In this document: piece by piece, positions 1 through 64,000 of the stretch | How the letters are laid out: each line of letters opens with the position of its first letter | Position numbering within the stretch: the first letter of the stretch is position 1 | Assembly: GCA_030524745.1 (NCBI GenBank) | Contig: JAUNGC010000013.1 | Span: 1-64,000, forward strand | Source: Eubacteriales bacterium | Lineage (GTDB): Bacteria > Bacillota > Clostridia > Lachnospirales > Lachnospiraceae | DNA length: 64,000 nt | Direction of reading: 5' to 3' | Program-made: the position numbers and the translations under genes | The notes under the pieces: generated by a model | Told to the model about the DNA's origin: nothing | The model's database searches: none | What the model saw: the letters and a program-made list of their open reading frames with translations, nothing else

Positions 1-1
1 A

Positions 2-124
2 TCAAGGTTTTTATTATATTTTGAAACAAAAAAACAGGTAGTTTTTGACACTACCTCAGAACCGCAGGACGGAATCTATATGAAAGCGCAGAGGTTTTCA
101 AAATACTATGAAAGTGAGGAATAG
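2..124 (+). CDS. C-terminal end of a phage neck/tail-completion protein (partial)
   Basis: The frame is open from the window edge to a TAG at 122-124 and encodes about 40 residues ending KYYESEE. Only this tail is visible, so no domain can be named. It stops 3 bases before the start of the major tail protein gene. In siphovirus gene order the position just before the major tail protein is normally held by a tail-completion or head-tail connector protein, which is the basis for the call. Function is inference from position. Confidence 0.6.
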   Translation, partial: SRFLLYFETKKQVVFDTTSEPQDGIYMKAQRFSKYYESEE

Positions 125-127
125 AAA

Positions 128-742
128 ATGAGTGTAACAGGACAGCAGATTGTGAGGAGCAGAACTTGCGGTCTCAAAGATTTTTACGTTGCTTTGGTAA
201 CACAGAACACAGCAACAGCATATGCCGCAGGAACGCCGATGAAACTGGCAAGAGCAATCAAGGCAAAGGTTGACGAGAAGTGGACGAGCGAAAAGATTTA
301 CTCTGATGATGGCACAGAGGAGGTCATCAATTCCTATGAAGGAACTGACGTTGAACTGGAGATCAACGCGCTCGCCCCGCAGGACAGAGCAGTCCTTTTC
401 GATCAGCTTTATGAAAACGGATTCCTTGTGAAAACATCCGATGACAAAGCGCCAGAGGTTGCTGTTGGATGGCGTGAACGGAAGCTGAATGGAAAATATG
501 AATTCAGATGGTTATACGCCGGAAAGTTTGCAGAAGGAATCAGCGAGGAGGCAAACACTAAGGAGGGCAAACTGTCTCCGACAACAAAGAGTGTAAAAGG
601 TTCTTTCTACGAAAGAAGCCTTGACAACCGTTATGAGATTTCGGTTGATGAATCCAACTTACTGGAGGAACACACGACTGCAAAGGCGGCGATCGAGGAC
701 TGGTTTGCAAAGGTACAGGAAAAAGACGAGGCAACAGCGTAA
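128..742 (+). CDS. Phage major tail protein (phi13-type tail tube)
   Basis: 204 residues. The opening (short N-terminus, then GLKDFYVALVTQ and GTPMKLARAIKAKV) and the later stretch with YEGTDVELEINAL and KYEFRWLYAGKF fit the phi13/TP901 major tail protein family, which polymerises into the siphovirus tail tube. Length is usual for that family. It is followed, 32 bases on, by the tail assembly chaperone gene and then the tape measure gene, the standard tail order. The ATG at 128 lies just behind the preceding stop. Confidence 0.85.
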   Translation: MSVTGQQIVRSRTCGLKDFYVALVTQNTATAYAAGTPMKLARAIKAKVDEKWTSEKIYSDDGTEEVINSYEGTDVELEINALAPQDRAVLFDQLYENGFLVKTSDDKAPEVAVGWRERKLNGKYEFRWLYAGKFAEGISEEANTKEGKLSPTTKSVKGSFYERSLDNRYEISVDESNLLEEHTTAKAAIEDWFAKVQEKDEATA

Positions 743-774
743 AGCAAGAGGAAATATAACAGGAGGATAATTTA

Positions 775-1110
775 ATGAACAGGAAAATAATCGTAAACCA
801 CAAAGAGTTCAAAATGCAGAAAATGTCAGCGGACACCTACATGGAATATTTGGAACTGGCGGAAAAAATAGAGACTGCCTCCGGAGAGCGCACAAGCAAG
901 CGTTACTCGAGGGAGGAAATCGAGGCGATGATGCTTTTTGTTTGCAAGGTGTACGGAGATCAGTTCACAGTGGATGAACTCAAGGACGCGGAATCCGGAC
1001 TGGATGCAGCGGGAATCATCCTCGAATTTAACATGATCGATATGGGAATTGCAGATGAAATGAACAACCGTATGGAGAAAATGATGAAAAATTTTCAGAG
1101 TGGCAAGTGA
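775..1110 (+). CDS. Phage tail assembly chaperone, upstream frame (G-like)
   Basis: 111 residues, largely helical and acidic, with no signal or membrane segment. It sits between the major tail protein and the tape measure genes, where siphoviruses encode the chaperone (lambda G/GT type) that coats the tape measure during tail assembly. A strong GGAGG at 763-767 serves the ATG at 775. Its 3' end holds a slippery heptamer at 1089-1095 that would shift ribosomes into the next frame. Assignment rests on position, size and the frameshift site; I do not recognise a specific family signature. Confidence 0.75.
   Translation: MNRKIIVNHKEFKMQKMSADTYMEYLELAEKIETASGERTSKRYSREEIEAMMLFVCKVYGDQFTVDELKDAESGLDAAGIILEFNMIDMGIADEMNNRMEKMMKNFQSGK
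1089..1095 (+). promoter_or_regulatory. Probable -1 ribosomal frameshift site (A AAT TTT)
   Basis: In the frame of the upstream chaperone the codons read aaa aat ttt cag, which makes the heptamer A AAT TTT, a canonical X XXY YYZ slippery sequence. Slipping back one base at 1095 enters exactly the frame of the downstream ORF, which is open across this point. The product would join residues 1-107 of the first protein to about 178 residues of the second, roughly 285 in all. This matches the conserved G/GT frameshift of siphovirus tail chaperones. Confidence 0.7.
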
Positions 1111-1631
1111 TTCCGGAAATCACAATCACTTGCAGGAACGAGAGAATTTTTATCAATAACATAACGGTGGAGCAGTATAAAAAATATGCGGTTCTAATGG
1201 AGAGGAACGGTTCGGAACGGATAACAGATGCACTGTTTTTCAATAAACGAATTATTCAAGAGATTTTCGGAAATATGATGTCGCTTGAGGAACTGGGAGA
1301 AATGGATGTAATTGAATTTTTGACTGCAGCAAAGGGAATCCATTTCATCATGCAGAACATCATTTCGGATGCTCTGATGAAAATTGTCGAAACAGAACCC
1401 GTTGAGAAAGAGGAATCAGCATTTGACGAGTATGACAAAGAAAACGGGTATGAGGACGAGGAACAAGAGGAACAGAACATATGGAAGATATGCGGAGACA
1501 TTATCGACCGTGTGACAAAAATCGCAATCCGGCTCATGCGGGAATCATACGGGCAATGCATGAAAGAAAACATCATCGAATTACTGGAATATTTAAAATT
1601 TGAACTTGAAACAGTGAACGAGAATATATAA
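1107..1631 (+). CDS. Tail assembly chaperone, downstream frame (T part of GT)
   Basis: 174 codons from a GTG that overlaps the previous stop (GTGA). There is no good Shine-Dalgarno ahead of this GTG, whereas the frame is open further upstream and is reached by a -1 slip at 1089-1095. It is therefore more likely expressed as the C-terminal half of a frameshift fusion than on its own. The protein has an acidic stretch rich in E and D at about residues 95-120 between two helical parts. It ends 21 bases before the tape measure gene, as the T domain does in other siphoviruses. Confidence 0.7.
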   Translation: MIPEITITCRNERIFINNITVEQYKKYAVLMERNGSERITDALFFNKRIIQEIFGNMMSLEELGEMDVIEFLTAAKGIHFIMQNIISDALMKIVETEPVEKEESAFDEYDKENGYEDEEQEEQNIWKICGDIIDRVTKIAIRLMRESYGQCMKENIIELLEYLKFELETVNENI

Positions 1632-1652
1632 ACACGGAGAGGAGGAGAACCG

Positions 1653-4600
1653 ATGGCATATACAAGCGTGAATATTTCAGCGAACTCATCCGACTATCAA
1701 TCACAAATGAAGTCAGCAGCGACGCAAATGAAAGAGTTGTCAAGTGAGTTCAAACTGGCGCAGGCACAGGCAAAGTCTTTCGGTTCAGCAGCAGACGCAT
1801 TAAAGGCGAAAGCAGAAAACCTCACAGCAAAAATCGAAGTTCAGAAGAATATTGTGTCATTGAACTCCGAAAAACAGGAGCAGTTGACCAAAAAGCTGAC
1901 AGAGCAAAAGACAAAACAGGAAGAACTCAAAATCAAGATTGAGGCAGCGAAAAAGGCTCATGAGGATTCCGCCAAGGCGACGGGAGAGGATTCTGAACAG
2001 TCAAAGGCTCTGAAAGAAGAACTGGAGAAACTTGAACAGGAGTATAAAAACAACGAGACCGCGATCGGAAAGACAGAGACCGCCTTATCAAAACAAAAAA
2101 CAGCAACCAACGATGCAAAGACCAAACTCACAGAGATGGAAAGCGAACTTGAGAAAGTCAACAAAGAGTTGAAAAATCATAAACTGGACGAGTTCGCAAA
2201 AGCGTGTGATTCTGCGGGAAAAAAGATGGAGGATTTCGGAAAGAAAATGTCTGTTGTCTCCGCAGGAATCGCCACATTTGCAACAGCAGCGGGGAAAATG
2301 GCGATTGATTATGAGGACAGCATGGCAAAAGTCTCCACGATTATGGATGATACGGTTATGTCAGTTGATGATATGTCCGATGCAATTCTTGACTTGTCAA
2401 ATGAGACAGGGATTGCAGCAAACGACATTGCAGACAATGTTTATAACGCTATCAGTGCGGGGCAGGAAACGGGAGATGCAGTGAATTTTGTGAGACAGTC
2501 AACGAAGCTGGCGACAGCAGGTTTTGCAGAATCCGGAGATACACTGGATATTTTGACAACGATTCTCAATGCTTATGGTTTGGAGGCAGAGGAGGTCACG
2601 AATGTCTCTGATATGCTGATCCAAACGCAGAATTTAGGAAAAACGACCGTTGCGGAGCTATCTTCAGCAATGGGCAAAGTCATTCCAACTGCAAATGCAA
2701 ATAGTGTAGCACTCGATCAATTATGTGCGGGCTATGCAATTATGACAGCGAATGGCGTGGCGACAGCGGAAACAACGACTTATATGAACTCTATGCTCAA
2801 TGAGTTGGGGAAAACAGGCAGCACGACAGACGCAATTTTGCGGGAAAAGACAGGAAAATCATTTAGTGAACTTATGGAGAGCGGTTCAAGCCTTGCCGAA
2901 GTCCTTGAGATTATAGATGGGGCAGCGCAAGAGCAGAATCTAACCATGAGCGATATGTTTTCGTCATCTGAAGCTGCGAAAGCAGGTCTCATACTGTTAG
3001 GAGATAGCGCAGATGCGTTCAATAGTACACTAGGACAAATGCAGAACTCAACAGGGGCAACGGACACCGCTTTTGAGAAAATGCAGACAACATCATATGA
3101 TATAAATTTAGTTATCAATGAATTAAAGAACACCGTGTTGCAATTCGGTCAGACGCTTATGTCGTCCGCTGCACCAGTGATTGAAAGCGTGACAGGGAAA
3201 ATACATGAATTGTGTGAGGTGTTTTCAAGTCTGGACGAGGGGCAGCAGCAGACGATCATCAAGGTCGGTCTCGTAGTCGCTGCAATAGGACCGTTATCAG
3301 TCGGATTCGGAAAGGTTGCACAGGGAATTTCGACAACTATCACGACAGGACAGAAATTTGCGTCAGGCGTTGCCGGAATCATTGCAAAAATTACAGCAAA
3401 GACGGCGGCGACGGCAGCAGGAACGGCAGCAGAAACCGCAGGGACGGCGGCGACGGCAGCGCATACAGCAGCAACAACGGCAGGAACGGCAGCAACGGGA
3501 AGTATGACAGTAGCGCAGAAAGCACTCAACCTTGTTATGTCTATGAATCCGATTGCCCTTGTCGTTATAGCAATCACAGCGCTGGTCGCTGGATTTGTGC
3601 TTTTATATAACAAATCAGAAACGTTCAGAAATGCAGTAAATAAATTATGGACAACAGTAACAGAGGGATTTGGGAAAATTAAAGAAACGATAACGGAGGC
3701 GCTGGATAGTGCAAAAGAAAAGATTGAGGAGGTAAAAAACAAATTTCTTAATTCTGGAATAGGACAGGCAGCAGCGGACGCATTTAATTCAATTAAAGGG
3801 GAAACCTCAAAGGCAATGTCAGCGGTAAAAGATGTAGTGAAACAGAAATGGGATGACATACAAGTTAGCTATGCCGAGGGAGGTGGTGGCGTTGCTGGAA
3901 TCCTTGAAGTGTTATTCGATCAACAAATAGATAAAGTGCAGACCGCATTTGATATGATGCAGAACATCACCGGCATCAATATGGAGGGTGTAAAAGAAAA
4001 AGTAGTTACATCAATGCAGAGCGTTAGAAATACTGTTGTTGATTTTGTGTATGAGATTCCGAATGAGGTGAAAAATGGACTTCAAAGCGTAAAAGATACG
4101 TTCTCAACGAAGATAGATAATATCAAGACCGATGTTTCGGAAGGATGGGAAAACATGAAAACGTCCATTTCGACAAAAATGTCGGAGTGGAATGCGAACG
4201 CATCGGCAAAACTGGAATCACTGAAACAGGGATTCAATTCAAAGGTCGAAAATATCCGGTCAGACTGGTCAACGAAGTTTACGAGCATAAAGGACACAGC
4301 GACCACACTCATGGAGAGTGCAAAACAGAATGTGTCTGCGAAACTTGACAATATGAAAGCTGCATACACCGAAAAGGGTGGCGGCATGAAAGGGATTGTG
4401 TCTGCGACATTCACAGGCATAAAAGACACAATGAACAGTCTCATGACGACGGCAAATACTTTGACTGGAGGAAAGCTGGATAATATCAAATCAGATTTTT
4501 CCTCAAAAATGAGCGAAGCATATTCGACCGTGTCCTCTGTTATGGAAAATATACGGGCAAAGTTTTCTGAAAAAATGGAAAGTGCAAAGAACGGTGTTTC

Positions 4601-5015
4601 ATCGGCGATCGAGAAAATTAAAAGCTTTTTCAATTTCACATGGTCATTGCCGTCTATCAAACTGCCACATTTCAGTATTTCCGGAAACTTTAGTTTGAAC
4701 CCGCCATCTATACCGCATTTTTCGGTGTCATGGTATAAGACAGGGGCGATCATGACATCACCGATGATTTTCGGAATGAATGGAAATAAGTTTCTTGCAG
4801 GAGGAGAACCGGAGACAGGAGGAGAAGCGATTCTCCCTTTAGCGCCGTTTTATGCGAATTTAAACAGTATTCTTGACAAGAAACTTGAGACGGTTCAGAA
4901 AATGCAGAATGTGTATGTCGTGAATCACACATACATTGACAGTGATGAAGTTGCAAACAAGACCGTATCAAAGGTTGATGCGGAAATGGTGCAGAATAAA
5001 AGAAAAGGGAGGTAA
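1653..5015 (+). CDS. Phage tail tape measure protein
   Basis: 1120 residues. Residues about 15-180 are a long coiled coil; about 195-480 match the TP901-type tape measure core, with [20 protein letters not shown] near its start. An Ala/Thr-rich low-complexity stretch lies near 575-620, followed by hydrophobic helices near 630-655. The C-terminal third has degenerate repeats of K-D-x-M/I and SAK motifs, and the end carries the family's [17 protein letters not shown]. It sets tail length and helps DNA entry. GGAGGAG precedes the ATG. It is the largest gene in the window, as expected for a long-tailed phage. Confidence 0.95.
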
Positions 5016-5024
5016 AGCAGAGCG

Positions 5025-5723
5025 ATGAAAGTGAACAGCATAGACATCCGGAAATACGATGCAAAGCAGTTGACCGTCGATGTGCAGCCTCCCTCAATTT
5101 CTGTAAATTATGAGTGGATAACGGGGGCGAAGCTGCCGACCGAGTTTGAAACATCTGTACAGATGGGACATTTAAAACTGACGATATATTTCAAGGGGAA
5201 GGACAGGAACAATATTATTCGGTCAGCGTCCGAATTTATGGCGCACTTTGCAAAAGCGTGTGATTTGGAACTTGACGGGTACAAAGGAAAATACAGAGGG
5301 TTTATGACGACGGATGATTATGAAAAGACCATTGCAAAAAACCGTTATATTCTCAATCTGGAGTTTGATGGATTTTTCTATGATGATGAACTGGAGATTG
5401 TATTCGATGGGAAAACGGCAGCATCGTTCTATATGGTCGGGTCAAGGTCTGCGCCGTGCATTGTGGAGGTGTACGCAAAGAGCAATTTGACCAATTATAC
5501 AATTAAAGGGTTTGGAGACGATGACATTATCATCGAGGAGTTGAATGCCGGGAAAACGATTGTAATTGATGGCATCACTGGACTGGTGACAATGGATGGG
5601 ACAAACGCATTTGACAAAGTCGATTTGTGGACATTTCCGGGGCTTAGAACGGGAGAAACATCACTTGTATTTTCAAGTGGACAGGCACGGGTGACAATTC
5701 GCTATATGCCTATGTGGATTTAG
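5025..5723 (+). CDS. Distal tail protein (Dit, Sipho_tail family)
   Basis: 232 residues. Dit forms the hexameric hub at the tail tip that joins the tube to the baseplate. The N-terminal half has the mixed beta pattern of the belt domain (TVDVQPPSISVNYEW, then LKLTIYFKGKDRNNI), and the C-terminal half looks like the galectin-like domain (SAPCIVEVYA, TIVIDGITGLVTMDG, TFPGLRTGETSLVFSSG). The motif of a short turn followed by dG-x-x-G-x-V is common in Dit proteins. It lies directly between tape measure and tail endopeptidase genes. Confidence 0.85.
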   Translation: MKVNSIDIRKYDAKQLTVDVQPPSISVNYEWITGAKLPTEFETSVQMGHLKLTIYFKGKDRNNIIRSASEFMAHFAKACDLELDGYKGKYRGFMTTDDYEKTIAKNRYILNLEFDGFFYDDELEIVFDGKTAASFYMVGSRSAPCIVEVYAKSNLTNYTIKGFGDDDIIIEELNAGKTIVIDGITGLVTMDGTNAFDKVDLWTFPGLRTGETSLVFSSGQARVTIRYMPMWI

Positions 5724-5735
5724 GAGGTGAGCAGG

Positions 5736-7619
5736 TTGCAGGTTTTTAACGATAAGAAAAAAAGAATCGGGACATTGTCTGGATTTCGGGAGCGGGCAAT
5801 CACAACGACCCTTGATTCCGGAGACAAGGAACTGTCGTTTGAATATCCCGCGGACGGAAAACTGGTCGATCTGCTGAAAGAGGAATATTATATCAGAACA
5901 AAAACAGACGAGTTTGTTTTGAAATCCGTCGAAAAAGGCGAACAATTTAATAAATATGTCGCTGTTCTAAACGTGGAGGAGTTGGAGGGAACTCCTTTCC
6001 CGTATGGTTTTGAATCACAGGAACAGACGATCAGAGCATGCTTGACGTTTGCTTTCGAGGGAACTGGTTGGACAGTAAGGGATTGCACCGTCACAAAGAA
6101 ACGGACAATCAATGAGGAGGAGAGTGTCACTGCATGGGATGTTCTGCAAAAATGCTTGAGCACATATCGGTGTGAATGCGTGATTGATTCTTTAAATAAA
6201 GCTATAGACATATACGAGCAGATTGGCAGTGATAAAGGGTGTTATTTCATGGAGGGATTAAACCTCCGAAAATTAACGCCTAAATCGGACACATATGAAT
6301 TTTACACGAGAATCTATCCGATAGGAAAAGACGGAATCACGCCGGAGTGGTTATTGGGGCGTGATTATATTGATAATTTCCAGTATAGCGACAAGATTAA
6401 AGCATTCGCGTGGAAAGATGAAAGATACACAAATACCACAAGTTTGATCGAGGATGCAACGGCGAAGCTTGAGGAGGTATCAAGACCATATAAAGCATTT
6501 ACCGCAGAGATTGCAGACCTTGCGAAAGCAAATCCGATATACAAAGATATTCTTTCGTATAACATTGGAGACACGGTCACATTATTGTCAAAGAAGAAAC
6601 GAACGAAGGAAAAACAGAGAATTGTTAAACTCACGGAATATCCGGAGCAGCCCGAAAGAAATACGGCTGAAATATCAAACGCAAGAAAAACATTTGCACA
6701 AGTTCAACAGGAAGAGACAAAATCAGCAACGGAGGAGGCTGTCTCTATCTCCAACAGGACGACAAAAAAGTTTCTTGCAAACTATTCCACTACGGAGGAG
6801 GTTGAAACTAAAATAACAGCTTCAAAGGAGGCTGTTGAGTTGGGCGTTTTGCACACGCTCGAAAGCTATTATGACAAGACAGAGACGGATTCGCTGATTG
6901 ATATTTCCAAAGGCGAGATTGAGTTAAGTGTGTCACAGGTATATCAAACAAAAGAAGCTATGGGAGACTATTCAACAACGGCAGAGACAAAAACTCTCAT
7001 AGATTTGGCAACGGATGAGATTTCGTTAGAAGTATCCAAAAAGGTTGATGGCAATGAAATTATATCAAAGATCAACCAGTCAGCCGAAGCAATCACAATC
7101 AATGCTACAAAAATCAATCTTCATGGAACGGTGACGGCAAATGAGAATTTTAAAATATTGTCAGACGGTAGCATGGAGGCAAAAAACGGAAAGTTTGTAG
7201 GGTCAATTACCGGTTCGACGATTCAGACCGCAGAAAGTGGAGATCGAATTGTTATGGATAAATCAAGCACGGTAAGAGGGTATAGAAATAACACACTATA
7301 CAATATTTTAGACATGCTCTCAAGCGGAAGTGATGCACAGATGACCATGGATGCTAAAAACCAGTTGACCATCAGAACACCAACATTAGCGGTACTCAAC
7401 CAATCGTTGGGGACAGGCGGAGGAACGGCGAAAGTTACAAAAACGGGTTCTATGAATGTGGTTACTTATGTTGAAAAAGATAAATCTGGTTGTAAGGAAA
7501 TGTGGGTTAATGATGTATACTGTACGCTCCCTGTTTTTTTGAGTGTGAGATATACTTCATTAACAACGATGCTTGGGATGGTTTTGACAGGTGAAAGCAC
7601 GAGTACAGAAAGGGTTTAA
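5736..7619 (+). CDS. Prophage tail endopeptidase / tail-associated lysin (Tal)
   Basis: About 627 residues, beginning LQVFNDKKKRIGTLSGFRE. The first 370 residues resemble the Prophage_tail (gp27-like hub) family; the remainder is a beta and coiled-coil stalk with repeated EISLEVS-type and YYTKTE-like stretches. The protein forms the tail tip and may cut peptidoglycan during infection. I chose TTG at 5736 because AGGAGG at 5722-5727 stands 8 bases ahead of it; the in-frame GTG at 5727 lies inside that ribosome binding site. It follows dit with no real gap. Confidence 0.85.
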   Translation: MQVFNDKKKRIGTLSGFRERAITTTLDSGDKELSFEYPADGKLVDLLKEEYYIRTKTDEFVLKSVEKGEQFNKYVAVLNVEELEGTPFPYGFESQEQTIRACLTFAFEGTGWTVRDCTVTKKRTINEEESVTAWDVLQKCLSTYRCECVIDSLNKAIDIYEQIGSDKGCYFMEGLNLRKLTPKSDTYEFYTRIYPIGKDGITPEWLLGRDYIDNFQYSDKIKAFAWKDERYTNTTSLIEDATAKLEEVSRPYKAFTAEIADLAKANPIYKDILSYNIGDTVTLLSKKKRTKEKQRIVKLTEYPEQPERNTAEISNARKTFAQVQQEETKSATEEAVSISNRTTKKFLANYSTTEEVETKITASKEAVELGVLHTLESYYDKTETDSLIDISKGEIELSVSQVYQTKEAMGDYSTTAETKTLIDLATDEISLEVSKKVDGNEIISKINQSAEAITINATKINLHGTVTANENFKILSDGSMEAKNGKFVGSITGSTIQTAESGDRIVMDKSSTVRGYRNNTLYNILDMLSSGSDAQMTMDAKNQLTIRTPTLAVLNQSLGTGGGTAKVTKTGSMNVVTYVEKDKSGCKEMWVNDVYCTLPVFLSVRYTSLTTMLGMVLTGESTSTERV

Positions 7620-7621
7620 TA

Positions 7622-7981
7622 ATGATTATCACAAGAACAGGAGAAATTATTGATTATTTTTTGAGGGAAAATGGGGTGGTAGTACAAGATGGTGAGTTTT
7701 CAATCTGCCTAGAATACAATGCAGAACAATACGCTCAATACGCGAGAATAAGAAAACTCAAGAACCTGTTAAATGAATCTGACTACAAGGCTTTAAAGTT
7801 TTCTGATGGCGCATTGACAGAGGAGGAATATGCACCAGTCAGAGAGCAACGCCGGGCGTGGCGGGCGGAAATTAACGAAATCGAGGAAACATTTTCGGAA
7901 CCGACAATCACGAGGGAGGAGATGGATGCAGCAGAGGCGGCGGCTTTAAAAAACTATGAAAGAGCAAGGAACGGACATTAA
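7622..7981 (+). CDS. Small phage baseplate-region protein, function unknown
   Basis: 119 residues, soluble, acidic and mostly helical in the C-terminal half (EEMDAAEAAALKNYERARNGH). It begins 2 bases after the tail endopeptidase stop and belongs to the same transcription unit. Proteins of this size between the endopeptidase and the BppU gene are common in Lachnospiraceae prophages, but I do not recognise a named family. The coding call is firm because of tight packing; a function is not offered. Confidence 0.75.
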   Translation: MIITRTGEIIDYFLRENGVVVQDGEFSICLEYNAEQYAQYARIRKLKNLLNESDYKALKFSDGALTEEEYAPVREQRRAWRAEINEIEETFSEPTITREEMDAAEAAALKNYERARNGH

Positions 7982-7998
7982 CAATGAAAGGAGCGGAA

Positions 7999-8289
7999 AT
8001 GAGACAGAGTATACCGATTTCTATTCTTTTGGAAAATGCGGAAGAGGAAACGAGAACAGCGATCGAAAATATTAGGCAAAAATATAGTCTCCGTCCGTGT
8101 ATCATGGATGTAATTGTTTCGGCGGTATTGGCGGATGTGAGGAATGACGCGAAAACGGAACTCATTAGCGCAACAAATGAAATGCTCGCGCAGAAGAATG
8201 AGGAACTTGAAAAAGCAAAGGAGGAGGCTAAAAGGGTTTTGCGGAATGAACCGGAGAAAAAGGAAGAAAATCAGCAGGAAAAAGGGTAA
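7999..8289 (+). CDS. Small helical phage protein, function unknown
   Basis: 96 residues from ATG 7999 (MRQSIPISILLENAEEE). An earlier in-frame ATG at 7984 is possible, but AAAGGAG at 7987-7993 is correctly placed only for 7999. The C-terminal 40 residues are a charged coiled coil (AQKNEELEKAKEEAKRVL). No membrane segment or catalytic motif is visible. It lies between two tail-fibre-region genes and is probably a structural or assembly accessory of the baseplate. Confidence 0.7.
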   Translation: MRQSIPISILLENAEEETRTAIENIRQKYSLRPCIMDVIVSAVLADVRNDAKTELISATNEMLAQKNEELEKAKEEAKRVLRNEPEKKEENQQEKG

Positions 8290-8339
8290 GACAGAAAGAG
8301 CGGGTATAAATCAACGATGCTGAGAGGAGGTGAGAAGAA

Positions 8340-9401
8340 ATGGCGGCATTAACAAAACTGACCACCAACATCAATCTCGAAATGTCTGGAGATACAAAGA
8401 GATTTTTAGTATCTGCAAAGCAGGGGGACAAGGCGACACGATATATTGTTGCAAGGTTATTGAATAACGGCGAACAATATACAATTCCAGAAGGCGCGAG
8501 GGCAGTTGTGAACATCAAAAAGCCAGACGGGAAACATGTATATAATACATGCACCTATTCCGGAGCAGATGTCACGGTGGAATTGACAAATCAGGCACTT
8601 GCGGCAGCAGGAACAGCGTATTGCGACATCGAAATCCGTTCAAGCGATGACGCGCAGGTCATTACGTCCGTATCGTTTACAATCGAAATTGAGGAATCAA
8701 TGAGGAACGATAGCGCAATTTTGTCTGCGAACGAGTTCACGGAACTTGAGGGAAGAATTGCAGGGCATATCAAAAACATTGAGGAGACAGATGCGGCGGC
8801 AAAAAAGGCAGAGGCGGAGCGCGTGGCGGCTGAAAATTTGCGGGTAGAGGCGGAGAATAAGCGTGTTGAAGCAGAGAACATCCGGCAAAAAAATGAAAAT
8901 ACCCGCATTCAGCAGGAAACTAAACGGCAGCAGGACACCTCACAGGCAATCGAGAACGCGCAGAATGCGACAACGGCGGCAATCACCGCGACAAAAGACT
9001 GCAAGGAAACAACTGAACAGGCGAATATTGCATTGCAGAACCAAGAACAGCTTGAGGCAACGTTGAATACTGCAACACAAATCCGGCAGGAAATTTCACA
9101 GATGCAGCAAAGTGTCGAAGCGGCAAAACTGCAGGTGGAACAGAATAAGCAGGAAATTGATGAAATAATTCAAAATTCGCTGCTCGAATCAGCCGAAAAA
9201 ATTCTTGAGAGTGTACAGAATTATTTTGAGAGAGCAGAAGCACTTTATTCAAGCATGTACCTCGATTGCGATGGCGAAACACCATATTTGAGAACGGTGA
9301 CACCTTTATTCATTGATGGAGCAACGCCACAGGTTCGGAGCGTTAATGAGGGAGTTGACTTTGACGGGGGAACACCGACCTCAAGACTGCTCGCAGTATA
9401 A
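8340..9401 (+). CDS. BppU-like upper baseplate protein
   Basis: 353 residues. The first 115 match the BppU N-terminal domain: INLEMSGDTKRFLVSAKQGD, then YTIPEGARAVVNIKKPDGK, TAYCDIEIRSSD and ITSVSFTIEIEES. BppU anchors receptor-binding proteins to the siphovirus baseplate. Residues about 135-300 are a long coiled coil full of AEN and QQE repeats, which would form a trimeric stalk. The last 45 residues are a small beta tail. GGAGGTGAG precedes the ATG. It is two genes upstream of the DGR variable protein, so it may carry that protein. Confidence 0.85.
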   Translation: MAALTKLTTNINLEMSGDTKRFLVSAKQGDKATRYIVARLLNNGEQYTIPEGARAVVNIKKPDGKHVYNTCTYSGADVTVELTNQALAAAGTAYCDIEIRSSDDAQVITSVSFTIEIEESMRNDSAILSANEFTELEGRIAGHIKNIEETDAAAKKAEAERVAAENLRVEAENKRVEAENIRQKNENTRIQQETKRQQDTSQAIENAQNATTAAITATKDCKETTEQANIALQNQEQLEATLNTATQIRQEISQMQQSVEAAKLQVEQNKQEIDEIIQNSLLESAEKILESVQNYFERAEALYSSMYLDCDGETPYLRTVTPLFIDGATPQVRSVNEGVDFDGGTPTSRLLAV

Positions 9402-9441
9402 TTCCATGATATTGGAAAGAATCAGCAGATTTAACACAAGA

Positions 9442-9471
9442 CCGTGATTTTGTGATATTTTGCAATCACGG
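9442..9471 (+). repeat. Inverted repeat ahead of the fibre/DGR genes
   Basis: CCGTGATT at 9442-9449 is repeated inverted as AATCACGG at 9464-9471 with a 14-base loop. It is in the only intergenic gap (9402-9491) between the BppU gene and the DGR target pair. There is no T-run behind it, so it is not a clear terminator. It could be an operator, an attenuator or an mRNA processing hairpin. Confidence 0.5.
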
Positions 9472-9491
9472 GGCAAAGGAGGATTGAGCAA

Positions 9492-9923
9492 ATGGCAGCA
9501 ATCAGACCATGCACCGGAACGACGGCAGACTGGGAGGCAGTCAGAGGGATTCTGATTCTCAAGGAAAGAGAATGCGGAGTTGAATTGACGGCTGACGGTC
9601 ATTATTTAATCAGACAGGGAGATGGTAAAAGCGATTTTTTCGACCTGCCGATTATCGTTAACAATGCGCGTTATGAGGAGATTCTGGAATTAACACAGGG
9701 ATATATGGAGAGTGTGAATAATTTCAGCAAAAGCATGACAGAGGCGGCAAATAATGCTAACGGTGCAGCGACAAAGGCAAATAATGCAGCGACGGCAGCA
9801 AATGCGGCGGCACAGGCATGTGAGGGTATTGTGGATGGTCTCAATACGATGGTTGATACAGTCACAGGTAAATCCTGCGTACTGACCGTTGAGGATGGGA
9901 TTTTGACGATAAGGGAGGCGTAA
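9492..9923 (+). CDS. Fibre-like protein with Mtd-type N-terminal domain
   Basis: 143 residues. The N-terminal 55 residues (RPCTGTTADWEAV, then GVELTADGHYLIRQGDG) resemble the small beta domain at the start of major tropism determinant and other tail-fibre proteins, where a T-T-A-x-W and a D-G-x-x-x-x-G-D-G pattern recur. Residues 75-115 are an Ala/Asn-rich coiled coil, a likely trimerisation stem. The end is a short beta tail. It stops 3 bases before the DGR target gene, so the two proteins are probably made together and may assemble together. The domain match is from memory of the fold and is not certain. Confidence 0.65.
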   Translation: MAAIRPCTGTTADWEAVRGILILKERECGVELTADGHYLIRQGDGKSDFFDLPIIVNNARYEEILELTQGYMESVNNFSKSMTEAANNANGAATKANNAATAANAAAQACEGIVDGLNTMVDTVTGKSCVLTVEDGILTIREA

Positions 9924-9926
9924 AAG

Positions 9927-11222
9927 ATGGCAAGCGGTGATTTGATAGTAAAAGTAGCAGACAAAGACACTCTTGACCGCACATATGCGAATACACGCGC
10001 GATACTCGCGGCGGTTGAGGAGGATGTAAAGGCAAAGGGTGCGAAGCGTTACGGAATCAAAATCAATAAAAATGACAGCAATCCGGCGACGCGCTGCACA
10101 TATCTTTTTGATGCGGTCGGGATGACACCTGCTGCAATGAATTACACGACCGGAGCATTTGATTTTGGAGACTGGGGAGATGTTTTCTTTGTAAAGAATA
10201 ACTATCCGGCAATGGTCAAATACGATGGTACAGAGGACTATAAACTCGACCCGAATGACCACACAAAGAGAGAGGACGGAACGACCGAATCTGATGTCTC
10301 GAATGCAGCGTATGGCGGAAATGCAATGAGTGTGTTTGATGGTAGCGGCGACAAGGGAAAGATTTGGCTGTCCCAGTACGAGATCGGGAACTATGAATAC
10401 ATGGTGATTTCAAATGTACAGTACGATGAATCATACAATGATGATGCATATGTGAGGGAGGACGGTTCTCACGCTGACAAACTCTATTATCCGATGTTTG
10501 GCGGTTCGTATGACGGGACGCGAATCCGGTCGCTGGCGGGACAAACGCTTATGTACCAGACTAACGCATCGACAGAGATTACAAGGGCAAAGGCAAACGG
10601 TAGCGGATGGAATATCGGCTCATGGAGCAAGAGAAATCTGTTGAATTGTATGCTGAAAATTATGTCAAAGACAGACAATTCGCAGGCTGCTTTCGGGCAG
10701 GGGCAGACATCCGGCTATGTGGATGATGCATCGGTGAATTATGGTCATCTTGACACCGGAACGCTCAAGGATAAAGGACAGTTTTTCGGTTACAACGATA
10801 CAACTCACGAGGTAAAGGTTTTCTTTATTGAAAAGTGGTGGGGGAATCGTTGGGACAGAATCAACGGACTTTTAATGAAAGCCGGGGAAATTCTTGTTAA
10901 AATGGCACCGCCGTATAATCTGACAGGCGACGGGTATGAAAAGGTTGGTATCCAGTTTGCGGGACAGAGCAATGGCTATCAGAAAGAAACAATGTCGAGC
11001 AGATTCGGAAGATTGCCGAAAGCTGTTGGAGGTAGCAGTTCCACATATACCTGCGATAATTTTTACTGGAATGCCGGAATTACTGCGGTCGCGCTCGTCG
11101 GCGGCCACTGTAACAACGGCGCTTACTGCGGGGCGGATTGCTTGGATTTGAACTCTTCTGCGTCGAATGCGGCCTGGAACATCGGTGCGTCCGTTTTCTT
11201 AGAACAGCCTATAGCTGCGTAA
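9927..11222 (+). CDS. DGR variable protein (phage host-recognition protein, C-type-lectin-like end)
   Basis: 431 residues. The C-terminal portion, about 210-431, has the layout of the C-type-lectin/formylglycine-generating-enzyme-like fold used by DGR targets: GSWSKRNLLNCML, then WWGNRWDRINGL, then a Gly- and aromatic-rich end. The last 40 residues are encoded by the variable repeat at 11083-11200. Residues differing from the template are H394, Y400, C405, D407, S410, A416 and V423, all at Asn or Tyr codons of the template. By analogy with Mtd of Bordetella phage BPP-1 it should bind a host surface molecule. It ends 115 bases before the TR. Confidence 0.9.
   Translation: MASGDLIVKVADKDTLDRTYANTRAILAAVEEDVKAKGAKRYGIKINKNDSNPATRCTYLFDAVGMTPAAMNYTTGAFDFGDWGDVFFVKNNYPAMVKYDGTEDYKLDPNDHTKREDGTTESDVSNAAYGGNAMSVFDGSGDKGKIWLSQYEIGNYEYMVISNVQYDESYNDDAYVREDGSHADKLYYPMFGGSYDGTRIRSLAGQTLMYQTNASTEITRAKANGSGWNIGSWSKRNLLNCMLKIMSKTDNSQAAFGQGQTSGYVDDASVNYGHLDTGTLKDKGQFFGYNDTTHEVKVFFIEKWWGNRWDRINGLLMKAGEILVKMAPPYNLTGDGYEKVGIQFAGQSNGYQKETMSSRFGRLPKAVGGSSSTYTCDNFYWNAGITAVALVGGHCNNGAYCGADCLDLNSSASNAAWNIGASVFLEQPIAA
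11083..11200 (+). repeat. DGR variable repeat (VR)
   Basis: 118 bp at the 3' end of the variable protein gene, a near copy of 11338-11455 at a constant offset of 255. I find 11 mismatches, at VR positions 11106, 11124, 11135, 11140, 11145, 11154, 11155, 11172, 11173, 11193 and 11194. At each of them the TR base is A and the VR base is C, T or G. Identity outside TR adenines is complete. The last substitutions are only 6 bases from the 3' end of the match. Confidence 0.97.
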
Positions 11223-11227
11223 GCAGC
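11214..11227 (+). other. Small hairpin at the target gene stop, just after VR
   Basis: GCTGC (11214-11218), loop GTAA, GCAGC (11223-11227) spans the TAA stop of the variable protein gene, 13 bases after VR ends. In BPP-1 a hairpin with a four-base loop just behind VR raises the efficiency of retrohoming. This one has the same place and loop size but a shorter 5-bp stem. The role is inferred from that parallel. Confidence 0.55.
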
Positions 11228-11238
11228 AGGGGGAGGAA

Positions 11239-11277
11239 CGGAGGGGGAACGCCTCCGCAATTCCCGCCGTAGGCGGG
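11239..11277 (+). other. Two hairpins between VR and TR
   Basis: CGGAGG (11239-11244) can pair with CCTCCG (11252-11257), and CCCGCC (11263-11268) with GGCGGG (11272-11277) around a 3-base loop. Both lie in the non-coding leader of the TR. They could fold the 5' part of the template RNA or end part of the tail transcripts; there is no T-run after either. Confidence 0.5.
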
Positions 11278-11337
11278 TGATCGTATTGAATGTGAATATT
11301 TGGGATATAGGATGCGGTGTCGGGGTGTTCCTGCTCC

Positions 11338-11455
11338 CTGCGGTCGCGCTCGTCGGCGGCAACTGTAACAACGGCGCTAACTGCGGGGCAGATTACTTGA
11401 ATTTGAACAATTCTGCGTCGAATGCGAACTGGAACATCGGTGCGTCCAATTTCTT
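11338..11455 (+). repeat. DGR template repeat (TR), non-coding RNA template
   Basis: 118 bp with about 26 adenines, most of them in AAC/AAT codons when read in the target frame, which is typical of a DGR template. It gives the sequence from which cDNA is copied with errors at adenines and then placed into VR. It lies 115 bases after the target gene and 124 bases before the RT gene. A short open frame runs through it (11277-11462), but it simply mirrors the target protein and has no ribosome binding site. The stretch 11456-11579 probably belongs to the template RNA as the RT recognition part. Confidence 0.95.
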
Positions 11456-11579
11456 CTCATAACGGAGCGTTTAATCAAATGCAGCCTATATTCCACGCCA
11501 CACGGCGAAAATCATTCCGGTATAGGGTCGGTTGAGTAGGCAGAAGCACAAAAACCGATAGGAGATAAGAAAATACGAA

Positions 11580-12929
11580 ATGAGAAGTTATAACAACCTA
11601 TACGAACCGATGCTGCAAGATGAATACATTCAAAAATGTTTCAGGGATGCGGCAAAAAAGAAAAGAAAACGGAACGATGTACAAAGGATATTAGATAACA
11701 TTGATACAGAGGTCGGGATTCTCAAACAAATCTTACAAGAAGAAATGTTCCTTCCGAGTTATCATGAAAAGTGCATCATAAATGAAAACAATTATCTTAA
11801 AACACGGAGGATTTTGAAACCAAGCTATAAATATGAGCAGGTTGTCCATCATTGCGCGATAGGTCAGTTCAAGCCGATTGTGATGAATGGTCTTTATGAG
11901 TTTTCATGCGGGAGCGTACCGAAAAGGGGTGTGCATTACGGGAAAAAATTCATGAAAAAGTGGATTGAATCGTATAACGGGAAAAAGATGTATATTCTCA
12001 AAATGGATATACACCATTTCTTTGAATCAATCGATAGGACTATTTTGAAAAAGAAATTGCAGGAGGCAATCAGAGACCGGAGATTTTATCGACTGATGTG
12101 TGTATTTGTTGAATACGATCGAATCGCAGAGACCGTCAAGATACTGGAAGATGTGGCGACAGAGATGAGCATAGACGGGGTCAGATGTTTGGTTTCGTGC
12201 ATTGCATTTGATGATGACATGGAAGCACTGGAAATTCTGCGGGGTGCAGGCGTAGCGGGAGAGACATTTATTGCTGTACGGGATGTAATATACAGCAGGA
12301 GAAAAGGTGTTCCGTTGGGATATTTTACATCACAATGGTTCGGAAATTTCTATCTCAAGAAGCTAGACCACTATATAAAACAGGAATTAAGTGCAGAACA
12401 TTACATGCGGTATATGGACGACATGGTCATATTAGGAAAAAGCAAAAAGAAACTTCATAAAATCCGGACGGTTATCAAGGGGTATTTGCAGGACGAATTA
12501 AAACTTGAGTTAAAAGGTGATTGGCAAGTGTTCCGGTTCGAGTACGAGGGAAAGGATGGAAAGGTATATGGGCGGATGCTTGATTTCATGGGATTCCAAT
12601 TTCATCATGATCGGATAACGATGCGGAAGTCAACGATTCAGCGAGCAAGAGCAAAAGCCATGAGGATTGCCGCAAAGGAAAAAGTGACATGGTACGATGC
12701 AGCGACGATGTTGTCATATATGGGATGGTTCAACCACACGGACACATATGACTATTATCAGAGGTACATCAAGCCGAATGTGAACGTCAAGAAACTTAAG
12801 AAAATTGTATCAAATCATCAGCGAAAGGAGAATGAACGTGAGAGAATGGCACAAAGTAACGGGAACGCAGCAGGAGAGACCGGAGGAGATCGACAGAACA
12901 TCCTCGCCGTCAACCGTGTATCTGCGTAG
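11580..12929 (+). CDS. DGR reverse transcriptase
   Basis: 449 residues. RT motifs in order: ILKPSYKYEQVVHHC (about 78-92), catalytic Asp in LKMDIHHFFESID (D143), GVPLGYFTSQWFGNFYL (243-259) with the DGR-type S-Q in place of the usual Q-G, YMRYMDDMVILG with the YMDD box at 278-281, LKLEL (307-311), and LDFMGFQFH (334-342). No maturase, endonuclease or msr/msd elements are seen, which argues against a group II intron or retron. The enzyme copies TR RNA with adenine-directed errors. It is longer than the 328-residue BPP-1 enzyme, partly from extra sequence between D143 and the SQ motif. Its last 33 codons overlap the next gene. Confidence 0.95.
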   Translation: MRSYNNLYEPMLQDEYIQKCFRDAAKKKRKRNDVQRILDNIDTEVGILKQILQEEMFLPSYHEKCIINENNYLKTRRILKPSYKYEQVVHHCAIGQFKPIVMNGLYEFSCGSVPKRGVHYGKKFMKKWIESYNGKKMYILKMDIHHFFESIDRTILKKKLQEAIRDRRFYRLMCVFVEYDRIAETVKILEDVATEMSIDGVRCLVSCIAFDDDMEALEILRGAGVAGETFIAVRDVIYSRRKGVPLGYFTSQWFGNFYLKKLDHYIKQELSAEHYMRYMDDMVILGKSKKKLHKIRTVIKGYLQDELKLELKGDWQVFRFEYEGKDGKVYGRMLDFMGFQFHHDRITMRKSTIQRARAKAMRIAAKEKVTWYDAATMLSYMGWFNHTDTYDYYQRYIKPNVNVKKLKKIVSNHQRKENERERMAQSNGNAAGETGGDRQNILAVNRVSA

Positions 12930-13158
12930 GAATATCAGTAAAGTGCAGCAGGAAAGCGCAGAGGGAGACGAAAAAGCGGTTGACGTGTGGGAGTATGAGG
13001 AACGGGAACTGACTGTCGAAGAATATGAGCAGATGCTTCTTATGCAGCAGGTTGTCGAGCAGAACACAGCAGGAATTGTCGAATCTGTCACGGCATTTCA
13101 AAAAGATGCGGTTATTGATGAATATACAGAGCAGTTGATCGAGGAGGGGGTGATTTAA
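12832..13158 (+). CDS. Small phage tail-region protein overlapping the RT gene
   Basis: 108 residues from ATG 12832, which has GAAAGGAGA just ahead. The N-terminus (MNVREWHKV, then SSPSTVYLRRNI) is the kind seen in a common small prophage protein lying before xkdX: a short polar lead and the pattern VYLRRNI. The C-terminal half is acidic (ELTVEEYEQMLLMQQ). The first 98 bases overlap the end of the RT gene in another frame. Its TAA overlaps the next ATG (TAATG). Function unknown. Confidence 0.8.
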   Translation: MNVREWHKVTGTQQERPEEIDRTSSPSTVYLRRNISKVQQESAEGDEKAVDVWEYEERELTVEEYEQMLLMQQVVEQNTAGIVESVTAFQKDAVIDEYTEQLIEEGVI

Positions 13159-13298
13159 TGAGAACACTCGTTGAAAGTATCAAAAGGCTTTATGAAAAAG
13201 CACGTTTGTCGAAGGAGCAGGTTGCAGAGCGCGTTGAAAAGAAAAGCATTTCGGCGGAAGAATATGAGTATATCACGGGCGAGGTTTATAAAACATGA
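13158..13298 (+). CDS. XkdX family small phage protein
   Basis: 46 residues, too short for most gene callers. Sequence features LVESIKRLYEKARLSKEQV and ISAEEYEYITGEVY match the XkdX family: a helix, then x-x-Q-V-x-x-x-V-E-x-K, then I-x-x-E-E-Y-x-x-I-T-G. XkdX proteins sit between tail-fibre and holin genes of PBSX-like prophages; their role is not known. The start overlaps the previous stop by one base and the stop overlaps the next start (ATGA). Confidence 0.85.
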   Translation: MRTLVESIKRLYEKARLSKEQVAERVEKKSISAEEYEYITGEVYKT

Positions 13299-13681
13299 AA
13301 CCACTCGAAATCGTTTCAAGGATGTGCGATGTGATAAATGAACTTTACGACATTGTACGGGAGCAACAGAGAGAAATTGAGCGGTCGAATATTCCAGTTT
13401 CGACAAGGAAAGAGTTTCATCAAAAAATATGTAGTGCATCGGATAAACTGGATGTGTTGGAGTATCAATCAAGAGGAATGATTGACGTGGATGACGGAAC
13501 TCCTATGTCCGAGAAAATAAGTCTGTACAATGCGACCGTGATAACGGAGCACAGACTACAAGTTGAAGCAACGAGCAGAAAGGAGGCAGCGAAAAGAGCA
13601 AAAGAAGAATTTGAAGCAATGACACATATCGCACCAAAAAGAATCGTATTGAGGGGTGCGAAGAAAGGAGAAACCGAGTGA
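13295..13681 (+). CDS. Helical phage protein, function unknown
   Basis: 128 residues, soluble, predicted mostly helical, with a basic C-terminus (HIAPKRIVLRGAKKGETE). The ATG overlaps the XkdX stop and its own stop overlaps the next GTG start, so translation is coupled. I considered whether it could be a DGR accessory (Avd) protein because of size and helicity, but it lacks features I associate with Avd and its place between xkdX and holin genes points to an ordinary tail or lysis accessory. Confidence 0.7.
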   Translation: MKPLEIVSRMCDVINELYDIVREQQREIERSNIPVSTRKEFHQKICSASDKLDVLEYQSRGMIDVDDGTPMSEKISLYNATVITEHRLQVEATSRKEAAKRAKEEFEAMTHIAPKRIVLRGAKKGETE

Positions 13682-13980
13682 CGATTGAACTCTCGCTATT
13701 GCTGACGGGTATCTCTGTCGCATTTGCGGTTTTTTTCGGAATTACGTCCAAAAGCAGGAATGACCGGAAAGACACCGAGCAGGAGACCGAGGACAGGACA
13801 GCAACACACACTATTTTAATGACGAAACTCGAACACATTGAGGAAACTGTCAAAGAAATTAAAGACGACAACAGGGAACTCAAGGGAGAGGTGAGAGAGC
13901 TGCGTGACAGGGTCATCGCAGTGGAGCAGTCATTGAAAAGCTATCACAAGAGGCTGGACGGAATTAAAACCGACCAATAA
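13678..13980 (+). CDS. Phage membrane-anchored coiled-coil protein (holin-associated)
   Basis: 100 residues from a GTG that forms GTGA with the previous stop. Residues 5-22 are a membrane helix (LSLLLTGISVAFAVFFGI); residues 45-95 are a coiled coil (KLEHIEETVKEIKDDNRELK and following). This one-helix plus coiled-coil build is common in the lysis cassettes of Firmicute prophages (XhlA-like or i-spanin-like partners of holins). It precedes two more membrane proteins and the endolysin. Confidence 0.7.
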   Translation: MTIELSLLLTGISVAFAVFFGITSKSRNDRKDTEQETEDRTATHTILMTKLEHIEETVKEIKDDNRELKGEVRELRDRVIAVEQSLKSYHKRLDGIKTDQ

Positions 13981-14028
13981 CAGGAGGGCGGAAACAGGCA
14001 GGAATCAACACACAGTAGGAGGCGGCAA

Positions 14029-14382
14029 ATGGATAGGGCGACAAAAGCGGAGCGCCGCAGGAATATCCGGCATCGGAGAAAAATTCGCCGGATGGAACAG
14101 CGGGCGGCAAAGCAGAAAAACAAAGTCTCCGGTCAGTTCATGAACCGTGTTGTTATCTGTATGATTCTTGCAGCGTTCATTTATACAGTCGTTGCGATAA
14201 TTGTGTTTGTGAGAGTAGGGTCAGAACCGTCAACACTGACGGAAAATGTATTTCGTTTTCTATCGGTCGAGGGCGGGGCAATGGCACTCATAAAGTCAGT
14301 AAAGACAGTTATTAAAAAGGAAACAGATAAACAGCACGAGAACGAACCGGATGACATCAACAATGAGGAGGTGCAGGGATGA
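14029..14382 (+). CDS. Phage small membrane protein of the lysis cassette
   Basis: 117 residues. The first 35 are strikingly basic (RRRNIRHRRKIRRMEQRAAK), then one clear membrane helix at about 39-60 (VVICMILAAFIYTVVAIIVFV), then an extracellular or cytosolic region with KSVKTVIKKETDKQHENE. AGGAGGCGG precedes the ATG. The stop overlaps the start of the holin gene (ATGA). The basic head suggests contact with DNA, RNA or membrane lipids; no family is recognised. It may act with the holin. Confidence 0.7.
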   Translation: MDRATKAERRRNIRHRRKIRRMEQRAAKQKNKVSGQFMNRVVICMILAAFIYTVVAIIVFVRVGSEPSTLTENVFRFLSVEGGAMALIKSVKTVIKKETDKQHENEPDDINNEEVQG

Positions 14383-14735
14383 ATTTCATCACAGAAAACT
14401 GGTTTGTTATCGTGGCATTAGCAGCAGCGGGAGGGTCAATCGGTTACGCAATTTATTCTTTCGTGAAAATGCCATCCACGAAGCAGTTGGACAAGGTAAG
14501 AGAGTGGCTTTTGTATGCAGTTACAAAAGCGGAGAAAGAACTGGGAGCAGGTACGGGAAAAATCAAGCTGCGGTATGTATATGACATGTTCGTGGCAAGG
14601 TTTGAATGGCTTGCAAAGGTCATTACGTTTGAGATGTTCAGCATGATGGTGGACGAGGCTCTTGAACAAATGAAGTCGATGCTTGAGACGAATGAGGCAG
14701 CGCAGAAATTTGTGACAGGCAAAACGGGGGAATAA
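14379..14735 (+). CDS. Phage holin, LLH family
   Basis: 118 residues. One membrane helix at about 9-29 (VIVALAAAGGSIGYAIYSFV), then the family's conserved soluble part: QLDKVREWLLYAVTKAEKELG, GTGKIKLRYVYDMF and a C-terminal amphipathic helix. This is the LLH holin pattern. It makes the membrane holes or anchors that let the endolysin reach the wall. The endolysin gene begins 2 bases after its stop. Confidence 0.85.
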   Translation: MNFITENWFVIVALAAAGGSIGYAIYSFVKMPSTKQLDKVREWLLYAVTKAEKELGAGTGKIKLRYVYDMFVARFEWLAKVITFEMFSMMVDEALEQMKSMLETNEAAQKFVTGKTGE

Positions 14736-14737
14736 AC

Positions 14738-15538
14738 ATGAGTATCTCAAATTGTGGACACGATGAAAATAATAAATATAGCGGAGGAACAGCAGGAGAT
14801 CAGACTGGAACAGAGTGGGCGATCATTAACTGGTATAACAGACCGTGGAAATGTGTTCTCCGACATCCGGATGCAAAAGTCAGAGCGAAAATCGCAGAAC
14901 TGGCAAAGGCAGCAGCGAACAACAATAAGATCGGTTATGACCAGTCACAGAGGGGGACATTTTGGACGCAGTTGCAAAAAGCGAATTACAATCCGGCAAA
15001 TATTACAACAGCTTGCGAGGCAGACTGTTCAAGTGGTGTTTCTGCGATCGTGAAAGCGGTCGGATATTTACTGAACATCACATTGCTCAAAAACGTAAAT
15101 GCATCACTCACCACAAGCGGAATGCGGGCAGCGTTCAAAAACGCAGGATTTACCGTATTGACAGACAGCAAATATCTGACATCGGATGCGTATTTGCTTG
15201 AGGGTGATATTCTGTTGAATGATGGAGCGCACACAGCGACCAATCTGACGAATGGGTCAATGGCGACCGCGTCGGACGGAACAAAAGTAGATATCAAAGT
15301 TGATGCTGCACAAAAATTCGACAAGAGCCTTGCAGGAAAATACAAGGTCACAGCATCGGACTTTTTAGCATTAAGGGCAGGGGCAGGAACGAGCAAAACA
15401 GAACTTGCAAGGATGAAAACAAACGAGACGGTGCAGTGTTATGGATATTACACGAGTGTTTCCGGTACAAAGTGGCTTTATATTGTATATAACGGAATCA
15501 CAGGTTTTGCATCAAGCGCATATCTCAAAAAACAGTAG
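14738..15538 (+). CDS. Endolysin: NlpC/P60- or CHAP-like peptidase with SH3 domain
   Basis: 266 residues. Residues 1-190 form a cysteine-peptidase-type domain with Cys in CEADCSSGVSAI and His in GDILLNDGAHTA, the Cys/His spacing of NlpC/P60 and CHAP enzymes. Residues 200-266 are a bacterial SH3 domain (YKVTASDFLALRAGAGTSK, ending WLYIVYNGITGFASSAYLKK) that binds cell wall. No signal peptide, as expected for a holin-dependent lysin. This architecture is common in Lachnospiraceae phages. It probably cuts peptide bonds of peptidoglycan. Confidence 0.85.
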   Translation: MSISNCGHDENNKYSGGTAGDQTGTEWAIINWYNRPWKCVLRHPDAKVRAKIAELAKAAANNNKIGYDQSQRGTFWTQLQKANYNPANITTACEADCSSGVSAIVKAVGYLLNITLLKNVNASLTTSGMRAAFKNAGFTVLTDSKYLTSDAYLLEGDILLNDGAHTATNLTNGSMATASDGTKVDIKVDAAQKFDKSLAGKYKVTASDFLALRAGAGTSKTELARMKTNETVQCYGYYTSVSGTKWLYIVYNGITGFASSAYLKKQ

Positions 15539-15550
15539 GAGGACGAGAGC

Positions 15551-16246
15551 ATGTTATACTATTTCGGTAAAGGAAAAGAGTTCAAGAAAGAGGACTGCAA
15601 GGAATATAAGACACTGGAGGGTGCGAGAAAAGCATTTGACAAGGCGGTGGCAGCAGGAGACGAGGCGACCGTGTGGGACGAAAACGGTGTTGTTGTGATC
15701 GGAATGACGGACGATGTTCCGGAGGGGGCATTGGAGACGAATCCGGACGGGAGCGTCAATGTATATGATGCAGATGGAAACAAGGTCGGGACAGCAGCCG
15801 CAGCGACCGTCGCAGCTGCCACCGGAGACGGGCGGCAGGACAACGCAGACAAGCCACAGAGCGGCGAAAACAGTGACGGGCGAGGGAATGTGCCTCCCGC
15901 ACCGGAAAACGGGCAGAATGAGGCAGATACAAAGCCACACGAGGACAGCGGTGACGGAGGAGACAGACAGCAGGATGATGACAACGGGCAGCAGGTCAAT
16001 GTGTCGGAATCTGACACGGTCGTTGCTCCGCAGGGAACAATGAAAGTAACAGTCATTTGTGACGGAACGCTCAACTTGAGACGTTCGCCTCACTGGGGGA
16101 ACTCAAATGTCTGCGGTCGTGCGTCGAGAGGGCAGTCATACTATGTGAAAGAGATTCACACCGTAAACGGAAAAAAGATGGTCAGAACGATTGACGATCT
16201 CTATTTGTCCGGCGCATCCGAACATGTCCAGTTTGAACAGTTGTAA
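15551..16246 (+). CDS. Phage wall-binding protein with C-terminal SH3 domain
   Basis: 231 residues. The N-terminus (about 1-75) is a small domain with DEATVWDENGVVVIGM. The middle, 80-150, is a disordered acidic linker rich in G, D, N, Q and E. The C-terminus (about 160-231) looks like an SH3-type domain (KVTVICDGTLNLRRSP, GQSYYVKEIHTVNGKKM). It follows the endolysin by 12 bases and is the last prophage gene. It may assist wall binding or lysis; no catalytic residues are seen. Confidence 0.7.
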   Translation: MLYYFGKGKEFKKEDCKEYKTLEGARKAFDKAVAAGDEATVWDENGVVVIGMTDDVPEGALETNPDGSVNVYDADGNKVGTAAAATVAAATGDGRQDNADKPQSGENSDGRGNVPPAPENGQNEADTKPHEDSGDGGDRQQDDDNGQQVNVSESDTVVAPQGTMKVTVICDGTLNLRRSPHWGNSNVCGRASRGQSYYVKEIHTVNGKKMVRTIDDLYLSGASEHVQFEQL

Positions 16247-16610
16247 ATATAATAATATCACTTAGAAAAAACAGGGTGAAAAACTTTGGGAATGCATGTA
16301 TAATGTACTCACAACTAACAAATGCGTCAAAAGATGTGATAAAATCAAGGGGAACTGTTTCCGTTGAGGAAGCTGCAAAGGCCGGCAAATTCTGAAGCTG
16401 ATCGCAATAAAAACGAATAATTAATAAAAATAAAGAAGATATTTCGGTATTTGGAGTATCTTCTTTTTTTGAAAAGCGTCCGTATGCGCCCGGAAATATC
16501 CTCATAAAATGCCTGATTAGGGGAACGCGTCGGTAAAATCTGATGGCTTTTTTTGTTCCCGTATAGTATAATAATAAAGGTACTTGACCGGCGCTATCGG
16601 GGAGGAAATT
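16247..16610 (+). other. Prophage-chromosome junction region (no confident gene)
   Basis: 364 bases without a convincing gene. It is AT-rich and contains a terminator at 16432-16470. A 30-codon frame from ATG 16303 (MYSQLTNASKDV) exists but has no ribosome binding site. The last phage gene stops at 16246 and the first chromosomal-type gene starts at 16611, so the right attachment site should lie here. I cannot define it without the left end of the prophage. Confidence 0.6.
16432..16470 (+). terminator. Rho-independent terminator after the prophage lysis genes
   Basis: AAAGAAGATA (16432-16441) pairs with TATCTTCTTT (16457-16466) around a 15-base loop and is followed by a run of T. It closes the phage late transcript or a chromosomal gene lost to the insertion. 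Confidence 0.75.
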
Positions 16611-16866
16611 ATGGATTTGATTTTATTGAAAGTGAAGCATAAATATGAAGCGAATTATGAAGAAGTGGGAATCTTTTCTTCCATGGAAAATATGCGCAAA
16701 GGCAAATCGGAATATTTAGAAAACGTGCCGTTGCCGCCCGAGGAATATAGCTTTACGCATTTACATATGAAATTGGACGAGATATACTGAAGCGGACCGT
16801 TCGGTGTATCAGATGCTGGAATGGATGAAAGAATGGGTTGAGAATATAAGAAAGAAAAGGGGATAA
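16611..16866 (+). pseudogene. Small gene with a frameshift, function unknown
   Basis: ATG 16611 has GGGGAGGAAATT directly ahead and encodes 59 residues (MDLILLKVKHKYEANYEE, ending HMKLDEIY) before a TGA at 16788-16790. The +1 frame continues at once with EADRSVYQMLEWMKEWVENI and ends at TAA 16864-16866, 3 bases before the next gene. The continuation is an amphipathic helix that looks like the natural C-terminus. Removing one base near 16787 would give an intact protein of about 84 residues. It may be a decayed gene, a true two-frame arrangement or a sequencing error. No family is recognised. Confidence 0.55.
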
Positions 16867-16869
16867 CAA

Positions 16870-18117
16870 ATGAACGGAATCAACAGGAAGTATCAAATTG
16901 ATACGAAGGAGAACGAGAAGTTTCTGGAGGAAGTGAGGGAGAGTCTGTTTGGCTTCGGGCACAGATTTCCGTCGCCGGGGGGCGGTTCCTACTATTTGGG
17001 CGATGATGGTACGCCGTGGACCGACCGCAATCGTGAGACGTGGATTACCAGCCGCATGGTGCATGTGTACAGCCTGGCAGGTTTTCTGGGGCATCCGGGA
17101 AGCGGAGAACTGGCTGATGCAGGTCTGAAAGGTCTGACGGGGGAACTGCATGACACTGCAAACGGCGGATGGTATGCAGGATTGACGGCAGATGGAAAAA
17201 TTGTACCGAATAAACAGTGCTATGCGCATGCGTTTGTGATTCTGGCGGCATCTTCCGCAACGCTGGCGGGAAGACCGGGAGCGAAGGAATTGCTGGATGA
17301 GGCGCTTGCACTTTATGATCTTCGTTTCTGGAATGAGGAAGAAGGACTTTCCTGTGACACCTGGAATACGGAATTTACGGTATTGGACGACTACCGCGGA
17401 CTGAATGCGAATATGCATACGGTGGAAGCGTTTCTGGCGGCGGCGGACGTTACCGGCGACGAGAAATACCGCGTGAGAGCGGGACGCATTATCGATCATG
17501 TCGTTGGCTGGGCGGCAGACAATGCGTGGAGAATTCCGGAACATTTCACGAAGGAATGGGTGGCGGATCTGGAGTGTAATAAGGAGAAGCCGGACGACCA
17601 GTTCAAGCCGTATGGCGCTACGCCGGGACATGGCATTGAATGGGCGAGGCTGATTGCGCAGTGGGCGCTTTCCACCTATCCGGAGGATAAAGAAGCCGCA
17701 TCAAAATATATTGAAATTTCTGAAAACCTGTTTTGCAGAGCGATTGAAGACGCCTGGAATGCAGACGGCGCGCCCGGAATCGTGTATACGACGGACTGGG
17801 AAGGAAAACCGGTGGTTCATGACAGGATGCACTGGACGCTCGCAGAAGCGATCAATACTTCCGCAGTGTTGTATCATGTGACAGGAAAACAGAAATATGC
17901 GGATGACTACGAGCAGTTTATGAAATATCTGGATGAGAAGGTGCTGGATCATGTGAACGGTTCCTGGTTCCATCAGCTTGATCAGAATAACAATCTGATC
18001 GGTACCGTATGGCCGGGTAAGTCGGATCTGTATCATGCGGTGCAGGCGACGCTGATTCCGTACTATGCGCCGGATCTTTCCATTGCGCCTGCGGTGAAGA
18101 GCGGGAAGAAGGCATAA
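16870..18117 (+). CDS. AGE-family aldose-ketose isomerase (YihS-like)
   Basis: 415 residues across the whole (alpha/alpha)6 barrel. Conserved parts: TWITSRMVHVYS (R62), NGGWYAG, YRGLNANMHTVEAFL (H183), YGATPGHGIEWARL (H254), IVYTTDWEGKPVV and a late SDLYHAV histidine. These follow E. coli YihS closely in order and spacing. YihS-type enzymes isomerise mannose, lyxose or sulfoquinovose to the ketose. No sulfolytic or sugar-uptake genes lie nearby, so the substrate cannot be fixed. AAAGAAAAGGGG precedes the ATG; a strong terminator follows. Confidence 0.88.
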   Translation: MNGINRKYQIDTKENEKFLEEVRESLFGFGHRFPSPGGGSYYLGDDGTPWTDRNRETWITSRMVHVYSLAGFLGHPGSGELADAGLKGLTGELHDTANGGWYAGLTADGKIVPNKQCYAHAFVILAASSATLAGRPGAKELLDEALALYDLRFWNEEEGLSCDTWNTEFTVLDDYRGLNANMHTVEAFLAAADVTGDEKYRVRAGRIIDHVVGWAADNAWRIPEHFTKEWVADLECNKEKPDDQFKPYGATPGHGIEWARLIAQWALSTYPEDKEAASKYIEISENLFCRAIEDAWNADGAPGIVYTTDWEGKPVVHDRMHWTLAEAINTSAVLYHVTGKQKYADDYEQFMKYLDEKVLDHVNGSWFHQLDQNNNLIGTVWPGKSDLYHAVQATLIPYYAPDLSIAPAVKSGKKA

Positions 18118-18133
18118 GGAAATACAGAGTAAG

Positions 18134-18168
18134 ACGGCTCAGAACTTGCTGGTTTTGAGCCGTTTTTT
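18134..18168 (+). terminator. Rho-independent terminator after the sugar isomerase gene
   Basis: A 12-bp stem, ACGGCTCAGAAC (18134-18145) with GTTTTGAGCCGT (18152-18163, one G-U pair), loop of 6, then six T. Confidence 0.9.
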
Positions 18169-18233
18169 ATCGGCGCGTGCGTATTGGAGAAATGGATGAA
18201 AATCCGGAATAACCATACAGGGAAGGAGCGAAT

Positions 18234-19937
18234 ATGAAAGATTTTACGTTTGAAACAATGGAATATGTCCGCCCGGATTATAACGGGTTGAAGCGCATCT
18301 GGGAGGAAGCGGCCGGGCGGGTCCGCAATGCGAAGGAATATGCGGAAGTAAAAGCGGCTATGCAGGAAGTGAATGAAGCATCGGACCGGTTTATGACCAT
18401 GTATTCCGTTTGCAATATCCGCAATACGCTGGACACAACGGACGAATACTATGAAAAAGAACTGGAATATAATCAAAATACATATCCGACAGTCATGGAA
18501 GCGGGCATGCAGTATGAGCGCGCGGTTTTGGCGAGTCCTTTTGCAGGACAACTGGAAGCGGAATACGGCAAAGAACTCCTGGTTTCCATGCAGCGGGATC
18601 TGGACAGCTTCAATCCGGCGCTGGTCCCCTTCATGCAGAAAGAAGCGGAACTCACGACGCGTTATCAGAAGTTGATGGCGACGGCGCAGATTCCCTTCAG
18701 GGGAGAGGTTTACAATCTGTATGGCATACAGAAGTTTTTTGGAGACCCTGACAGAGCGATCCGGAAGGAAGCCTTTGCGGCATATTCCGACTTTTATTGC
18801 GGAAATGAGGCGGAGATGGAAGAGATCTTTTCACAATTGGTGGAAATCCGCAATGAAATGGGAAAAGCGCTGGGCTATGAAAACTACATTCCGCTGGGAT
18901 ATAAACAGCAGGGCAGAAGCGACTATGGACAGAAGGAGGTAGAAGCGTTCCGGAAACAGGTGCGGGAAGAAATCGTGCCCTTATGTGAGAAACTCTATCA
19001 GGCGCAGGCAAAGCGCATCGGTGTGGATGAAATTAAAGTTTATGATGAAAAGTTCGTGTTCCCGGACGGAAATGCGGTACCGGCCGGAGATGACGATTAT
19101 ATGATCGAACAGGCGAGAATCATGTATCATGACATGAGCCCGGAGACCGGAGAATTCATCGATTTCATGATCGATCATAAGCTGATGGATTTAAAGAACA
19201 GGCCCAACAAAGCGTCTACCGGATATATGACTTTCCTTCCCGACTATAAAGCGCCCTATGTATTTTCCTGCTTCAACCATACCATTTTTGATATGCAGGT
19301 GTTGAGCCACGAATTGGGACATGCGTTTGCAGGTTATCAGGCAATGCGCCATCAGCCGGTTTCCGCTTATTACAGCGAATCAACAGATATTGCGGAGATT
19401 CACTCCATGTCCATGGAACAGTTTGCATACCCTTATGCGGAGCAGTTTTTCGGAAAAGATGCGGATAAGTACCGTTTTGCGCACCTGCAGGAGGCGGTTA
19501 CCTTCGTGCCTTTCGGCGTGGCGGTGGATGAATTCCAGCATATCGTGTATGCGCATCCGGAACTTACGCCGAAGGAACGCACTTATGAATGGCATAAGCT
19601 GGAAGAAAAATATATGCCGTGGCGAAAGTATGAGGACGATGCGTTCATGGAACGCGGCGGCTACTGGTATCATAAGCTGCATATTTTCCTTTATCCGTTT
19701 TACTATATCAATTACACGCTGACGACCATGGGTGCGATGGAATTCAAAAAGCGCTATGAAGAGGACCGCAGCGCGGCCTGGAAGGATTATCTTAACCTCT
19801 GCAACGCGGGCGGCAGCCAGAGTTACCTGGGATTGCTGAAGGTTGCAAATCTGTCCGTGCCTTTTGAAGAGGGCAGCGTCAGAAAGGCGATTTCTTATAC
19901 GAAGGAAATTTTGCTGAAAGCGATTGGGGAAGAGTGA
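18234..19937 (+). CDS. M3 family oligoendopeptidase (PepF-like)
   Basis: 567 residues, the usual size for PepF/M3B peptidases. The zinc site is LSHELGHAFAGYQ with H359 and H363 as ligands and E360 as catalyst; a further Glu in TDIAEIHSMSMEQF is the third ligand. Other family marks are FSCFNHTIFDMQVL and FYYINYTLTTMGAMEF. It cleaves oligopeptides in the cytosol. GGAAGGAGCG precedes the ATG. The next gene starts 1 base after its stop. Confidence 0.93.
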   Translation: MKDFTFETMEYVRPDYNGLKRIWEEAAGRVRNAKEYAEVKAAMQEVNEASDRFMTMYSVCNIRNTLDTTDEYYEKELEYNQNTYPTVMEAGMQYERAVLASPFAGQLEAEYGKELLVSMQRDLDSFNPALVPFMQKEAELTTRYQKLMATAQIPFRGEVYNLYGIQKFFGDPDRAIRKEAFAAYSDFYCGNEAEMEEIFSQLVEIRNEMGKALGYENYIPLGYKQQGRSDYGQKEVEAFRKQVREEIVPLCEKLYQAQAKRIGVDEIKVYDEKFVFPDGNAVPAGDDDYMIEQARIMYHDMSPETGEFIDFMIDHKLMDLKNRPNKASTGYMTFLPDYKAPYVFSCFNHTIFDMQVLSHELGHAFAGYQAMRHQPVSAYYSESTDIAEIHSMSMEQFAYPYAEQFFGKDADKYRFAHLQEAVTFVPFGVAVDEFQHIVYAHPELTPKERTYEWHKLEEKYMPWRKYEDDAFMERGGYWYHKLHIFLYPFYYINYTLTTMGAMEFKKRYEEDRSAAWKDYLNLCNAGGSQSYLGLLKVANLSVPFEEGSVRKAISYTKEILLKAIGEE

Positions 19938-19938
19938 T

Positions 19939-21588
19939 ATGAGAAAGGAAGATCCTGTATACATCACCGGACACCGTCATCCGGATACAGATTCGATTGC
20001 GTCGTCGATTGCGTATGCGTTTTTCAAACGCTCTATGGGCGTGCAGGCGGTTCCCTGCCGGCTGGGCGCTTTGAATGAAGAAACGCGCTATCTGCTTTCG
20101 CGCTTTGGGTTCCAGGAGCCCGTATTATTACAGGATGCCCGGATGAAGCTTTCGGAGATCGCAATGGATGCTCCGGTTTCCATCACGCCGGATACGACCA
20201 TTTATGAAACTTTACAGATCATGCAAAGGGATAACCGCGCTTATTGCGGCGTGGTGGATGAAAAGCAGCGGCTTGTGGGACTGGTGACAAAATCCGATAT
20301 TGCGGTGGTTGGCCTTGGGGATACGGCAATGTCCATTGAAATTCTGGCGCAGACGGCAACGGAAAATATCCGGAAAACGATCAACGGCACGATCGTTTAT
20401 GATGATGAGCAGGCATATATCAACGGAAAGGTCAGCATTGTCGCCATGACCGAACTGGATCATCTGGAGCGGTATGATGTGAAAGACCGGATTGTGATTG
20501 TCGGGGCAAATACGGAAGCGCAGCAGAAAATCATCCGGCTCGGCGCCGGAATGCTGATTGTGGTGTGGGCCGAGCAGATTGAGGAAAGCGTGATTCGGAC
20601 AGCGAAAGAATATCATTGTCCGATTATCCGCTCCGGGCACGGCAGCATGAATACGTCCCGTTATCTGTATTTCGCTCCGGCTGTGGAACGGATTATGAAG
20701 AAAAATCTGGTGTCTTTTCACTCCAATGAACTGGCGGAGGATGCGGGGGCCAAGATGCTTAAGAGCCGTTACCGCGTTTATCCGGTAACCGATCAGGAAA
20801 ACCGGCTCGTGGGTTATATTTCCAGATACCACATCATGAATTCCCGGAAACGTAAGCTGATTCTGGTGGATCACAATGAGTTTTCCCAATCGGTCAACGC
20901 GGTGGAGAAGGGCGAAGTGCTGGAAGTGATTGACCATCACCGGATCAATGATTTTTCCACGTCCGGTCCGGTGGCGTTCCGCAATGAAATTGTAGGTTCC
21001 ACGGCGACCATCGTTGCCACGATTTTCCGGGAGAACCAGATCCCGATACCTGACAGGCTGGCCGGGCTGCTTTTGGGAGCGATTTTGTCGGACACGATGA
21101 ATTTTCATTCCCCGACCACGACGCAGCGGGATAAATCTGCCGCCAATATTCTGGCTGCCATTGCGGACCTGGATGTGGATACCTTTGCAGAAGAATTGTT
21201 TACGGTCACGTCCAATCAGGATCAGGTCAGCTTTTCCGATATGATCAATCAGGATTTAAAAGTTTATGACATTCATTCCTGTAAAGTTTCCGTTTCACAG
21301 GTGATTGTTCCGTCCGCAAAGGAGATGCGGGCGGATGCGAGGGAAATTGTGGGTGCGCTGGAGCATTTCGTGCAAAAGAAAAGAATCGATCTGGCGGTTT
21401 TGGCATTTACCAGCATTTTGGAAAACGGCTCTGTCATCTATGCGGGCGGGGCCCGCTCTGCCTGGGCGGCGGAGGCTTTTCCGGATGAGGAGGGAAAAGA
21501 ACACACTTTTCAGGAGAAGCTGCTTTCCCGAAAACAGCAGATTCTTCCGGCGCTTACTGCCGTGATAACGGATTATATGGGCGGGTGA
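19939..21588 (+). CDS. CBS-DRTGG family II manganese-dependent inorganic pyrophosphatase
   Basis: 549 residues. The N-terminal DHH-domain half begins with YITGHRHPDTDS (H-x-P-D-x-D metal motif). It is interrupted by CBS sequences (about 65-120 and 240-300) around a DRTGG-like insert. The phosphoesterase resumes with KLILVDHNEFSQSVNAV, the DHH triad in VIDHHRIND, and the DHHA2 end. CBS-PPases hydrolyse pyrophosphate under control of adenine nucleotides and, with DRTGG, diadenosine polyphosphates. ATG 19939 was preferred to a TTG 15 bases earlier because GGGGAAGAG precedes it. Confidence 0.9.
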   Translation: MRKEDPVYITGHRHPDTDSIASSIAYAFFKRSMGVQAVPCRLGALNEETRYLLSRFGFQEPVLLQDARMKLSEIAMDAPVSITPDTTIYETLQIMQRDNRAYCGVVDEKQRLVGLVTKSDIAVVGLGDTAMSIEILAQTATENIRKTINGTIVYDDEQAYINGKVSIVAMTELDHLERYDVKDRIVIVGANTEAQQKIIRLGAGMLIVVWAEQIEESVIRTAKEYHCPIIRSGHGSMNTSRYLYFAPAVERIMKKNLVSFHSNELAEDAGAKMLKSRYRVYPVTDQENRLVGYISRYHIMNSRKRKLILVDHNEFSQSVNAVEKGEVLEVIDHHRINDFSTSGPVAFRNEIVGSTATIVATIFRENQIPIPDRLAGLLLGAILSDTMNFHSPTTTQRDKSAANILAAIADLDVDTFAEELFTVTSNQDQVSFSDMINQDLKVYDIHSCKVSVSQVIVPSAKEMRADAREIVGALEHFVQKKRIDLAVLAFTSILENGSVIYAGGARSAWAAEAFPDEEGKEHTFQEKLLSRKQQILPALTAVITDYMGG

Positions 21589-21599
21589 GAAGCGAACTT

Positions 21600-22919
21600 T
21601 TAGTCCGCATCCGCTTTCCAGCGCCTGATTTGTTCCAGCTTTTCTTTTGCGGCGGCTTCCATTCCCTGATCGGTTGGGCGGTAATAACGCCTGCCCTTTA
21701 AGGAATCAGGGAGACATGGCATTTTGGCCACTTTTTCTTCCGTATCGTGCGCATATTGATAGCCTTCCCCGTAATGAAGATTTCCCATAAGCTGCGTGAC
21801 CGCGTTGCGCAGATGGAGCGGAACGGGTTCGGCGATCATGCGCCCGGCGTCCAGCTTGCATTCCTCATAGCCGGCGTAAAGTGCGTTGGACTTGGGAGCC
21901 ATGGACAGATAAACTACCGCGTGAGCAAGATTCACATTACACTCAGGCATGCCGATAAAATGGCATGCCTGATATGCGTTCACCGCAACGGTGAGCGCCT
22001 GGCTGTCCGCCATGCCCACATCTTCGCTTGCAAAACGGATGAGACGGCGCGCCACATAGAGGGGGTCCTCGCCGGCTTCCAGCATCCGGGACAGCCAGTA
22101 CATGGCGGCGTCGGGGTCCGTATTCCGCATGGATTTATGAAGGGCGGAAATCAGGTTATAGTGTTCTTCGCCATTTTTATCGTAAAGCAGGGACTTTTTG
22201 CTGATGCACTGTTCCAAGCCCTCTTTGGTCACGGTGATTTGACCGGGGGAGATATTGCCGTTGGTGATCGCCATTTCCAGCGTATTTAAGGCGGTGCGGG
22301 CGTCTCCGTTTGCAAAGGCGGCGATTGCGTAAAGCAGTTCCTCCGTTATCTCAATTCTGGTATTGCCGTATCCTTTCGGGCTGTGGATGGCATTTTTCAG
22401 AAGGCAGACCAGATCATCCGCACTGAGCGCCTGCAGCACAAAAACCTTGCAGCGGGAGAGCAGCGCGGCGTTGATCTCAAAGGAGGGATTCTCTGTGGTG
22501 GCGCCGATTAAAATAATGCTGCCTTTTTCCACATAGGGAAGAAAAGCGTCCTGCTGCGCTTTGTTGAAACGGTGAATTTCGTCCACAAACAGAACGGTCT
22601 TTAAGCCCATGATGCGGCCGTTTTCCGCCTGGGCCATGACCTCTTTGATTTCTTTGATGCCGCTGGTGACGGCGCTGAAATTGATGAAGGACGCATGCGT
22701 CCGCTTCGCAATGATGTTGGCTAAAGTTGTTTTGCCGACGCCGGGAGGTCCCCAGAAAATCATGGAAGAAATCTGGTCGTGATCGATCAGGTGCCGGAGC
22801 AGTTTTCCCTCACCGAGCAGATGCTTCTGACCTGCAAAATCCGCCAGAGATTCCGGACGAAGCCTGCTTGCCAGAGGGGTAGAAGCGATTGGTGCGTCAA
22901 AAAGTGATAATTGTTCCAT
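21600..22919 (-). CDS. rarA: Replication-associated recombination protein A (RarA/MgsA)
   Basis: 439 residues. AAA+ ATPase with Walker A GPPGVGKT (57-64), Walker B FVDEIHRF (111-118), sensor I GATTENPSFEIN and the MgsA C-terminal domain (DPDAAMYWLSRMLEAGEDPLY, AHAVVYLSMAPKSNALY). It acts at stalled replication forks with SSB. The start is the ATG whose complement ends at 22919. It converges with the pyrophosphatase gene. Its 5' side holds a long palindrome and a LexA-like site. Confidence 0.95.
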   Translation of the reverse strand: MEQLSLFDAPIASTPLASRLRPESLADFAGQKHLLGEGKLLRHLIDHDQISSMIFWGPPGVGKTTLANIIAKRTHASFINFSAVTSGIKEIKEVMAQAENGRIMGLKTVLFVDEIHRFNKAQQDAFLPYVEKGSIILIGATTENPSFEINAALLSRCKVFVLQALSADDLVCLLKNAIHSPKGYGNTRIEITEELLYAIAAFANGDARTALNTLEMAITNGNISPGQITVTKEGLEQCISKKSLLYDKNGEEHYNLISALHKSMRNTDPDAAMYWLSRMLEAGEDPLYVARRLIRFASEDVGMADSQALTVAVNAYQACHFIGMPECNVNLAHAVVYLSMAPKSNALYAGYEECKLDAGRMIAEPVPLHLRNAVTQLMGNLHYGEGYQYAHDTEEKVAKMPCLPDSLKGRRYYRPTDQGMEAAAKEKLEQIRRWKADAD

Positions 22920-22957
22920 AAAAGTCTCCGTTTCTTTACGCGATCGGGCATGCCGGG

Positions 22958-23026
22958 CGCTTCCGGTTTGGAGGTGCCCTTCCCGGCCGCCGTCTCTGCC
23001 GGGAAGGGGCTGGCTAACCGGAAGCG
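22958..23026. repeat. Large two-tier palindrome in the rarA upstream region
   Basis: The outer arms CGCTTCCGGTT (22958-22968) and AACCGGAAGCG (23016-23026) pair over 11 bp. Inside them CCCTTCCCGG (22977-22986) pairs with CCGGGAAGGG (22999-23008). The element is GC-rich and has no T-run on either side. As RNA it would sit in the rarA 5' leader; as DNA it could form a cruciform or be a mobile repeat. Confidence 0.7.
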
Positions 23027-23089
23027 TTCGGCCTGCGGAAAGTGAGTGTGCGCCCGCCGTTCTTTTAAACAGCCCGACATTCTTTTAAA

Positions 23090-23118
23090 TTGAATCAAAT
23101 GGGAAACTATGCTATACT
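23090..23118 (+). promoter_or_regulatory. Sigma-A promoter candidate for the LytTR regulator gene
   Basis: TTGAAT (23090-23095), 17-base spacer, TATACT (23113-23118). It points toward the regulator gene with a leader of about 150 bases. The gap 22920-23275 holds this promoter, the palindrome and the LexA-like box, and no further gene. Confidence 0.65.
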
Positions 23119-23136
23119 GTTTCTATAAAGAAATTA

Positions 23137-23148
23137 GAACAAATGTTC
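23137..23148. promoter_or_regulatory. LexA-like operator (GAAC-N4-GTTC)
   Basis: GAACAAATGTTC, a perfect dyad inside AGAACAAATGTTCT. It fits the Gram-positive SOS box GAACRNRYGTTY. It lies about 20 bases downstream of the -10 box of the rightward promoter and 218 bases from the rarA start, between the two divergent genes. Confidence 0.5.
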
Positions 23149-23275
23149 TGAAATGATATTACCATGTAGAAAGTGTTCTGTCAAGAAGAGGAAGTTTTTC
23201 TGTTTGTCAAACGAATGGAAATTGTTATCAGTTTAGCCGGGGCTGCGCAGCCTGATAAGCCGGAGGTTCTGTTTT

Positions 23276-24001
23276 ATGCTTCATATTACGATTTGCGATG
23301 ATGAGCCGGTTCAGCTTTCTTTGCTGGAAGCGTTTGTGACGGACTGGGCGAGACAAAAGAATGCGGAAATTAAAATTGATCTTTGTAAGAACGCGGATCA
23401 GTTTCTTTTTTTATGGGAAGAAAAGAAAGATATCGATATTTTGCTGCTCGATATCGAGATGCCCGGCATGAACGGGGTTCTGTTGGCTCATAAGCTGAGA
23501 GATATGGGAGAAAACCTGCAGATCCTGTTCGTGACCGGGATGACGGAATTTGTGCTGGAAGGATACGACGTGGACGCGGTTTCCTATCTGCTCAAGCCAG
23601 TGAGAAGGGAACGGCTTTTTGCCTGTCTGGATAAAGCGCGGGCGCGCTGTGGACAAAAGGAACCGGAACTTTTGCTGGAAAGCGCCGGAGAACTGGTCAG
23701 GGTGAAGCTTATGGATATCAGCTATCTGGAAAGTCTGGGGCATGACACGATAGTGCATTGTCTAAGCAGGACGGAGCCGGTCCGGTGCAAAACAGGAATT
23801 TTGCAGATGGAACGCAGACTGCAGCAGGAAAGCGAATCCTTTTTTAAAATTCATAGATCCTGTCTGATCAATCTGGCGCATGTGGAGCGGATCACCCGGA
23901 AAGAAGTGCAGATGGAAACATCGGAACGGCTTCCGATAGCCCGCGGCAGGTGGGAGGAACTGAACCGGGCATATTTAAACTATTACAGAAGAAACGGATA
24001 G
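23276..24001 (+). CDS. LytTR-type response regulator (AgrA/VirR-like)
   Basis: 241 residues. Receiver domain with acidic pair D8-D9, phosphoacceptor D59 in ILLLDIEMPG and K107 in YLLKPVRR. A LytTR DNA-binding domain covers about 145-238 (DISYLESLGHDTIVHC, FFKIHRSCLINLAHVERI). It is phosphorylated by the kinase encoded next and should bind direct repeats in target promoters. GGAGG lies ahead of the ATG. Regulators of this class usually control peptide signalling, bacteriocin or transport genes, which fits the ABC genes downstream. Confidence 0.93.
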   Translation: MLHITICDDEPVQLSLLEAFVTDWARQKNAEIKIDLCKNADQFLFLWEEKKDIDILLLDIEMPGMNGVLLAHKLRDMGENLQILFVTGMTEFVLEGYDVDAVSYLLKPVRRERLFACLDKARARCGQKEPELLLESAGELVRVKLMDISYLESLGHDTIVHCLSRTEPVRCKTGILQMERRLQQESESFFKIHRSCLINLAHVERITRKEVQMETSERLPIARGRWEELNRAYLNYYRRNG

Positions 24002-24037
24002 CGGTTGCATTTTGCGGCGCTGATAGCGGAGGTTGGG

Positions 24038-25243
24038 ATGCTGAAAGCCTGTTTTTATGCCATGTGGCTGATATTGTACAATTATTATATGGAGCAGATC
24101 GGCACGATTCAGAAAGGATGGGGACGGCGCGCGGCGCTGATGGGCCTTGGCGCTGCTTTGCTGATGCTGTCCGTCTGGCTGCCGGGGGTGTTGGCATGGC
24201 TTCTTGTGAGCGGGCTGATGGCGCTGTATGATCTGTTTTTTGATGAAGAACCGTTTCGGAGTCAGTGGTGGAAGGTACTGGCCGCAGGAATCTGTTTTGC
24301 GGCGGCGTCTGCCTTTCCGGCGGACTTTTATTTTCTGGCAAACGGGCCGCTTTTATTTCTCATATTTTTGTTTCTGGCGGCAAAGAGAGAGTATCTGCGC
24401 CTTTCCAATGGGATTCTGACGGGTATTTTATATTGTCTTTTTACCGGCTTTTTATGGCTGATCGGGTACGGCTTGTCAGGTAAATGCGGATGGGAGATAA
24501 ATTTCTCAAACGGTTTGATGTGGGGCGGCATTTTGATGGAAGCGCTGTTGTTTCTGGTGGTGGAGGGCACGCTTTTTTCCTATAAAAAGGGCTTTGAATT
24601 TCAGACGGAGCGGTTTTGTCAGGATGTGATGGGACATCAGTATGAGGAAATCAAAAGCATCTATATGAATATGCGGGGCTGGAGACATGATTATCATAAT
24701 CATTTGCAGGTGCTGAAAGCGCAGCTTGCGCTGGGCAATCAGGAAGAAGCGGAGCAATATCTGGACGAGTTGGAGCAGGATCTGGACAGAGTGGATACCT
24801 ATGTGAAATCGGGCAATCTGATGGTGGATGCGATCTTAAACAGCAAGCTTTCGCTGGCGCAGCAGCGGCAGATCGCCGTAAACTGTAAGGCGCAGGTGCC
24901 GGAAGAACTGTCTGTGGAGGATGTGGATCTGTGCGTAATTCTGGGTAATTTACTGGATAATGCGCTGGAAGCCTGCGAACAGATTCCGGTTGAACAGCGT
25001 TTTTTGAGGATCTATATGATTGTGAACAAAAGTCAGCTTTACCTGTCCGTGCAGAATGCGGCAAAGGAAGAGTTGGACTTTGACGAAAGGAATTATATCA
25101 CGAATAAGCGGGGAAACCATGGTTTCGGCATGAAACGGGTCAAGGCTGTGGTGGATAAATATGAGGGATATTTAAATCTGGCGAACGAGCCGGGCATTTT
25201 TGCGGCGGAGGTTACAATGCCGCTGGAGGATTGCATTTCGTGA
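24038..25243 (+). CDS. GHKL-type sensor histidine kinase (AgrC-like)
   Basis: 401 residues from ATG 24038, chosen because GGAGG (24028-24032) is 5 bases ahead; a TTG at 24005 is a weaker option. About the first 185 residues are multiple membrane helices, then a dimerisation helix with the phospho-His motif WRHDYHNHLQVLKAQL, then the ATPase domain with N-box VILGNLLDNALEAC and GNHGFGMKRVKAVV. This is the peptide-sensing AgrC layout. Its stop overlaps a GTG of a small ORF by 4 bases. Confidence 0.92.
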   Translation: MLKACFYAMWLILYNYYMEQIGTIQKGWGRRAALMGLGAALLMLSVWLPGVLAWLLVSGLMALYDLFFDEEPFRSQWWKVLAAGICFAAASAFPADFYFLANGPLLFLIFLFLAAKREYLRLSNGILTGILYCLFTGFLWLIGYGLSGKCGWEINFSNGLMWGGILMEALLFLVVEGTLFSYKKGFEFQTERFCQDVMGHQYEEIKSIYMNMRGWRHDYHNHLQVLKAQLALGNQEEAEQYLDELEQDLDRVDTYVKSGNLMVDAILNSKLSLAQQRQIAVNCKAQVPEELSVEDVDLCVILGNLLDNALEACEQIPVEQRFLRIYMIVNKSQLYLSVQNAAKEELDFDERNYITNKRGNHGFGMKRVKAVVDKYEGYLNLANEPGIFAAEVTMPLEDCIS

Positions 25244-25353
25244 AAAAAATCGGACATTTCGTGCGGGAATTCCCCAAAACGGGAATTCCTGATTTATTTT
25301 ATAGACAGCCGCAGCCGGAAATGTTGTGTGCACACGGCGTGGAAGGCGGGTAA
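25240..25353 (+). CDS. Candidate 37-residue peptide coupled to the kinase gene
   Basis: GTG 25240 overlaps the kinase TGA (GTGA). GGAGGA at 25225-25230 stands 9 bases ahead, a near-ideal ribosome binding site. The frame gives a 37-residue peptide beginning MKKIGHFVREF, with a Pro-rich centre (YRQPQPEM), a single Cys at position 30 and a Gly-Gly end, stopping at TAA 25351. It sits between a peptide-type two-component system and two ABC exporters, where a signal peptide or modified-peptide precursor would be expected. It does not match AgrD-type autoinducers I know. Chance open frames of this length occur, so coding status is moderate. Confidence 0.45.
   Translation: MKKIGHFVREFPKTGIPDLFYRQPQPEMLCAHGVEGG
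25266..25289 (+). other. Strong hairpin inside the small ORF
   Basis: GGAATTCCC (25266-25274) pairs with GGGAATTCC (25281-25289) around the loop CAAAAC. No T-run follows. In the mRNA it lies about 95 bases ahead of the first ABC gene and could act in attenuation, processing or translational coupling. Confidence 0.55.
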
Positions 25354-25383
25354 AGGAAGAGGCGGAAAGGGGAAAGACTGCGG

Positions 25384-27228
25384 ATGAGAGACAGGAAAAA
25401 GAAGGCGGAGACGGATTGCAGGACATGGCCAGTCTGGGATAATTACCGGTATGCGTTTTCATGGTTAAAGCAGTCTAAGGGAGCGGGCGTGTTTGTAATT
25501 CTTGCTGTAGACGGAATGCTGCAGGTGCTGGTTCCTTTTTTGGGAATGGCGCTGCCCAGCGCAGTGATCGGGTTGTTGACGGGCGGTAGAAAGCCGGAAG
25601 AGCGCCTGTTGCTGATTTGCGGCTATCTGCTGCTTTTTCAGATTCTGACGCTGATGGGAAATTATTTTGGCAAAAAGAGATTGCATTCCCTGTTCCTCTT
25701 TCGCCTGGACAGTGACAAAGCGTTTTTTTCGAAATGTCTGGAAGTGGACGATCAGCTTCTGGAGAGCGCGGCGGGACAGCGGAAAATGGAGATGGCGATT
25801 CGTAATATTTACAGCGGGAATGAGGTCGGGGTCGAAGCGTTTCTCAATCATCTGCTGAATTTTTTCATTAACCTGGGCGGTATGACGGTTTATGCGGTTG
25901 TGATCGGACAAAACAGCCTGCTTTTATTGGCGGGACTTCTTTTGCTTACGGGACTGACGGCGGCTGTTCAGTACCGTGCGGGGGTGAAAGGGGCTGAAAT
26001 TTCCGAGAACGGCTGGAAGCTTTTAAAACGGTTTTTCTATCTGCTGGTTGAAACCATAAAACCGGCCAACGGGAAGGATATCCGTTTATACCGGATGAAA
26101 AAGTGGTTTGAGAGGGTCTTTGAACTTATGTCTGGCCGGGCGGTGGAAAATGCCCGGAAGGAGTGGACCTGCTATCTGCATGCCGGGGCGGCGGAAAAAA
26201 TGTTATCGTTTTTGCGCGACGGAATCATTTACGGCTGTCTGATCGCACAAATGGCGCGCGGAAGCATCGGCCTGAGCCGTTTTTTGCTGTACATCGGTAT
26301 TGTGGCGGGCTTTGGGGGATGGATGACGGGATTGGTCACGGCGATTCGGGAAATTATGAAAAATAACGGTCTGATGGACCGGTACCGGGATTTCATGGAG
26401 GACGGGAAAGCGGAGACGGCGGGAAAAGAAAAGGTGCATGCGCCGGGATACGCTCATGAGATCAGATTGGAACATGTCAGCTTCCGCTATGAAGGTCAAA
26501 AAGAAGATGCTCTTCATGATCTGAATTTGACGATAAAAACAGGTGAAAAGCTGGCGCTCGTGGGAATGAACGGAGCGGGAAAGACCACGTTGGTCAAGTT
26601 GATCTGCGGACTTTTTCGGCCGGCGTCGGGGAAAATTTATCTGGATGGACAGGATATTTCCGGGATTTCCAAAGAAGCGTATTTTCAGGAATTTTCCGTC
26701 GTCTTTCAGGATGTGTTCGCTTTCTCTTTTTCACTGGAGGACAATGTTTCCTGCGCGGAAGCTGACAGGCTGGATTGCGGGAAGTTGGAGGACTGTCTGA
26801 AAAAGGCGGATTTGTGGGAACGGGTTGAGGGACTGGAACGGGGAAGCAAAACGGTGATGAATAAGGATCTGGATGAATCCGGCGTGACGCTCTCCGGCGG
26901 GGAACTGCAAAAGCTGATGCTGGCGCGGGCGTTGTACAAGAACGCTCCGGTGGTCATTTTGGATGAGCCTACTGCGGCGCTGGATCCGCTGGCGGAAAGC
27001 GCCATGTATGAAAAATATTATGAACTGACCAGAGACAAAACCAGCCTGTTTATTTCCCACAGGCTCAGTTCCACCCGTTTTTGCGACCGCATCATTTTTC
27101 TGGAAAACGGCAAAATTGCGGAAGAAGGAAGTCATGAAGCCCTGATGGCCAAAAAAGGCGTTTATGCCCGGATGTTTGAAACCCAGGCGCAGTATTACCG
27201 GGAAGAAGAGGAGGCATGTCGTGCGTAA
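25384..27228 (+). CDS. ABC exporter half-transporter (membrane plus ATPase), first of a pair
   Basis: 614 residues. About 35-340 are membrane segments of an exporter fold; the ATPase follows with Walker A GMNGAGKT (about 394), signature LSGGE (about 502), Walker B VVILDEPTAALDP and the H-loop SLFISHRLSS. No C39 leader peptidase domain is present. It likely pairs with the next gene product as a heterodimer to move a peptide or lipid out of the cell. It lies downstream of the two-component genes and the small ORF, so it may be their target. Confidence 0.92.
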   Translation: MRDRKKKAETDCRTWPVWDNYRYAFSWLKQSKGAGVFVILAVDGMLQVLVPFLGMALPSAVIGLLTGGRKPEERLLLICGYLLLFQILTLMGNYFGKKRLHSLFLFRLDSDKAFFSKCLEVDDQLLESAAGQRKMEMAIRNIYSGNEVGVEAFLNHLLNFFINLGGMTVYAVVIGQNSLLLLAGLLLLTGLTAAVQYRAGVKGAEISENGWKLLKRFFYLLVETIKPANGKDIRLYRMKKWFERVFELMSGRAVENARKEWTCYLHAGAAEKMLSFLRDGIIYGCLIAQMARGSIGLSRFLLYIGIVAGFGGWMTGLVTAIREIMKNNGLMDRYRDFMEDGKAETAGKEKVHAPGYAHEIRLEHVSFRYEGQKEDALHDLNLTIKTGEKLALVGMNGAGKTTLVKLICGLFRPASGKIYLDGQDISGISKEAYFQEFSVVFQDVFAFSFSLEDNVSCAEADRLDCGKLEDCLKKADLWERVEGLERGSKTVMNKDLDESGVTLSGGELQKLMLARALYKNAPVVILDEPTAALDPLAESAMYEKYYELTRDKTSLFISHRLSSTRFCDRIIFLENGKIAEEGSHEALMAKKGVYARMFETQAQYYREEEEACRA

Positions 27229-29068
27229 GTTTTTAAAAGGATTTTCTTTTCACAAAACAGGATGGCAGGTGCTCAAAATTGCGCATCAGGTGGATTCCAC
27301 GATGATTCCTGCCTCGATCCTGGATGCGGTATTGAAGCTGATCTGTATCTATGCGGAACTGTTTTTGTCCGCGGCGCTGATAGACGCTCTGCTGGAGGGC
27401 GGATTTGAACGGGCGGGAATTCTGGCGCTTATGCTGATGAGCATTCATTTCGGCATCGGGTGTGTCAATCATTTTCTGGCGAGAATGTTTGCCGGACAAA
27501 AGACCAGGTGCGATTATGCCTTCTATGTAATGCTGCGGAAAAAAGCCCTTTCTCTGGATTATGAGACCATGGAGAATCCGGAAGTTGCGGATCGGATTTT
27601 GCTGTCGGAGCAAAGCGCCATGATGTATGGCGGCATGGGGAACATGGTCGGATATTATCTGGAAGTTCTGCAAAGTCTTTTGACGATGGCGGCCTCGCTG
27701 ACGATGATCGCCATATTTTGCATCCAAAGACCTCTGAAAGCGGAGGGGATCTGGAGGGCGGCGGCCGCGCCTGCATGCACTGCAATCCTGCTTACGGTTC
27801 TTTTTTTGGCAAACGGCATATTTGCGGGAAAAATTTCCGCCCGCTTTTCGGAGATTCAGAAAAAGAATTTTGAAAATCATGCCGGTGTGGAAAATAAACT
27901 GGAATATCTGGCGAAGCATATTTTTATGAATTATCAGGCGGGAAAGGTGATCCGTATTTTCGATATGAAGGAGATGCTTTTAAAGAATGCCAGGGAGGAG
28001 CAGGAGAAGGTGAAAAACTATTATGAAAGATCATGCGCGGCGGAACTGCAGGAGAATATGTCTTATCTGGCGGCAAACAGCGTATTTCATGTGATATCCT
28101 ATTTTCTGGTGGCTTTGAAAGTGGTCGCGGGCGCAGTCAGCGTCGGTTCCTTTATGAAATATGCGGGAGCGCTGAATCAGTTCGGCAGCGCTTATACGAC
28201 GCTGGTAACCAAAAACGGGATGCTCCGCAACTGTTGCACTTACATGGAGGAATTTCTGGCCTTTCTGGAGCAGGAAAGCGCGCATGCGTCCGGTTCCATT
28301 CCGGTGGAAAAACGGATCGACGGGGAATATGAGATCGCCTTTGAAGACGTCAGCTTTCACTATCCGGGAAGCGGCGAAATGGTGCTGAAGCATGTCAACT
28401 GCAAACTGGATATGAAGCATAAAATGGCGCTGGTGGGCAGAAACGGCGCCGGAAAGACCACATTCATCAAGCTTTTATGCAGACTTTACGAGCCGACGGA
28501 GGGGCGCATTACTTTAAACGGAGTGGATATCCGGAAGTATGACGAGGAGCAGTACCGGGATCTCTTCGGCGTGGTCTTTCAGGATTTTAAACTGTTTGCT
28601 TTTCCGGTGTGGGAAAATATTGCCGCAGGATATAAGCGGGATGACGAAAAACTATGGAAAGCGCTTCGGCAGGCGGGCGCGGATGAGATGGTGAAAAGTA
28701 TGCCGGACCAGCTTGAAACCTGGCTGTATAAAAATATAGAAGACGGAGTGGAAATCAGCGGCGGAGAGGCGCAGAAGCTGGTACTGGCAAGAGCGCTTTA
28801 CAAGGATGCGGCTCTGGTCATTCTGGACGAGCCGACAGCGGCGTTGGACCCCATGGCGGAGGCGGAAATTTACGCCGGCTTTAACGCGATGGTGGAAGGC
28901 AAAACAAGCGTATATATTTCCCACCGGATGAGTAGCTGCCGCTTCTGCGATGACATCATCGTATTGGAGGAAGGCGGGATCGCAGAGCGCGGCAGCCACG
29001 AAAAGCTGCTTGCAGAGGAAGGACAGTATGCCAGAATGTGGAATGCGCAGGCGAAATATTATGCGTAG
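27221..29068 (+). CDS. ABC exporter half-transporter, second of the pair
   Basis: 615 residues from GTG 27221, which overlaps the stop of the first ABC gene by 8 bases and has GAGGAGG just ahead; an earlier in-frame start lies inside the previous gene. Membrane part about 25-330, then Walker A GRNGAGKT (about 405), signature ISGGE (about 511), Walker B LVILDEPTAALDP and H-loop SVYISHRMSS. Both partners keep complete ATPase motifs, so the pair has two potentially active sites. It is closely related to its neighbour in layout. Confidence 0.92.
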   Translation: MRKFLKGFSFHKTGWQVLKIAHQVDSTMIPASILDAVLKLICIYAELFLSAALIDALLEGGFERAGILALMLMSIHFGIGCVNHFLARMFAGQKTRCDYAFYVMLRKKALSLDYETMENPEVADRILLSEQSAMMYGGMGNMVGYYLEVLQSLLTMAASLTMIAIFCIQRPLKAEGIWRAAAAPACTAILLTVLFLANGIFAGKISARFSEIQKKNFENHAGVENKLEYLAKHIFMNYQAGKVIRIFDMKEMLLKNAREEQEKVKNYYERSCAAELQENMSYLAANSVFHVISYFLVALKVVAGAVSVGSFMKYAGALNQFGSAYTTLVTKNGMLRNCCTYMEEFLAFLEQESAHASGSIPVEKRIDGEYEIAFEDVSFHYPGSGEMVLKHVNCKLDMKHKMALVGRNGAGKTTFIKLLCRLYEPTEGRITLNGVDIRKYDEEQYRDLFGVVFQDFKLFAFPVWENIAAGYKRDDEKLWKALRQAGADEMVKSMPDQLETWLYKNIEDGVEISGGEAQKLVLARALYKDAALVILDEPTAALDPMAEAEIYAGFNAMVEGKTSVYISHRMSSCRFCDDIIVLEEGGIAERGSHEKLLAEEGQYARMWNAQAKYYA

Positions 29069-29095
29069 CGTATAAACGGAAAGCAGAGCGGTTGT

Positions 29096-30292
29096 TTATT
29101 CGTTACATTTTAAAATGTCCTTGTAGAACGCATCCATTTCTTTCTGAGAACTGAAGGTGGCGATATACATCTGATTTCCCATGGCGCCGGAGAGAACGTC
29201 GGGAATGCGCTCGACCATCTTCATGTTGTCCTTGTACTTTTCCACAATGTCTGCATGACTTAAGGAAAAATCCTTTCCATCCCGCCGTCCGGCGAAGGCG
29301 CAGTAAGCGTGCTGACCGATCGGCATGGTGGAACGGTCGAAGGCGATCATGTCGGCCCATATTTTGTACACGTCGGTGCTGTGGGCGAAGTCGATCATAT
29401 CAGGCGTGAAGCCGCCGCTGGGACGCATGTTCACCTCCAGCGCCACGATCTCTCCTTTTTTGCCCAATCCTTCCTGGTCTTTTTGCAGGCGGAAAAATTC
29501 AAAATGCACGAAACGGCTCTTTACGCCGAAGCTTTTTACCGTGGCGCGTCCCGCAGCGCGGGTGTCGTCGGGGAGATTTTTGAGTATGTAGTAGATGGAA
29601 TTGTCGTTGTTGTTCACGATATCCATGATGGACATCGGCGTGACATTTCCGGTCTCAAACATCGGCTCTCCCCTGGAATCGATGATCGCATCATAGGAAT
29701 TGACTTCGCCGGCAATGAATTCTTCCATGATATAAGGAGTGTTCGGCCACTTCAGTTTAAAAAAGCTGTTGAGCTGCCGGCCATTCTCAATTTTAAAAGT
29801 GTGGGAAGCGCCCACGCCGTTGTCCGGTTTTGCGACGACAGGGTAGCCCACTTCTTTTATGAATTCCAGACAGCCCTCAGGTGTATCCACCATATGGTAA
29901 CGGGCTACCGGGATGCCGGCTTTTTTGTAAAATTCTTTCATCCGGGACTTGAACTTGATATGAGGGATGTCGGCAACCTGAAAGCCGCTGGTGATGTTGA
30001 AATCAGTGCGCAGTCTGGCGTCCCGTTCCAGCCAGTATTCGTTGTTGGATTCCAGCCAGTCGATGCGGCCGTGCTTGAAAATCAGAAACGCCACGGCGCG
30101 GTATACTTCTTCATCATTTTCCAGATTGCTGACTTTATAATATTCATTTAAGCTGTCCTTTAAATCGGAACTTAATTCATCGTAAGGCTGATCTCCTATT
30201 CCCAGCACGTTTAGCCCGTTTTTTTTCAGTTCCCGGCAGAACATCCAGTAGTTTGTCGGAAAATTAGGGGAGATAAAAATAAAGTTTTTCAT
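29096..30292 (-). CDS. ATP-grasp domain ligase
   Basis: 398 residues. An N-terminal pre-ATP-grasp Rossmann part (NFIFISPNFPTNYWMF), then the ATP-grasp fold: VGYPVVAKPDNGVGASHTF for the nucleotide-binding lysine and glycine-rich loop, PYIMEEFIAGEVNSYDAII, and the metal-binding end VALEVNMRPSGGFTPDM. Such enzymes join a carboxylate to an amine, thiol or hydroxyl through an acyl phosphate. It is last of a leftward three-gene operon with two esterases; spacing to the gene before it is 17 bases. Substrate unknown. Confidence 0.88.
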   Translation of the reverse strand: MKNFIFISPNFPTNYWMFCRELKKNGLNVLGIGDQPYDELSSDLKDSLNEYYKVSNLENDEEVYRAVAFLIFKHGRIDWLESNNEYWLERDARLRTDFNITSGFQVADIPHIKFKSRMKEFYKKAGIPVARYHMVDTPEGCLEFIKEVGYPVVAKPDNGVGASHTFKIENGRQLNSFFKLKWPNTPYIMEEFIAGEVNSYDAIIDSRGEPMFETGNVTPMSIMDIVNNNDNSIYYILKNLPDDTRAAGRATVKSFGVKSRFVHFEFFRLQKDQEGLGKKGEIVALEVNMRPSGGFTPDMIDFAHSTDVYKIWADMIAFDRSTMPIGQHAYCAFAGRRDGKDFSLSHADIVEKYKDNMKMVERIPDVLSGAMGNQMYIATFSSQKEMDAFYKDILKCNE

Positions 30293-30309
30293 GTCGCATC
30301 CTTTCTTTT

Positions 30310-31059
30310 TCAGAGTAAGTGAGGAACAAAATAGTCAACCTGTTTATACCACCAGTTCCAGTCGTGGGAACAATCATAACCCCAGTAATCCACCCAGACG
30401 TCGATGCCTTTGCTTTGCAAAATGGAATGTAATTCGCGGGTGGAATCGGGCAGTTCCCATGGACCCTGGCCGACGCAGACGATCGCTTTTTTCAGATTGT
30501 AAAGCGGAATATAAGGATGATCGGCAGGCATGTTGGCGAGATAATGAACCGGAGAATTGGCATAAACCAATTCGTCCATATAGTCGCCAAAGCCGTATGC
30601 CGCCGTATAGATACCGCTTAAGGCGAGCAGGCCGTCGAACAGATCGGGACGGCGGAAGTAGAGGTTGACGGCATGGGTGGCCCCAAGGCTGCAGCCAAAG
30701 ACGATGACGCCCGGATATCCGGTCCAGCCGTTGCGCTCATTTACCATGGCGCGCATGAAGGGAACCATTTCATCCGTGATATAGCGGAACCATTGTTCAT
30801 GACGGCAGATGCGCCATCTGCAATCTCCGCCTTTGTTGGACCAGGTTTCCATATCGACGGTATCGATGGAAAAGACCATCGCTTTCCCGGATTCGATCCA
30901 GGGGGCCCAGGCGTCGGTCATGCGGAAATTTTCAAAATCGAAGAAACGGCCGTCCTGGCAGGGGATGAATAGAACGGGACGGCCGGCATGACCGTAAACC
31001 TTACATTCCATGTCCCGGTTTAATGCAGGACTGTATTGTTTGAAATATTGTATTTCCAT
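30310..31059 (-). CDS. Esterase D-like alpha/beta hydrolase
   Basis: 249 residues. Nucleophile elbow VIVFGCSLGATHAVN (G-x-S-x-G). The final His is probably that of YDCSHDWNWWYKQVDYF near the C-terminus, a common ending of the putative esterase family. No signal peptide. It is the middle gene of the operon, 15 bases after the first esterase. It may release or transfer an acyl group on the ligase product; the substrate is unknown. Confidence 0.88.
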   Translation of the reverse strand: MEIQYFKQYSPALNRDMECKVYGHAGRPVLFIPCQDGRFFDFENFRMTDAWAPWIESGKAMVFSIDTVDMETWSNKGGDCRWRICRHEQWFRYITDEMVPFMRAMVNERNGWTGYPGVIVFGCSLGATHAVNLYFRRPDLFDGLLALSGIYTAAYGFGDYMDELVYANSPVHYLANMPADHPYIPLYNLKKAIVCVGQGPWELPDSTRELHSILQSKGIDVWVDYWGYDCSHDWNWWYKQVDYFVPHLL

Positions 31060-31074
31060 GGTTTGCCTCCGTTC

Positions 31075-31842
31075 TTATTGCAGTTGATAAAGCAGCGTAT
31101 TCATGAAAAAGGGAATCTGGCGTTCCCAACTGGCCTCACAGTGAGTGCCGCCGGGAACGATCCGGCTTTCCAGATAAATACCTTTTGCCAGCAGGCAGGA
31201 GACGATCTGCTTGTAGGAGCGCTGCATGCCCGCGTGATTTTTGAATTCTTCGGAACCGTAGTCCATATAAAGTACGGTATCGGGAAGCTGCTTTGCGCTC
31301 ATAATCAGTTGCTCTATTCTGGAAGCGTTCGTCCAGAGAGAAGGGGAAAGGGCGGCGGCGCGGGAAAATACCTCGTTGTATGCAAACAGCGCATACAGGC
31401 TCATCAGGCCGCCCATGGAACTTCCGGCAATAAAAGTATGGGCCCGGTCGGGAAGCGTCCGGTAGTGATCGTCGATTTCCTGCTTAAAAGAGCGGATTAA
31501 CCACTCCATTGTGAGTTTTCCTTTCCCGGTGATGGCGCCTATTTTGGGATTGGTGAAGCTATAGGGGGAATATTCCTTCAAACGCCCGTTGTCCGGACTG
31601 TGGTTGCATTCCACGGCCGCAATAATCAACTGGGTATTGGTATAATCCATATATTCTTTCAGCCCCCAGCACTTGCCGTAGGTGGCGTCGGAGTCAAAGA
31701 ATACGTTGTGTCCGTCAAACATGTAGAGTACCGGATAGCGCTTTTGCGTATCGTACTGATAGGACTCCGGAAGATAGAGATAGGCGCTGCGGACTTCGCT
31801 GCCGGTCAGTTCCGGAATCGTAATATTCCATTTTTTTACCAT
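31075..31842 (-). CDS. Esterase D-like alpha/beta hydrolase, first gene of the operon
   Basis: 255 residues. Starts VKKWNITIPELTGSEVRSAY, then YPVLYMFDGHNVF, the elbow FIAGSSMGGLMSLYA (G-S-S-M-G-G), and a C-terminal catalytic His in GGTHCEASWERQIPFF. This is the layout of the esterase/enterochelin-esterase-like family. Cytosolic by lack of a signal. A sigma-A promoter for the operon is placed at 31923-31951. Confidence 0.9.
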   Translation of the reverse strand: MVKKWNITIPELTGSEVRSAYLYLPESYQYDTQKRYPVLYMFDGHNVFFDSDATYGKCWGLKEYMDYTNTQLIIAAVECNHSPDNGRLKEYSPYSFTNPKIGAITGKGKLTMEWLIRSFKQEIDDHYRTLPDRAHTFIAGSSMGGLMSLYALFAYNEVFSRAAALSPSLWTNASRIEQLIMSAKQLPDTVLYMDYGSEEFKNHAGMQRSYKQIVSCLLAKGIYLESRIVPGGTHCEASWERQIPFFMNTLLYQLQ

Positions 31843-31922
31843 AGTTGGCCTCCGTGCATTCGGATGAGTTGTGTGCTATACCGTTGTCTCCCAAAATAGG
31901 AAACGGCATATTTTTTGCTTTC

Positions 31923-31951
31923 AATTTAGCATAACCGTGGGCAAAGTGCAA
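31923..31951 (-). promoter_or_regulatory. Promoter candidate for the esterase/ATP-grasp operon
   Basis: On the minus strand TTGCAC (complement of 31946-31951), 17-base spacer, TAAATT (complement of 31923-31928). The leader to the first esterase would be about 75 bases. Confidence 0.6.
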
Positions 31952-31978
31952 GATACACCGAAATTTTTGGATGTTCTC

Positions 31979-32007
31979 TTGTAAGCGCCCGGGATCTTGA
32001 TTATAAT
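31979..32007 (+). promoter_or_regulatory. Sigma-A promoter for the degV gene
   Basis: TTGTAA (31979-31984), 17-base spacer, perfect TATAAT (32002-32007). It is divergent from the esterase promoter about 28 bases away. Confidence 0.75.
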
Positions 32008-32098
32008 GAATGGGAAGTTAGTGTTATGAAACAACCGTTTTCTGCCGACGATGCGATACGGCAAAAGGCGGACTGTGGTTTGGAAAGTGAGGAGTAAT

Positions 32099-32986
32099 AT
32101 GAGAGATTATGTCATTACATGCTGCTCGACGGCGGATATGAGCAGTTCTTTTATGAAGGAGCATGGGGTACCGTTTGCGATGTTTCATTATCAGATGGAT
32201 GGAACGGAATATCCGGATGATCTTTATACATCGGTTACGCCCCAGGCGTTTTATCAGAAAATTGCCGACGGCGCGCAGCCGGTGACCTCGCAGGTCAATA
32301 TAGAGCAATATTGCGATATGTTTGAGAAGATTTTAAAAGAAGGAAAAAGTGTCCTTCATCTGACGTTGTCCAGCGGGATATCCGGCACGGTGAATTCTGC
32401 AAACGTGGCGAAGGCGCAGATGGAAGAGGCTTATCCGGAGCGGAAGGTGATCGTGATCGATACGCTGGGCGCGTCGTCGGGCTACGGCCTTCTTTTGACG
32501 AAAGCGCTGGAAAACCGGCAGGCAGGAATGAGCCTGGAGGAAAACGCCAAATGGCTGGAGGAAAATAAACTGCGCCTGCATCACTGGTTTTTCTCCACGG
32601 ACCTGACCAGCTATGTGCGCGGCGGCCGCATTTCAAAAGTGTCGGGCTTTGTAGGGCAGGCGCTCAACATCTGTCCCCTTCTGAACATGGATTCTCTGGG
32701 AAGGCTGATCCCCAGAACGAAATGCAGGGGAAAGAAACAGGTGATCCGGGAGATTGTGAAGCGGATGGAAGAGCATGCGGAGAACAATACGGAGTATTCA
32801 GGTAAGTGCTATATTTCCCATTCCGCCTGTGAAGAGGATGCAAAAAAGGTGGCGCAGCTTGTGGAGGAGAAGTTTCCCAACCTCGACGGGAAGGTGCTTA
32901 TCAACAATGTGGGCACGGTGATCGGTTCCCACACGGGTCCCGGAACGGTAGCGTTGTTTTTCTGGGGCGACGAGAGGACGCTGTAG
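32099..32986 (+). CDS. DegV family fatty-acid-binding protein
   Basis: 295 residues from ATG 32099, with GTGAGGAG ahead. DegV marks: DYVITCCSTADMSSSFM at the start, the T-S-Q lipid-head motif in QPVTSQVNIEQY, LTLSSGISGTVNSA, VIDTLGASSGYG, and the C-terminal GTVIGSHTGPGTVALFF. DegV (FakB) proteins bind a fatty acid and present it to the FakA kinase for phospholipid synthesis. No fakA is in view. It is a single-gene unit with its own promoter. Confidence 0.92.
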   Translation: MRDYVITCCSTADMSSSFMKEHGVPFAMFHYQMDGTEYPDDLYTSVTPQAFYQKIADGAQPVTSQVNIEQYCDMFEKILKEGKSVLHLTLSSGISGTVNSANVAKAQMEEAYPERKVIVIDTLGASSGYGLLLTKALENRQAGMSLEENAKWLEENKLRLHHWFFSTDLTSYVRGGRISKVSGFVGQALNICPLLNMDSLGRLIPRTKCRGKKQVIREIVKRMEEHAENNTEYSGKCYISHSACEEDAKKVAQLVEEKFPNLDGKVLINNVGTVIGSHTGPGTVALFFWGDERTL

Positions 32987-33078
32987 GCGAAACCGGAATG
33001 TGTTCCGGCAGAGAAGGGAATTTTCGCCGCTCTGAATTTGCGCAGGATTGATTTTGTGACAGATTGATTTTGTGATAG

Positions 33079-33107
33079 TTGACAAGTACGAAAAAGCAAC
33101 CTATAAT
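33079..33107 (+). promoter_or_regulatory. Consensus sigma-A promoter of alaS
   Basis: Perfect TTGACA (33079-33084), 17-base spacer, perfect TATAAT (33102-33107). The leader to GTG 33187 is about 75 bases and carries a short inverted repeat, ACGTCA (33131-33136) with TGACGT (33147-33152). I see no T-box specifier or antiterminator. Confidence 0.92.
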
Positions 33108-33186
33108 TAATTGAATTGAGCATTTGTAAGACGTCAGCGACAGAATTGACGTAAAATTAAGAACCTGCTTTTGGAGGTAGAGATAC

Positions 33187-35829
33187 GTGAAGAACTATGG
33201 TGTGAATGAATTGAGAAAGATGTTCCTGGAATTTTTTGAAAGCAAGGATCATCTGGCGATGAAGAGTTTTTCTCTGGTACCCCACAATGACAACAGTCTG
33301 CTTCTGATCAACTCCGGTATGGCTCCGCTGAAGCCTTATTTTACCGGTCAGGAAATTCCGCCCAGGAGAAGGGTGACGACCTGTCAGAAGTGTATCCGGA
33401 CAGGCGATATTGAGAATATCGGCAAGACTGCCCGTCACGGTACCTTTTTTGAAATGCTGGGCAATTTCTCTTTCGGCGATTATTTCAAGCATGAGGCGAT
33501 TGCATGGAGTTGGGAATTTCTGACGGAAGTAGTCGGACTGGATCCCGACAGATTATATCCGTCCGTTTATCAGGAGGACGATGAGGCGTTTGAAATCTGG
33601 AATAAGGAAATCGGCATCGCGCCGGAACGCATTTTCCGCTTCGGAAAAGAGGATAATTTCTGGGAACACGGTTCCGGTCCCTGCGGCCCCTGTTCCGAGA
33701 TTTATTATGACCGCGGTGAGAAATACGGCTGCGGCAAGCCGGGCTGCACGGTGGGCTGCGACTGCGACCGCTATATGGAAGTATGGAATAACGTGTTCAG
33801 CCAGTTTGATAACGACGGACACGGCAACTATTCCGAATTGAAACAGAAGAACATCGATACCGGCATGGGGCTGGAACGTCTGGCCGTTGTAGTTCAGGAC
33901 GTGGATTCCATTTTTGACGTGGATACCATCCGCGCGCTGCGCGACCATGTGTGTGCGCTGGCGCAGAAGGAATATCATGTGGAACATGACTGGGATGTTT
34001 CCATCCGTATCATTACGGATCACATCAGAAGCGCGACCTTCATGATTTCTGACGGCATTCTGCCTTCCAACGAAGGCCGGGGCTATGTGCTGCGCAGAAT
34101 TATCCGCCGGGCCGCAAGACACGGCAGGCTGCTGGGCATTGAAGGCGAGTTTCTGGCGAACTTGAGCAGGACCGTGATTGAAGGCAGTAAGGACGGCTAT
34201 CCGGAACTGGATGAGAAGAAGGACTTCATTTTCAATGTGTTGACCCAGGAGGAGAATAAATTCAATAAGACCATCGATCAGGGACTGGCGATTCTGAATG
34301 ACCTGGAAGAGAAGATGGCGCAGCAGGGGACGAGCGTACTGGCGGGCGAGGATGTGTTCCGTCTGTATGACACCTACGGCTTCCCGCTGGATCTGACAAA
34401 AGAAATATTGGAAGAGAAGCATTTCACCATAGATGAGGACGGCTTCAACGCGGCGATGACGAAGCAGAGAGAAACGGCGAGAAAAGCCCGCAAGGCCACG
34501 AACTACATGGGTGCGGACATCACGGTGTATGAATCCATCGATCCTGCAATCACTTCTGTATTTGTCGGATATGATCATTTGCGCTATGATTCCAGAATCA
34601 GCGCGCTGACCACCGATACCGAAGTGGTGGAAGCTTTGACGGACGGACAGAACGGCACGATTATCGTGGATGAGACGCCTTTTTATGCGACCATGGGCGG
34701 TCAGGAAGGCGATAAGGGCACCATCACCTGTGCCGGCGGCGCCTTCGTGGTGGAAGATACAATTAAGTTAAAGGGCGGCAAGGTAGGACATGTGGGCAGA
34801 GTGACCGGCGGCATGTTCAAACTCGGCGACAGCGTCACCCTTCAGGTAGACGAAGCAAACCGGACAAAGACCTGTAAGAACCACAGCGCGACGCACCTTT
34901 TGCAGAAAGCGCTGCGCGAAGTGCTGGGAACTCATGTGGAACAGCAGGGGTCTTTAAATAACGCGGATCATCTGCGTTTCGACTTCAGCCATTTCTCCGC
35001 TATGACGGCAGAGGAACTGGAAGCGGTGGAAAGAATCGTCAATGAGAAGATTGCGGAAAACCTCCCTGTTGAGACGAAGGTCATGAGCATTGAGGAAGCC
35101 AAGAAATCCGGCGCGATGGCGCTGTTCGGAGAGAAATACGGCGATACGGTCCGCGTTGTCTGCATGGGCGATTATTCCAAGGAATTTTGCGGCGGCACTC
35201 ACATCGGCAATACCGGCGCGATTGCGGCGTTTAAAATCCTTTCTGAAAGCGGCGTGGCCGCCGGCGTCAGAAGAATTGAAGCGCTGACGGGACAGGGCGT
35301 ATTCGACTATTATAATGATCTGGAAAAGAAACTGGAAGCGGCGGCGAAGACCGTGAAAGCGACTCCCGCAACCCTGCAGGAGAAGCTGGAGCATCTGATG
35401 GCGGAGATGAAAGCGCTGCAGAGCGAAAACGAATCCTTAAAGAGCAAGGCTGCGAAAGATGCGCTGGGCGACGTCATGAACAAAGTGGTGGAAATCAAGG
35501 GCGTGAAGCTTTTGGCCGCTAACGTTGCGGATGTGGATATGAACGGTCTGCGCGAACTGGGCGATCAGTTAAAGGAGAAGCTGGGCGAAGGCGTGGTTGT
35601 GCTTTCCTCCGTCAAGGACGGCAAAGTGAACCTGATTGCCATGGCGACTGACGATGCGATGAAGAGCGGCGCACATGCGGGCAATCTGATCAGGGGAATT
35701 GCCGCGCTGGTCGGCGGCGGCGGCGGCGGACGTCCGAATATGGCGCAGGCCGGCGGAAAGAATCCGGAAGGTGTGGAGAAGGCGATTGCAGAAGCGGCGA
35801 AAGTCCTCGAAACACAGATTAAAGGATAA
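33187..35829 (+). CDS. alaS: Alanyl-tRNA synthetase
   Basis: 880 residues, full length. Class II catalytic core at the start (FFESKDHLAMKSFSLVPHND, MGLERLAVVVQDV), the tRNA-recognition middle, the editing domain with CKNHSATHLLQKALR and the metal-ligand motif FCGGTHIGNTG, and the C-Ala end with GGGGGGRPNMAQAGG. It charges tRNA-Ala in the cytosol. The start is GTG with GGAGGT 8 bases ahead. Confidence 0.98.
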   Translation: MKNYGVNELRKMFLEFFESKDHLAMKSFSLVPHNDNSLLLINSGMAPLKPYFTGQEIPPRRRVTTCQKCIRTGDIENIGKTARHGTFFEMLGNFSFGDYFKHEAIAWSWEFLTEVVGLDPDRLYPSVYQEDDEAFEIWNKEIGIAPERIFRFGKEDNFWEHGSGPCGPCSEIYYDRGEKYGCGKPGCTVGCDCDRYMEVWNNVFSQFDNDGHGNYSELKQKNIDTGMGLERLAVVVQDVDSIFDVDTIRALRDHVCALAQKEYHVEHDWDVSIRIITDHIRSATFMISDGILPSNEGRGYVLRRIIRRAARHGRLLGIEGEFLANLSRTVIEGSKDGYPELDEKKDFIFNVLTQEENKFNKTIDQGLAILNDLEEKMAQQGTSVLAGEDVFRLYDTYGFPLDLTKEILEEKHFTIDEDGFNAAMTKQRETARKARKATNYMGADITVYESIDPAITSVFVGYDHLRYDSRISALTTDTEVVEALTDGQNGTIIVDETPFYATMGGQEGDKGTITCAGGAFVVEDTIKLKGGKVGHVGRVTGGMFKLGDSVTLQVDEANRTKTCKNHSATHLLQKALREVLGTHVEQQGSLNNADHLRFDFSHFSAMTAEELEAVERIVNEKIAENLPVETKVMSIEEAKKSGAMALFGEKYGDTVRVVCMGDYSKEFCGGTHIGNTGAIAAFKILSESGVAAGVRRIEALTGQGVFDYYNDLEKKLEAAAKTVKATPATLQEKLEHLMAEMKALQSENESLKSKAAKDALGDVMNKVVEIKGVKLLAANVADVDMNGLRELGDQLKEKLGEGVVVLSSVKDGKVNLIAMATDDAMKSGAHAGNLIRGIAALVGGGGGGRPNMAQAGGKNPEGVEKAIAEAAKVLETQIKG

Positions 35830-35845
35830 AAATTTCAAAAAACTG

Positions 35846-35873
35846 TTGACGAATCGGGAAATTTTGCTATAAT
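35846..35873 (+). promoter_or_regulatory. Sigma-A promoter of rpsU
   Basis: TTGACG (35846-35851), 16-base spacer, TATAAT (35868-35873), about 95 bases before the rpsU start. Confidence 0.85.
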
Positions 35874-35967
35874 AATCATGTGCATGCGAGATGTGAGTCT
35901 TCGTATGCTAATTAACCCGGTCAGTCGTGATACGAGAAGGGACTGAAGGGAGGTCAGGTGTGAGCAT

Positions 35968-36144
35968 ATGTCTAACATTATCGTAAAAGAAAATGAGACT
36001 TTAGATAGCGCTCTGCGTCGTTTCAAGAGAAGTTGTGCGAAGGCAGGTATCCAGCAGGAAATCCGCAAAAGAGAACACTACGAGAAACCCAGCGTAAAGC
36101 GTAAGAAAAAATCTGAAGCAGCAAGAAAACGCAAATATAACTAA
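35968..36144 (+). CDS. rpsU: Ribosomal protein bS21
   Basis: 58 residues, [20 protein letters not shown] at the start and a very basic end ([19 protein letters not shown]), the standard bS21 sequence and length. It is a small-subunit protein near the mRNA exit region. GGGAGGT at 35948-35954 is rather far (13 bases) from the ATG. It is a single-gene unit between its own promoter and terminator. Confidence 0.97.
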
Positions 36145-36150
36145 GATTAT

Positions 36151-36183
36151 AAGTCCCTGAGGGTTCTCGGGGACTTATTTTTT
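36151..36183 (+). terminator. Rho-independent terminator of rpsU
   Basis: AAGTCCCTGAG (36151-36161), loop GGTT, CTCGGGGACTT (36166-36176, one G-U pair), then six T at 36178-36183. Confidence 0.93.
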
Positions 36184-36290
36184 GGCCCGCAGAGAATGGA
36201 AAGCGGAATTTTCTCGTTTTTTTCTGCAGGAATAATCCGGAAAATATCACATAAGAATAACTATAGGAAAGTCAGGATGGAGAGCATTTT

Positions 36291-37478
36291 ATGAGTAAGT
36301 CATGCAGAGAACGCGCGTACGCTCTGTTTCTGTCGGTAACGGTTATTTTTGTGCTGGTATTCACGCCGGCAACGGGCGTTTATGCGGCAGAAGGAGCGGT
36401 CACCATTTCGGCCCCTTCTGCTATTTTATTGGAAGCTTCTACCGGTAAGGTCATCTTTGAACAGAATGCGGATCAGGTCTGCGCCCCCGCCAGCATCACA
36501 AAGATCATGACTCTGCTTTTGATTTTTGAAGCGCTGGACAGAGGAGAAATCAAACTGACGGACGAGGTCATAACGAGCGAACGCGCGCAATCCATGGGCG
36601 GTTCCCAGGTTTTTCTGGAAGCGGGCGAACTGCAGACGGTGGATACGCTGATTAAATGTATTGCGGTCGCCAGCGGGAACGATGCGGCGGTGGCCATGGC
36701 AGAGCATATCGCCGGCAGCGAAGAGGAGTTTGTGGCGCGGATGAATCAGAAAGCGCAGGAACTGTCCATGACAAACACGCATTTTGTGGACTGCTGCGGG
36801 CTGACGGATTCGGACGATCATCATACGACGGCCAGAGACGTGGCGGTCATGAGTCGGGAACTGGTGGTAAATCATCCGGATATCTATCAGTATACCGGAA
36901 TCTGGATGGAGGATATCACGCATACGACGGCCAGGGGAAGTTCCACCTTCACGTTGTCTTCCACCAATAAACTGCTGAAACAGTATCAGTGGGCGACCGG
37001 ATTAAAGACCGGTTCCACCAGCAAGGCGAAATATTGTCTTTCCGCCACTGCGCGGAAGGACGATGTGGAACTGATCGCCGTCGTCATGACCGCGCCGGAT
37101 TCCAAATCCCGCTTTGAAGACGCGGCTGCGATGCTGAATTACGGTTACAGCGTGAGCGCACTGTACCGGGATGAAAACCGGGATAAGATCCCGGATATGA
37201 ACGTAAAGGGCGGCGTGCAGGAAAAAGTGCCGCTGGCATATCAGACCGGCTTCTCTTATCTGGATGTGGAAGGAAACGATATTGAGATGATCCAGAAGCA
37301 TCTGGAACTGCCCGAAAGCGTGGATGCGCCTGTGAAGGCGGGAGAGAAGGCCGGGGAAGCGCAGTATGTCTTAAACGGCGAAGTCATCGGCACGGTGCCG
37401 GTTCTGTTTGCCGCGAGCGTTCAGAAAGCCGTTTACCGGGACTATGTGTTGAAAATTATGGGATATTTTCTTTTATAA
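36291..37478 (+). CDS. Serine-type D-Ala-D-Ala carboxypeptidase (DacF/PBP5-like)
   Basis: 395 residues. Signal peptide about 1-33 (ALFLSVTVIFVLVFTPATGVYA). Penicillin-binding motifs: SxxK as S68-I-T-K71, SxN as S128-G-N130, KTG as K239-T-G241. A PBP5_C domain follows (about 295-375) and a hydrophobic or amphipathic end serves as membrane anchor. It trims the terminal D-Ala of peptidoglycan stem peptides outside the cell. A second enzyme of this type is encoded at 39942. Confidence 0.93.
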   Translation: MSKSCRERAYALFLSVTVIFVLVFTPATGVYAAEGAVTISAPSAILLEASTGKVIFEQNADQVCAPASITKIMTLLLIFEALDRGEIKLTDEVITSERAQSMGGSQVFLEAGELQTVDTLIKCIAVASGNDAAVAMAEHIAGSEEEFVARMNQKAQELSMTNTHFVDCCGLTDSDDHHTTARDVAVMSRELVVNHPDIYQYTGIWMEDITHTTARGSSTFTLSSTNKLLKQYQWATGLKTGSTSKAKYCLSATARKDDVELIAVVMTAPDSKSRFEDAAAMLNYGYSVSALYRDENRDKIPDMNVKGGVQEKVPLAYQTGFSYLDVEGNDIEMIQKHLELPESVDAPVKAGEKAGEAQYVLNGEVIGTVPVLFAASVQKAVYRDYVLKIMGYFLL

Positions 37479-37589
37479 TATGATTTTTTGTGATAGAATA
37501 CAAAGGATTGTAATTATTTTGACAGCGCAGGACGCTTTCGTCTGCGGCTCTGCGGATGTCCTGAACGTTTGCCCTGAAAAGGAGGTTTC

Positions 37590-38450
37590 ATGGAGATAAT
37601 CTTTGGCGCGCTGTTATGTGCCGTGTGTCTTTTTTTTCTGATTGTGATGGTATATGACAGCAACCGCTTCGTGACCGTATCTTACCGGATTTCGGATCCG
37701 AAAATCAAAAAAAAGACGCGTCTTGTATTGCTGGCGGATCTTCATAATAAGCAGTATGGGAAAGAAAACGAAAAACTGCTCGCCGCTATAGAGGAGGCGT
37801 CTCCGGATCTGATTTTGTGCGCCGGCGATCTGATGACGTCCGTGCCGGGAAAGTCCATGGAGCCTGCGGAAAAATTCGTGGAAAAGCTGGCGGAGAAATA
37901 TCCCTTTTATTACGGAAACGGCAATCATGAATACCGGATTTATCATGATGAAGAAAAATTCGGAACCATGGGAGAAGAGTACCGGCGCTTTCTGCGGCAA
38001 TGTAAGGTCCGGCTGCTGGAAAACGCGACGGCGTGGCTGCCGCTGTGGGGACTGAAAATTGTGGGGCTGGACCTGACAGGAGAGCATTATCACCGGTTTA
38101 AGGATGGCGTTCTGCCATCCGAGGAACTGGAAAGCATGATCGGGAAGTATGACGACGGCGTTTATACGATTCTCCTGGCGCATAATCCGGCTTTTTTTGA
38201 AAGTTATGCCGAATGGGGAGCGGACCTTGTGCTTTCCGGACATGTTCACGGCGGAGTGATGCGGCTGCCCTGGATCGGCGGGGTGCTGTCCACCTCTTTC
38301 CGTTTTTTTCCGAAGTACGACGGCGGAATGTTTGAAAGAGGACAAAAGAAGATGATCGTCAGCCGGGGGCTGGGAAGTCATACGATTCCGATCCGCATCT
38401 TTAACCCCGCGGAACTTGTCGTCATCGATCTGGAGCCGGGAAAAGAATAG
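37590..38450 (+). CDS. Membrane-anchored metallophosphoesterase (YkuE-like)
   Basis: 286 residues. N-terminal membrane helix about 3-23 (IFGALLCAVCLFFLIVMVY). Calcineurin-type metal motifs in order: VLLADLHNKQYG, ILCAGDLMTS, YYGNGNHEYR and LVLSGHVHGGVMRLP. The active domain is probably on the outer face or tethered to the membrane. AAAAGGAGG precedes the ATG. Members of this group act on lipid or nucleotide phosphoesters; the substrate here is unknown. Confidence 0.9.
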   Translation: MEIIFGALLCAVCLFFLIVMVYDSNRFVTVSYRISDPKIKKKTRLVLLADLHNKQYGKENEKLLAAIEEASPDLILCAGDLMTSVPGKSMEPAEKFVEKLAEKYPFYYGNGNHEYRIYHDEEKFGTMGEEYRRFLRQCKVRLLENATAWLPLWGLKIVGLDLTGEHYHRFKDGVLPSEELESMIGKYDDGVYTILLAHNPAFFESYAEWGADLVLSGHVHGGVMRLPWIGGVLSTSFRFFPKYDGGMFERGQKKMIVSRGLGSHTIPIRIFNPAELVVIDLEPGKE

Positions 38451-38511
38451 AACGGAAGAAGAAAAAGAGACTTGAGAGAGAACTTTTATGTAACAGGAGA
38501 GATATCGGGAT

Positions 38512-39267
38512 ATGGCGCTGGAAGTGAAGCTGGAAGCATTTGAAGGGCCGCTGGACCTGCTTTTGCATCTGATCGAAAAAAACAAAGTGGATATTTATGA
38601 TATTCCCATCGTGGAAATCACCGAACAATATCTGGAATATATCCGGTGCATGGAAACGGAAGATATGAACGTGATGAGCGAGTTTCTTGTCATGGCCGCG
38701 ACGCTTCTGGATATCAAATGCCGGATGCTTCTGCCCAAGGAGGTCAACGAGGACGGCGAGGAAGAGGACCCGAGAGCGGAACTGGTGCAGAAGCTGCTGG
38801 AATATAAAATGTATAAATACATGTCCTATGAACTGAAGGACATGCAGGTGGATGCCCAAAAGAGCATGTATAAGGAAATGACGCTGCCGGAGGAAGTGCA
38901 GGCATACCGGCCGCCGGTGGACTATGAAGAACTGATCGGGGATACGACGCTTGCAAAGCTGCATGAGATTTTTAAGAGCGTGATCCGGCGGCGGGAGGAC
39001 AAGATCGATCCGGTCAGGAGCAACTTCGGAAAAATCGAAAAGGACGAAGTCAATATTGAAGAAAAATCCGGATATGTGCAGGATTTTATCCGGCGGCATA
39101 AAAAATTTTCGTTCCGCGAACTTTTGGAAAAGCAGCACAGTAAAATGGAAGTGATCGTTACCTTTCTGGTGGTGCTGGAATTGATGAAAATGGGAAAAGT
39201 GACCGTGGAACAGGAATCCATAGACGATGAAATCACAGTCATTTCAAAAGAGGCAGAGGAAAACTGA
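38512..39267 (+). CDS. scpA: Segregation and condensation protein A
   Basis: 251 residues. The kleisin start VKLEAFEGPLDLLLHLIEKN is diagnostic, followed by VDIYDIPIVEITEQYLEYI and EFLVMAATLLDIKCRMLLP. The C-terminal winged helix (FRELLEKQHSKMEVIVTFLVVLELMKMG) binds the SMC head. ScpA closes the SMC ring in chromosome condensation. Its stop overlaps the scpB start. Confidence 0.97.
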   Translation: MALEVKLEAFEGPLDLLLHLIEKNKVDIYDIPIVEITEQYLEYIRCMETEDMNVMSEFLVMAATLLDIKCRMLLPKEVNEDGEEEDPRAELVQKLLEYKMYKYMSYELKDMQVDAQKSMYKEMTLPEEVQAYRPPVDYEELIGDTTLAKLHEIFKSVIRRREDKIDPVRSNFGKIEKDEVNIEEKSGYVQDFIRRHKKFSFRELLEKQHSKMEVIVTFLVVLELMKMGKVTVEQESIDDEITVISKEAEEN

Positions 39268-39836
39268 TGGAACGACAAAGACAGGAAGCGGCGCTGGAGG
39301 CGGTTCTTTTTACAATGGGGGAATCGGTTGAGGTAAAGCGCCTTGCAGAGATTATCGAAGAAACACCGAAGAAAACAAAAGAAATTCTGGAACAGATGAA
39401 GGAAAAGTGGGAAGAAGAAGGGCGCGGCGTGACGCTGATCGCGCTGGAGGATTCCTGGCAGATGTGTACGAGGCCGGAATTATACGACTGTCTGATACAA
39501 ATTGCGAAAGTGCCCCGCAAATATGTCCTGTCGGACACCCTTCTGGAAACGCTTTCCATCGTTGCGTACAAGCAGCCTGTGACCCGGCTGGATGTGGAAC
39601 GGGTGCGGGGGGTGAACTGCGACCATGCCATCAACCGGCTGCTGGAATTCGGGCTTGTGGAGGAGATCGGAAGGCTGGACGCGCCGGGAAGGCCGCTTTT
39701 ATTCGGAACCACGGAACAGTTTTTGAGAACTTTCGGCGTCAGTTCCCTGGAGGATTTGCCGGAACTTTCCGCCGTGCAGGTGGAAGAGTTTAAAGAGCAG
39801 GCGGAGGCGGAAGCGCAGTTGCAGTTGGAAATTTGA
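39267..39836 (+). CDS. scpB: Segregation and condensation protein B
   Basis: 189 residues with two winged-helix domains: ALEAVLFTMGESVEVKRLAE at the start, then YVLSDTLLETLSIVAYKQPV and RVRGVNCDHAINRLLEFGLV, FGTTEQFLRTFGVSSLEDLP near the end. It dimerises and binds ScpA in the SMC complex. The ATG overlaps the scpA TGA, so the two are translated together. Confidence 0.97.
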   Translation: MERQRQEAALEAVLFTMGESVEVKRLAEIIEETPKKTKEILEQMKEKWEEEGRGVTLIALEDSWQMCTRPELYDCLIQIAKVPRKYVLSDTLLETLSIVAYKQPVTRLDVERVRGVNCDHAINRLLEFGLVEEIGRLDAPGRPLLFGTTEQFLRTFGVSSLEDLPELSAVQVEEFKEQAEAEAQLQLEI

Positions 39837-39941
39837 GAACAGCCGGGGAAAGCGGAAGGCTGCATTTTCATGGAATGAAAGCGTTTCTTTCTCTCATATA
39901 TTAGCAGTAACCGCAGAAGGAATAACCAAGGAGACTGCTAT

Positions 39942-41270
39942 ATGAAAGAAGGTTTAAAGAAAAGGCGCGTCCGGCTGCAGGCGGGAGTTCGATATCTGTT
40001 TCCGGTCATTTGCATAATGTTGTTTTTGACGGGGGCGGCGCCCGCGGATGAAAGGAAAGAAGAAAAAACAAGTACAACCAGTCAGCTATACGCCCAGTCG
40101 GCAGTCCTGATGGATGCGGACAACGGGCGTATTTTATTGGAAAAAAACGGGACGGATATTCTGCCTATGGCCAGCACGACAAAGATCATGACCTGTATTG
40201 TGACGCTGGAGCAGGGGAATCTTTCGGATATGGCGTCCGTTTCCGCCTATGCGGCTTCCCAGCCCAAAGTCCATCTGGGCGCGCAAAAAGGAGAATATTA
40301 TAAAATAGAAGATTTGCTTTATTCGCTGATGCTGGAATCTCACAATGACGCCGCTGTCATCATTGCGGAATATTACGGAAGCAGATGGGCGGGGCTTTCT
40401 TCGGATTTGAGCAGTCATTCCGCCGAAGAAAGCAAAAAAGCGGTGCTTGCCTTTACGGCGAAGATGAATGAAGCGGCCCAAAAAATCGGCTGCACCGATA
40501 CCTTTTTTGTGACGCCAAACGGACTGGACGGAACGTTAACCGTGCAGAAAGACGAAGAGACGATAGAAAAGAATCATTCCACTACGGCGCGGGACCTGGC
40601 GAGAATCATGAGTTACTGCATTACCGATTCCCCGGCAAAGGAGTCCTTTTTGCAGATCACGCAGACGGCGGCATATTCTTATTCCAATTACAAGACGGAC
40701 AGCCAGAGCGGGGAATTTTTGCCGGGAAGCCGGACTATTTCCTGCAATAATCACAACGCCTTTTTACAGATGATGGAGGGAGCGCTTTCGGGGAAAACAG
40801 GTTTTACGGGAAAGGCAGGATACTGCTATGTGGGAGCGCTGACAAAAGACGGAAAAACCTTTGTGGTTGCCCTGCTGGCCTGCGGCTGGCCCAACAACAA
40901 GACCTGGAAATGGCACGATACGAAGCTGTTAATGGAGTATGGACTGGAAAACTATGAGAAGCGGGATATTTATGAGGGCAGAAAGCTTGCGCCGGTCATA
41001 GTGGAAAACGGGCAGCAGGAATGGGCGGCTTTAGCGGCGGAGGAGAAAGAAATTGAACTGCTTTTGGGTCCGTCTGACAGCGTGGAAGTGAAATGGACGC
41101 TTCCCGATCTGCTGACCGCGCCGGTGGCCAAGGGCGAAGTGGTGGGAAAGGAATCCTTTTATGTGAACGGAGAACTTTATGCTTCCATACCGGTGACGGC
41201 GGCGGAGGATGTGCCGGAAGTTACATACAGATACTGCATAAGACAGGTATTTCGTGCCGCTTTTTTGTAA
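39942..41270 (+). CDS. Serine-type D-Ala-D-Ala carboxypeptidase (second, DacB-like)
   Basis: 442 residues. Basic start and signal or anchor helix about 17-34 (VRYLFPVICIMLFLTGAA). SxxK as S78-T-T-K81, SxN as S133-H-N135, KTG in LSGKTGFTGKAGYC, and a C-terminal PBP5_C-like domain. A longer insert lies between SxN and KTG than in the enzyme at 36291. In Bacillus a dacB gene also follows scpAB. It trims stem peptides outside the membrane and could act in sporulation, though no spore gene is beside it. Confidence 0.92.
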   Translation: MKEGLKKRRVRLQAGVRYLFPVICIMLFLTGAAPADERKEEKTSTTSQLYAQSAVLMDADNGRILLEKNGTDILPMASTTKIMTCIVTLEQGNLSDMASVSAYAASQPKVHLGAQKGEYYKIEDLLYSLMLESHNDAAVIIAEYYGSRWAGLSSDLSSHSAEESKKAVLAFTAKMNEAAQKIGCTDTFFVTPNGLDGTLTVQKDEETIEKNHSTTARDLARIMSYCITDSPAKESFLQITQTAAYSYSNYKTDSQSGEFLPGSRTISCNNHNAFLQMMEGALSGKTGFTGKAGYCYVGALTKDGKTFVVALLACGWPNNKTWKWHDTKLLMEYGLENYEKRDIYEGRKLAPVIVENGQQEWAALAAEEKEIELLLGPSDSVEVKWTLPDLLTAPVAKGEVVGKESFYVNGELYASIPVTAAEDVPEVTYRYCIRQVFRAAFL

Positions 41271-41352
41271 AAATTGACCAAAAATGACGTATCGTGAGAC
41301 CGAAATTGGGCACATTATTTTTTTTTTACATCTGGCGGGGCTTGCCTTTTCA

Positions 41353-41361
41353 TGGTATACT
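41353..41361 (+). promoter_or_regulatory. Extended -10 promoter candidate of the decarboxylase operon
   Basis: TGG-TATACT (TATACT 41356-41361) forms an extended -10. No clear -35 stands 17 bases upstream. The leader to the first operon gene would be about 100 bases. Confidence 0.5.
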
Positions 41362-41470
41362 ACATACAGTACGGATTTTGTGCGAAAATTGTGCGATTAT
41401 GCTCAGTTTTAGGAAAATCCGGCAATCCCGTTTAATTATTTTTATCTAATATAAAATGGAGGGCTGAAAT

Positions 41471-42901
41471 ATGAGCAATTCTTCACAGGCGAGTCAAAGA
41501 ATTACAGCTTTACTCGACGACAACAGTTTCGTTGAAATTGGCGCGAAGGTTACTGCAAGAGCGACCGATTTCAATCTGAAACAGACAGAGACTCCTTCTG
41601 ACGGCGTCATTACCGGCTATGGAGTGATCGACGGCAATCTTGTGTATGTTTACAGCCAGGATGCTTCCGTTCTCGGCGGCAGCGTTGGCGAAATGCATGC
41701 GAAGAAAATTGTCAATCTCTATAATCTGGCGATGAAAACAGGCGCGCCGGTCATCGGTCTGATCGATTCCGCAGGCTTAAGACTGCAGGAAGCGACCGAT
41801 GCGCTCAACGGTTTTGGAGAAATCTATTTAAAGCAGTCGCTGGCATCCGGCGTGATCCCGCAGATCACAGCAGTTTTCGGCGCATGCGGCGGCGGACTTG
41901 CAGTGATTCCCACACTGACGGATTTCACTTTCATGGAAGGTAAGAAAGCGAAATTATTCGTCAATTCCCCCAATGCGATCGATGGAAACAGCGTTGATAA
42001 ATGCGATACCGCGGCAGCCGCATTCCAGAGCGAAGAAGCGGGCATCGTAGATGTTGTGGCGGACGAGGATACGATCCTTGCGCAGATCCGTGAACTGGTA
42101 TGCATGCTTCCCGCGAACAACGAGGATAATGACGCTTATGTGGAGTGCACGGATGATTTAAACAGAAGCAACCCGGAGATCGAGGGCTGCGCCGGCGATA
42201 CTTCCATCGGGCTTTCCCTGATCGCGGATGATAACAATTTCTTTGAAGTCAAGGGCGCATATGCAAAAGACATGGTGACCGGCTTCTTAAGACTCAACGG
42301 CATGACGATCGGCGCTGTGGCGAACCGCAGCGAAGTTTATGACGAAGAAGGCAACGTATCCGAGAAAATGGACGCGGTGCTTTCCGCAAGAGGCTGTGAG
42401 AAAGCGGCTGATTTCGTGAACTTCTGCGATGCTTTCGGCATTCCGGTTCTTTCCCTGACCAACGTGAAGGGCTTTGCGGCGACCAAATGCGCTGAAAAGA
42501 GAATGGCAAAGGCTGTTGCAAAACTTACATATGCGTTTGCAAATGCGACCGTTCCGAAGGTGAATGTTGTAGTTGGAAAAGCTTACGGCAGCGCTTATGT
42601 GGCGATGAACTCCAAAGCGATCGGCGCTGACATGACATATGCGTGGCCGAACGCTGAGATCGGCACAATGGACGCGAAGCTGGCTGCGAAGATTATCTGC
42701 GACGGCAAGGACGCTGCAGAGATTGATGCGTGTGCAAAAGAATATGCCGCACTGCAGACAAGCGTTGAGAGCGCGGCAGGAAGAGGCTATGTAGACCAGA
42801 TCATCGAAGCTGCCGATACCAGAAAGTACCTGATCGGCGCGTTTGAAATGTTATTTACAAAGAGAGAAGATCGCCCTGCAAAGAAACATGGCACAGTTTA
42901 A
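41471..42901 (+). CDS. Acyl-CoA-type carboxyltransferase subunit (MmdA/12S-like)
   Basis: 476 residues of the carboxyl_trans (crotonase-like) family: GVITGYGVIDGNLVYVYSQD, GGSVGEMHAKKIVNLYNLA, SAGLRLQEATDALNGFGEIY in the N half; FFEVKGAYAKDMVTGFLRLN, FGIPVLSLTNVKGFAATKCA and VVVGKAYGSAYVAMNSKAIG in the C half. Enzymes of this class move CO2 between biotin and an acyl-CoA such as methylmalonyl- or malonyl-CoA. It is shorter than typical MmdA and somewhat divergent, so the acyl-CoA is not certain. It opens an operon with oadG, biotin carrier, oadB and an oxo-acid carboxyltransferase. Confidence 0.85.
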   Translation: MSNSSQASQRITALLDDNSFVEIGAKVTARATDFNLKQTETPSDGVITGYGVIDGNLVYVYSQDASVLGGSVGEMHAKKIVNLYNLAMKTGAPVIGLIDSAGLRLQEATDALNGFGEIYLKQSLASGVIPQITAVFGACGGGLAVIPTLTDFTFMEGKKAKLFVNSPNAIDGNSVDKCDTAAAAFQSEEAGIVDVVADEDTILAQIRELVCMLPANNEDNDAYVECTDDLNRSNPEIEGCAGDTSIGLSLIADDNNFFEVKGAYAKDMVTGFLRLNGMTIGAVANRSEVYDEEGNVSEKMDAVLSARGCEKAADFVNFCDAFGIPVLSLTNVKGFAATKCAEKRMAKAVAKLTYAFANATVPKVNVVVGKAYGSAYVAMNSKAIGADMTYAWPNAEIGTMDAKLAAKIICDGKDAAEIDACAKEYAALQTSVESAAGRGYVDQIIEAADTRKYLIGAFEMLFTKREDRPAKKHGTV

Positions 42902-42919
42902 GAAAGGAAGATACTTAAT

Positions 42920-43672
42920 ATGAAAAAATTTCTCTTAATATTAGGTATGGCGACCTGTCTTTTGGGCATGACAGCTTGCGGCGAAGAAGCGGATGTGTCC
43001 GCAGAAGGGGTCTCTGCGGAAGAACTTGAAGCTGCTTATACCGGTCTTGGCATTGAAGAGTACGTGGCAAGCCTGGATGATATTGTCGAACAGAATGCGC
43101 AGAGTCAGGTTGCGGGCAATGCGGTCTATGAGATGGGACTTACCGCCTGGGAAGCGGCAAAAGAGGATCTCGGCACGTTTAACGGCATCACGGGTCATAC
43201 GATCACGAGTGACGGGGAAGAGATGACAGTCACGATGGATATCGACGGCGAATTTTACGACGCGCAGATGATCATGGTGATTGATACCGCAAGCTATGTA
43301 CCTACAAGCATCACCGTAAATGTCAGCAAGCCTATGAGCGAACTGATGACAAACGCGGCGCTTAATACCTTACTTGGCATGGGAACCGTATTTATTGTTC
43401 TGATTTTGATTGCCGGACTGATCAGTTGCTTCAGATTTATTTCCGTTCTGGAAAAGAAGGCTGCTGACAAGAAGGCGAAGAAGACGGCGCAGAGCGCGCC
43501 TGCGGCAGAACCTGTCGCGGCGGTTCCTGTTGTGGAAACGGTGGAAGAGGACGATTGCGAACTGGTTGCTGTTATCGCTGCGGCGATTGCGGCGAGCGAA
43601 GGCGCGGCGAGCACGGACGGATTTGTTGTAAGAAGCATCAAACGCCGTGCAGGAAAATGGCAGAAAGCCTGA
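42920..43672 (+). CDS. OadG-type gamma subunit with N-terminal lipoprotein-like domain
   Basis: 250 residues, far longer than common OadG proteins. Start MKKFLLILGMATCLLGMTAC is a lipoprotein-type signal with Cys20. Residues 25-150 form an extra outer domain (VTMDIDGEFYDAQMIMVID). The gamma part begins with the membrane helix LLGMGTVFIVLILIAGLISC (about 156-176), then a Pro/Ala linker and the typical end DDCELVAVIAAAIAAS with GFVVRSIKRR. It should anchor the carboxyltransferases to OadB. The fusion of outer domain and OadG is unusual. Confidence 0.85.
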   Translation: MKKFLLILGMATCLLGMTACGEEADVSAEGVSAEELEAAYTGLGIEEYVASLDDIVEQNAQSQVAGNAVYEMGLTAWEAAKEDLGTFNGITGHTITSDGEEMTVTMDIDGEFYDAQMIMVIDTASYVPTSITVNVSKPMSELMTNAALNTLLGMGTVFIVLILIAGLISCFRFISVLEKKAADKKAKKTAQSAPAAEPVAAVPVVETVEEDDCELVAVIAAAIAASEGAASTDGFVVRSIKRRAGKWQKA

Positions 43673-43708
43673 AAATAATAATTGAATCATTCATAGGAGG
43701 ATTTCATA

Positions 43709-44086
43709 ATGAAAAATTATACCATTACCGTTAATGGCAACGTATATGATGTAGTAGTAGAAGAAGGCGCTAATACCGGCGCACCCGTAGCGGCTCCCAA
43801 AGCAGCGCCCAAGGCGGCTCCGAAGGCTCCCGTAGCAGCAGCAAAAACCGCGGCAGCGGCAGGCGCAGCAGGCAGCATTGAAGTAAAAGCGGGCGCGGCA
43901 GGCAAAGTATTTAAGCTGGATGCTTCCGTAGGACAGGCTGTGAAAGCCGGCGATCCTGTTGTTACCATCGAAGCGATGAAGATGGAAATTCCTGTTGTAG
44001 CACCTCAGGATGGTACTGTTGCAAGCATCAACGTAGCGGTTGGCGATGCGATCGAAGCAGGCGCTGTTCTTGCAACTTTAAACTAA
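43709..44086 (+). CDS. Biotin carrier (biotinyl domain) protein
   Basis: 125 residues. An Ala/Pro/Lys-rich flexible linker (about 22-55) leads to a biotinyl domain with the attachment motif EAMKMEIP; the biotinylated lysine is K91. It carries CO2 from a carboxyltransferase to OadB. GGAGG precedes the ATG. It equals the 1.3S subunit of transcarboxylase or the carrier of sodium-pump decarboxylases. Confidence 0.95.
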   Translation: MKNYTITVNGNVYDVVVEEGANTGAPVAAPKAAPKAAPKAPVAAAKTAAAAGAAGSIEVKAGAAGKVFKLDASVGQAVKAGDPVVTIEAMKMEIPVVAPQDGTVASINVAVGDAIEAGAVLATLN

Positions 44087-44139
44087 TCCGGAACCGGCAT
44101 TGCGCCGGGATCTGACTACTAACACAGGAGGTCAACAAA

Positions 44140-45291
44140 ATGTCTTATATTATGACTACATTGGACAACCTGATTCATCAGACCGCGTTTTTCAACATGA
44201 CATGGGGAAATGTGCTGATGATTTTAGTGGCTTGCGTCTTTTTATATCTGGCAATTGCCAAAGGATTTGAGCCGCTGCTTCTTGTTCCAATTGCATTTGG
44301 TATGCTGTTAGTGAATATCTATCCGGATATCATGCTTCATCCGGAGGATTCCGCTAACGGTGTGGGCGGTTTATTGTATTACTTCTATATTCTGGATGAA
44401 TGGGCGATCCTGCCGTCGCTGATTTTCATGGGCGTAGGCGCTATGACGGACTTTGGTCCGCTGATTGCCAATCCCAAGAGTTTCCTTCTGGGCGCTGCGG
44501 CGCAGTTCGGTATTTTCGCCGCTTATTTCGGCGCGATCGGCCTTGGCTTCAACGATAAGGCTGCCGCTGCAATTTCCATCATCGGCGGCGCCGACGGTCC
44601 TACCTCCATTTTCCTTTGCGGCAAACTGGGGCAGACCGCGATCATGGGACCGATCGCCGTTGCGGCATATTCCTATATGTCCCTGGTGCCGATCATTCAG
44701 CCCCCGATCATGAAACTTCTGACCACAGAAGAGGAAAGAAAGATCAAAATGGAACAGCTTCGTCCGATTTCCAAGCTGGAGAAAATTCTGTTCCCTATCA
44801 TTGTAACGATTGTTGTTTGTCTGATTCTGCCTACCACAGCGCCCCTTGTCGGCATGCTGATGCTGGGTAACCTGTTCCGCGAGAGCGGCGTGGTAAGACA
44901 GTTGGCGGATACGGCGTCCAATGCGTTGATGTACATCGTGGTTATTCTGCTGGGTACTTCCGTTGGCGCGACGACAAGTGCGGAAGCATTTTTGAACTGG
45001 TCCACGATCAAGATCGTCATTCTGGGTCTGATCGCATTCGCGTTCGGTACTGCGGCCGGCGTTCTTTTCGGTAAGATCATGTGCAAGGCAACCGGAGGCA
45101 AGGTGAATCCGCTGATCGGTTCTGCAGGCGTATCTGCGGTTCCTATGGCGGCCCGCGTATCCCAGAAGGTGGGCGCTGAGTCTGATCCCACCAACTTCCT
45201 GCTGATGCATGCGATGGGACCTAACGTTGCCGGCGTTATCGGAACTGCGGTTGCAGCCGGTACATTCATGGCTATTTTCGGAGTATTCTGA
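44140..45291 (+). CDS. oadB: Sodium-pump decarboxylase beta subunit
   Basis: 383 residues, about nine to eleven membrane segments. Family marks: [22 protein letters not shown], the conserved [15 protein letters not shown] with the sodium- and proton-coupling Asp, and [22 protein letters not shown]. It removes CO2 from carboxybiotin and uses the energy to export Na+. CAGGAGGTC precedes the ATG. All other subunits of the complex are in the same operon. Confidence 0.95.
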
Positions 45292-45351
45292 TTCCGAGAG
45301 ACAACGTAGACGGTTACTTATAACAACAAAATTTTCATGGAGGTAAAGATA

Positions 45352-46758
45352 ATGCCTGAACAGAAACCGATTAAAATTACGGAAACAGTTCTTCGTGATG
45401 CGCATCAGTCCCTGATTGCGACCAGAATGCCCACCGAGTTCATGCTTCCTATCGTTGATAAAATGGATAAGGTTGGTTACCACTCCGTAGAGTGCTGGGG
45501 CGGAGCGACCTTCGACGCTTCCCTTCGTTTCCTGAAGGAAGATCCCTGGGAGAGACTCAGAAAGCTTCGCGCAGGCTTTAAGAATACAAAGCTTCAGATG
45601 CTTTTCAGAGGCCAGAATATTCTGGGTTATCGTCACTATGCGGACGATGTGGTGGAATATTTTGTACAGAAATCAATCGCAAACGGTATTGATATCATCC
45701 GTATTTTCGACTGCTTAAACGATATCCGCAATCTGGAATGCGCTGTAAAAGCATGTAATAAGGAAGGCGGACATGCGCAGATCGCTCTTTCCTACACGTT
45801 GGGCGATGCGTACACGCTGGACTACTGGATGAACATTGCGAAGGAAATCGAGGCTATGGGCGCGGATTCCATCTGTATCAAGGATATGGCTGGTCTGCTC
45901 GTACCTTATGAGGCTTCCAAACTCATCACCGCGATGAAGAGCGCTACCAAGCTGCCGATCCAGTTGCATACCCATTATACGTCCGGCGTTGCCAGCATGA
46001 CTTACTTAAAGGCTGTTGAAGCGGGCGTTGACGTGATCGACTGTGCAATGTCTCCTTTTGCGCTGGGAACCTCCCAGCCCGCTACGGAAGTTATGGCTGA
46101 GACCTTTAAAGGAACTCCTTATGATCCCGGCTTTGATCAGAACCTGCTCGCAGAGATCGCTGACTATTTCCGTCCTTACAGAGAAGAGTGCTTAAAGACC
46201 GGCCTGCTGGATCCCAAGGTATTGGGCGTAAACATCAAGACGCTGATGTACCAGGTGCCTGGCGGTATGCTTTCCAACATGGTGAGCCAGTTGAAAGAGC
46301 AGAACGCAAGCGATAAATATGACGAAGTGCTCCAGGAGATCCCGAGAGTTCGTAAAGACTTCGGCGAGCCGCCGCTCGTTACGCCTTCTTCCCAGATCGT
46401 TGGTACACAGGCTGTATTCAACGTGCTGATGGGCGAGAGATATAAGATGGCTACCGGCGAGACAAAGGATCTGCTTTCCGGTAAATACGGCAAGACGGTG
46501 AAGCCTTTCAATGCGGAAGTGCAGAAGAAGGTTATCGGCGATGCGGAAGTGATCACCTGCCGTCCGGCAGATCTGATTCCGAACGAACTTGAGAAGATCG
46601 AGAACGAAATGAAACAGTGGAAACAGCAGGATGAAGACGTTCTTTCTTACGCGCTGTTCCCTCAGGTTGCAGTTGACTTCTTCAAGTATCGCCAGGCTCA
46701 GCAGGAAAAAGTGGATATGACACAGGCTGATACCAAGAATGCGGCTTATCCGGTTTGA
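45352..46758 (+). CDS. Oxo-acid-type carboxyltransferase subunit (OadA/PycB/5S-like)
   Basis: 468 residues from ATG 45352, with GGAGG (45339-45343) 8 bases ahead. TIM-barrel carboxyltransferase: ETVLRDAHQSLIATRM (metal and catalytic residues), YHSVECWGGATFDASLRFL, IRIFDCLNDIRNLECAV, SICIKDMAGLL, PIQLHTHYTSG, then the post-barrel domain NIKTLMYQVPGGMLSNM. It lacks its own biotin domain, unlike many OadA proteins, and must use the separate carrier. Substrate is oxaloacetate or pyruvate. Confidence 0.93.
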   Translation: MPEQKPIKITETVLRDAHQSLIATRMPTEFMLPIVDKMDKVGYHSVECWGGATFDASLRFLKEDPWERLRKLRAGFKNTKLQMLFRGQNILGYRHYADDVVEYFVQKSIANGIDIIRIFDCLNDIRNLECAVKACNKEGGHAQIALSYTLGDAYTLDYWMNIAKEIEAMGADSICIKDMAGLLVPYEASKLITAMKSATKLPIQLHTHYTSGVASMTYLKAVEAGVDVIDCAMSPFALGTSQPATEVMAETFKGTPYDPGFDQNLLAEIADYFRPYREECLKTGLLDPKVLGVNIKTLMYQVPGGMLSNMVSQLKEQNASDKYDEVLQEIPRVRKDFGEPPLVTPSSQIVGTQAVFNVLMGERYKMATGETKDLLSGKYGKTVKPFNAEVQKKVIGDAEVITCRPADLIPNELEKIENEMKQWKQQDEDVLSYALFPQVAVDFFKYRQAQQEKVDMTQADTKNAAYPV

Positions 46759-46804
46759 GAATTGCTGCAGAGCGATCGTGTGATGGAAAATGAATAAAAG
46801 CTAC

Positions 46805-46837
46805 AACGGACAGATGCTTCGGCGTCTGTCCGTTTTT
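46805..46837 (+). terminator. Terminator of the decarboxylase operon
   Basis: AACGGACAGATGC (46805-46817), loop TTCG, GCGTCTGTCCGTT (46822-46834, one G-U pair), then T-run. Confidence 0.93.
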
Positions 46838-46934
46838 ATTCGTTGACATGCGGCGTTATTATCGGTAAAATATATTTTGGGTATTCAGGCATGTGGTAAG
46901 GCATATTATCGGTTATGATGCAGAGGATTTTGGG

Positions 46935-47867
46935 ATGGACAACAGAAACGACATTATTTCACGAATCAATGAGAAATATTCCCGCATGAGTAAAGGACAC
47001 AAAGCGATAGCGGCATATATCATAGATCATTATGATCAGGCGGTTTTTATGACCGCTGCCAAAATGGGGGAAGAACTTCATATCAGTGAATCCACGGTGG
47101 TGCGTTTTGCCTCAGGCCTGGGATATGACGGTTATCCGCAGATGCAGGAAGCGTTGGCGGTGTGGGTGAAGGGAAAATTGAACGCCGTGGAAACCATGGA
47201 CGTCAAGTATTCCAACAGCACCCAGTCTGAAGTTCTGACTTCTGTGTTGTCCAGCGATATTGAGAAAATCCGTCATACGATTGAACATCTGGATCCGGTA
47301 GCTTTTGAAACGGCGGCAGAGCTGATTCTGGAGGCCAGAACGGTTTATATTCTGGGAATCAGAAGCTGTCAGCCGCTGGCTGATTTCCTGGCCTTTTATC
47401 TGAGTATGATACGGGGAAATGTGGTTCAGATCAAGACGACCAGCACGAGCGAAGTGTTCGAGCAGATGATCCGCATCAATGAAGAAGATTGTATTATCGG
47501 AATCAGCTTTCCGAGATATTCCATGCGGACACTGAAGGCGATGGAATTTGCAAACGACAGAAACGCCAAGGTGATTACGCTTACGGACAGCGTACATTCT
47601 CCGATGAATCTTTACTCGTCCTGTAATCTGCTGGCCAGAAGCGATATGGTGTCCATCGTGGATTCGCTTGTGGCGCCGCTTTCCGTGATCAATGCGCTTG
47701 TGGTTGCGCTGTGTTTAAAACAACCGGATGTGGTGAAATCGAATCTGGAAACGCTGGAAGGCGCATGGAACAACTATCAGGTCTATTTAAACGACGAGAT
47801 CAATTTTATTAACGAAGACTCCATGTTTGCGAATACATTTAGAAAAAAGGACGGGGAATCCCTTTGA
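46935..47867 (+). CDS. RpiR/MurR family transcription regulator (HTH plus SIS domain)
   Basis: 310 residues from ATG 46935; a start 14 codons earlier is possible but lacks a ribosome binding site. HTH_6 domain about 1-77 with MTAAKMGEELHISESTVVRFA and LGYDGYPQMQEAL. The SIS sugar-phosphate domain (about 110-260) has VYILGIRSCQPLADFLAFYL, EEDCIIGISFPRYSMRTLKA and AKVITLTDSVHSP. It should sense a phosphosugar or similar ligand. It leads an operon with a flavoprotein, cmk, ispH and an S1 protein. Confidence 0.9.
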   Translation: MDNRNDIISRINEKYSRMSKGHKAIAAYIIDHYDQAVFMTAAKMGEELHISESTVVRFASGLGYDGYPQMQEALAVWVKGKLNAVETMDVKYSNSTQSEVLTSVLSSDIEKIRHTIEHLDPVAFETAAELILEARTVYILGIRSCQPLADFLAFYLSMIRGNVVQIKTTSTSEVFEQMIRINEEDCIIGISFPRYSMRTLKAMEFANDRNAKVITLTDSVHSPMNLYSSCNLLARSDMVSIVDSLVAPLSVINALVVALCLKQPDVVKSNLETLEGAWNNYQVYLNDEINFINEDSMFANTFRKKDGESL

Positions 47868-47881
47868 CAGGGGAGAAACAG

Positions 47882-49153
47882 ATGAAAAAGGAAATTGCGG
47901 TGGTCGGCGGCGGCGCTGCCGGTATGATGGCCGCTTACGCGGCGTCTCTGGGAGACAGTCATGTGACCATCTATGAAAAGAATGAAAAATTAGGGAAAAA
48001 GATTTACATTACGGGCAAAGGACGATGCAATGTGACGAACGCCTGCGATACGGAAAGTCTGTTTGCCAGCGTGATCAGGAATCCCAAATTTCTGTACAGC
48101 GCCTTTTACGGCTTTGATAACCGGAAGACGATGGATTTCTTTGAACAGGAAGGCTGTTCTTTAAAGACGGAGCGGGGAGACAGGGTATTTCCTGTGTCGG
48201 ATCATGCTTCGGATATTATCAGGACGCTGGAGAACGTTCTGAAAAAGCGAAAAGTGGATATCTGTCTGCAGACAGAGGTAAAAAGCGTTTTAACGGTGAA
48301 AAAAGCGGAAGCGGATGGGACGGACCACGAGCAGACTACGGTCTGCGGTCTTGAACTGCGCGGCGGAAGACGGGTTAAAGCGGATGCCGTTATTTTGGCG
48401 ACGGGCGGCCTTTCCTATCCGGCGACGGGATCGACCGGAGACGGATACCGGATGGCGGAAGAACTTTCTCATACGGTAGTGTCCTGCAGTCCCTCTCTTG
48501 TACCTTTTGAAACGGCGGAAGAGTGGTGCCGCGATTTGCAGGGACTGGCCCTTAAAAATGTGGAAGTTTCCATGGAATCCGGCGGCAGAGAAGTTTATCG
48601 CGGATTCGGAGAAATGCTTTTTACCCATTTTGGCGTCAGCGGTCCGCTCATCCTGAGCGCCAGCAGCTTTTATAAAGGGAAAGACTGCCGGCTGTATTTG
48701 AATTTAAAGCCGGCGTTGGACCTGGAACAGTTGGATAAGCGTCTGGTCCGGGACTTTGAAGCGAATAAAAACAGAAATTTTAAAAACGCTCTGGACGGTC
48801 TGTTTCCAGCGCGGCTGATTCCTGTCATGATCGGCTTGTCCGGCATTGATCCGGAAAAAAAGGTACATGAAATTACGCGGCAGGAACGGAGAGCGTTTGC
48901 CGCGCTGATCCGGCATGTGCCGGTGACTGTTACGGGAACGAGGAATTTTAAAGAAGCGATTATCACCAGAGGCGGCGTCAAGGTGCAGGAGATAAATCCT
49001 TCCACGATGGAATCAAAACTGGCAGGAGGCCTGTATTTTGCGGGCGAACTGCTGGATGTGGACGCGTTGACAGGCGGTTTTAATCTGCAGATCGCCTGGT
49101 CCACCGGATATCTGGCGGGAGAGAGCGCTGGCGGGATGAGGATGGAAGAATAA
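47882..49153 (+). CDS. HI0933/BaiN-family NAD(P)/FAD-dependent oxidoreductase
   Basis: 423 residues from ATG 47882, which has GGGGAGAAACAG ahead; a TTG at 47864 overlapping the regulator gene is less likely. FAD-binding VVGGGAAGMMAAYAA, then KKIYITGKGRCNVTN, ILATGGLSYPATGSTGDG and the C-terminal GLYFAGELLDVDALTGGFN with LQIAWSTG, all typical of the HI0933 group. Members include BaiN, a bile-acid enzyme, but most have no known substrate. It sits between rpiR and cmk, a common Clostridia order. Confidence 0.92.
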   Translation: MKKEIAVVGGGAAGMMAAYAASLGDSHVTIYEKNEKLGKKIYITGKGRCNVTNACDTESLFASVIRNPKFLYSAFYGFDNRKTMDFFEQEGCSLKTERGDRVFPVSDHASDIIRTLENVLKKRKVDICLQTEVKSVLTVKKAEADGTDHEQTTVCGLELRGGRRVKADAVILATGGLSYPATGSTGDGYRMAEELSHTVVSCSPSLVPFETAEEWCRDLQGLALKNVEVSMESGGREVYRGFGEMLFTHFGVSGPLILSASSFYKGKDCRLYLNLKPALDLEQLDKRLVRDFEANKNRNFKNALDGLFPARLIPVMIGLSGIDPEKKVHEITRQERRAFAALIRHVPVTVTGTRNFKEAIITRGGVKVQEINPSTMESKLAGGLYFAGELLDVDALTGGFNLQIAWSTGYLAGESAGGMRMEE

Positions 49154-49217
49154 ATCCTGTGATTGGTTATGGAGTGAACGGCAGAAGAAATTCGGAAGAA
49201 AAGGAAGGACTGTATTT

Positions 49218-49886
49218 ATGAGTTATAGTATTGCAATAGACGGGCCGGCAGGAGCCGGAAAGAGCACGATTGCGAAAATGATTGCGCGGCAAATGGGCTG
49301 TATCTATGTGGATACGGGAGCGATGTACCGCGCCATGGCGCTGTTTATGATCCGGAATAAAATTTCGCCTCAGGATGGCAATGCTATTTCGGAAAAATGC
49401 AGGGAAGCGGATATCACCATCCGTTATGAAAACAAGGAACAGGTGGTATTTTTAAACGGAGAAAATGTAAACGGGCTGATCCGGACGGAGGAAGTGGGAA
49501 AGATGGCCTCTTCCAGTTCCAAAAATGCGGATGTACGCGCAAAGCTGGTGGAACTGCAGCGAAAGCTGGCCGAAAGCAGCGACATCATAATGGACGGCCG
49601 GGATATCGGCACCTGCGTGCTCCCTGACGCAACGGTCAAAATTTATCTGACCGCTTCTTCCGGCGTGCGGGCAAAAAGAAGATATGACGAATTGACCGCA
49701 AAAGGGGAACCCTGTGATTATGCGACGATAGAAGCGGATATCATCCAGAGGGATCATCAGGATATGACAAGAGAGATTTCTCCGCTGAAACAGGCGGACG
49801 ATGCGGTTTTGGTCGATACTTCCGACATGACAATTGAAGAAGCGGTGGAGACGATTATTACCATTTGTCGGCAGAAGTGTTTTTAA
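49218..49886 (+). CDS. cmk: Cytidylate kinase
   Basis: 222 residues. P-loop AIDGPAGAGKSTIAKMIA, CMP-binding YVDTGAMYRAMALF, DIIMDGRDIGTCVLPDA and the lid RDHQDMTREISPLKQADDA. It phosphorylates CMP and dCMP. AAGGAAGG precedes the ATG. It is followed by ispH and an S1-domain gene, a conserved Clostridia cluster. Confidence 0.97.
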   Translation: MSYSIAIDGPAGAGKSTIAKMIARQMGCIYVDTGAMYRAMALFMIRNKISPQDGNAISEKCREADITIRYENKEQVVFLNGENVNGLIRTEEVGKMASSSSKNADVRAKLVELQRKLAESSDIIMDGRDIGTCVLPDATVKIYLTASSGVRAKRRYDELTAKGEPCDYATIEADIIQRDHQDMTREISPLKQADDAVLVDTSDMTIEEAVETIITICRQKCF

Positions 49887-49961
49887 CGGCCGGGAAAGGG
49901 AACGGATGCCGGCGGACTATATCAGTCCCTCTTCAGGCGCATCTTTCAGGAGGATTTTGAA

Positions 49962-50810
49962 ATGGAAATAATGCTGGCAAAAAGCGCAGGCTTTTGTTTT
50001 GGCGTCAAAAGAGCGGTGGAGACAGTTTATGATCTGACGGATACCGGAGAAAAAATTTACACCTTCGGACCGATTATCCATAACGAACAGGTGGTGGCGG
50101 ATCTGGAAGAAAAAGGCGTGCAGGTCATCGAGAGCGAGAAAGAGTTACAGACGCTGCGAGAGGGAACCGTTGTCATCCGGTCTCACGGCGTGCCCAAAAG
50201 CGTATATGAATTGATTGAAAAGCAGGGACTCAGATGCGTGGACGCAACCTGCCCGTTTGTCAGAAGAATTCATAAGATTGTGGAAAAGGAAAGCGCGGAA
50301 GGAAAGCAGATCCTGATTATCGGAAACGCGGGACATCCGGAGGTGGAGGGCATCATGGGATGGTCTCATACGCCGGCGCTTGTCGCGGAAACAAAAGAGG
50401 AGATTGCAAAACTGCAGTGCAGCAAAGAAAAAAAAGTCTGCATTGTATCGCAGACGACATTTAACTACAATAAATTTCAAGAATTAGTTGAAATTTTCTC
50501 CGAAAGAGGGTATGATATTAGTGTTGTGAATACTATCTGTAACGCAACTGAGGAAAGACAGACCGAGGCAAGAGAGATTGCTGCCAAAGTTGATGCTATG
50601 ATAGTAATAGGAGGTAAGCACAGTTCCAACACCAGGAAGCTGTATGAAATATGCAGCCGGGAGTGTGTCGACACCTATTTTATACAGACACTGGATGACT
50701 TGCATTTAGAACTACCTAAATCTGTCCGACTAGTGGGTATTACAGCCGGGGCATCTACCCCGAATAAAATCATCGAGGAGGTTCAAAATTATGTCAGAAT
50801 TAACTTTTGA
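49962..50810 (+). CDS. ispH: 4-hydroxy-3-methylbut-2-enyl diphosphate reductase
   Basis: 282 residues. The three cluster-binding cysteines appear in SAGFCFGVKRAV, CVDATCPFV and NTICNATEERQ; HxxH-like substrate contacts are in THSHG-type RSHGVP and GNAGHPEVEG; the end has AGASTPNKIIEEV. It is the last enzyme of the MEP isoprenoid pathway. GGAGG precedes the ATG. The stop lies inside the next gene (20-base overlap). In several Clostridia IspH and the S1 protein are one polypeptide; here they are separate frames. The last third of the gene is visibly more AT-rich than the first part. Confidence 0.96.
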   Translation: MEIMLAKSAGFCFGVKRAVETVYDLTDTGEKIYTFGPIIHNEQVVADLEEKGVQVIESEKELQTLREGTVVIRSHGVPKSVYELIEKQGLRCVDATCPFVRRIHKIVEKESAEGKQILIIGNAGHPEVEGIMGWSHTPALVAETKEEIAKLQCSKEKKVCIVSQTTFNYNKFQELVEIFSERGYDISVVNTICNATEERQTEAREIAAKVDAMIVIGGKHSSNTRKLYEICSRECVDTYFIQTLDDLHLELPKSVRLVGITAGASTPNKIIEEVQNYVRINF

Positions 50811-51945
50811 ACAGATGCTGGAAGCATCACTGAAAACAATACATGCAGGAGAGGTAGTCGAAGGTACGGTCATTGATGTGAAGCCTGAAGAAGTGGTACT
50901 GAACATCGGATATAAGTCCGACGGTATTCTTACAAAGAATGAATATTCCAACGATTCAAGCGTAGACATGACTAACGTCGTGAAACCTGGTGACACGATG
51001 GAAGTAAAAGTGCTGAAAGTAAACGACGGCGAAGGCCAGGTGCTTCTGACCTACAAGAGACTTGCAGCAGACAGAGGCAATAAGAGAATCGAAGAAGCGT
51101 TTAACAGCCATGAAGTGCTCAAGGCGAAGGTGGCGCAGGTTCTGGACGGCGGACTGATCGTCGTGGTGGAAGAAGTGAGAATCTTCATCCCCGCAAGCCT
51201 TGTTTCCGACACTTACGAGAAGGATCTGACCAAGTATGCAGATCAGGAGATCGAATTTGTAATCAGCGAGTACAATCCGAAGAGAAGAAGATATATCGGC
51301 GACCGCAAGCAGCTCATCGTTGCAAGAAAAGCGAAGCTGCAGGAAGAACTCTTTGCAAGAATTAAAGAAGGCGATGTTGTGGAAGGCACCGTGAAGAATG
51401 TGACAGATTTTGGCGCATTCATCGATCTCGGCGGCGCGGACGGACTGCTTCACATCTCTGAGATGTCCTGGGGCAGAATCGAACATCCCAAGAAGGTGTT
51501 CAAGGTTGGCGAGAAGCTGAACGTTCTGATTAAGGAAATCAATGGCAATAAGATCGCGCTGAGCCTTAAGTTTGAAGATCAGAATCCCTGGAAAGATGCT
51601 GATGTGAAATATGCGGTAGGCAATGTGGTTACCGGTAAGGTGGCAAGAATGACCGACTTCGGCGCATTCGTTGAACTGGAACCCGGCATTGACGCACTGC
51701 TTCATGTTTCTCAGATTGCGAAAGAGCACATCGAGAAGCCCGCTGACGTGCTGAAGGTTGGCGAGGAAGTTACCGCAAAAGTGGTGGATTTTAACGAAGC
51801 GGACAAGAAGATCAGCTTAAGCATCAAAGCTTTGCTGGCTCCCGAACCGAAGAAAGAAGCAGAGGCTCCTGCTGAAGACGATGCGGAAGTGGTATCCGTT
51901 GATATCGAAGCCGTAATCGCAAACCAGGAAGCAGAGGAAGAATAA
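50791..51945 (+). CDS. S1 RNA-binding domain protein (bS1-like)
   Basis: 384 residues with four S1 repeats starting near 17 (GEVVEGTVIDVKPEEVVLN), 108 (VLKAKVAQVLDGGLIVV), 192 (GDVVEGTVKNVTDFGAFIDL) and 277 (GNVVTGKVARMTDFGAFVEL), and an acidic tail. The last two repeats hold the conserved GLLHISEMSW and ALLHVSQIA. It binds mRNA and resembles the short bS1 forms of Firmicutes. GGAGG in the ispH 3' end serves its ATG. A strong hairpin terminator follows the stop. Confidence 0.93.
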   Translation: MSELTFEQMLEASLKTIHAGEVVEGTVIDVKPEEVVLNIGYKSDGILTKNEYSNDSSVDMTNVVKPGDTMEVKVLKVNDGEGQVLLTYKRLAADRGNKRIEEAFNSHEVLKAKVAQVLDGGLIVVVEEVRIFIPASLVSDTYEKDLTKYADQEIEFVISEYNPKRRRYIGDRKQLIVARKAKLQEELFARIKEGDVVEGTVKNVTDFGAFIDLGGADGLLHISEMSWGRIEHPKKVFKVGEKLNVLIKEINGNKIALSLKFEDQNPWKDADVKYAVGNVVTGKVARMTDFGAFVELEPGIDALLHVSQIAKEHIEKPADVLKVGEEVTAKVVDFNEADKKISLSIKALLAPEPKKEAEAPAEDDAEVVSVDIEAVIANQEAEEE

Positions 51946-51946
51946 A

Positions 51947-51980
51947 GCAAAACAGCGAGCCAAAAGGCTCGCTGTTTTGC
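51947..51980. terminator. Perfect 15-bp hairpin terminator after the S1 gene
   Basis: GCAAAACAGCGAGCC (51947-51961), loop AAAA, GGCTCGCTGTTTTGC (51966-51980). The T-run inside the 3' arm and the A-run inside the 5' arm make it able to work in both directions. Confidence 0.85.
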
Positions 51981-52020
51981 GCTACGCTGCGATGAGCAGG
52001 GCGAATTGCAGCGGTTCCAT
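51954..52020. repeat. Tandem repeat copy 1 (67 bp, contains hairpin)
   Basis: From AGCGAGCC to GCGGTTCCAT. It equals copy 2 at 52027-52093 except for 3 bases. Each copy carries the GCGAGCC/GGCTCGC hairpin and a GCTGC/GCAGC pair further on. Confidence 0.9.
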
Positions 52021-52026
52021 AAGGAA

Positions 52027-52093
52027 AGCGAGCCGAAAGGCTCGCTGTTTTGCGCTACGCTGCGATGAGCAAAGCGAATTGCAGCGGTTCCAT
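52027..52093. repeat. Tandem repeat copy 2 (67 bp, contains hairpin)
   Basis: Second copy of the unit at 51954-52020, 6 bases later. It abuts the end of the Rpn nuclease remnant at 52096. Confidence 0.9.
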
Positions 52094-52095
52094 TT

Positions 52096-52554
52096 TCATC
52101 GAAAATCCTTCAGGATATCTTTCGAGAAAGCTTCTATGGATTCCGCTTTGGCCGCCAGTTTCAGCCATTCGCTCAGCACCTTTTGATCCCGAACCTGTAT
52201 GATCCGGTCGTGAAGTTCTTTCGGAATTTCTCCCAGATCTCCCAACAGAACAAGAACTGCCTCTGCCTTTCCTTCCGCGATTCCTTCTGACCTTCCTTCA
52301 GATCGTCCGGCTTCCAATCCCAACTCATATTCAGCTTCCCGGATCTTGCGCATTTCCTCTTCTTCATTGTATTCAAAAATAGACATCGCCACTACCTCCG
52401 ATCGCTGCGCCGTCAGGAAATCTGCAAGAATCCCTTTCTGAATACATTCCGTGACAGCATGCTCAACAGCATCTTCAATTTTTTCCTTATCCGCATATGC
52501 ACGGACACAGGCCACATATTCACTGTATTCCTTCAACGTCCTGCACTTTTCCAT
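52096..52554 (-). pseudogene. C-terminal remnant of an Rpn/PD-(D/E)XK family nuclease
   Basis: 152 codons. ELGLEAGRSEGRSEGIAEGK is the G-x-x-E-G repeat seen near the end of Rpn-type recombination-promoting nucleases and related putative transposases, and VAMSIFEYNEEEEMRKIREA the linker before it. The catalytic PD-(D/E)XK half, about 150 residues that should come first, is missing; a stop stands 24 bases upstream in frame. It is therefore a truncated relic. These genes often multiply in gut Clostridia and leave fragments. Confidence 0.75.
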
Positions 52555-52677
52555 CAGTTCGCTGTTATTGCTTTAAGACGGTCTGTGACCTGGATTTTCC
52601 GAAAGTTTATGCTTGCCCTTATCTTATCACGATATTTTTTCCGGCACAATCCCTTTCTCGTTTCTTTTGTATGAATA

Positions 52678-52706
52678 GAAAAAGGGCATAGTCCGCAGAC
52701 TACGCC
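52678..52706 (-). terminator. Terminator downstream of the DUF805 gene
   Basis: On the plus strand GGCATAGTC (52685-52693), loop CGCA, GACTACGCC (52698-52706, one G-U pair). The minus-strand transcript ends in a run of T; the plus strand also has GTTTTCC, so it may act both ways. Confidence 0.65.
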
Positions 52707-52772
52707 GTTTTCCAAAAACATTTATACTGCCTTATGAGTGCCGCCCTAAAGACTAAAGGCGCGCTTTTTTGC

Positions 52773-53117
52773 TTACATTCCTTTCGGATTCGGGCCAAAT
52801 TCGTTATCACCGAGCTGGCTGTCCATGCACAGGAGAACGAGCAGCCAAACGGTTCCGATCAGCGGAATGAGACCGATTAAGATCCAGGTCCATTTTTTGC
52901 CGATGTCATGGAGTCTGCGCACAGCGAGCGCGAGAGAAGGACACAACACAACCAGCGAATAGAGCGATGAAAGCGCCGGAACGTGGATCAGGTTAGCGAT
53001 GATGGCAACCACAAAAGAAACGATTACGTTGAATAATACAAACATCCAGTATTCTTTCCTTCTGGCTCTGCCCTGAAAATTTACATAGTTTTGAAAAGCG
53101 CTAATGTAATATTGCAT
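52773..53117 (-). CDS. DUF805 family membrane protein
   Basis: 114 residues from the ATG at 53117, which has GGGAGGT 7 bases ahead; a start 6 codons earlier overlaps that site. DUF805 marks are YYISAFQNYVNFQGRARRKE and YWMF at the start, then LALAVRRLHDIGKKWTW. Three to four membrane helices follow. The family is widespread and uncharacterised. It ends with a polar tail (GDNEFGPNPKG) typical of the group. Confidence 0.92.
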   Translation of the reverse strand: MQYYISAFQNYVNFQGRARRKEYWMFVLFNVIVSFVVAIIANLIHVPALSSLYSLVVLCPSLALAVRRLHDIGKKWTWILIGLIPLIGTVWLLVLLCMDSQLGDNEFGPNPKGM

Positions 53118-53189
53118 GAATATTACCTCCCTCATTTTTTTCTTAAGTATACCTTTTTTTTCGCTTTAAAGCAATACAGTTCCCTGTTT

Positions 53190-54326
53190 TTATTTACATT
53201 TTTTTTCATATTTCATCATTTTTTGCAAAAAGTGGTGAATATACAGATGTTGTAATTTTTCGTCCTTCCAAAACTGTTCGTCCGGTAAAAACCAGTTTTG
53301 CCTGTCTTTGTTAGTGTGTTTGAACAGCGGGATATGTTCCGGCGCTTCTCCGAACCAGGGAAGAAACTGTCCGGTTTTGCGGGTATAACAATTGGAAGCA
53401 TTGGCCGGCATGCGCCGGGACTTATCCACATATACTGCTACAGATTTATGAATCGCCTGATCTTCCTCCGGAAGATAGGCATAGTTTTTGTAGTCGGGAT
53501 AAAAAAACTTCAATTCGCCGTCCCAAACGGGCAGCTTAACGAGTATGGTCCGGTTTTTTCCGGAAAGAAAGCATTGTTTTAAAATGCCATCTGCACCGTG
53601 ACAGGAGATCGGAACAGGAAGCGCCGTCCCGGCATTTAAGCGGATCCGGAATTCCGGTCTGGAAACGCCGCCTGTATCCGGCAGGCTTTGTAGGTACATT
53701 TGATCAATGGTAAATCTGCCCTGCTCAAAGAGCATGGGAATCGACATAATCGAATAGAGACGGAGCATTCCCGACAAATCTTCGGCATTATGCAGAAGAA
53801 GAACCTGAAGCAGCCGTTCTTCCCGGTTTTCCTGATAGGCCCGGTACAATTCAATCAACTGTCCGCCGGTAAAGGGATCTTCCCGGTGTATGCCGATGAA
53901 TTCCTCAAGCTGTCTCTGACGGCAGCCGGGAAGATGGAGCATGTTTTTATACGGGCTGATGCATTTATAAATATCGCATTGATTTTGAGGAGAAAAAGTG
54001 GAAACGGCGTGTCTTTTACATTTTGCCTGCAAAAAAGGCACGTCGAAGGTCAGTCCGTTAAAGTGGACGATGTCAGTGAAGGTGGCGGAAAAGGAAACAA
54101 ATTCTTTCACGATCTCCGCTTCCTGCGCCGGAGTATCCGCGAAATATTGTCGTATCCGCCAGCCGCTCTGCGTGTAAAAGGCGCAGCCGATCAGGTAAAT
54201 GGAAGCGCTTCGGGGCGAAAATCCAGTCGTTTCGATATCGAAAAAAAGTACGTCCTGCGGATATTCAAAGAATGAATTTAAATGGTTTGTCTGTTCTGCC
54301 GTAAGGCTTTGTTCTATCGTTTTCAT
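53190..54326 (-). CDS. Ribonuclease-H-like exonuclease (YprB-like)
   Basis: 378 residues from the ATG at 54326 (MKTIEQSLTAEQTNHLNSFF); a start 6 codons earlier is possible. DEDD-type motifs: VLFFDIETTGFSP (Asp and Glu), DIVHFNGLTFDVPFL, and LLLHNAEDLSGMLRLYSIM (late Asp with His/Asn). The C-terminal half is an unassigned domain. It should be a metal-dependent 3'-5' nuclease of the YprB group acting on nucleic acids. It is divergent from the rnf operon. Confidence 0.85.
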   Translation of the reverse strand: MKTIEQSLTAEQTNHLNSFFEYPQDVLFFDIETTGFSPRSASIYLIGCAFYTQSGWRIRQYFADTPAQEAEIVKEFVSFSATFTDIVHFNGLTFDVPFLQAKCKRHAVSTFSPQNQCDIYKCISPYKNMLHLPGCRQRQLEEFIGIHREDPFTGGQLIELYRAYQENREERLLQVLLLHNAEDLSGMLRLYSIMSIPMLFEQGRFTIDQMYLQSLPDTGGVSRPEFRIRLNAGTALPVPISCHGADGILKQCFLSGKNRTILVKLPVWDGELKFFYPDYKNYAYLPEEDQAIHKSVAVYVDKSRRMPANASNCYTRKTGQFLPWFGEAPEHIPLFKHTNKDRQNWFLPDEQFWKDEKLQHLYIHHFLQKMMKYEKKCK

Positions 54327-54475
54327 GGTCTTATGATAGCACATTTTTATATTTTGCAGTAGTAATTTGTCGGAAAAAATAGTATGATAAAGCTATTGAG
54401 CAAAGCAGTTTAGACAAAACCGGACTGTTATTGAGTATCAGTATTAATATGATTATAAGGAAAGAAGGGTAGAGA

Positions 54476-55798
54476 ATGGCAAAGTTTACATTTCTGGGCG
54501 GCATCCATCCATACGATGGGAAAGACATTTCCAAGGATAAGCCCATGAAAGCGGTGTTGCCGAAGGGGGATCTGGTGTATCCGTTATCCCAGCATATCGG
54601 CGCGCCTGCAGCGCCTATTGTGAAAAAGGGCGACCGGGTGCTGGCCGGACAGAAGATTGCGGAAGCGCAGGGGTATGTGTCCGCGCCGATATACGCTACG
54701 GTTTCCGGCACCGTGAAGGCCATTGAACCGCGGCGGGTTGTGACCGGAGACAATGTGATGAGCATTGTCATTGAAAACGATCATTTATATGAAGAGGTGG
54801 AGTATCCGCCTGCAGTTCCTGTTGAAAAGATGACCCGGGACGAGATTGTCACGAAGATCAAAGAAGCCGGGATCGTCGGAATGGGAGGCGCGGGATTCCC
54901 GACCCATGTGAAGATGTCTCCGAAGGAGCCGGATAAGATTACATATGTCATTGCGAACTGCGCGGAATGCGAGCCCTATCTGACCTCCGATTACCGGAGA
55001 ATGCTGGAAGAGCCGGAGAAGCTGATCGGCGGACTGAAGGTGATTCTGCATCTGTTCCCGAACGCGAAAGGGATTCTGGCGATAGAAGATAACAAGCCGG
55101 ATTGTATCGAACTGTTCCGGAAGCTGACAAAGGACGAGGACAGAATTTCCGTGGTCAGCCTGAAGACAAAGTATCCCCAGGGTTCGGAGCGCCATCTGAT
55201 ATATGCGGCTACCGGCCGTGCAATTAACTGTGATATGCTGCCGGCGGATGCGGGCTGTATTGTGGATAACGTGGACACGGTTGTCGCCATCAACCGGGCG
55301 ATCAATGAAGGAAAGCCTCTGATGAACCGCATTGTCACGGTGACGGGGGATGCGGTCGCAAATCCGCAGAATTTTATCGTGCGCATCGGTACCAACTATC
55401 ATGAGTTGATTGAGGAAGCGGGCGGTTTTAAGCAGGATCCGGTGAAAATCGTGTCCGGAGGCCCGATGATGGGATTCGGCATTTTCGATCTGGATGTGCC
55501 CACGACCAAGACGGCGTCGGCGCTGCTTTGTCTGACCCACGACGATGTTTCGGATTCCGAACCTTCTGCCTGCATTAACTGCGGCCGCTGCGTGGAGGCA
55601 TGTCCGGGGCGCGTGGTGCCGAAACTTCTGGCGGAATATGCCGAACATTACGACTTTGAAAGTTTTGAAAAACATAACGGACTGGAGTGCTGCGAATGCG
55701 GCTGCTGCAGTTATGTCTGCCCGGCCAAACGCCCGCTGACACAGGCGATCAAGTCTGCGCGCAAGCTGGTGCTGGCGGAGAAAAAGAAGAAAAAGTAG
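54476..55798 (+). CDS. rnfC: Rnf complex subunit C
   Basis: 440 residues. An N-terminal barrel-sandwich part (AKFTFLGGIHPYDGKDISK), a flavin and NADH-binding core with GIVGMGGAGFPTHVK and NCAECEPYLTSDYRRM, and two [4Fe-4S] sites, CINCGRCVEACPGRV and CCECGCCSYVCPAKRP. RnfC takes electrons from or gives them to NADH. First of rnfCDGEAB. A weak promoter (TTGAGT 54431-54436, TATAAG 54454-54459) may lie just ahead, though it leaves a very short leader. Confidence 0.97.
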   Translation: MAKFTFLGGIHPYDGKDISKDKPMKAVLPKGDLVYPLSQHIGAPAAPIVKKGDRVLAGQKIAEAQGYVSAPIYATVSGTVKAIEPRRVVTGDNVMSIVIENDHLYEEVEYPPAVPVEKMTRDEIVTKIKEAGIVGMGGAGFPTHVKMSPKEPDKITYVIANCAECEPYLTSDYRRMLEEPEKLIGGLKVILHLFPNAKGILAIEDNKPDCIELFRKLTKDEDRISVVSLKTKYPQGSERHLIYAATGRAINCDMLPADAGCIVDNVDTVVAINRAINEGKPLMNRIVTVTGDAVANPQNFIVRIGTNYHELIEEAGGFKQDPVKIVSGGPMMGFGIFDLDVPTTKTASALLCLTHDDVSDSEPSACINCGRCVEACPGRVVPKLLAEYAEHYDFESFEKHNGLECCECGCCSYVCPAKRPLTQAIKSARKLVLAEKKKKK

Positions 55799-55811
55799 GA
55801 GGAGAAAGGCA

Positions 55812-56753
55812 ATGAGTGATTTGATGAAGGTATCATCCAATCCCCATATCAGAGCCAAAGATACAACGGCAAAAATCATGCTCACTGTGGTCATCGCTTT
55901 GCTTCCGGCTACGTTCTTTGGCATTTATAATTTCGGCGTGAGAGCGGCGCTCATCATCGCAATATCCATTGCGACCACCGTTCTGACGGAATATTTATTT
56001 GAGAAAATCTGCAAAAAGAAGGTGACGATCGGCGATTTCAGCGCAGTTGTGACCGGACTTTTGCTCGCTTTGAATCTGCCGGTTTCCGTGCCCTGGTGGA
56101 TTCCCGTGGTGGGCGGCGTTTTTGCCATATTGGTGGTGAAAATGCTGTTCGGCGGACTGGGGCAGAATTTCATGAATCCGGCGCTGGCAGGAAGATGTTT
56201 TCTGCTGATCTCCTTTACGTCGATCATGACCAATTTTGAATGCGACGCTTATACCGGCGCAACGCCTCTTGCCAGTTTAAAGGCCGGACTGGGCGTCAAC
56301 GTGATGGATATGGTGATCGGCCGGACAGCGGGCACGATCGGAGAGACTTCCATGATCGCAATTGTGATCGGCGCCTGCATTCTGATTCTGGCCGGCGTCA
56401 TTGACCTGAAAGTGCCGGGCAGTTACATCGTTTCTTTCCTCATTTTTGTCGCTGTATTCGCATCTTTAACAGGAAGAACGGTGAACGGTCCCTATCTTTC
56501 CGCGCAGCTTGCAGGCGGCGGGCTGATGCTGGGCGCATTTTTCATGGCGACAGACTATGTGACAAGGCCCGTCACGAAGAAGGGACAGTATGTGTACGGC
56601 ATTTTTCTCGGCTTTCTGACGGCGATTTTCCGGATATTCGGCGCCAGCGCCGAAGGCGTTTCCTATGCGATCATCATTGGAAACCTGCTGGTGCCGTTGA
56701 TTGAAAAATATACGATGCCCAGGGCATTCGGCAGAGGAGGGGAGCGTTCATGA
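55812..56753 (+). CDS. rnfD: Rnf complex subunit D
   Basis: 313 residues, eight or more membrane helices. The covalent FMN site is the Thr of AYTGATPLASLKAG. Other marks: SSNPHIRAKDTTAKIMLTVV, MKTGLGQNFMNP-like GGLGQNFMNPALAGR and AFFMATDYVTRPVTKKGQ. It carries electrons inside the membrane and is part of the ion path. Its stop overlaps the rnfG start (ATGA). ApbE at 60669 should attach its flavin. Confidence 0.97.
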   Translation: MSDLMKVSSNPHIRAKDTTAKIMLTVVIALLPATFFGIYNFGVRAALIIAISIATTVLTEYLFEKICKKKVTIGDFSAVVTGLLLALNLPVSVPWWIPVVGGVFAILVVKMLFGGLGQNFMNPALAGRCFLLISFTSIMTNFECDAYTGATPLASLKAGLGVNVMDMVIGRTAGTIGETSMIAIVIGACILILAGVIDLKVPGSYIVSFLIFVAVFASLTGRTVNGPYLSAQLAGGGLMLGAFFMATDYVTRPVTKKGQYVYGIFLGFLTAIFRIFGASAEGVSYAIIIGNLLVPLIEKYTMPRAFGRGGERS

Positions 56754-57373
56754 AAAGTATGCTAAAAGACGCGGCAATCCTGTTTGCCATCACTTTGATT
56801 GCGGGCCTTCTTCTCGGCGGCGTTTATCAGATTACGAAAGAGCCGATCGCCGTGCAGGAAGCGCTGAAGCTGGAAAATGCATGCAGGGAAGTGTTTGCGG
56901 ATGCGGCTTCCTTTGAAGAAGCCGGGGATTTTGATGCTGTGCATGCGGAAGAGGTCCTTGCGGCAGGCGGCTATACGGCGCAGACGATCGGCGGCTGTCA
57001 GACGGCGTTTGATTCGTCGGGGCAGATCATCGGTTATGTCATTACCGTTACCTCTCATGAAGGTTACGGCGGAGATATTCAGTTCACGATGGGCATCAAC
57101 AGCGACGGCTCCTTAAATGGTATTTCCCTGCTGTCCATTTCGGAGACGCCGGGGCTTGGCATGCAGGCGGAGGATGTGCTGGTGCCTCAGTTTGCGGGAC
57201 GCAGTTCGGATTCTTTCGTGTATACGAAGACAGGAGCGTCCGCGGAGAATGAGATCGATGCGATTTCCGGCGCGACCATTACCACCAATGCGGTGACGAA
57301 CGGAGTCAACGCCGGTTTATATTATTTTCAGTCGGAACTTCAGTCCATGACGGGAGGTGCAGGCAATGAGTGA
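56750..57373 (+). CDS. rnfG: Rnf complex subunit G
   Basis: 207 residues. One N-terminal membrane helix (AILFAITLIAGLLLGGVYQI), then an outer FMN-binding domain with ISETPGLGMQAEDVLVPQFA and the covalent FMN motif DAISGATITTNAVTNGV (Thr of SGAT). ApbE attaches the flavin. The stop overlaps rnfE by 8 bases. Confidence 0.97.
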   Translation: MKSMLKDAAILFAITLIAGLLLGGVYQITKEPIAVQEALKLENACREVFADAASFEEAGDFDAVHAEEVLAAGGYTAQTIGGCQTAFDSSGQIIGYVITVTSHEGYGGDIQFTMGINSDGSLNGISLLSISETPGLGMQAEDVLVPQFAGRSSDSFVYTKTGASAENEIDAISGATITTNAVTNGVNAGLYYFQSELQSMTGGAGNE

Positions 57374-58118
57374 GAACAAAAATGCGTCAAACGGCGCAGG
57401 AGAACGCCTGATAAACGGCATCATTAAGGAAAATCCTACTTTTGTGCTGACGCTGGGTATGTGCCCGACGCTGGCCGTCACCACTTCCGCAATGAACGGA
57501 CTGGGCATGGGACTGACCACCATGGTGGTGCTGGCGCTCAGCAATATGATTATTTCCGCGCTGCGCAATATCATTCCCGACAAGGTGAGAATACCGGCGT
57601 TTATCGTCATCATTGCATCCTTTGTTACGGTGATGCAGCTTTTGTTACAGGGATTTTTACCTGATCTGTATGATTCGCTGGGAATTTACATCCCGTTGAT
57701 CGTCGTAAACTGCATTATCTTAGGCCGTGCGGAAGCCTATGCGTCCAAAAATCCTGTGATCCCGTCTTTATTTGACGGAATCGGCATGGGACTCGGTTTT
57801 TCCCTGGCGCTGACCTGTATCGGCGCGGTGCGGGAAATTCTGGGAGCGGGAGAAATTTTCGGTTTTCACATCATGCCGGATTCCTATGTTCCCTTTTCCA
57901 TCTTCGTCATGGCGCCGGGCGCGTTCTTTGTGCTGGCGGTTCTGACCGCGATTCAGAATAAGGTGAAAATAAACGGAGAGAAAAAGGGCCGGGATATGAG
58001 CAAAATCCAGTCCGGATGCGGTCAGGATTGCTTAAACTGCGATACGGCCGGCGGCTGCGATCATAAATTTTACGATGCTTCGGCCCAAAAATCCAAAAAA
58101 GAAGGGGAGGACAGATAA
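57366..58118 (+). CDS. rnfE: Rnf complex subunit E with extra cysteine-rich tail
   Basis: 250 residues from ATG 57366, which has GGGAGGT 7 bases ahead. Six membrane helices with ENPTFVLTLGMCPTLAVTTS, the half of the inner Fe-S site with RnfA, and LYIPLIVVNC-type GIYIPLIVVNCIILGRAEAY. After the last helix and IQNKVKINGEKKGRD it carries about 35 further residues with four cysteines (GCGQDCLNCDTAGGCDH). Ordinary RnfE proteins stop before this. The tail would lie in the cytosol and might hold a metal or Fe-S centre. Confidence 0.95.
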   Translation: MSENKNASNGAGERLINGIIKENPTFVLTLGMCPTLAVTTSAMNGLGMGLTTMVVLALSNMIISALRNIIPDKVRIPAFIVIIASFVTVMQLLLQGFLPDLYDSLGIYIPLIVVNCIILGRAEAYASKNPVIPSLFDGIGMGLGFSLALTCIGAVREILGAGEIFGFHIMPDSYVPFSIFVMAPGAFFVLAVLTAIQNKVKINGEKKGRDMSKIQSGCGQDCLNCDTAGGCDHKFYDASAQKSKKEGEDR

Positions 58119-58706
58119 ATGTTGGCACAGGTGAAGGATTTATTGCTGCTGATGATCGGTTCCGCCCTTGTCAGCAACGTGGTTTTGAGCCAGTTTTTGG
58201 GGCTTTGTCCGTTCCTGGGCGTATCCAAAAAGGTGGAGACTGCGGCAGGAATGGGAACGGCTGTCATTTTTGTCATTACGCTGGCAAGCGGTGTGGCAGG
58301 CGTCATCTATCAATGCATTCTGGTACCGCTTCAGATTGAATATCTGCAAACGATCGTGTTCATTCTCGTGATCGCGGCGCTGGTTCAGTTTGTGGAAATG
58401 TTTCTCAAAAAATATATGAAGGGTCTTTATGAAGCGCTGGGCGTTTATCTGCCTCTGATCACTACAAACTGCGCTGTGCTGGGCGTGGCGCTCACGAACG
58501 TACAAAAGGAATACGGCATTTTCACCGGTATGGTCAACGGATTTGCGACAGCGCTGGGCTTTACGATTTCCATCATTATTCTGGCGGGCATCCGTGAGAA
58601 AATGGCGTACAACGATATTCCGGAGTCCTTCCGCGGAATGCCCATCGTGCTTTTGACGGCGGGATTGATGGCGATCGCTTTTTGCGGATTCTCAGGACTT
58701 TTGTAG
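58119..58706 (+). CDS. rnfA: Rnf complex subunit A
   Basis: 195 residues, six membrane helices. NVVLSQFLGLCPFLGVSKKV and LGVYLPLITTNCAVLGVALT carry the cysteines that form the intramembrane Fe-S centre with RnfE. It begins the base after the rnfE stop. Confidence 0.97.
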   Translation: MLAQVKDLLLLMIGSALVSNVVLSQFLGLCPFLGVSKKVETAAGMGTAVIFVITLASGVAGVIYQCILVPLQIEYLQTIVFILVIAALVQFVEMFLKKYMKGLYEALGVYLPLITTNCAVLGVALTNVQKEYGIFTGMVNGFATALGFTISIIILAGIREKMAYNDIPESFRGMPIVLLTAGLMAIAFCGFSGLL

Positions 58707-58718
58707 GAGGTGGGAATT

Positions 58719-59513
58719 TTGGTATCAGGTGTTTTCATTGCAACGGCAGTCGTAGGCGCGGTCGGGCTTTTTATCGGACTGTTTCTCGGCGCTGCCGGAA
58801 TGAAATTTAAAGTGGATGTGGATGAAAAGGAAGAGGCGGTACTGGCCGTCCTTCCCGGAAATAACTGCGGCGGCTGCGGTTTTGCAGGCTGCAGCGGTCT
58901 GGCGGCCGCCATCGCAAAGGGAGAGGCTGCCGTAAACGCCTGTCCCGTAGGTGGGGAGGCAGTCGGCAAAAAGGTGGCTGAAATCATGGGCGTGGAAGCG
59001 GAGGAAGGTAAGCGGATGGCGGCCTTTGTGGCCTGTCAGGGAACCTGCGAGAAAGCTTCTCTCGACTATGAATATACCGGGATTGAGGACTGCAGGATGC
59101 TTTCTTTTGTGCCCAACGGCGGGGCGAAAACCTGCGACTATGGCTGTCTGGGCTTCGGAAGCTGCGTGAAAGCCTGCCCCTTTGATGCGATTCATGTGGT
59201 CGACGGCGTTGCCGTGGTGGATAAGGATGCGTGTAAAGCCTGCGGAAAATGTGTGGCGGTCTGTCCGAAGCACTTGATTTCGCTGATTCCTTACGATGCG
59301 AAATATATGGTGGCGTGCAGTTCCAAAGACAAGGGGCCTGTGACGATGAAAGCATGCAGTGCAGGCTGTATCGGATGCACGCTGTGTAAACGAAACTGCC
59401 CTGCCGATGCGGTGACGATCGAAAGCTTCAATGCCACGATCGATCCGGAGAAATGCATCGGATGCGGAGCCTGTGCGGAAAAGTGCCCGAAAAAGGTTAT
59501 TGTGGAGCACTGA
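58719..59513 (+). CDS. rnfB: Rnf complex subunit B
   Basis: 264 residues from TTG 58719, chosen because AGGAGG (58705-58710) stands 8 bases ahead; the GTG at 58710 is inside that site. N-terminal membrane helix (VFIATAVVGAVGLFIGLFLG), the RnfB Fe-S motif NNCGGCGFAGCSGLAAAI, then ferredoxin-type clusters: GCLGFGSCVKACPFDAI, CKACGKCVAVCPKHLI, CIGCTLCKRNCPADAV and CIGCGACAEKCPKKVI. It accepts electrons from reduced ferredoxin. Last gene of the operon. Confidence 0.97.
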   Translation: MVSGVFIATAVVGAVGLFIGLFLGAAGMKFKVDVDEKEEAVLAVLPGNNCGGCGFAGCSGLAAAIAKGEAAVNACPVGGEAVGKKVAEIMGVEAEEGKRMAAFVACQGTCEKASLDYEYTGIEDCRMLSFVPNGGAKTCDYGCLGFGSCVKACPFDAIHVVDGVAVVDKDACKACGKCVAVCPKHLISLIPYDAKYMVACSSKDKGPVTMKACSAGCIGCTLCKRNCPADAVTIESFNATIDPEKCIGCGACAEKCPKKVIVEH

Positions 59514-59541
59514 CAAACGTTCTTTGCGGCGGTTTTTCGAA

Positions 59542-59563
59542 CCGAAGCTGTTTCGGATTTTTT
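59542..59563 (+). terminator. Short terminator candidate after rnfB
   Basis: CCGAA (59542-59546), loop GCTGT, TTCGG (59552-59556), then six T (59558-59563). The short stem makes partial read-through into the next gene likely. Confidence 0.5.
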
Positions 59564-59579
59564 ACAGGGAGATTTGAGA

Positions 59580-60602
59580 ATGAATACAGTTACATTGGGA
59601 AAAACGGGAATCACAACGAACAAGAATGGATTTGGCGCGCTGCCGATCCAGAGAATCAGTGATGAAGCGGCGGTGTATCTGCTGCGGAAAGCCTATGATG
59701 CAGGGGTGACCTTTTTTGATACCGCCCGCTATTATTCGGACAGCGAGCATAAGCTGGGGCTGGCCTTTGCCGGAATGAGAGAGAAGATTTTTATCGCGTC
59801 CAAAACAGGGGCGAAAACGCCGGAGATGTTCTGGAAGGAACTGGAAACGACGCTCGGCAATCTGCAGACCGATTATCTGGATATTTACCAGTTCCATAAT
59901 CCGGAATTCTGCCCGAAACCCGGGGACGGAAGCGGATTATATGAATGTATGGCGGAAGCGAAGAAGCAGGGAAAGATCCGCCATATCGGCATCACCAATC
60001 ACAGACTGAATGTGGCGAACGAGGCCGTAGAAAGCGGGCTGTATGAGACGCTGCAGTTTCCGTTCTGCTATCTGGCGAGCGAAGAGGACCTTGCGCTGGT
60101 GCAAAAATGTAAGGAAGCCGGGATGGGATTTATTGCGATGAAGGCGCTGTCCGGCGGTCTGATCACCAATTCGGCGGCCGCGTATGCTTTTGAAGCGCAG
60201 TTTGACAACGTATTGCCGATCTGGGGCGTTCAGCGGGAATCTGAACTGGATGAATTTTTATCCTATATTGAAAATCCGCCGGTGATGACGGATGAATTGC
60301 AGGCGGTCATTGATCGTGACAGGAGCGAACTCATCGGTGAATTCTGCCGGGGCTGCGGCTATTGTATGCCCTGCCCGGCCGGCATTGAGATCAATAACTG
60401 CGCGCGCATGTCTCTGATGATCCGTCGCGCGCCTTCTGCCGCGCAGCTCACGCCCGAAATGCAGCAGAAGATGATGAAAATAGAGAATTGTCTGCATTGC
60501 GGCAGGTGTAAAACAAAGTGTCCTTACCATCTGGATACGCCGGCGCTGCTGCAGAAGAATCTGAAAGATTACAAGGAAATTCTGGCCGGAAAGGAATGCT
60601 GA
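59580..60602 (+). CDS. Aldo/keto reductase with C-terminal ferredoxin domain
   Basis: 340 residues from ATG 59580, with AGGGAG 8 bases ahead. AKR barrel: GKTGITTNKNGFGALPIQRI, FFDTARYYSDSEHKLG (Asp, Tyr), IFIASKTGAKTP (Lys), LDIYQFHNPEF (His), ALSGGLI. Residues about 255-335 add two cluster motifs, CRGCGYCMPCPAGIEI with a later Cys and CLHCGRCKTKCPYHLDTP. This group may couple carbonyl reduction to Fe-S electron transfer. It lies next to rnf and apbE, which suits a ferredoxin-linked role, but the substrate is unknown. Confidence 0.92.
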   Translation: MNTVTLGKTGITTNKNGFGALPIQRISDEAAVYLLRKAYDAGVTFFDTARYYSDSEHKLGLAFAGMREKIFIASKTGAKTPEMFWKELETTLGNLQTDYLDIYQFHNPEFCPKPGDGSGLYECMAEAKKQGKIRHIGITNHRLNVANEAVESGLYETLQFPFCYLASEEDLALVQKCKEAGMGFIAMKALSGGLITNSAAAYAFEAQFDNVLPIWGVQRESELDEFLSYIENPPVMTDELQAVIDRDRSELIGEFCRGCGYCMPCPAGIEINNCARMSLMIRRAPSAAQLTPEMQQKMMKIENCLHCGRCKTKCPYHLDTPALLQKNLKDYKEILAGKEC

Positions 60603-60653
60603 GCCGTGTGTGACGGCGGCAACAGGTCAGAGTTATCAAAACGTTGAAAACGG

Positions 60654-60688
60654 CGGGCGGCTTTCCGGTTATTCCGGAAAGCCGCCCG
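60654..60688 (-). terminator. Strong hairpin between convergent genes (terminates apbE)
   Basis: CGGGCGGCTTTCCGG (60654-60668), loop TTATT, CCGGAAAGCCGCCCG (60674-60688), a perfect 15-bp stem. On the minus strand it is followed by CCGTTTTC. The right arm is within the last codons of apbE. It should also block read-through from the reductase gene. Confidence 0.7.
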
Positions 60689-61658
60689 TCTGGTATAAGG
60701 AACCGTCCTTTGTGACAAATAATGCTTCTATGCCGGGCAGGGATTCAATGAGATCCTGTCCTTTTTTTTGCCCCAGTATAAAGCAGGCGGTGCTTAAAGC
60801 GTCTCCTTCCATAGAGGAATCGGAGAGTATGGTAACGCCGCTTAAATCCGTATCCGCCGGGTATCCGGTGGCGGGATCCAGTATGTGATGATAGAGTACG
60901 CCGTCCGCTTCAAAATAGCGTTCATAGCTGCCGGAAGAAACCAGAGACATATCGTTCAGGCCGATAATGCGGACGAGTTCGCTGCGTTCCCCGAAGGGCT
61001 TTTGAATGCCGGTACGGAAAGAACTTCCGTCTGGTTTGGTTCCTACGGCGAGCACGTTGCCGCCAAGGTTGATCAGCGCATGAGAAAGTCCGCGCTCTTC
61101 AAACAGCGCTTTGAGTTGGTCCGCAATATAGCCCTTTGCGATAAAGCCCAGGTCCACGCGGGCGTCCGGATCCTCCAGCCGGACGGCGGTGCCTTCTATG
61201 CGAATGGTCTCATAACTGACATGGGGAAGGAGCGCTTCGATTTGGGAAACCTGCGGTACAGGGCCGGGCGGATCGCCGGTAAAATTCCAGAGTTCGGAAA
61301 GGGGCGTCACGGTGGGATCGATTTTCCCCTCCGTCATTTTGGCGAATTCCACCGCCTGCGCGAGCAGATAAGCCGTTTCTTCCTGCACCTCCACAGGCTG
61401 GCCTTTTGCATGGTTGATATTCCAGATGTCGCTTCCTTCTATGGTGCGGCTGAAAAGATTTTCGTACCGGGAACAGAGAAGAAGTCCTTCTTCCAGAACG
61501 GAATCCGCATCTTTTCCATATCCGGTCAACGTGACGATGGTATCAAAATAATATCCGGTTTTGACTACAGGATCTGAATTATTTTCACAGCCCGTAAGAA
61601 GCTGAGAGAAAATACAGAGAACGCAGGCAAATAACATAATATTTTTTTTTCTGATCAT
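60669..61658 (-). CDS. apbE: FAD:protein FMN transferase (ApbE)
   Basis: 329 residues. Lipoprotein signal with LLTGC (Cys near 24). ApbE marks: GYYFDTIVTLTGYG, RTIEGSDIWNINHA, GKIDPTVTPLSELWNF, DLGFIAKGYIADQLK, ALINLGGNVLAVG and YHHILDPATGYPA. It attaches FMN to Thr of RnfD and RnfG outside the membrane and is found beside rnf here, as in other Clostridia. It converges with the reductase gene. Confidence 0.96.
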   Translation of the reverse strand: MIRKKNIMLFACVLCIFSQLLTGCENNSDPVVKTGYYFDTIVTLTGYGKDADSVLEEGLLLCSRYENLFSRTIEGSDIWNINHAKGQPVEVQEETAYLLAQAVEFAKMTEGKIDPTVTPLSELWNFTGDPPGPVPQVSQIEALLPHVSYETIRIEGTAVRLEDPDARVDLGFIAKGYIADQLKALFEERGLSHALINLGGNVLAVGTKPDGSSFRTGIQKPFGERSELVRIIGLNDMSLVSSGSYERYFEADGVLYHHILDPATGYPADTDLSGVTILSDSSMEGDALSTACFILGQKKGQDLIESLPGIEALFVTKDGSLYQTGGFPE

Positions 61659-61787
61659 AAACGACGCCCTTTCCTTGGATTATCAATCATTGTTATCATA
61701 TCATAATCTGTCGCATTCTGTCCTGGAAAAGAAGTCATTTTTTCAGGACATGTTGTATAGAATAATAGGGAAAGGAATGGATGGATT

Positions 61788-62417
61788 ATGTTTCAGAAAT
61801 ATGCGGCCGTTATGGCGGCCTTTTCCCTTCTGCTGGCCGCCGCCTGGTTTTGCGTCAGAGGAGGGCAGATAAACCGCTATGTGGCGGAAAATGCGTTTGT
61901 AACAGAACCGCTTACGTGCGTGGAGGAAATGCTGGATTATGAAAAGGTACGGGAGACCGGACAGACTGACACAGTACAATCTGTTCAGCCGGTAATTGAT
62001 GTAAATGTACTGGAAAAGGAACCCTTGTACCAACTGACCAGGGAAGATTACGTGACGCTTTTGAAAATTGTGGAGGCGGAGGCCGGATCGGAGGATGAAA
62101 CCGGAAAGCTTCTGGTTGCGAATGTGGTATTAAACCGGGTGAAGAGCGATCAGTTTCCGGACACCGTCACGGAAGTGGTGTATCAGCGTTCCGGGAAAAA
62201 GGCTCAGTTTTCTCCGGTGGGAAACGGGAGCATTGAAACGATACAGGCCAGCGAAGAAACGGTAGAGGCGGTGGAAAGAGCGCTGAATGGAGAAGATATT
62301 TCACAGGGAGCGCTCTATTTTGCGGCCAGAAGCGCGGCGGATCCGCAGAACATGAACTGGTTTGACGAATGTCTGACCAGACTATTTTCCTATGGAGGAC
62401 ATGAATTTTTTGAATAA
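61788..62417 (+). CDS. Cell wall hydrolase, SleB/CwlJ (Hydrolase_2) family
   Basis: 209 residues. N-terminal membrane helix or signal (AAVMAAFSLLLAAAWFCVRG). The hydrolase domain, about 88-209, begins REDYVTLLKIVEAEAGSEDE and has LLVANVVLNRVKSDQFPDTV, then AQFSPVGNG and ALYFAARSAADP, with F-x-x-x-x-G-H-x-F at the end. It cuts peptidoglycan, and relatives serve spore germination or wall turnover. AAAGGAATGG precedes the ATG. Confidence 0.9.
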   Translation: MFQKYAAVMAAFSLLLAAAWFCVRGGQINRYVAENAFVTEPLTCVEEMLDYEKVRETGQTDTVQSVQPVIDVNVLEKEPLYQLTREDYVTLLKIVEAEAGSEDETGKLLVANVVLNRVKSDQFPDTVTEVVYQRSGKKAQFSPVGNGSIETIQASEETVEAVERALNGEDISQGALYFAARSAADPQNMNWFDECLTRLFSYGGHEFFE

Positions 62418-62454
62418 GGCCTATAACGAATTTCTTGAATAAGGCCGGCGGGCA

Positions 62455-62483
62455 TTGACTGACTCACTTTACTATGTTAAAAT
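62455..62483 (+). promoter_or_regulatory. Sigma-A promoter of thrC
   Basis: TTGACT (62455-62460), 17-base spacer, TAAAAT (62478-62483), with a leader of about 45 bases. Confidence 0.75.
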
Positions 62484-62535
62484 ATAGGGCGATATTTGGG
62501 AAAACTGTCAAAAATCAGTAATAGTGAGGTAACGC

Positions 62536-64000
62536 ATGGATATCTTTTATAGAAGTACAAGAGGAAATGAAAGAAAAGTGACTGCATCTGAAGCGATTTT
62601 GCAGGGGCTTGCAGTGGATGGCGGCCTGTTTGTGCCAGAGCAGATACCGGCTTTTGATAAGACGATGAAGGAGTTTTCGGAGATGTCTTATCAGGAGACC
62701 GCTTACGAGGTCATGAAGCTTTTGCTGACCGACTTTACGGAAGATGAATTGAAGTCCTGTATCCGGAACGCTTATGATGAGAAGTTTGATACGGAGACGA
62801 TCGCGCCTCTTGCAGAGGCGGAGGACGCTTATTTTCTGGAACTGTTCCATGGTAAGACCATCGCTTTTAAGGATATGGCGTTGTCCATACTGCCGCATTT
62901 GATGACGACGGCGGCAAAGAAAAATCAGGTAAAAAATGAGATCGTGATTCTCACTGCGACTTCCGGAGATACCGGAAAGGCCGCGCTGGCCGGTTTTGCA
63001 GATGTGAAGGGGACCAGGATTCTGGTATTTTATCCCAAAAACGGCGTCAGCCCGATACAGGAGCGCCAGATGGTGACGCAGAAGGGTGCCAATACCCGCG
63101 TTGTAGGGATTTACGGCAATTTTGACGATGCCCAGTCCGGCGTAAAGAAGCTGTTTGCGGATCAGGAACTGGCAGAGCGAATGCAGGCAAAGGGCTATCA
63201 GTTTTCTTCCGCCAATTCTATCAATATCGGCCGCCTGGTACCTCAGATTGTATATTATGTTTATGCGTATGCGCAGCTTTTGAAGGAAGAGCGGATTGCG
63301 GAGAACGAGTTCATTAATGTTGTGGTTCCGACCGGCAATTTCGGCAATATACTGGCTGCTTTCTATGCAAAGAATATGGGACTTCCTATCCGGAAACTGA
63401 TTTGTGCTTCCAATGACAATAAGGTACTATACGATTTCTTCCGGACGGGAGAATATGACAGAAACCGGGAATTTGTGCTGACCACTTCGCCTTCCATGGA
63501 TATTCTGATTTCCAGCAATCTGGAACGCCTGATTTACCGCATTGCGGGGAATGACGCGCAGAAGAACGCCGAACTGATGAAATCCTTAAACGGAGAGGGC
63601 CGTTATGAAATAACGGAAGAGATGAAAGCGCAGCTTTCTGATTTTTACGGCAACTTTGCAACGGAAGAGGAATGCGCCGCAAAGATCAAATCTCTTTACG
63701 AAGATACCGGTTATGTGATCGATACCCATACGGCGGTGGCGGCTGTCGTGCATGATAAATACCGGGCGGATACGGAGGATGGAACGAAGACTGTGATTGC
63801 GTCCACGGCAAGCCCTTATAAATTTACCAGAAGCGTGATGACGGCCATCGACGGCAAGTATGATGAGATGGATGACTTCGCGCTGGTGGACGAGTTGTCC
63901 AGGATCAGCAATGTGCGGATTCCTGGCGCGATAGAGGAGATCCGTACGGCGCCGGTGGTACATGATATTCAGTGCGATAAGACGCAGATGAAAGAAGCGG
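62536..64000 (+). CDS. thrC: Threonine synthase (runs off the window)
   Basis: 488 codons are visible from ATG 62536 without a stop. The start MDIFYRSTRGNERKVTASEA and LQGLAVDGGLFVPEQIP are typical. The PLP lysine is in HGKTIAFKDMALSILPHLM; further marks are ILTATSGDTGKAALAGFADV, PKNGVSPIQERQMVTQKGAN, ANSINIGRLVPQIVYYVYAY and VVVPTGNFGNILAAFYAKNM. It turns O-phosphohomoserine into threonine. The length visible suggests only a few residues are missing. Its own promoter lies ahead; no leader peptide or T-box is seen. Confidence 0.96.
   Translation, partial: MDIFYRSTRGNERKVTASEAILQGLAVDGGLFVPEQIPAFDKTMKEFSEMSYQETAYEVMKLLLTDFTEDELKSCIRNAYDEKFDTETIAPLAEAEDAYFLELFHGKTIAFKDMALSILPHLMTTAAKKNQVKNEIVILTATSGDTGKAALAGFADVKGTRILVFYPKNGVSPIQERQMVTQKGANTRVVGIYGNFDDAQSGVKKLFADQELAERMQAKGYQFSSANSINIGRLVPQIVYYVYAYAQLLKEERIAENEFINVVVPTGNFGNILAAFYAKNMGLPIRKLICASNDNKVLYDFFRTGEYDRNREFVLTTSPSMDILISSNLERLIYRIAGNDAQKNAELMKSLNGEGRYEITEEMKAQLSDFYGNFATEEECAAKIKSLYEDTGYVIDTHTAVAAVVHDKYRADTEDGTKTVIASTASPYKFTRSVMTAIDGKYDEMDDFALVDELSRISNVRIPGAIEEIRTAPVVHDIQCDKTQMKEA

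Follow-up and report, generated by a model that had tools for sequence, protein, structure and literature searches.

We report that a prophage in a 64,000-nucleotide stretch of a Lachnospiraceae genome (the whole stretch analysed, hereafter the window) encodes what is very probably a complete phage diversity-generating retroelement (DGR), which would work by mutagenic retrohoming in the absence of the accessory protein Avd. Phage DGRs are common, and DGRs, Avd-less ones included, are already known; the version in the window belongs to a sub-lineage that is without the usual helper Avd and has an enlarged reverse transcriptase (RT). Its recognition as a DGR follows from three lines of evidence: the differences between the variable repeat (VR) and the template repeat (TR), which are confined to adenines; the presence of the RT; and the profile of the variable tail protein (VP), which matches those of the VPs of Avd-positive DGRs.

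The VP gene, the TR and the RT gene follow one another in this order on the same strand, between tail and endolysin genes (Table 1), and both genes are open throughout; the VP–TR–RT order recurs in relatives. The prophage probably resides in a gut bacterium, and its head half probably lies on another contig. A second copy of the window's phage was not found in the host's own genome, in viral_contigs (where an adenine-masked TR pattern had zero matches) or by nucleotide comparison; the host's own genome held no sequence matching the TR or VR besides these two themselves.

Table 1. Features of the retroelement and its neighborhood (positions in the window)
Feature	Position	Strand	Evidence or remark
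BppU_N baseplate-type protein, upstream neighbor	8340..9401	+	Pfam BppU_N 2.4e-14
VP, 431 aa, VR in 3′ end	9927..11222	+	PHROG 5302 tail protein 2.4e-79
VR, adenine-variable part	11083..11192	+	9/9 mismatches at TR adenines; TR similarity extends to 11200
Fixed element, IMH-like, 3′ end of VR	11193..11209	+	Identical in 8/8 nearest-subclade loci; differs from TR counterpart
Hairpin, 5-bp stem, GTAA loop containing VP stop codon	11214..11227	+	Relatives: stem letters vary, pairing kept
Second hairpin past VR, 6-bp stem, 7-nt loop	11239..11257	+	2/6 pairs changed on both sides
TR-enclosing stem, 5′ arm	11302..11315	+	8/13 pairs changed on both sides
TR	11338..11455	+	Repeat search; adenine-confined mismatches
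TR-enclosing stem, 3′ arm	11481..11494	+	Pairs with 11302..11315
Structured RNA, TR–RT spacer	11493..11574	+	Rfam RT-18 (RF03021) at 11496–11572; own model R1
DGR RT, 449 aa	11580..12929	+	Pfam RVT_1 1.5e-8; PHROG "Reverse transcriptase" 4.6e-90; motifs; tree
Two 31-residue units	12090–12182 and 12183–12275	+	Score peak over 14 related rows
60-residue insertion, RT motifs A–B	12111..12290	+	Alignment; limits approximate
Small ORF overlapping RT end	12832..13158	+	Family also found behind VP genes with no RT in the stretch examined
Endolysin-like protein, downstream context	14738..15538	+	Pfam ELLD 9.6e-74, SH3_3

A repeat search with no adenine bias paired 11083–11200 with 11338–11455, a match of 118 bp at 91% identity. 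Its mismatches number 11, and every one of them is opposite an adenine of the TR, which has 26 A among its 118 positions (hypergeometric p = 8e-9). The eight nearest-subclade loci (the window, L006, L008, L009, L010, L011, L067 and L068) all have GT in the VR and AA in the TR at positions 11193–11194; hence, we assigned these positions to the fixed 3′ end rather than to homing. With the fixed end set aside, the mismatches still fall at adenines in every case (9/9; 24 A in 116; p = 1.7e-7). The VR contains 14 variable codons, none of which can become a stop. The close relatives L067 and L068 display recent divergence confined to TR adenines: their VRs differ at 14 of 25 TR-adenine sites, at none of 93 other sites and at none of 333 flanking sites. 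This count was taken from fixed windows; counts from runs cut at non-adenine mismatches give zero at non-adenine sites by construction and hence were not used.

In a DGR, the VR is expected at the end of a gene whose product has a C-type-lectin-like fold. The VR of the window is positioned at the end of the VP gene. The VP profile matched the VPs of Avd-positive DGRs with a probability of 97.6%, one of the latter being an FGE-sulfatase protein according to Pfam, and among solved structures it retrieved 5vf4 alone, weakly (E = 0.014). The variable codons probably form a lectin-like binding face, by means of which the phage might retarget its host. The VP alignment, A5, covers the window together with 28 Avd-less VPs out of 44.

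Comparison of the RT with solved structures gave 8ub7 as the best match (E = 1.4e-69), while the top-scoring group II RT reached 2.9e-40; 8ub7 has 328 residues, the same as Brt of phage BPP-1, and we take it to be the RT of that phage. The window's RT has Asp143 in motif A, the DGR-typical SQ at 251–252 and YMDD at 278–281; a DGR RT is expected to have YxDD and the SQ motif, which is named in PMC3521204. In the RT tree, which has long branches and two group II RTs labelled by eye, the window groups with BPP-1 and the Avd-positive RTs, apart from the group II RTs; it lies within a branch of 53 Avd-less rows (support 100/99) that is separate from the Avd-positive RTs. The RT alignment, A2, includes 58 of 64 rows (L007, L082 and L084–L087 were left out), and the motif counts that rest on it are thus without L007, a close relative with YMGD in place of YMDD in its assembled sequence. 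The preliminary description of this DNA had called a DGR in a prophage tail module, with stop-free VP and RT genes, alignable VR and TR, and an RT retaining its catalytic Asp and YMDD; all of this is borne out, from the gene order, strand and flanking BppU_N-type and endolysin-like genes to the placement of the RT on the DGR side of the tree. The lack of an Avd gene, the RT insertion, the TR-enclosing stem and the RT-18-like RNA go beyond that description.

The enlargement of the RT lies between motifs A and B, whose spacing is 100 residues in the window versus 41–62 in Avd-positive relatives. The insertion is constant within the window's RT subclade and looks like two 31-residue repeats; a BLASTP search with the window's two units returned no match, and the repeat is visible solely as a score peak over 14 related rows. 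We rejected the idea that the insertion stands in for Avd in general because it is confined to one subclade, whereas the whole clade is without Avd.

The spacer between the TR and the RT gene matches Rfam RT-18 over the full length of the model (45.3 bits; gathering threshold 41.3), and our own model, R1, scores it at 83.4 bits, with the window itself among the 16 training rows. These rows, alignment A4, were drawn from the 21 of A3 after L025, L031, L047, L070 and L072 were dropped for poor or partial alignment; the Rfam search of relatives covered 14 of 18 sources (L025, L044, L051 and L064 were omitted for size). Across the TR-enclosing stem and the two hairpins past the VR, 96.4% of cells are paired, versus 37–45% when the positions are slid, and 16 of 30 pairs show changes on both sides; the further pair types in this covariation test were matched by 71 of 500 shuffles. 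Early tests, which compared the energy of the stem or the best local stem with those of swapped flanks, were noisy (the window's own stem was equalled in energy by 21% of flank swaps) and were replaced by an anchored test and pair counts; at 22 of the 55 loci the anchored test gives a failure or an unclear outcome. The proposal that the stem is peculiar to the Avd-less lineage is weakened by complementarity between the TR 5′ flank and the region 56–119 nt past the TR in some Avd-positive loci and BPP-1: L059, L083 and BPP-1 exceed every swap, L061 and L062 have no equal apart from one another, and the remaining five Avd-positive loci do not stand out. The VR hairpins do not match the published 7–10 bp GC-rich stem with a GRNA loop.

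Taken together, these elements suggest the following course of events. The TR-containing RNA would fold such that the stem closes off the TR, and the RT-18-like RNA would present the TR to the RT. The RT would then copy the TR, misincorporating opposite adenines, and the cDNA would take the place of the VR in the 3′ end of the tail-protein gene. The fixed 3′ element, together with the hairpins that directly follow the VR, would guide this replacement, leaving the 14 codons free to vary with none turning into a stop.

There is no ORF of at least 60 aa between the VR and TR, and the bAvd profile matched none of the 18 Avd-less genomes or records (the host genome and 17 related records), while matching all six positive controls. 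PF22296 was not found in the host's own genome; a search of that genome with PF05635 carries no information because its controls were silent too. Thus, the statement in the preliminary description that all essential parts look intact stands for the open ORFs, the RT motifs and the VR/TR pair but not for Avd, which is essential in BPP-1 according to PMC12875486. Nevertheless, members of the RT clade without Avd have diversified recently, the insertion-bearing subclade included. Compared with the Avd-positive RTs, the Avd-less ones have a C-terminal tail that is longer and more basic, and the segment preceding their LDFMGF motif is longer too; tentatively, we suggest that the RT might have taken over the job of Avd, with this tail, this segment and the insertion gripping the stem and the RT-18-like RNA. 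If so, this would be a DGR that needs RNA plus RT alone. Alternatively, an Avd-type helper of another family, encoded by phage or host, might act in trans and have been missed, as the essentiality of Avd in BPP-1, the existence of other DGR accessory types (HRDC and MSL; PMC10053308) and the 93% completeness of the host genome would allow. We regard this as unlikely in light of the bAvd result and of the fact that the sole small ORF regularly adjoining the RT also occurs without it. Indeed, the family of this ORF follows VP genes without an RT in the stretch examined in L125 and L124; hence, we rejected it as a replacement for Avd and judged it to be a tail-module gene.

It is distinctly improbable that the DGR was recently silenced, with its parts intact and the prophage no longer induced or the cassette out of use. 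Such a state would fit the lack of observed variation of the window's VR in its own genome and viral_contigs, and the YMGD of L007 indicates that loss does happen, unless it is an assembly error; moreover, broken-RT DGRs whose VR/TR pairs still carry only A mutations are reported in PMC3521204. However, in the window the RT is open with all its motifs, the RNA is conserved and the VR has no non-adenine changes relative to the TR in the 118-bp match. That a group II intron-type RT lies by chance beside a duplicated gene end, as might be read from Pfam and NCBIfam matches to general or other RT families only (the NCBIfam ones below cut-offs), is scarcely credible against the adenine-only mismatches (8e-9), the recurrent VP–TR–RT order, and the RT tree with the SQ motif.

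The Avd-less DGR of the window points to a whole RT clade without detected Avd, some members of which show recent adenine-site VR diversification, and links the Rfam RNA RT-18 to the TR–RT spacer of this clade. As a compact cassette of RNA plus RT, it could also be used to study the role of Avd in other systems.

Among named systems, that of BPP-1 (mtd-avd-TR-brt) likewise has a tail gene with the VR in its 3′ end, the TR upstream of a homologous RT on one strand, and a 16-nt complementarity between the TR 5′ flank and 65–80 nt past the TR; unlike the window, it has Avd and a canonical VR hairpin, gives no match to R1 and, judging from the A–B spacing of Avd-positive relatives, would be without the 60-residue insertion. 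The annotated RTs of the Butyrivibrio phages Arawn and Idris, the Faecalibacterium phage FP_Epona and the Lactobacillus phage LBR48 belong to the Avd-less clade, with VP relatives in the first three and bAvd not found in the last three; however, they are only 35–37% identical to the window's RT and have no insertion (in rows with both motifs found or aligned). Closer is Bacteriophage sp. MT835666.1 from human faeces: its nucleotide match is limited to 8319–12532 within the window's first 17 kb and its RT row is without a stretch before motif A, but its VP and RT are 85.5% and 60.1% identical over the whole query, the RT has the insertion, and both TR and VR are found. Finally, L067 and L068, from mouse-gut Lachnospiraceae, have TR and VR sequences of their own but share with the window an 81% identical RT bearing the insertion and the same RNA element.

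The cassette is a diversity-generating retroelement (DGR), an assignment resting on three lines of evidence: VR/TR mismatches confined to adenines, the reverse transcriptase (RT) and the profile of the variable tail protein (VP). All 11 mismatches in the VR/TR match lie at adenines of the downstream copy, TR, and a search of the own genome (3.57 Mb, 63 contigs) with TR returns only TR itself and VR. Near its end TR has AA vs GT in VR, a difference shared by all eight members of the nearest subclade (the window, L006, L008, L009, L010, L011, L067 and L068), and in each of these the GT is directly followed by a constant TTTTCTTAGAACAGCC; GT and TTTTCTTAGAACAGCC together are a fixed 3′ element. 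With this element left out, the count for the homing signal is nine of nine mismatches at TR adenines. The mutable adenines fall in 14 codons, none of which can thereby become a stop codon, and the theoretical repertoire computed from them is about 4e13 proteins.

Features of the cassette in the window
Feature	Position	Strand	Basis
Variable tail protein (VP), 431 aa	9927-11222	+	PHROG tail protein
VR, end of tail gene	11083-11200	+	118 bp match to TR
TR, outside VP gene, between VP and RT	11338-11455	+	repeat search
TR-enclosing stem	11302-11315 with 11481-11494		consensus fold of 12 subclade loci
Reverse transcriptase, 449 aa	11580-12929	+	

The RT carries the YMDD and SQ motifs, and its best relative in a search of solved structures is 8ub7 (E 1.4e-69; a group II RT reaches 2.9e-40), which we take to be the RT of the Bordetella phage BPP-1; its length of 328 equals that of the BPP-1 enzyme, Brt. 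In the RT tree the window RT groups with BPP-1 and the RTs of DGRs possessing the accessory protein Avd, apart from L001 and L090, whose group II label was assigned by eye; because L001, L090, BPP-1, L066 and L082 form long branches, the deep forks are unsure, the Avd-positive fork having a support of only 95/73. Compared by profile, the VP matches its counterparts in Avd-positive DGRs (probability 97.6%), and its sole match among solved structures is 5vf4 (E 0.014); a lectin-like fold is predicted from profiles.

Comparisons among relatives indicate that their VRs were diversified in recent time. Between L067 and L068, whose RTs are 81% identical to that of the window and share its RT insertion of the 60-residue type, the VRs (fixed 118-nt window) show differences at 14 of the 25 TR-adenine positions and at none of the 93 others; the 333 flanking positions are identical, and 86 differences occur in some 10 kb around the cassette. 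Similarly, the VR windows show 14 differences at A and none elsewhere in L032/L034 (2 outside the window), 18 and 1 in L049/L050, 8 and 0 over 90 nt in L015/L016, and 15 and 1 in the Avd-positive L057/L058 (27 outside the window). Where the two TRs are less alike, VR differences also fall outside adenines (L008/L067, 10 at A and 2 elsewhere; L042/L043, 21 and 2; L010/L011, 11 and 4). A second copy of the window's own phage was not found in the own genome or, using an adenine-masked TR pattern and nucleotide comparison, in viral contigs.

The first variant feature is the absence of Avd. VR and TR are 138 nt apart in the window and 71-184 nt in most Avd-less loci, and 260-403 nt in L023, L045 and L079, where the gap holds a 67-73 aa ORF that by eye appears unlike Avd. 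In the outgroup loci L057-L066 and L083 the spacing is 479-583 nt and accommodates a 117-142 aa ORF (in L058 the longest frame listed is a different one); Pfam identified the two such ORFs that were compared with it as bAvd (L064, 3e-32; L057, 9e-34). Across 24 whole genomes or records, bAvd was found in six (BPP-1 plus the L058, L059, L060, L063 and L064 records) and not in 18, namely the own genome, the L067 and L068 genomes, twelve viral contigs, which may be fragments, and three phages. These 18 all belong to a single RT clade of 53 rows (support 100/99), part of whose rows the Avd search covered.

The second is an RT insertion. Motifs A and B are separated by 99 residues in the window and 15 loci (L006-L016, L018, L067, L068 and L084) and by 39 in most sisters in which both were located by pattern; in the many sisters where the pattern missed motif B, the short form was read from the alignment. 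In alignment columns the span is 41-62 for Avd-positive RTs vs 100 for the window. The insertion-bearing rows form one branch (14 rows, support 98/90). Residues 171-201 resemble 202-232: offset 31 gives a mean BLOSUM score of +11.8, and all other offsets from 20 to 42 score below -14; BLASTP of the window's two units alone gave no alignment. In 48 Avd-less rows vs a small sample of 8 Avd-positive ones, the median tail past the MGW motif is 56 vs 32.5 residues, lengths that depend on where the ORFs were cut, with a net charge of +6 vs +1, and the segment before LDFMGF is 22 vs 12 residues. In the assembled RT of a close relative (L007:511-1929) YMGD replaces YMDD, reflecting either an inactive copy or an assembly error.

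SQ is present in 53 of 58 RT rows. It is replaced by SG, together with YADD, in L017 and L069, and by SH in L023, L045 and L079, all five being natural DGR RTs. In L017 and L069 the VR/TR differences are still mostly at adenines (11/13 and, over 110 nt, 9/12). All five variants bear on the proposal in PMC3521204 that SQ sets adenine mutagenesis.

The third concerns RNA structure. The 12-locus consensus fold comprises the stem around TR, one hairpin past the VP stop and two between TR and RT. Paired cells amount to 96.4%, against 37-45% when slid and 84.3% when shuffled, and 16 of 30 pairs change on both sides; four of five measures exceed all 500 shuffles and the fifth, further pair types, was matched by 71, the test being favoured by use of the alignment from which the structure came. 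In an anchored test, the own flank fits its own 3′ arm better than every divergent swapped arm at 33 of 55 loci; at a cut of 11, 37 of 55 own arms pass vs 249 of 2750 swaps, as do 17 of 30 distinct arm types. The misses at L027, L041, L051 and L056 look like misplaced anchors, a separate test finding their stems; L021, L022, L024 and L044 lack a clear stem. Before the RT, the Rfam RNA RT-18 (RF03021) scores above gathering in the window and 10 of 14 related loci, and RT-4 matches L056; Rfam finds neither in L021, L031 and the Avd-positive L059. An RNA model built from 16 loci matches 66 of 84 sources. Every match is on the + strand, and most end close to the RT start, a few tens of bases away at most (weakest E near 1). 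It finds no match in eleven Avd-positive loci (L057-L066, L083), BPP-1, L080-L082, or L018, L046 and L048, where there is little or no sequence before the RT.

Two hairpins lie past VR in the window: one has a 5-bp stem and a GTAA loop that contains the stop codon, the other a loop of 7 nt. GATA loops on stems of 5-9 bp are found in several Avd-positive loci. A hairpin of 5 bp or more spans the stop codon in 13 of 39 Avd-less vs 0 of 9 other loci (including L081, of unknown Avd status); when every stop that ends a longer frame in these loci is counted, those of the VPs among them, the number is 24 of 569.

The window opens contig C6, and its first 16 kb encode the tail and lysis functions of a phage (tape measure, BppU_N baseplate-type and endolysin-like proteins). 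We judged the ORF overlapping the RT end to be a tail-module gene. The tail protein is also encoded away from any nearby DGR: the stretches fetched for its relatives L098, L103, L104, L107, L124 and L125 lack an RT. TerL and portal genes lie near the end of contig C42 (+ strand), and from gene order the prophage probably spans two contigs. Upstream of them, ParA-like and ParB-like PHROG matches (L114:1494-2288 and 3142-4608) lie in what is probably its left arm, and it may have a phage-plasmid history. The relatives' sources point to a gut-dwelling host. Elsewhere in the genome, a second RT (L002:1225-2529, contig C4) is the antiviral Drt2 (PADLOC profile, 4.2e-141) and a third (L001, contig C37) resembles by eye a group II intron RT. 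Two more related RTs (L089, L091) sit on separate contigs of the same-genus genome G005; each match falls into two parts, and one such part contains a TGA.

As for known systems, the TR-enclosing stem may also exist outside this lineage, as some Avd-positive loci and BPP-1 show TR-flank complementarity. Handa et al. 2025, whose account may cover this stem, reportedly describe the BPP-1 RT as surrounded by RNA from either side of TR. In the part of the literature surveyed, which included PMC3240598, PMC12875486, PMC6642488, PMC8144416, PMC10743442, PMC4159848, PMC10053308, PMC8867640 and PMC3521204, we found no description of the RT insertion, of an RT-18 RNA-DGR link or of the TR-enclosing stem, which is a weak indication of novelty. 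As target signals past VR, Guo et al. 2011 (PMC3240598) report GC-rich stems of 7-10 bp that carry GRNA loops. Avd is encoded by the majority of DGRs (PMC10053308) and one DGR without an accessory gene is mentioned (PMC4159848); Avd-less DGRs as such are already known. The system is a DGR of known type with variant parts.
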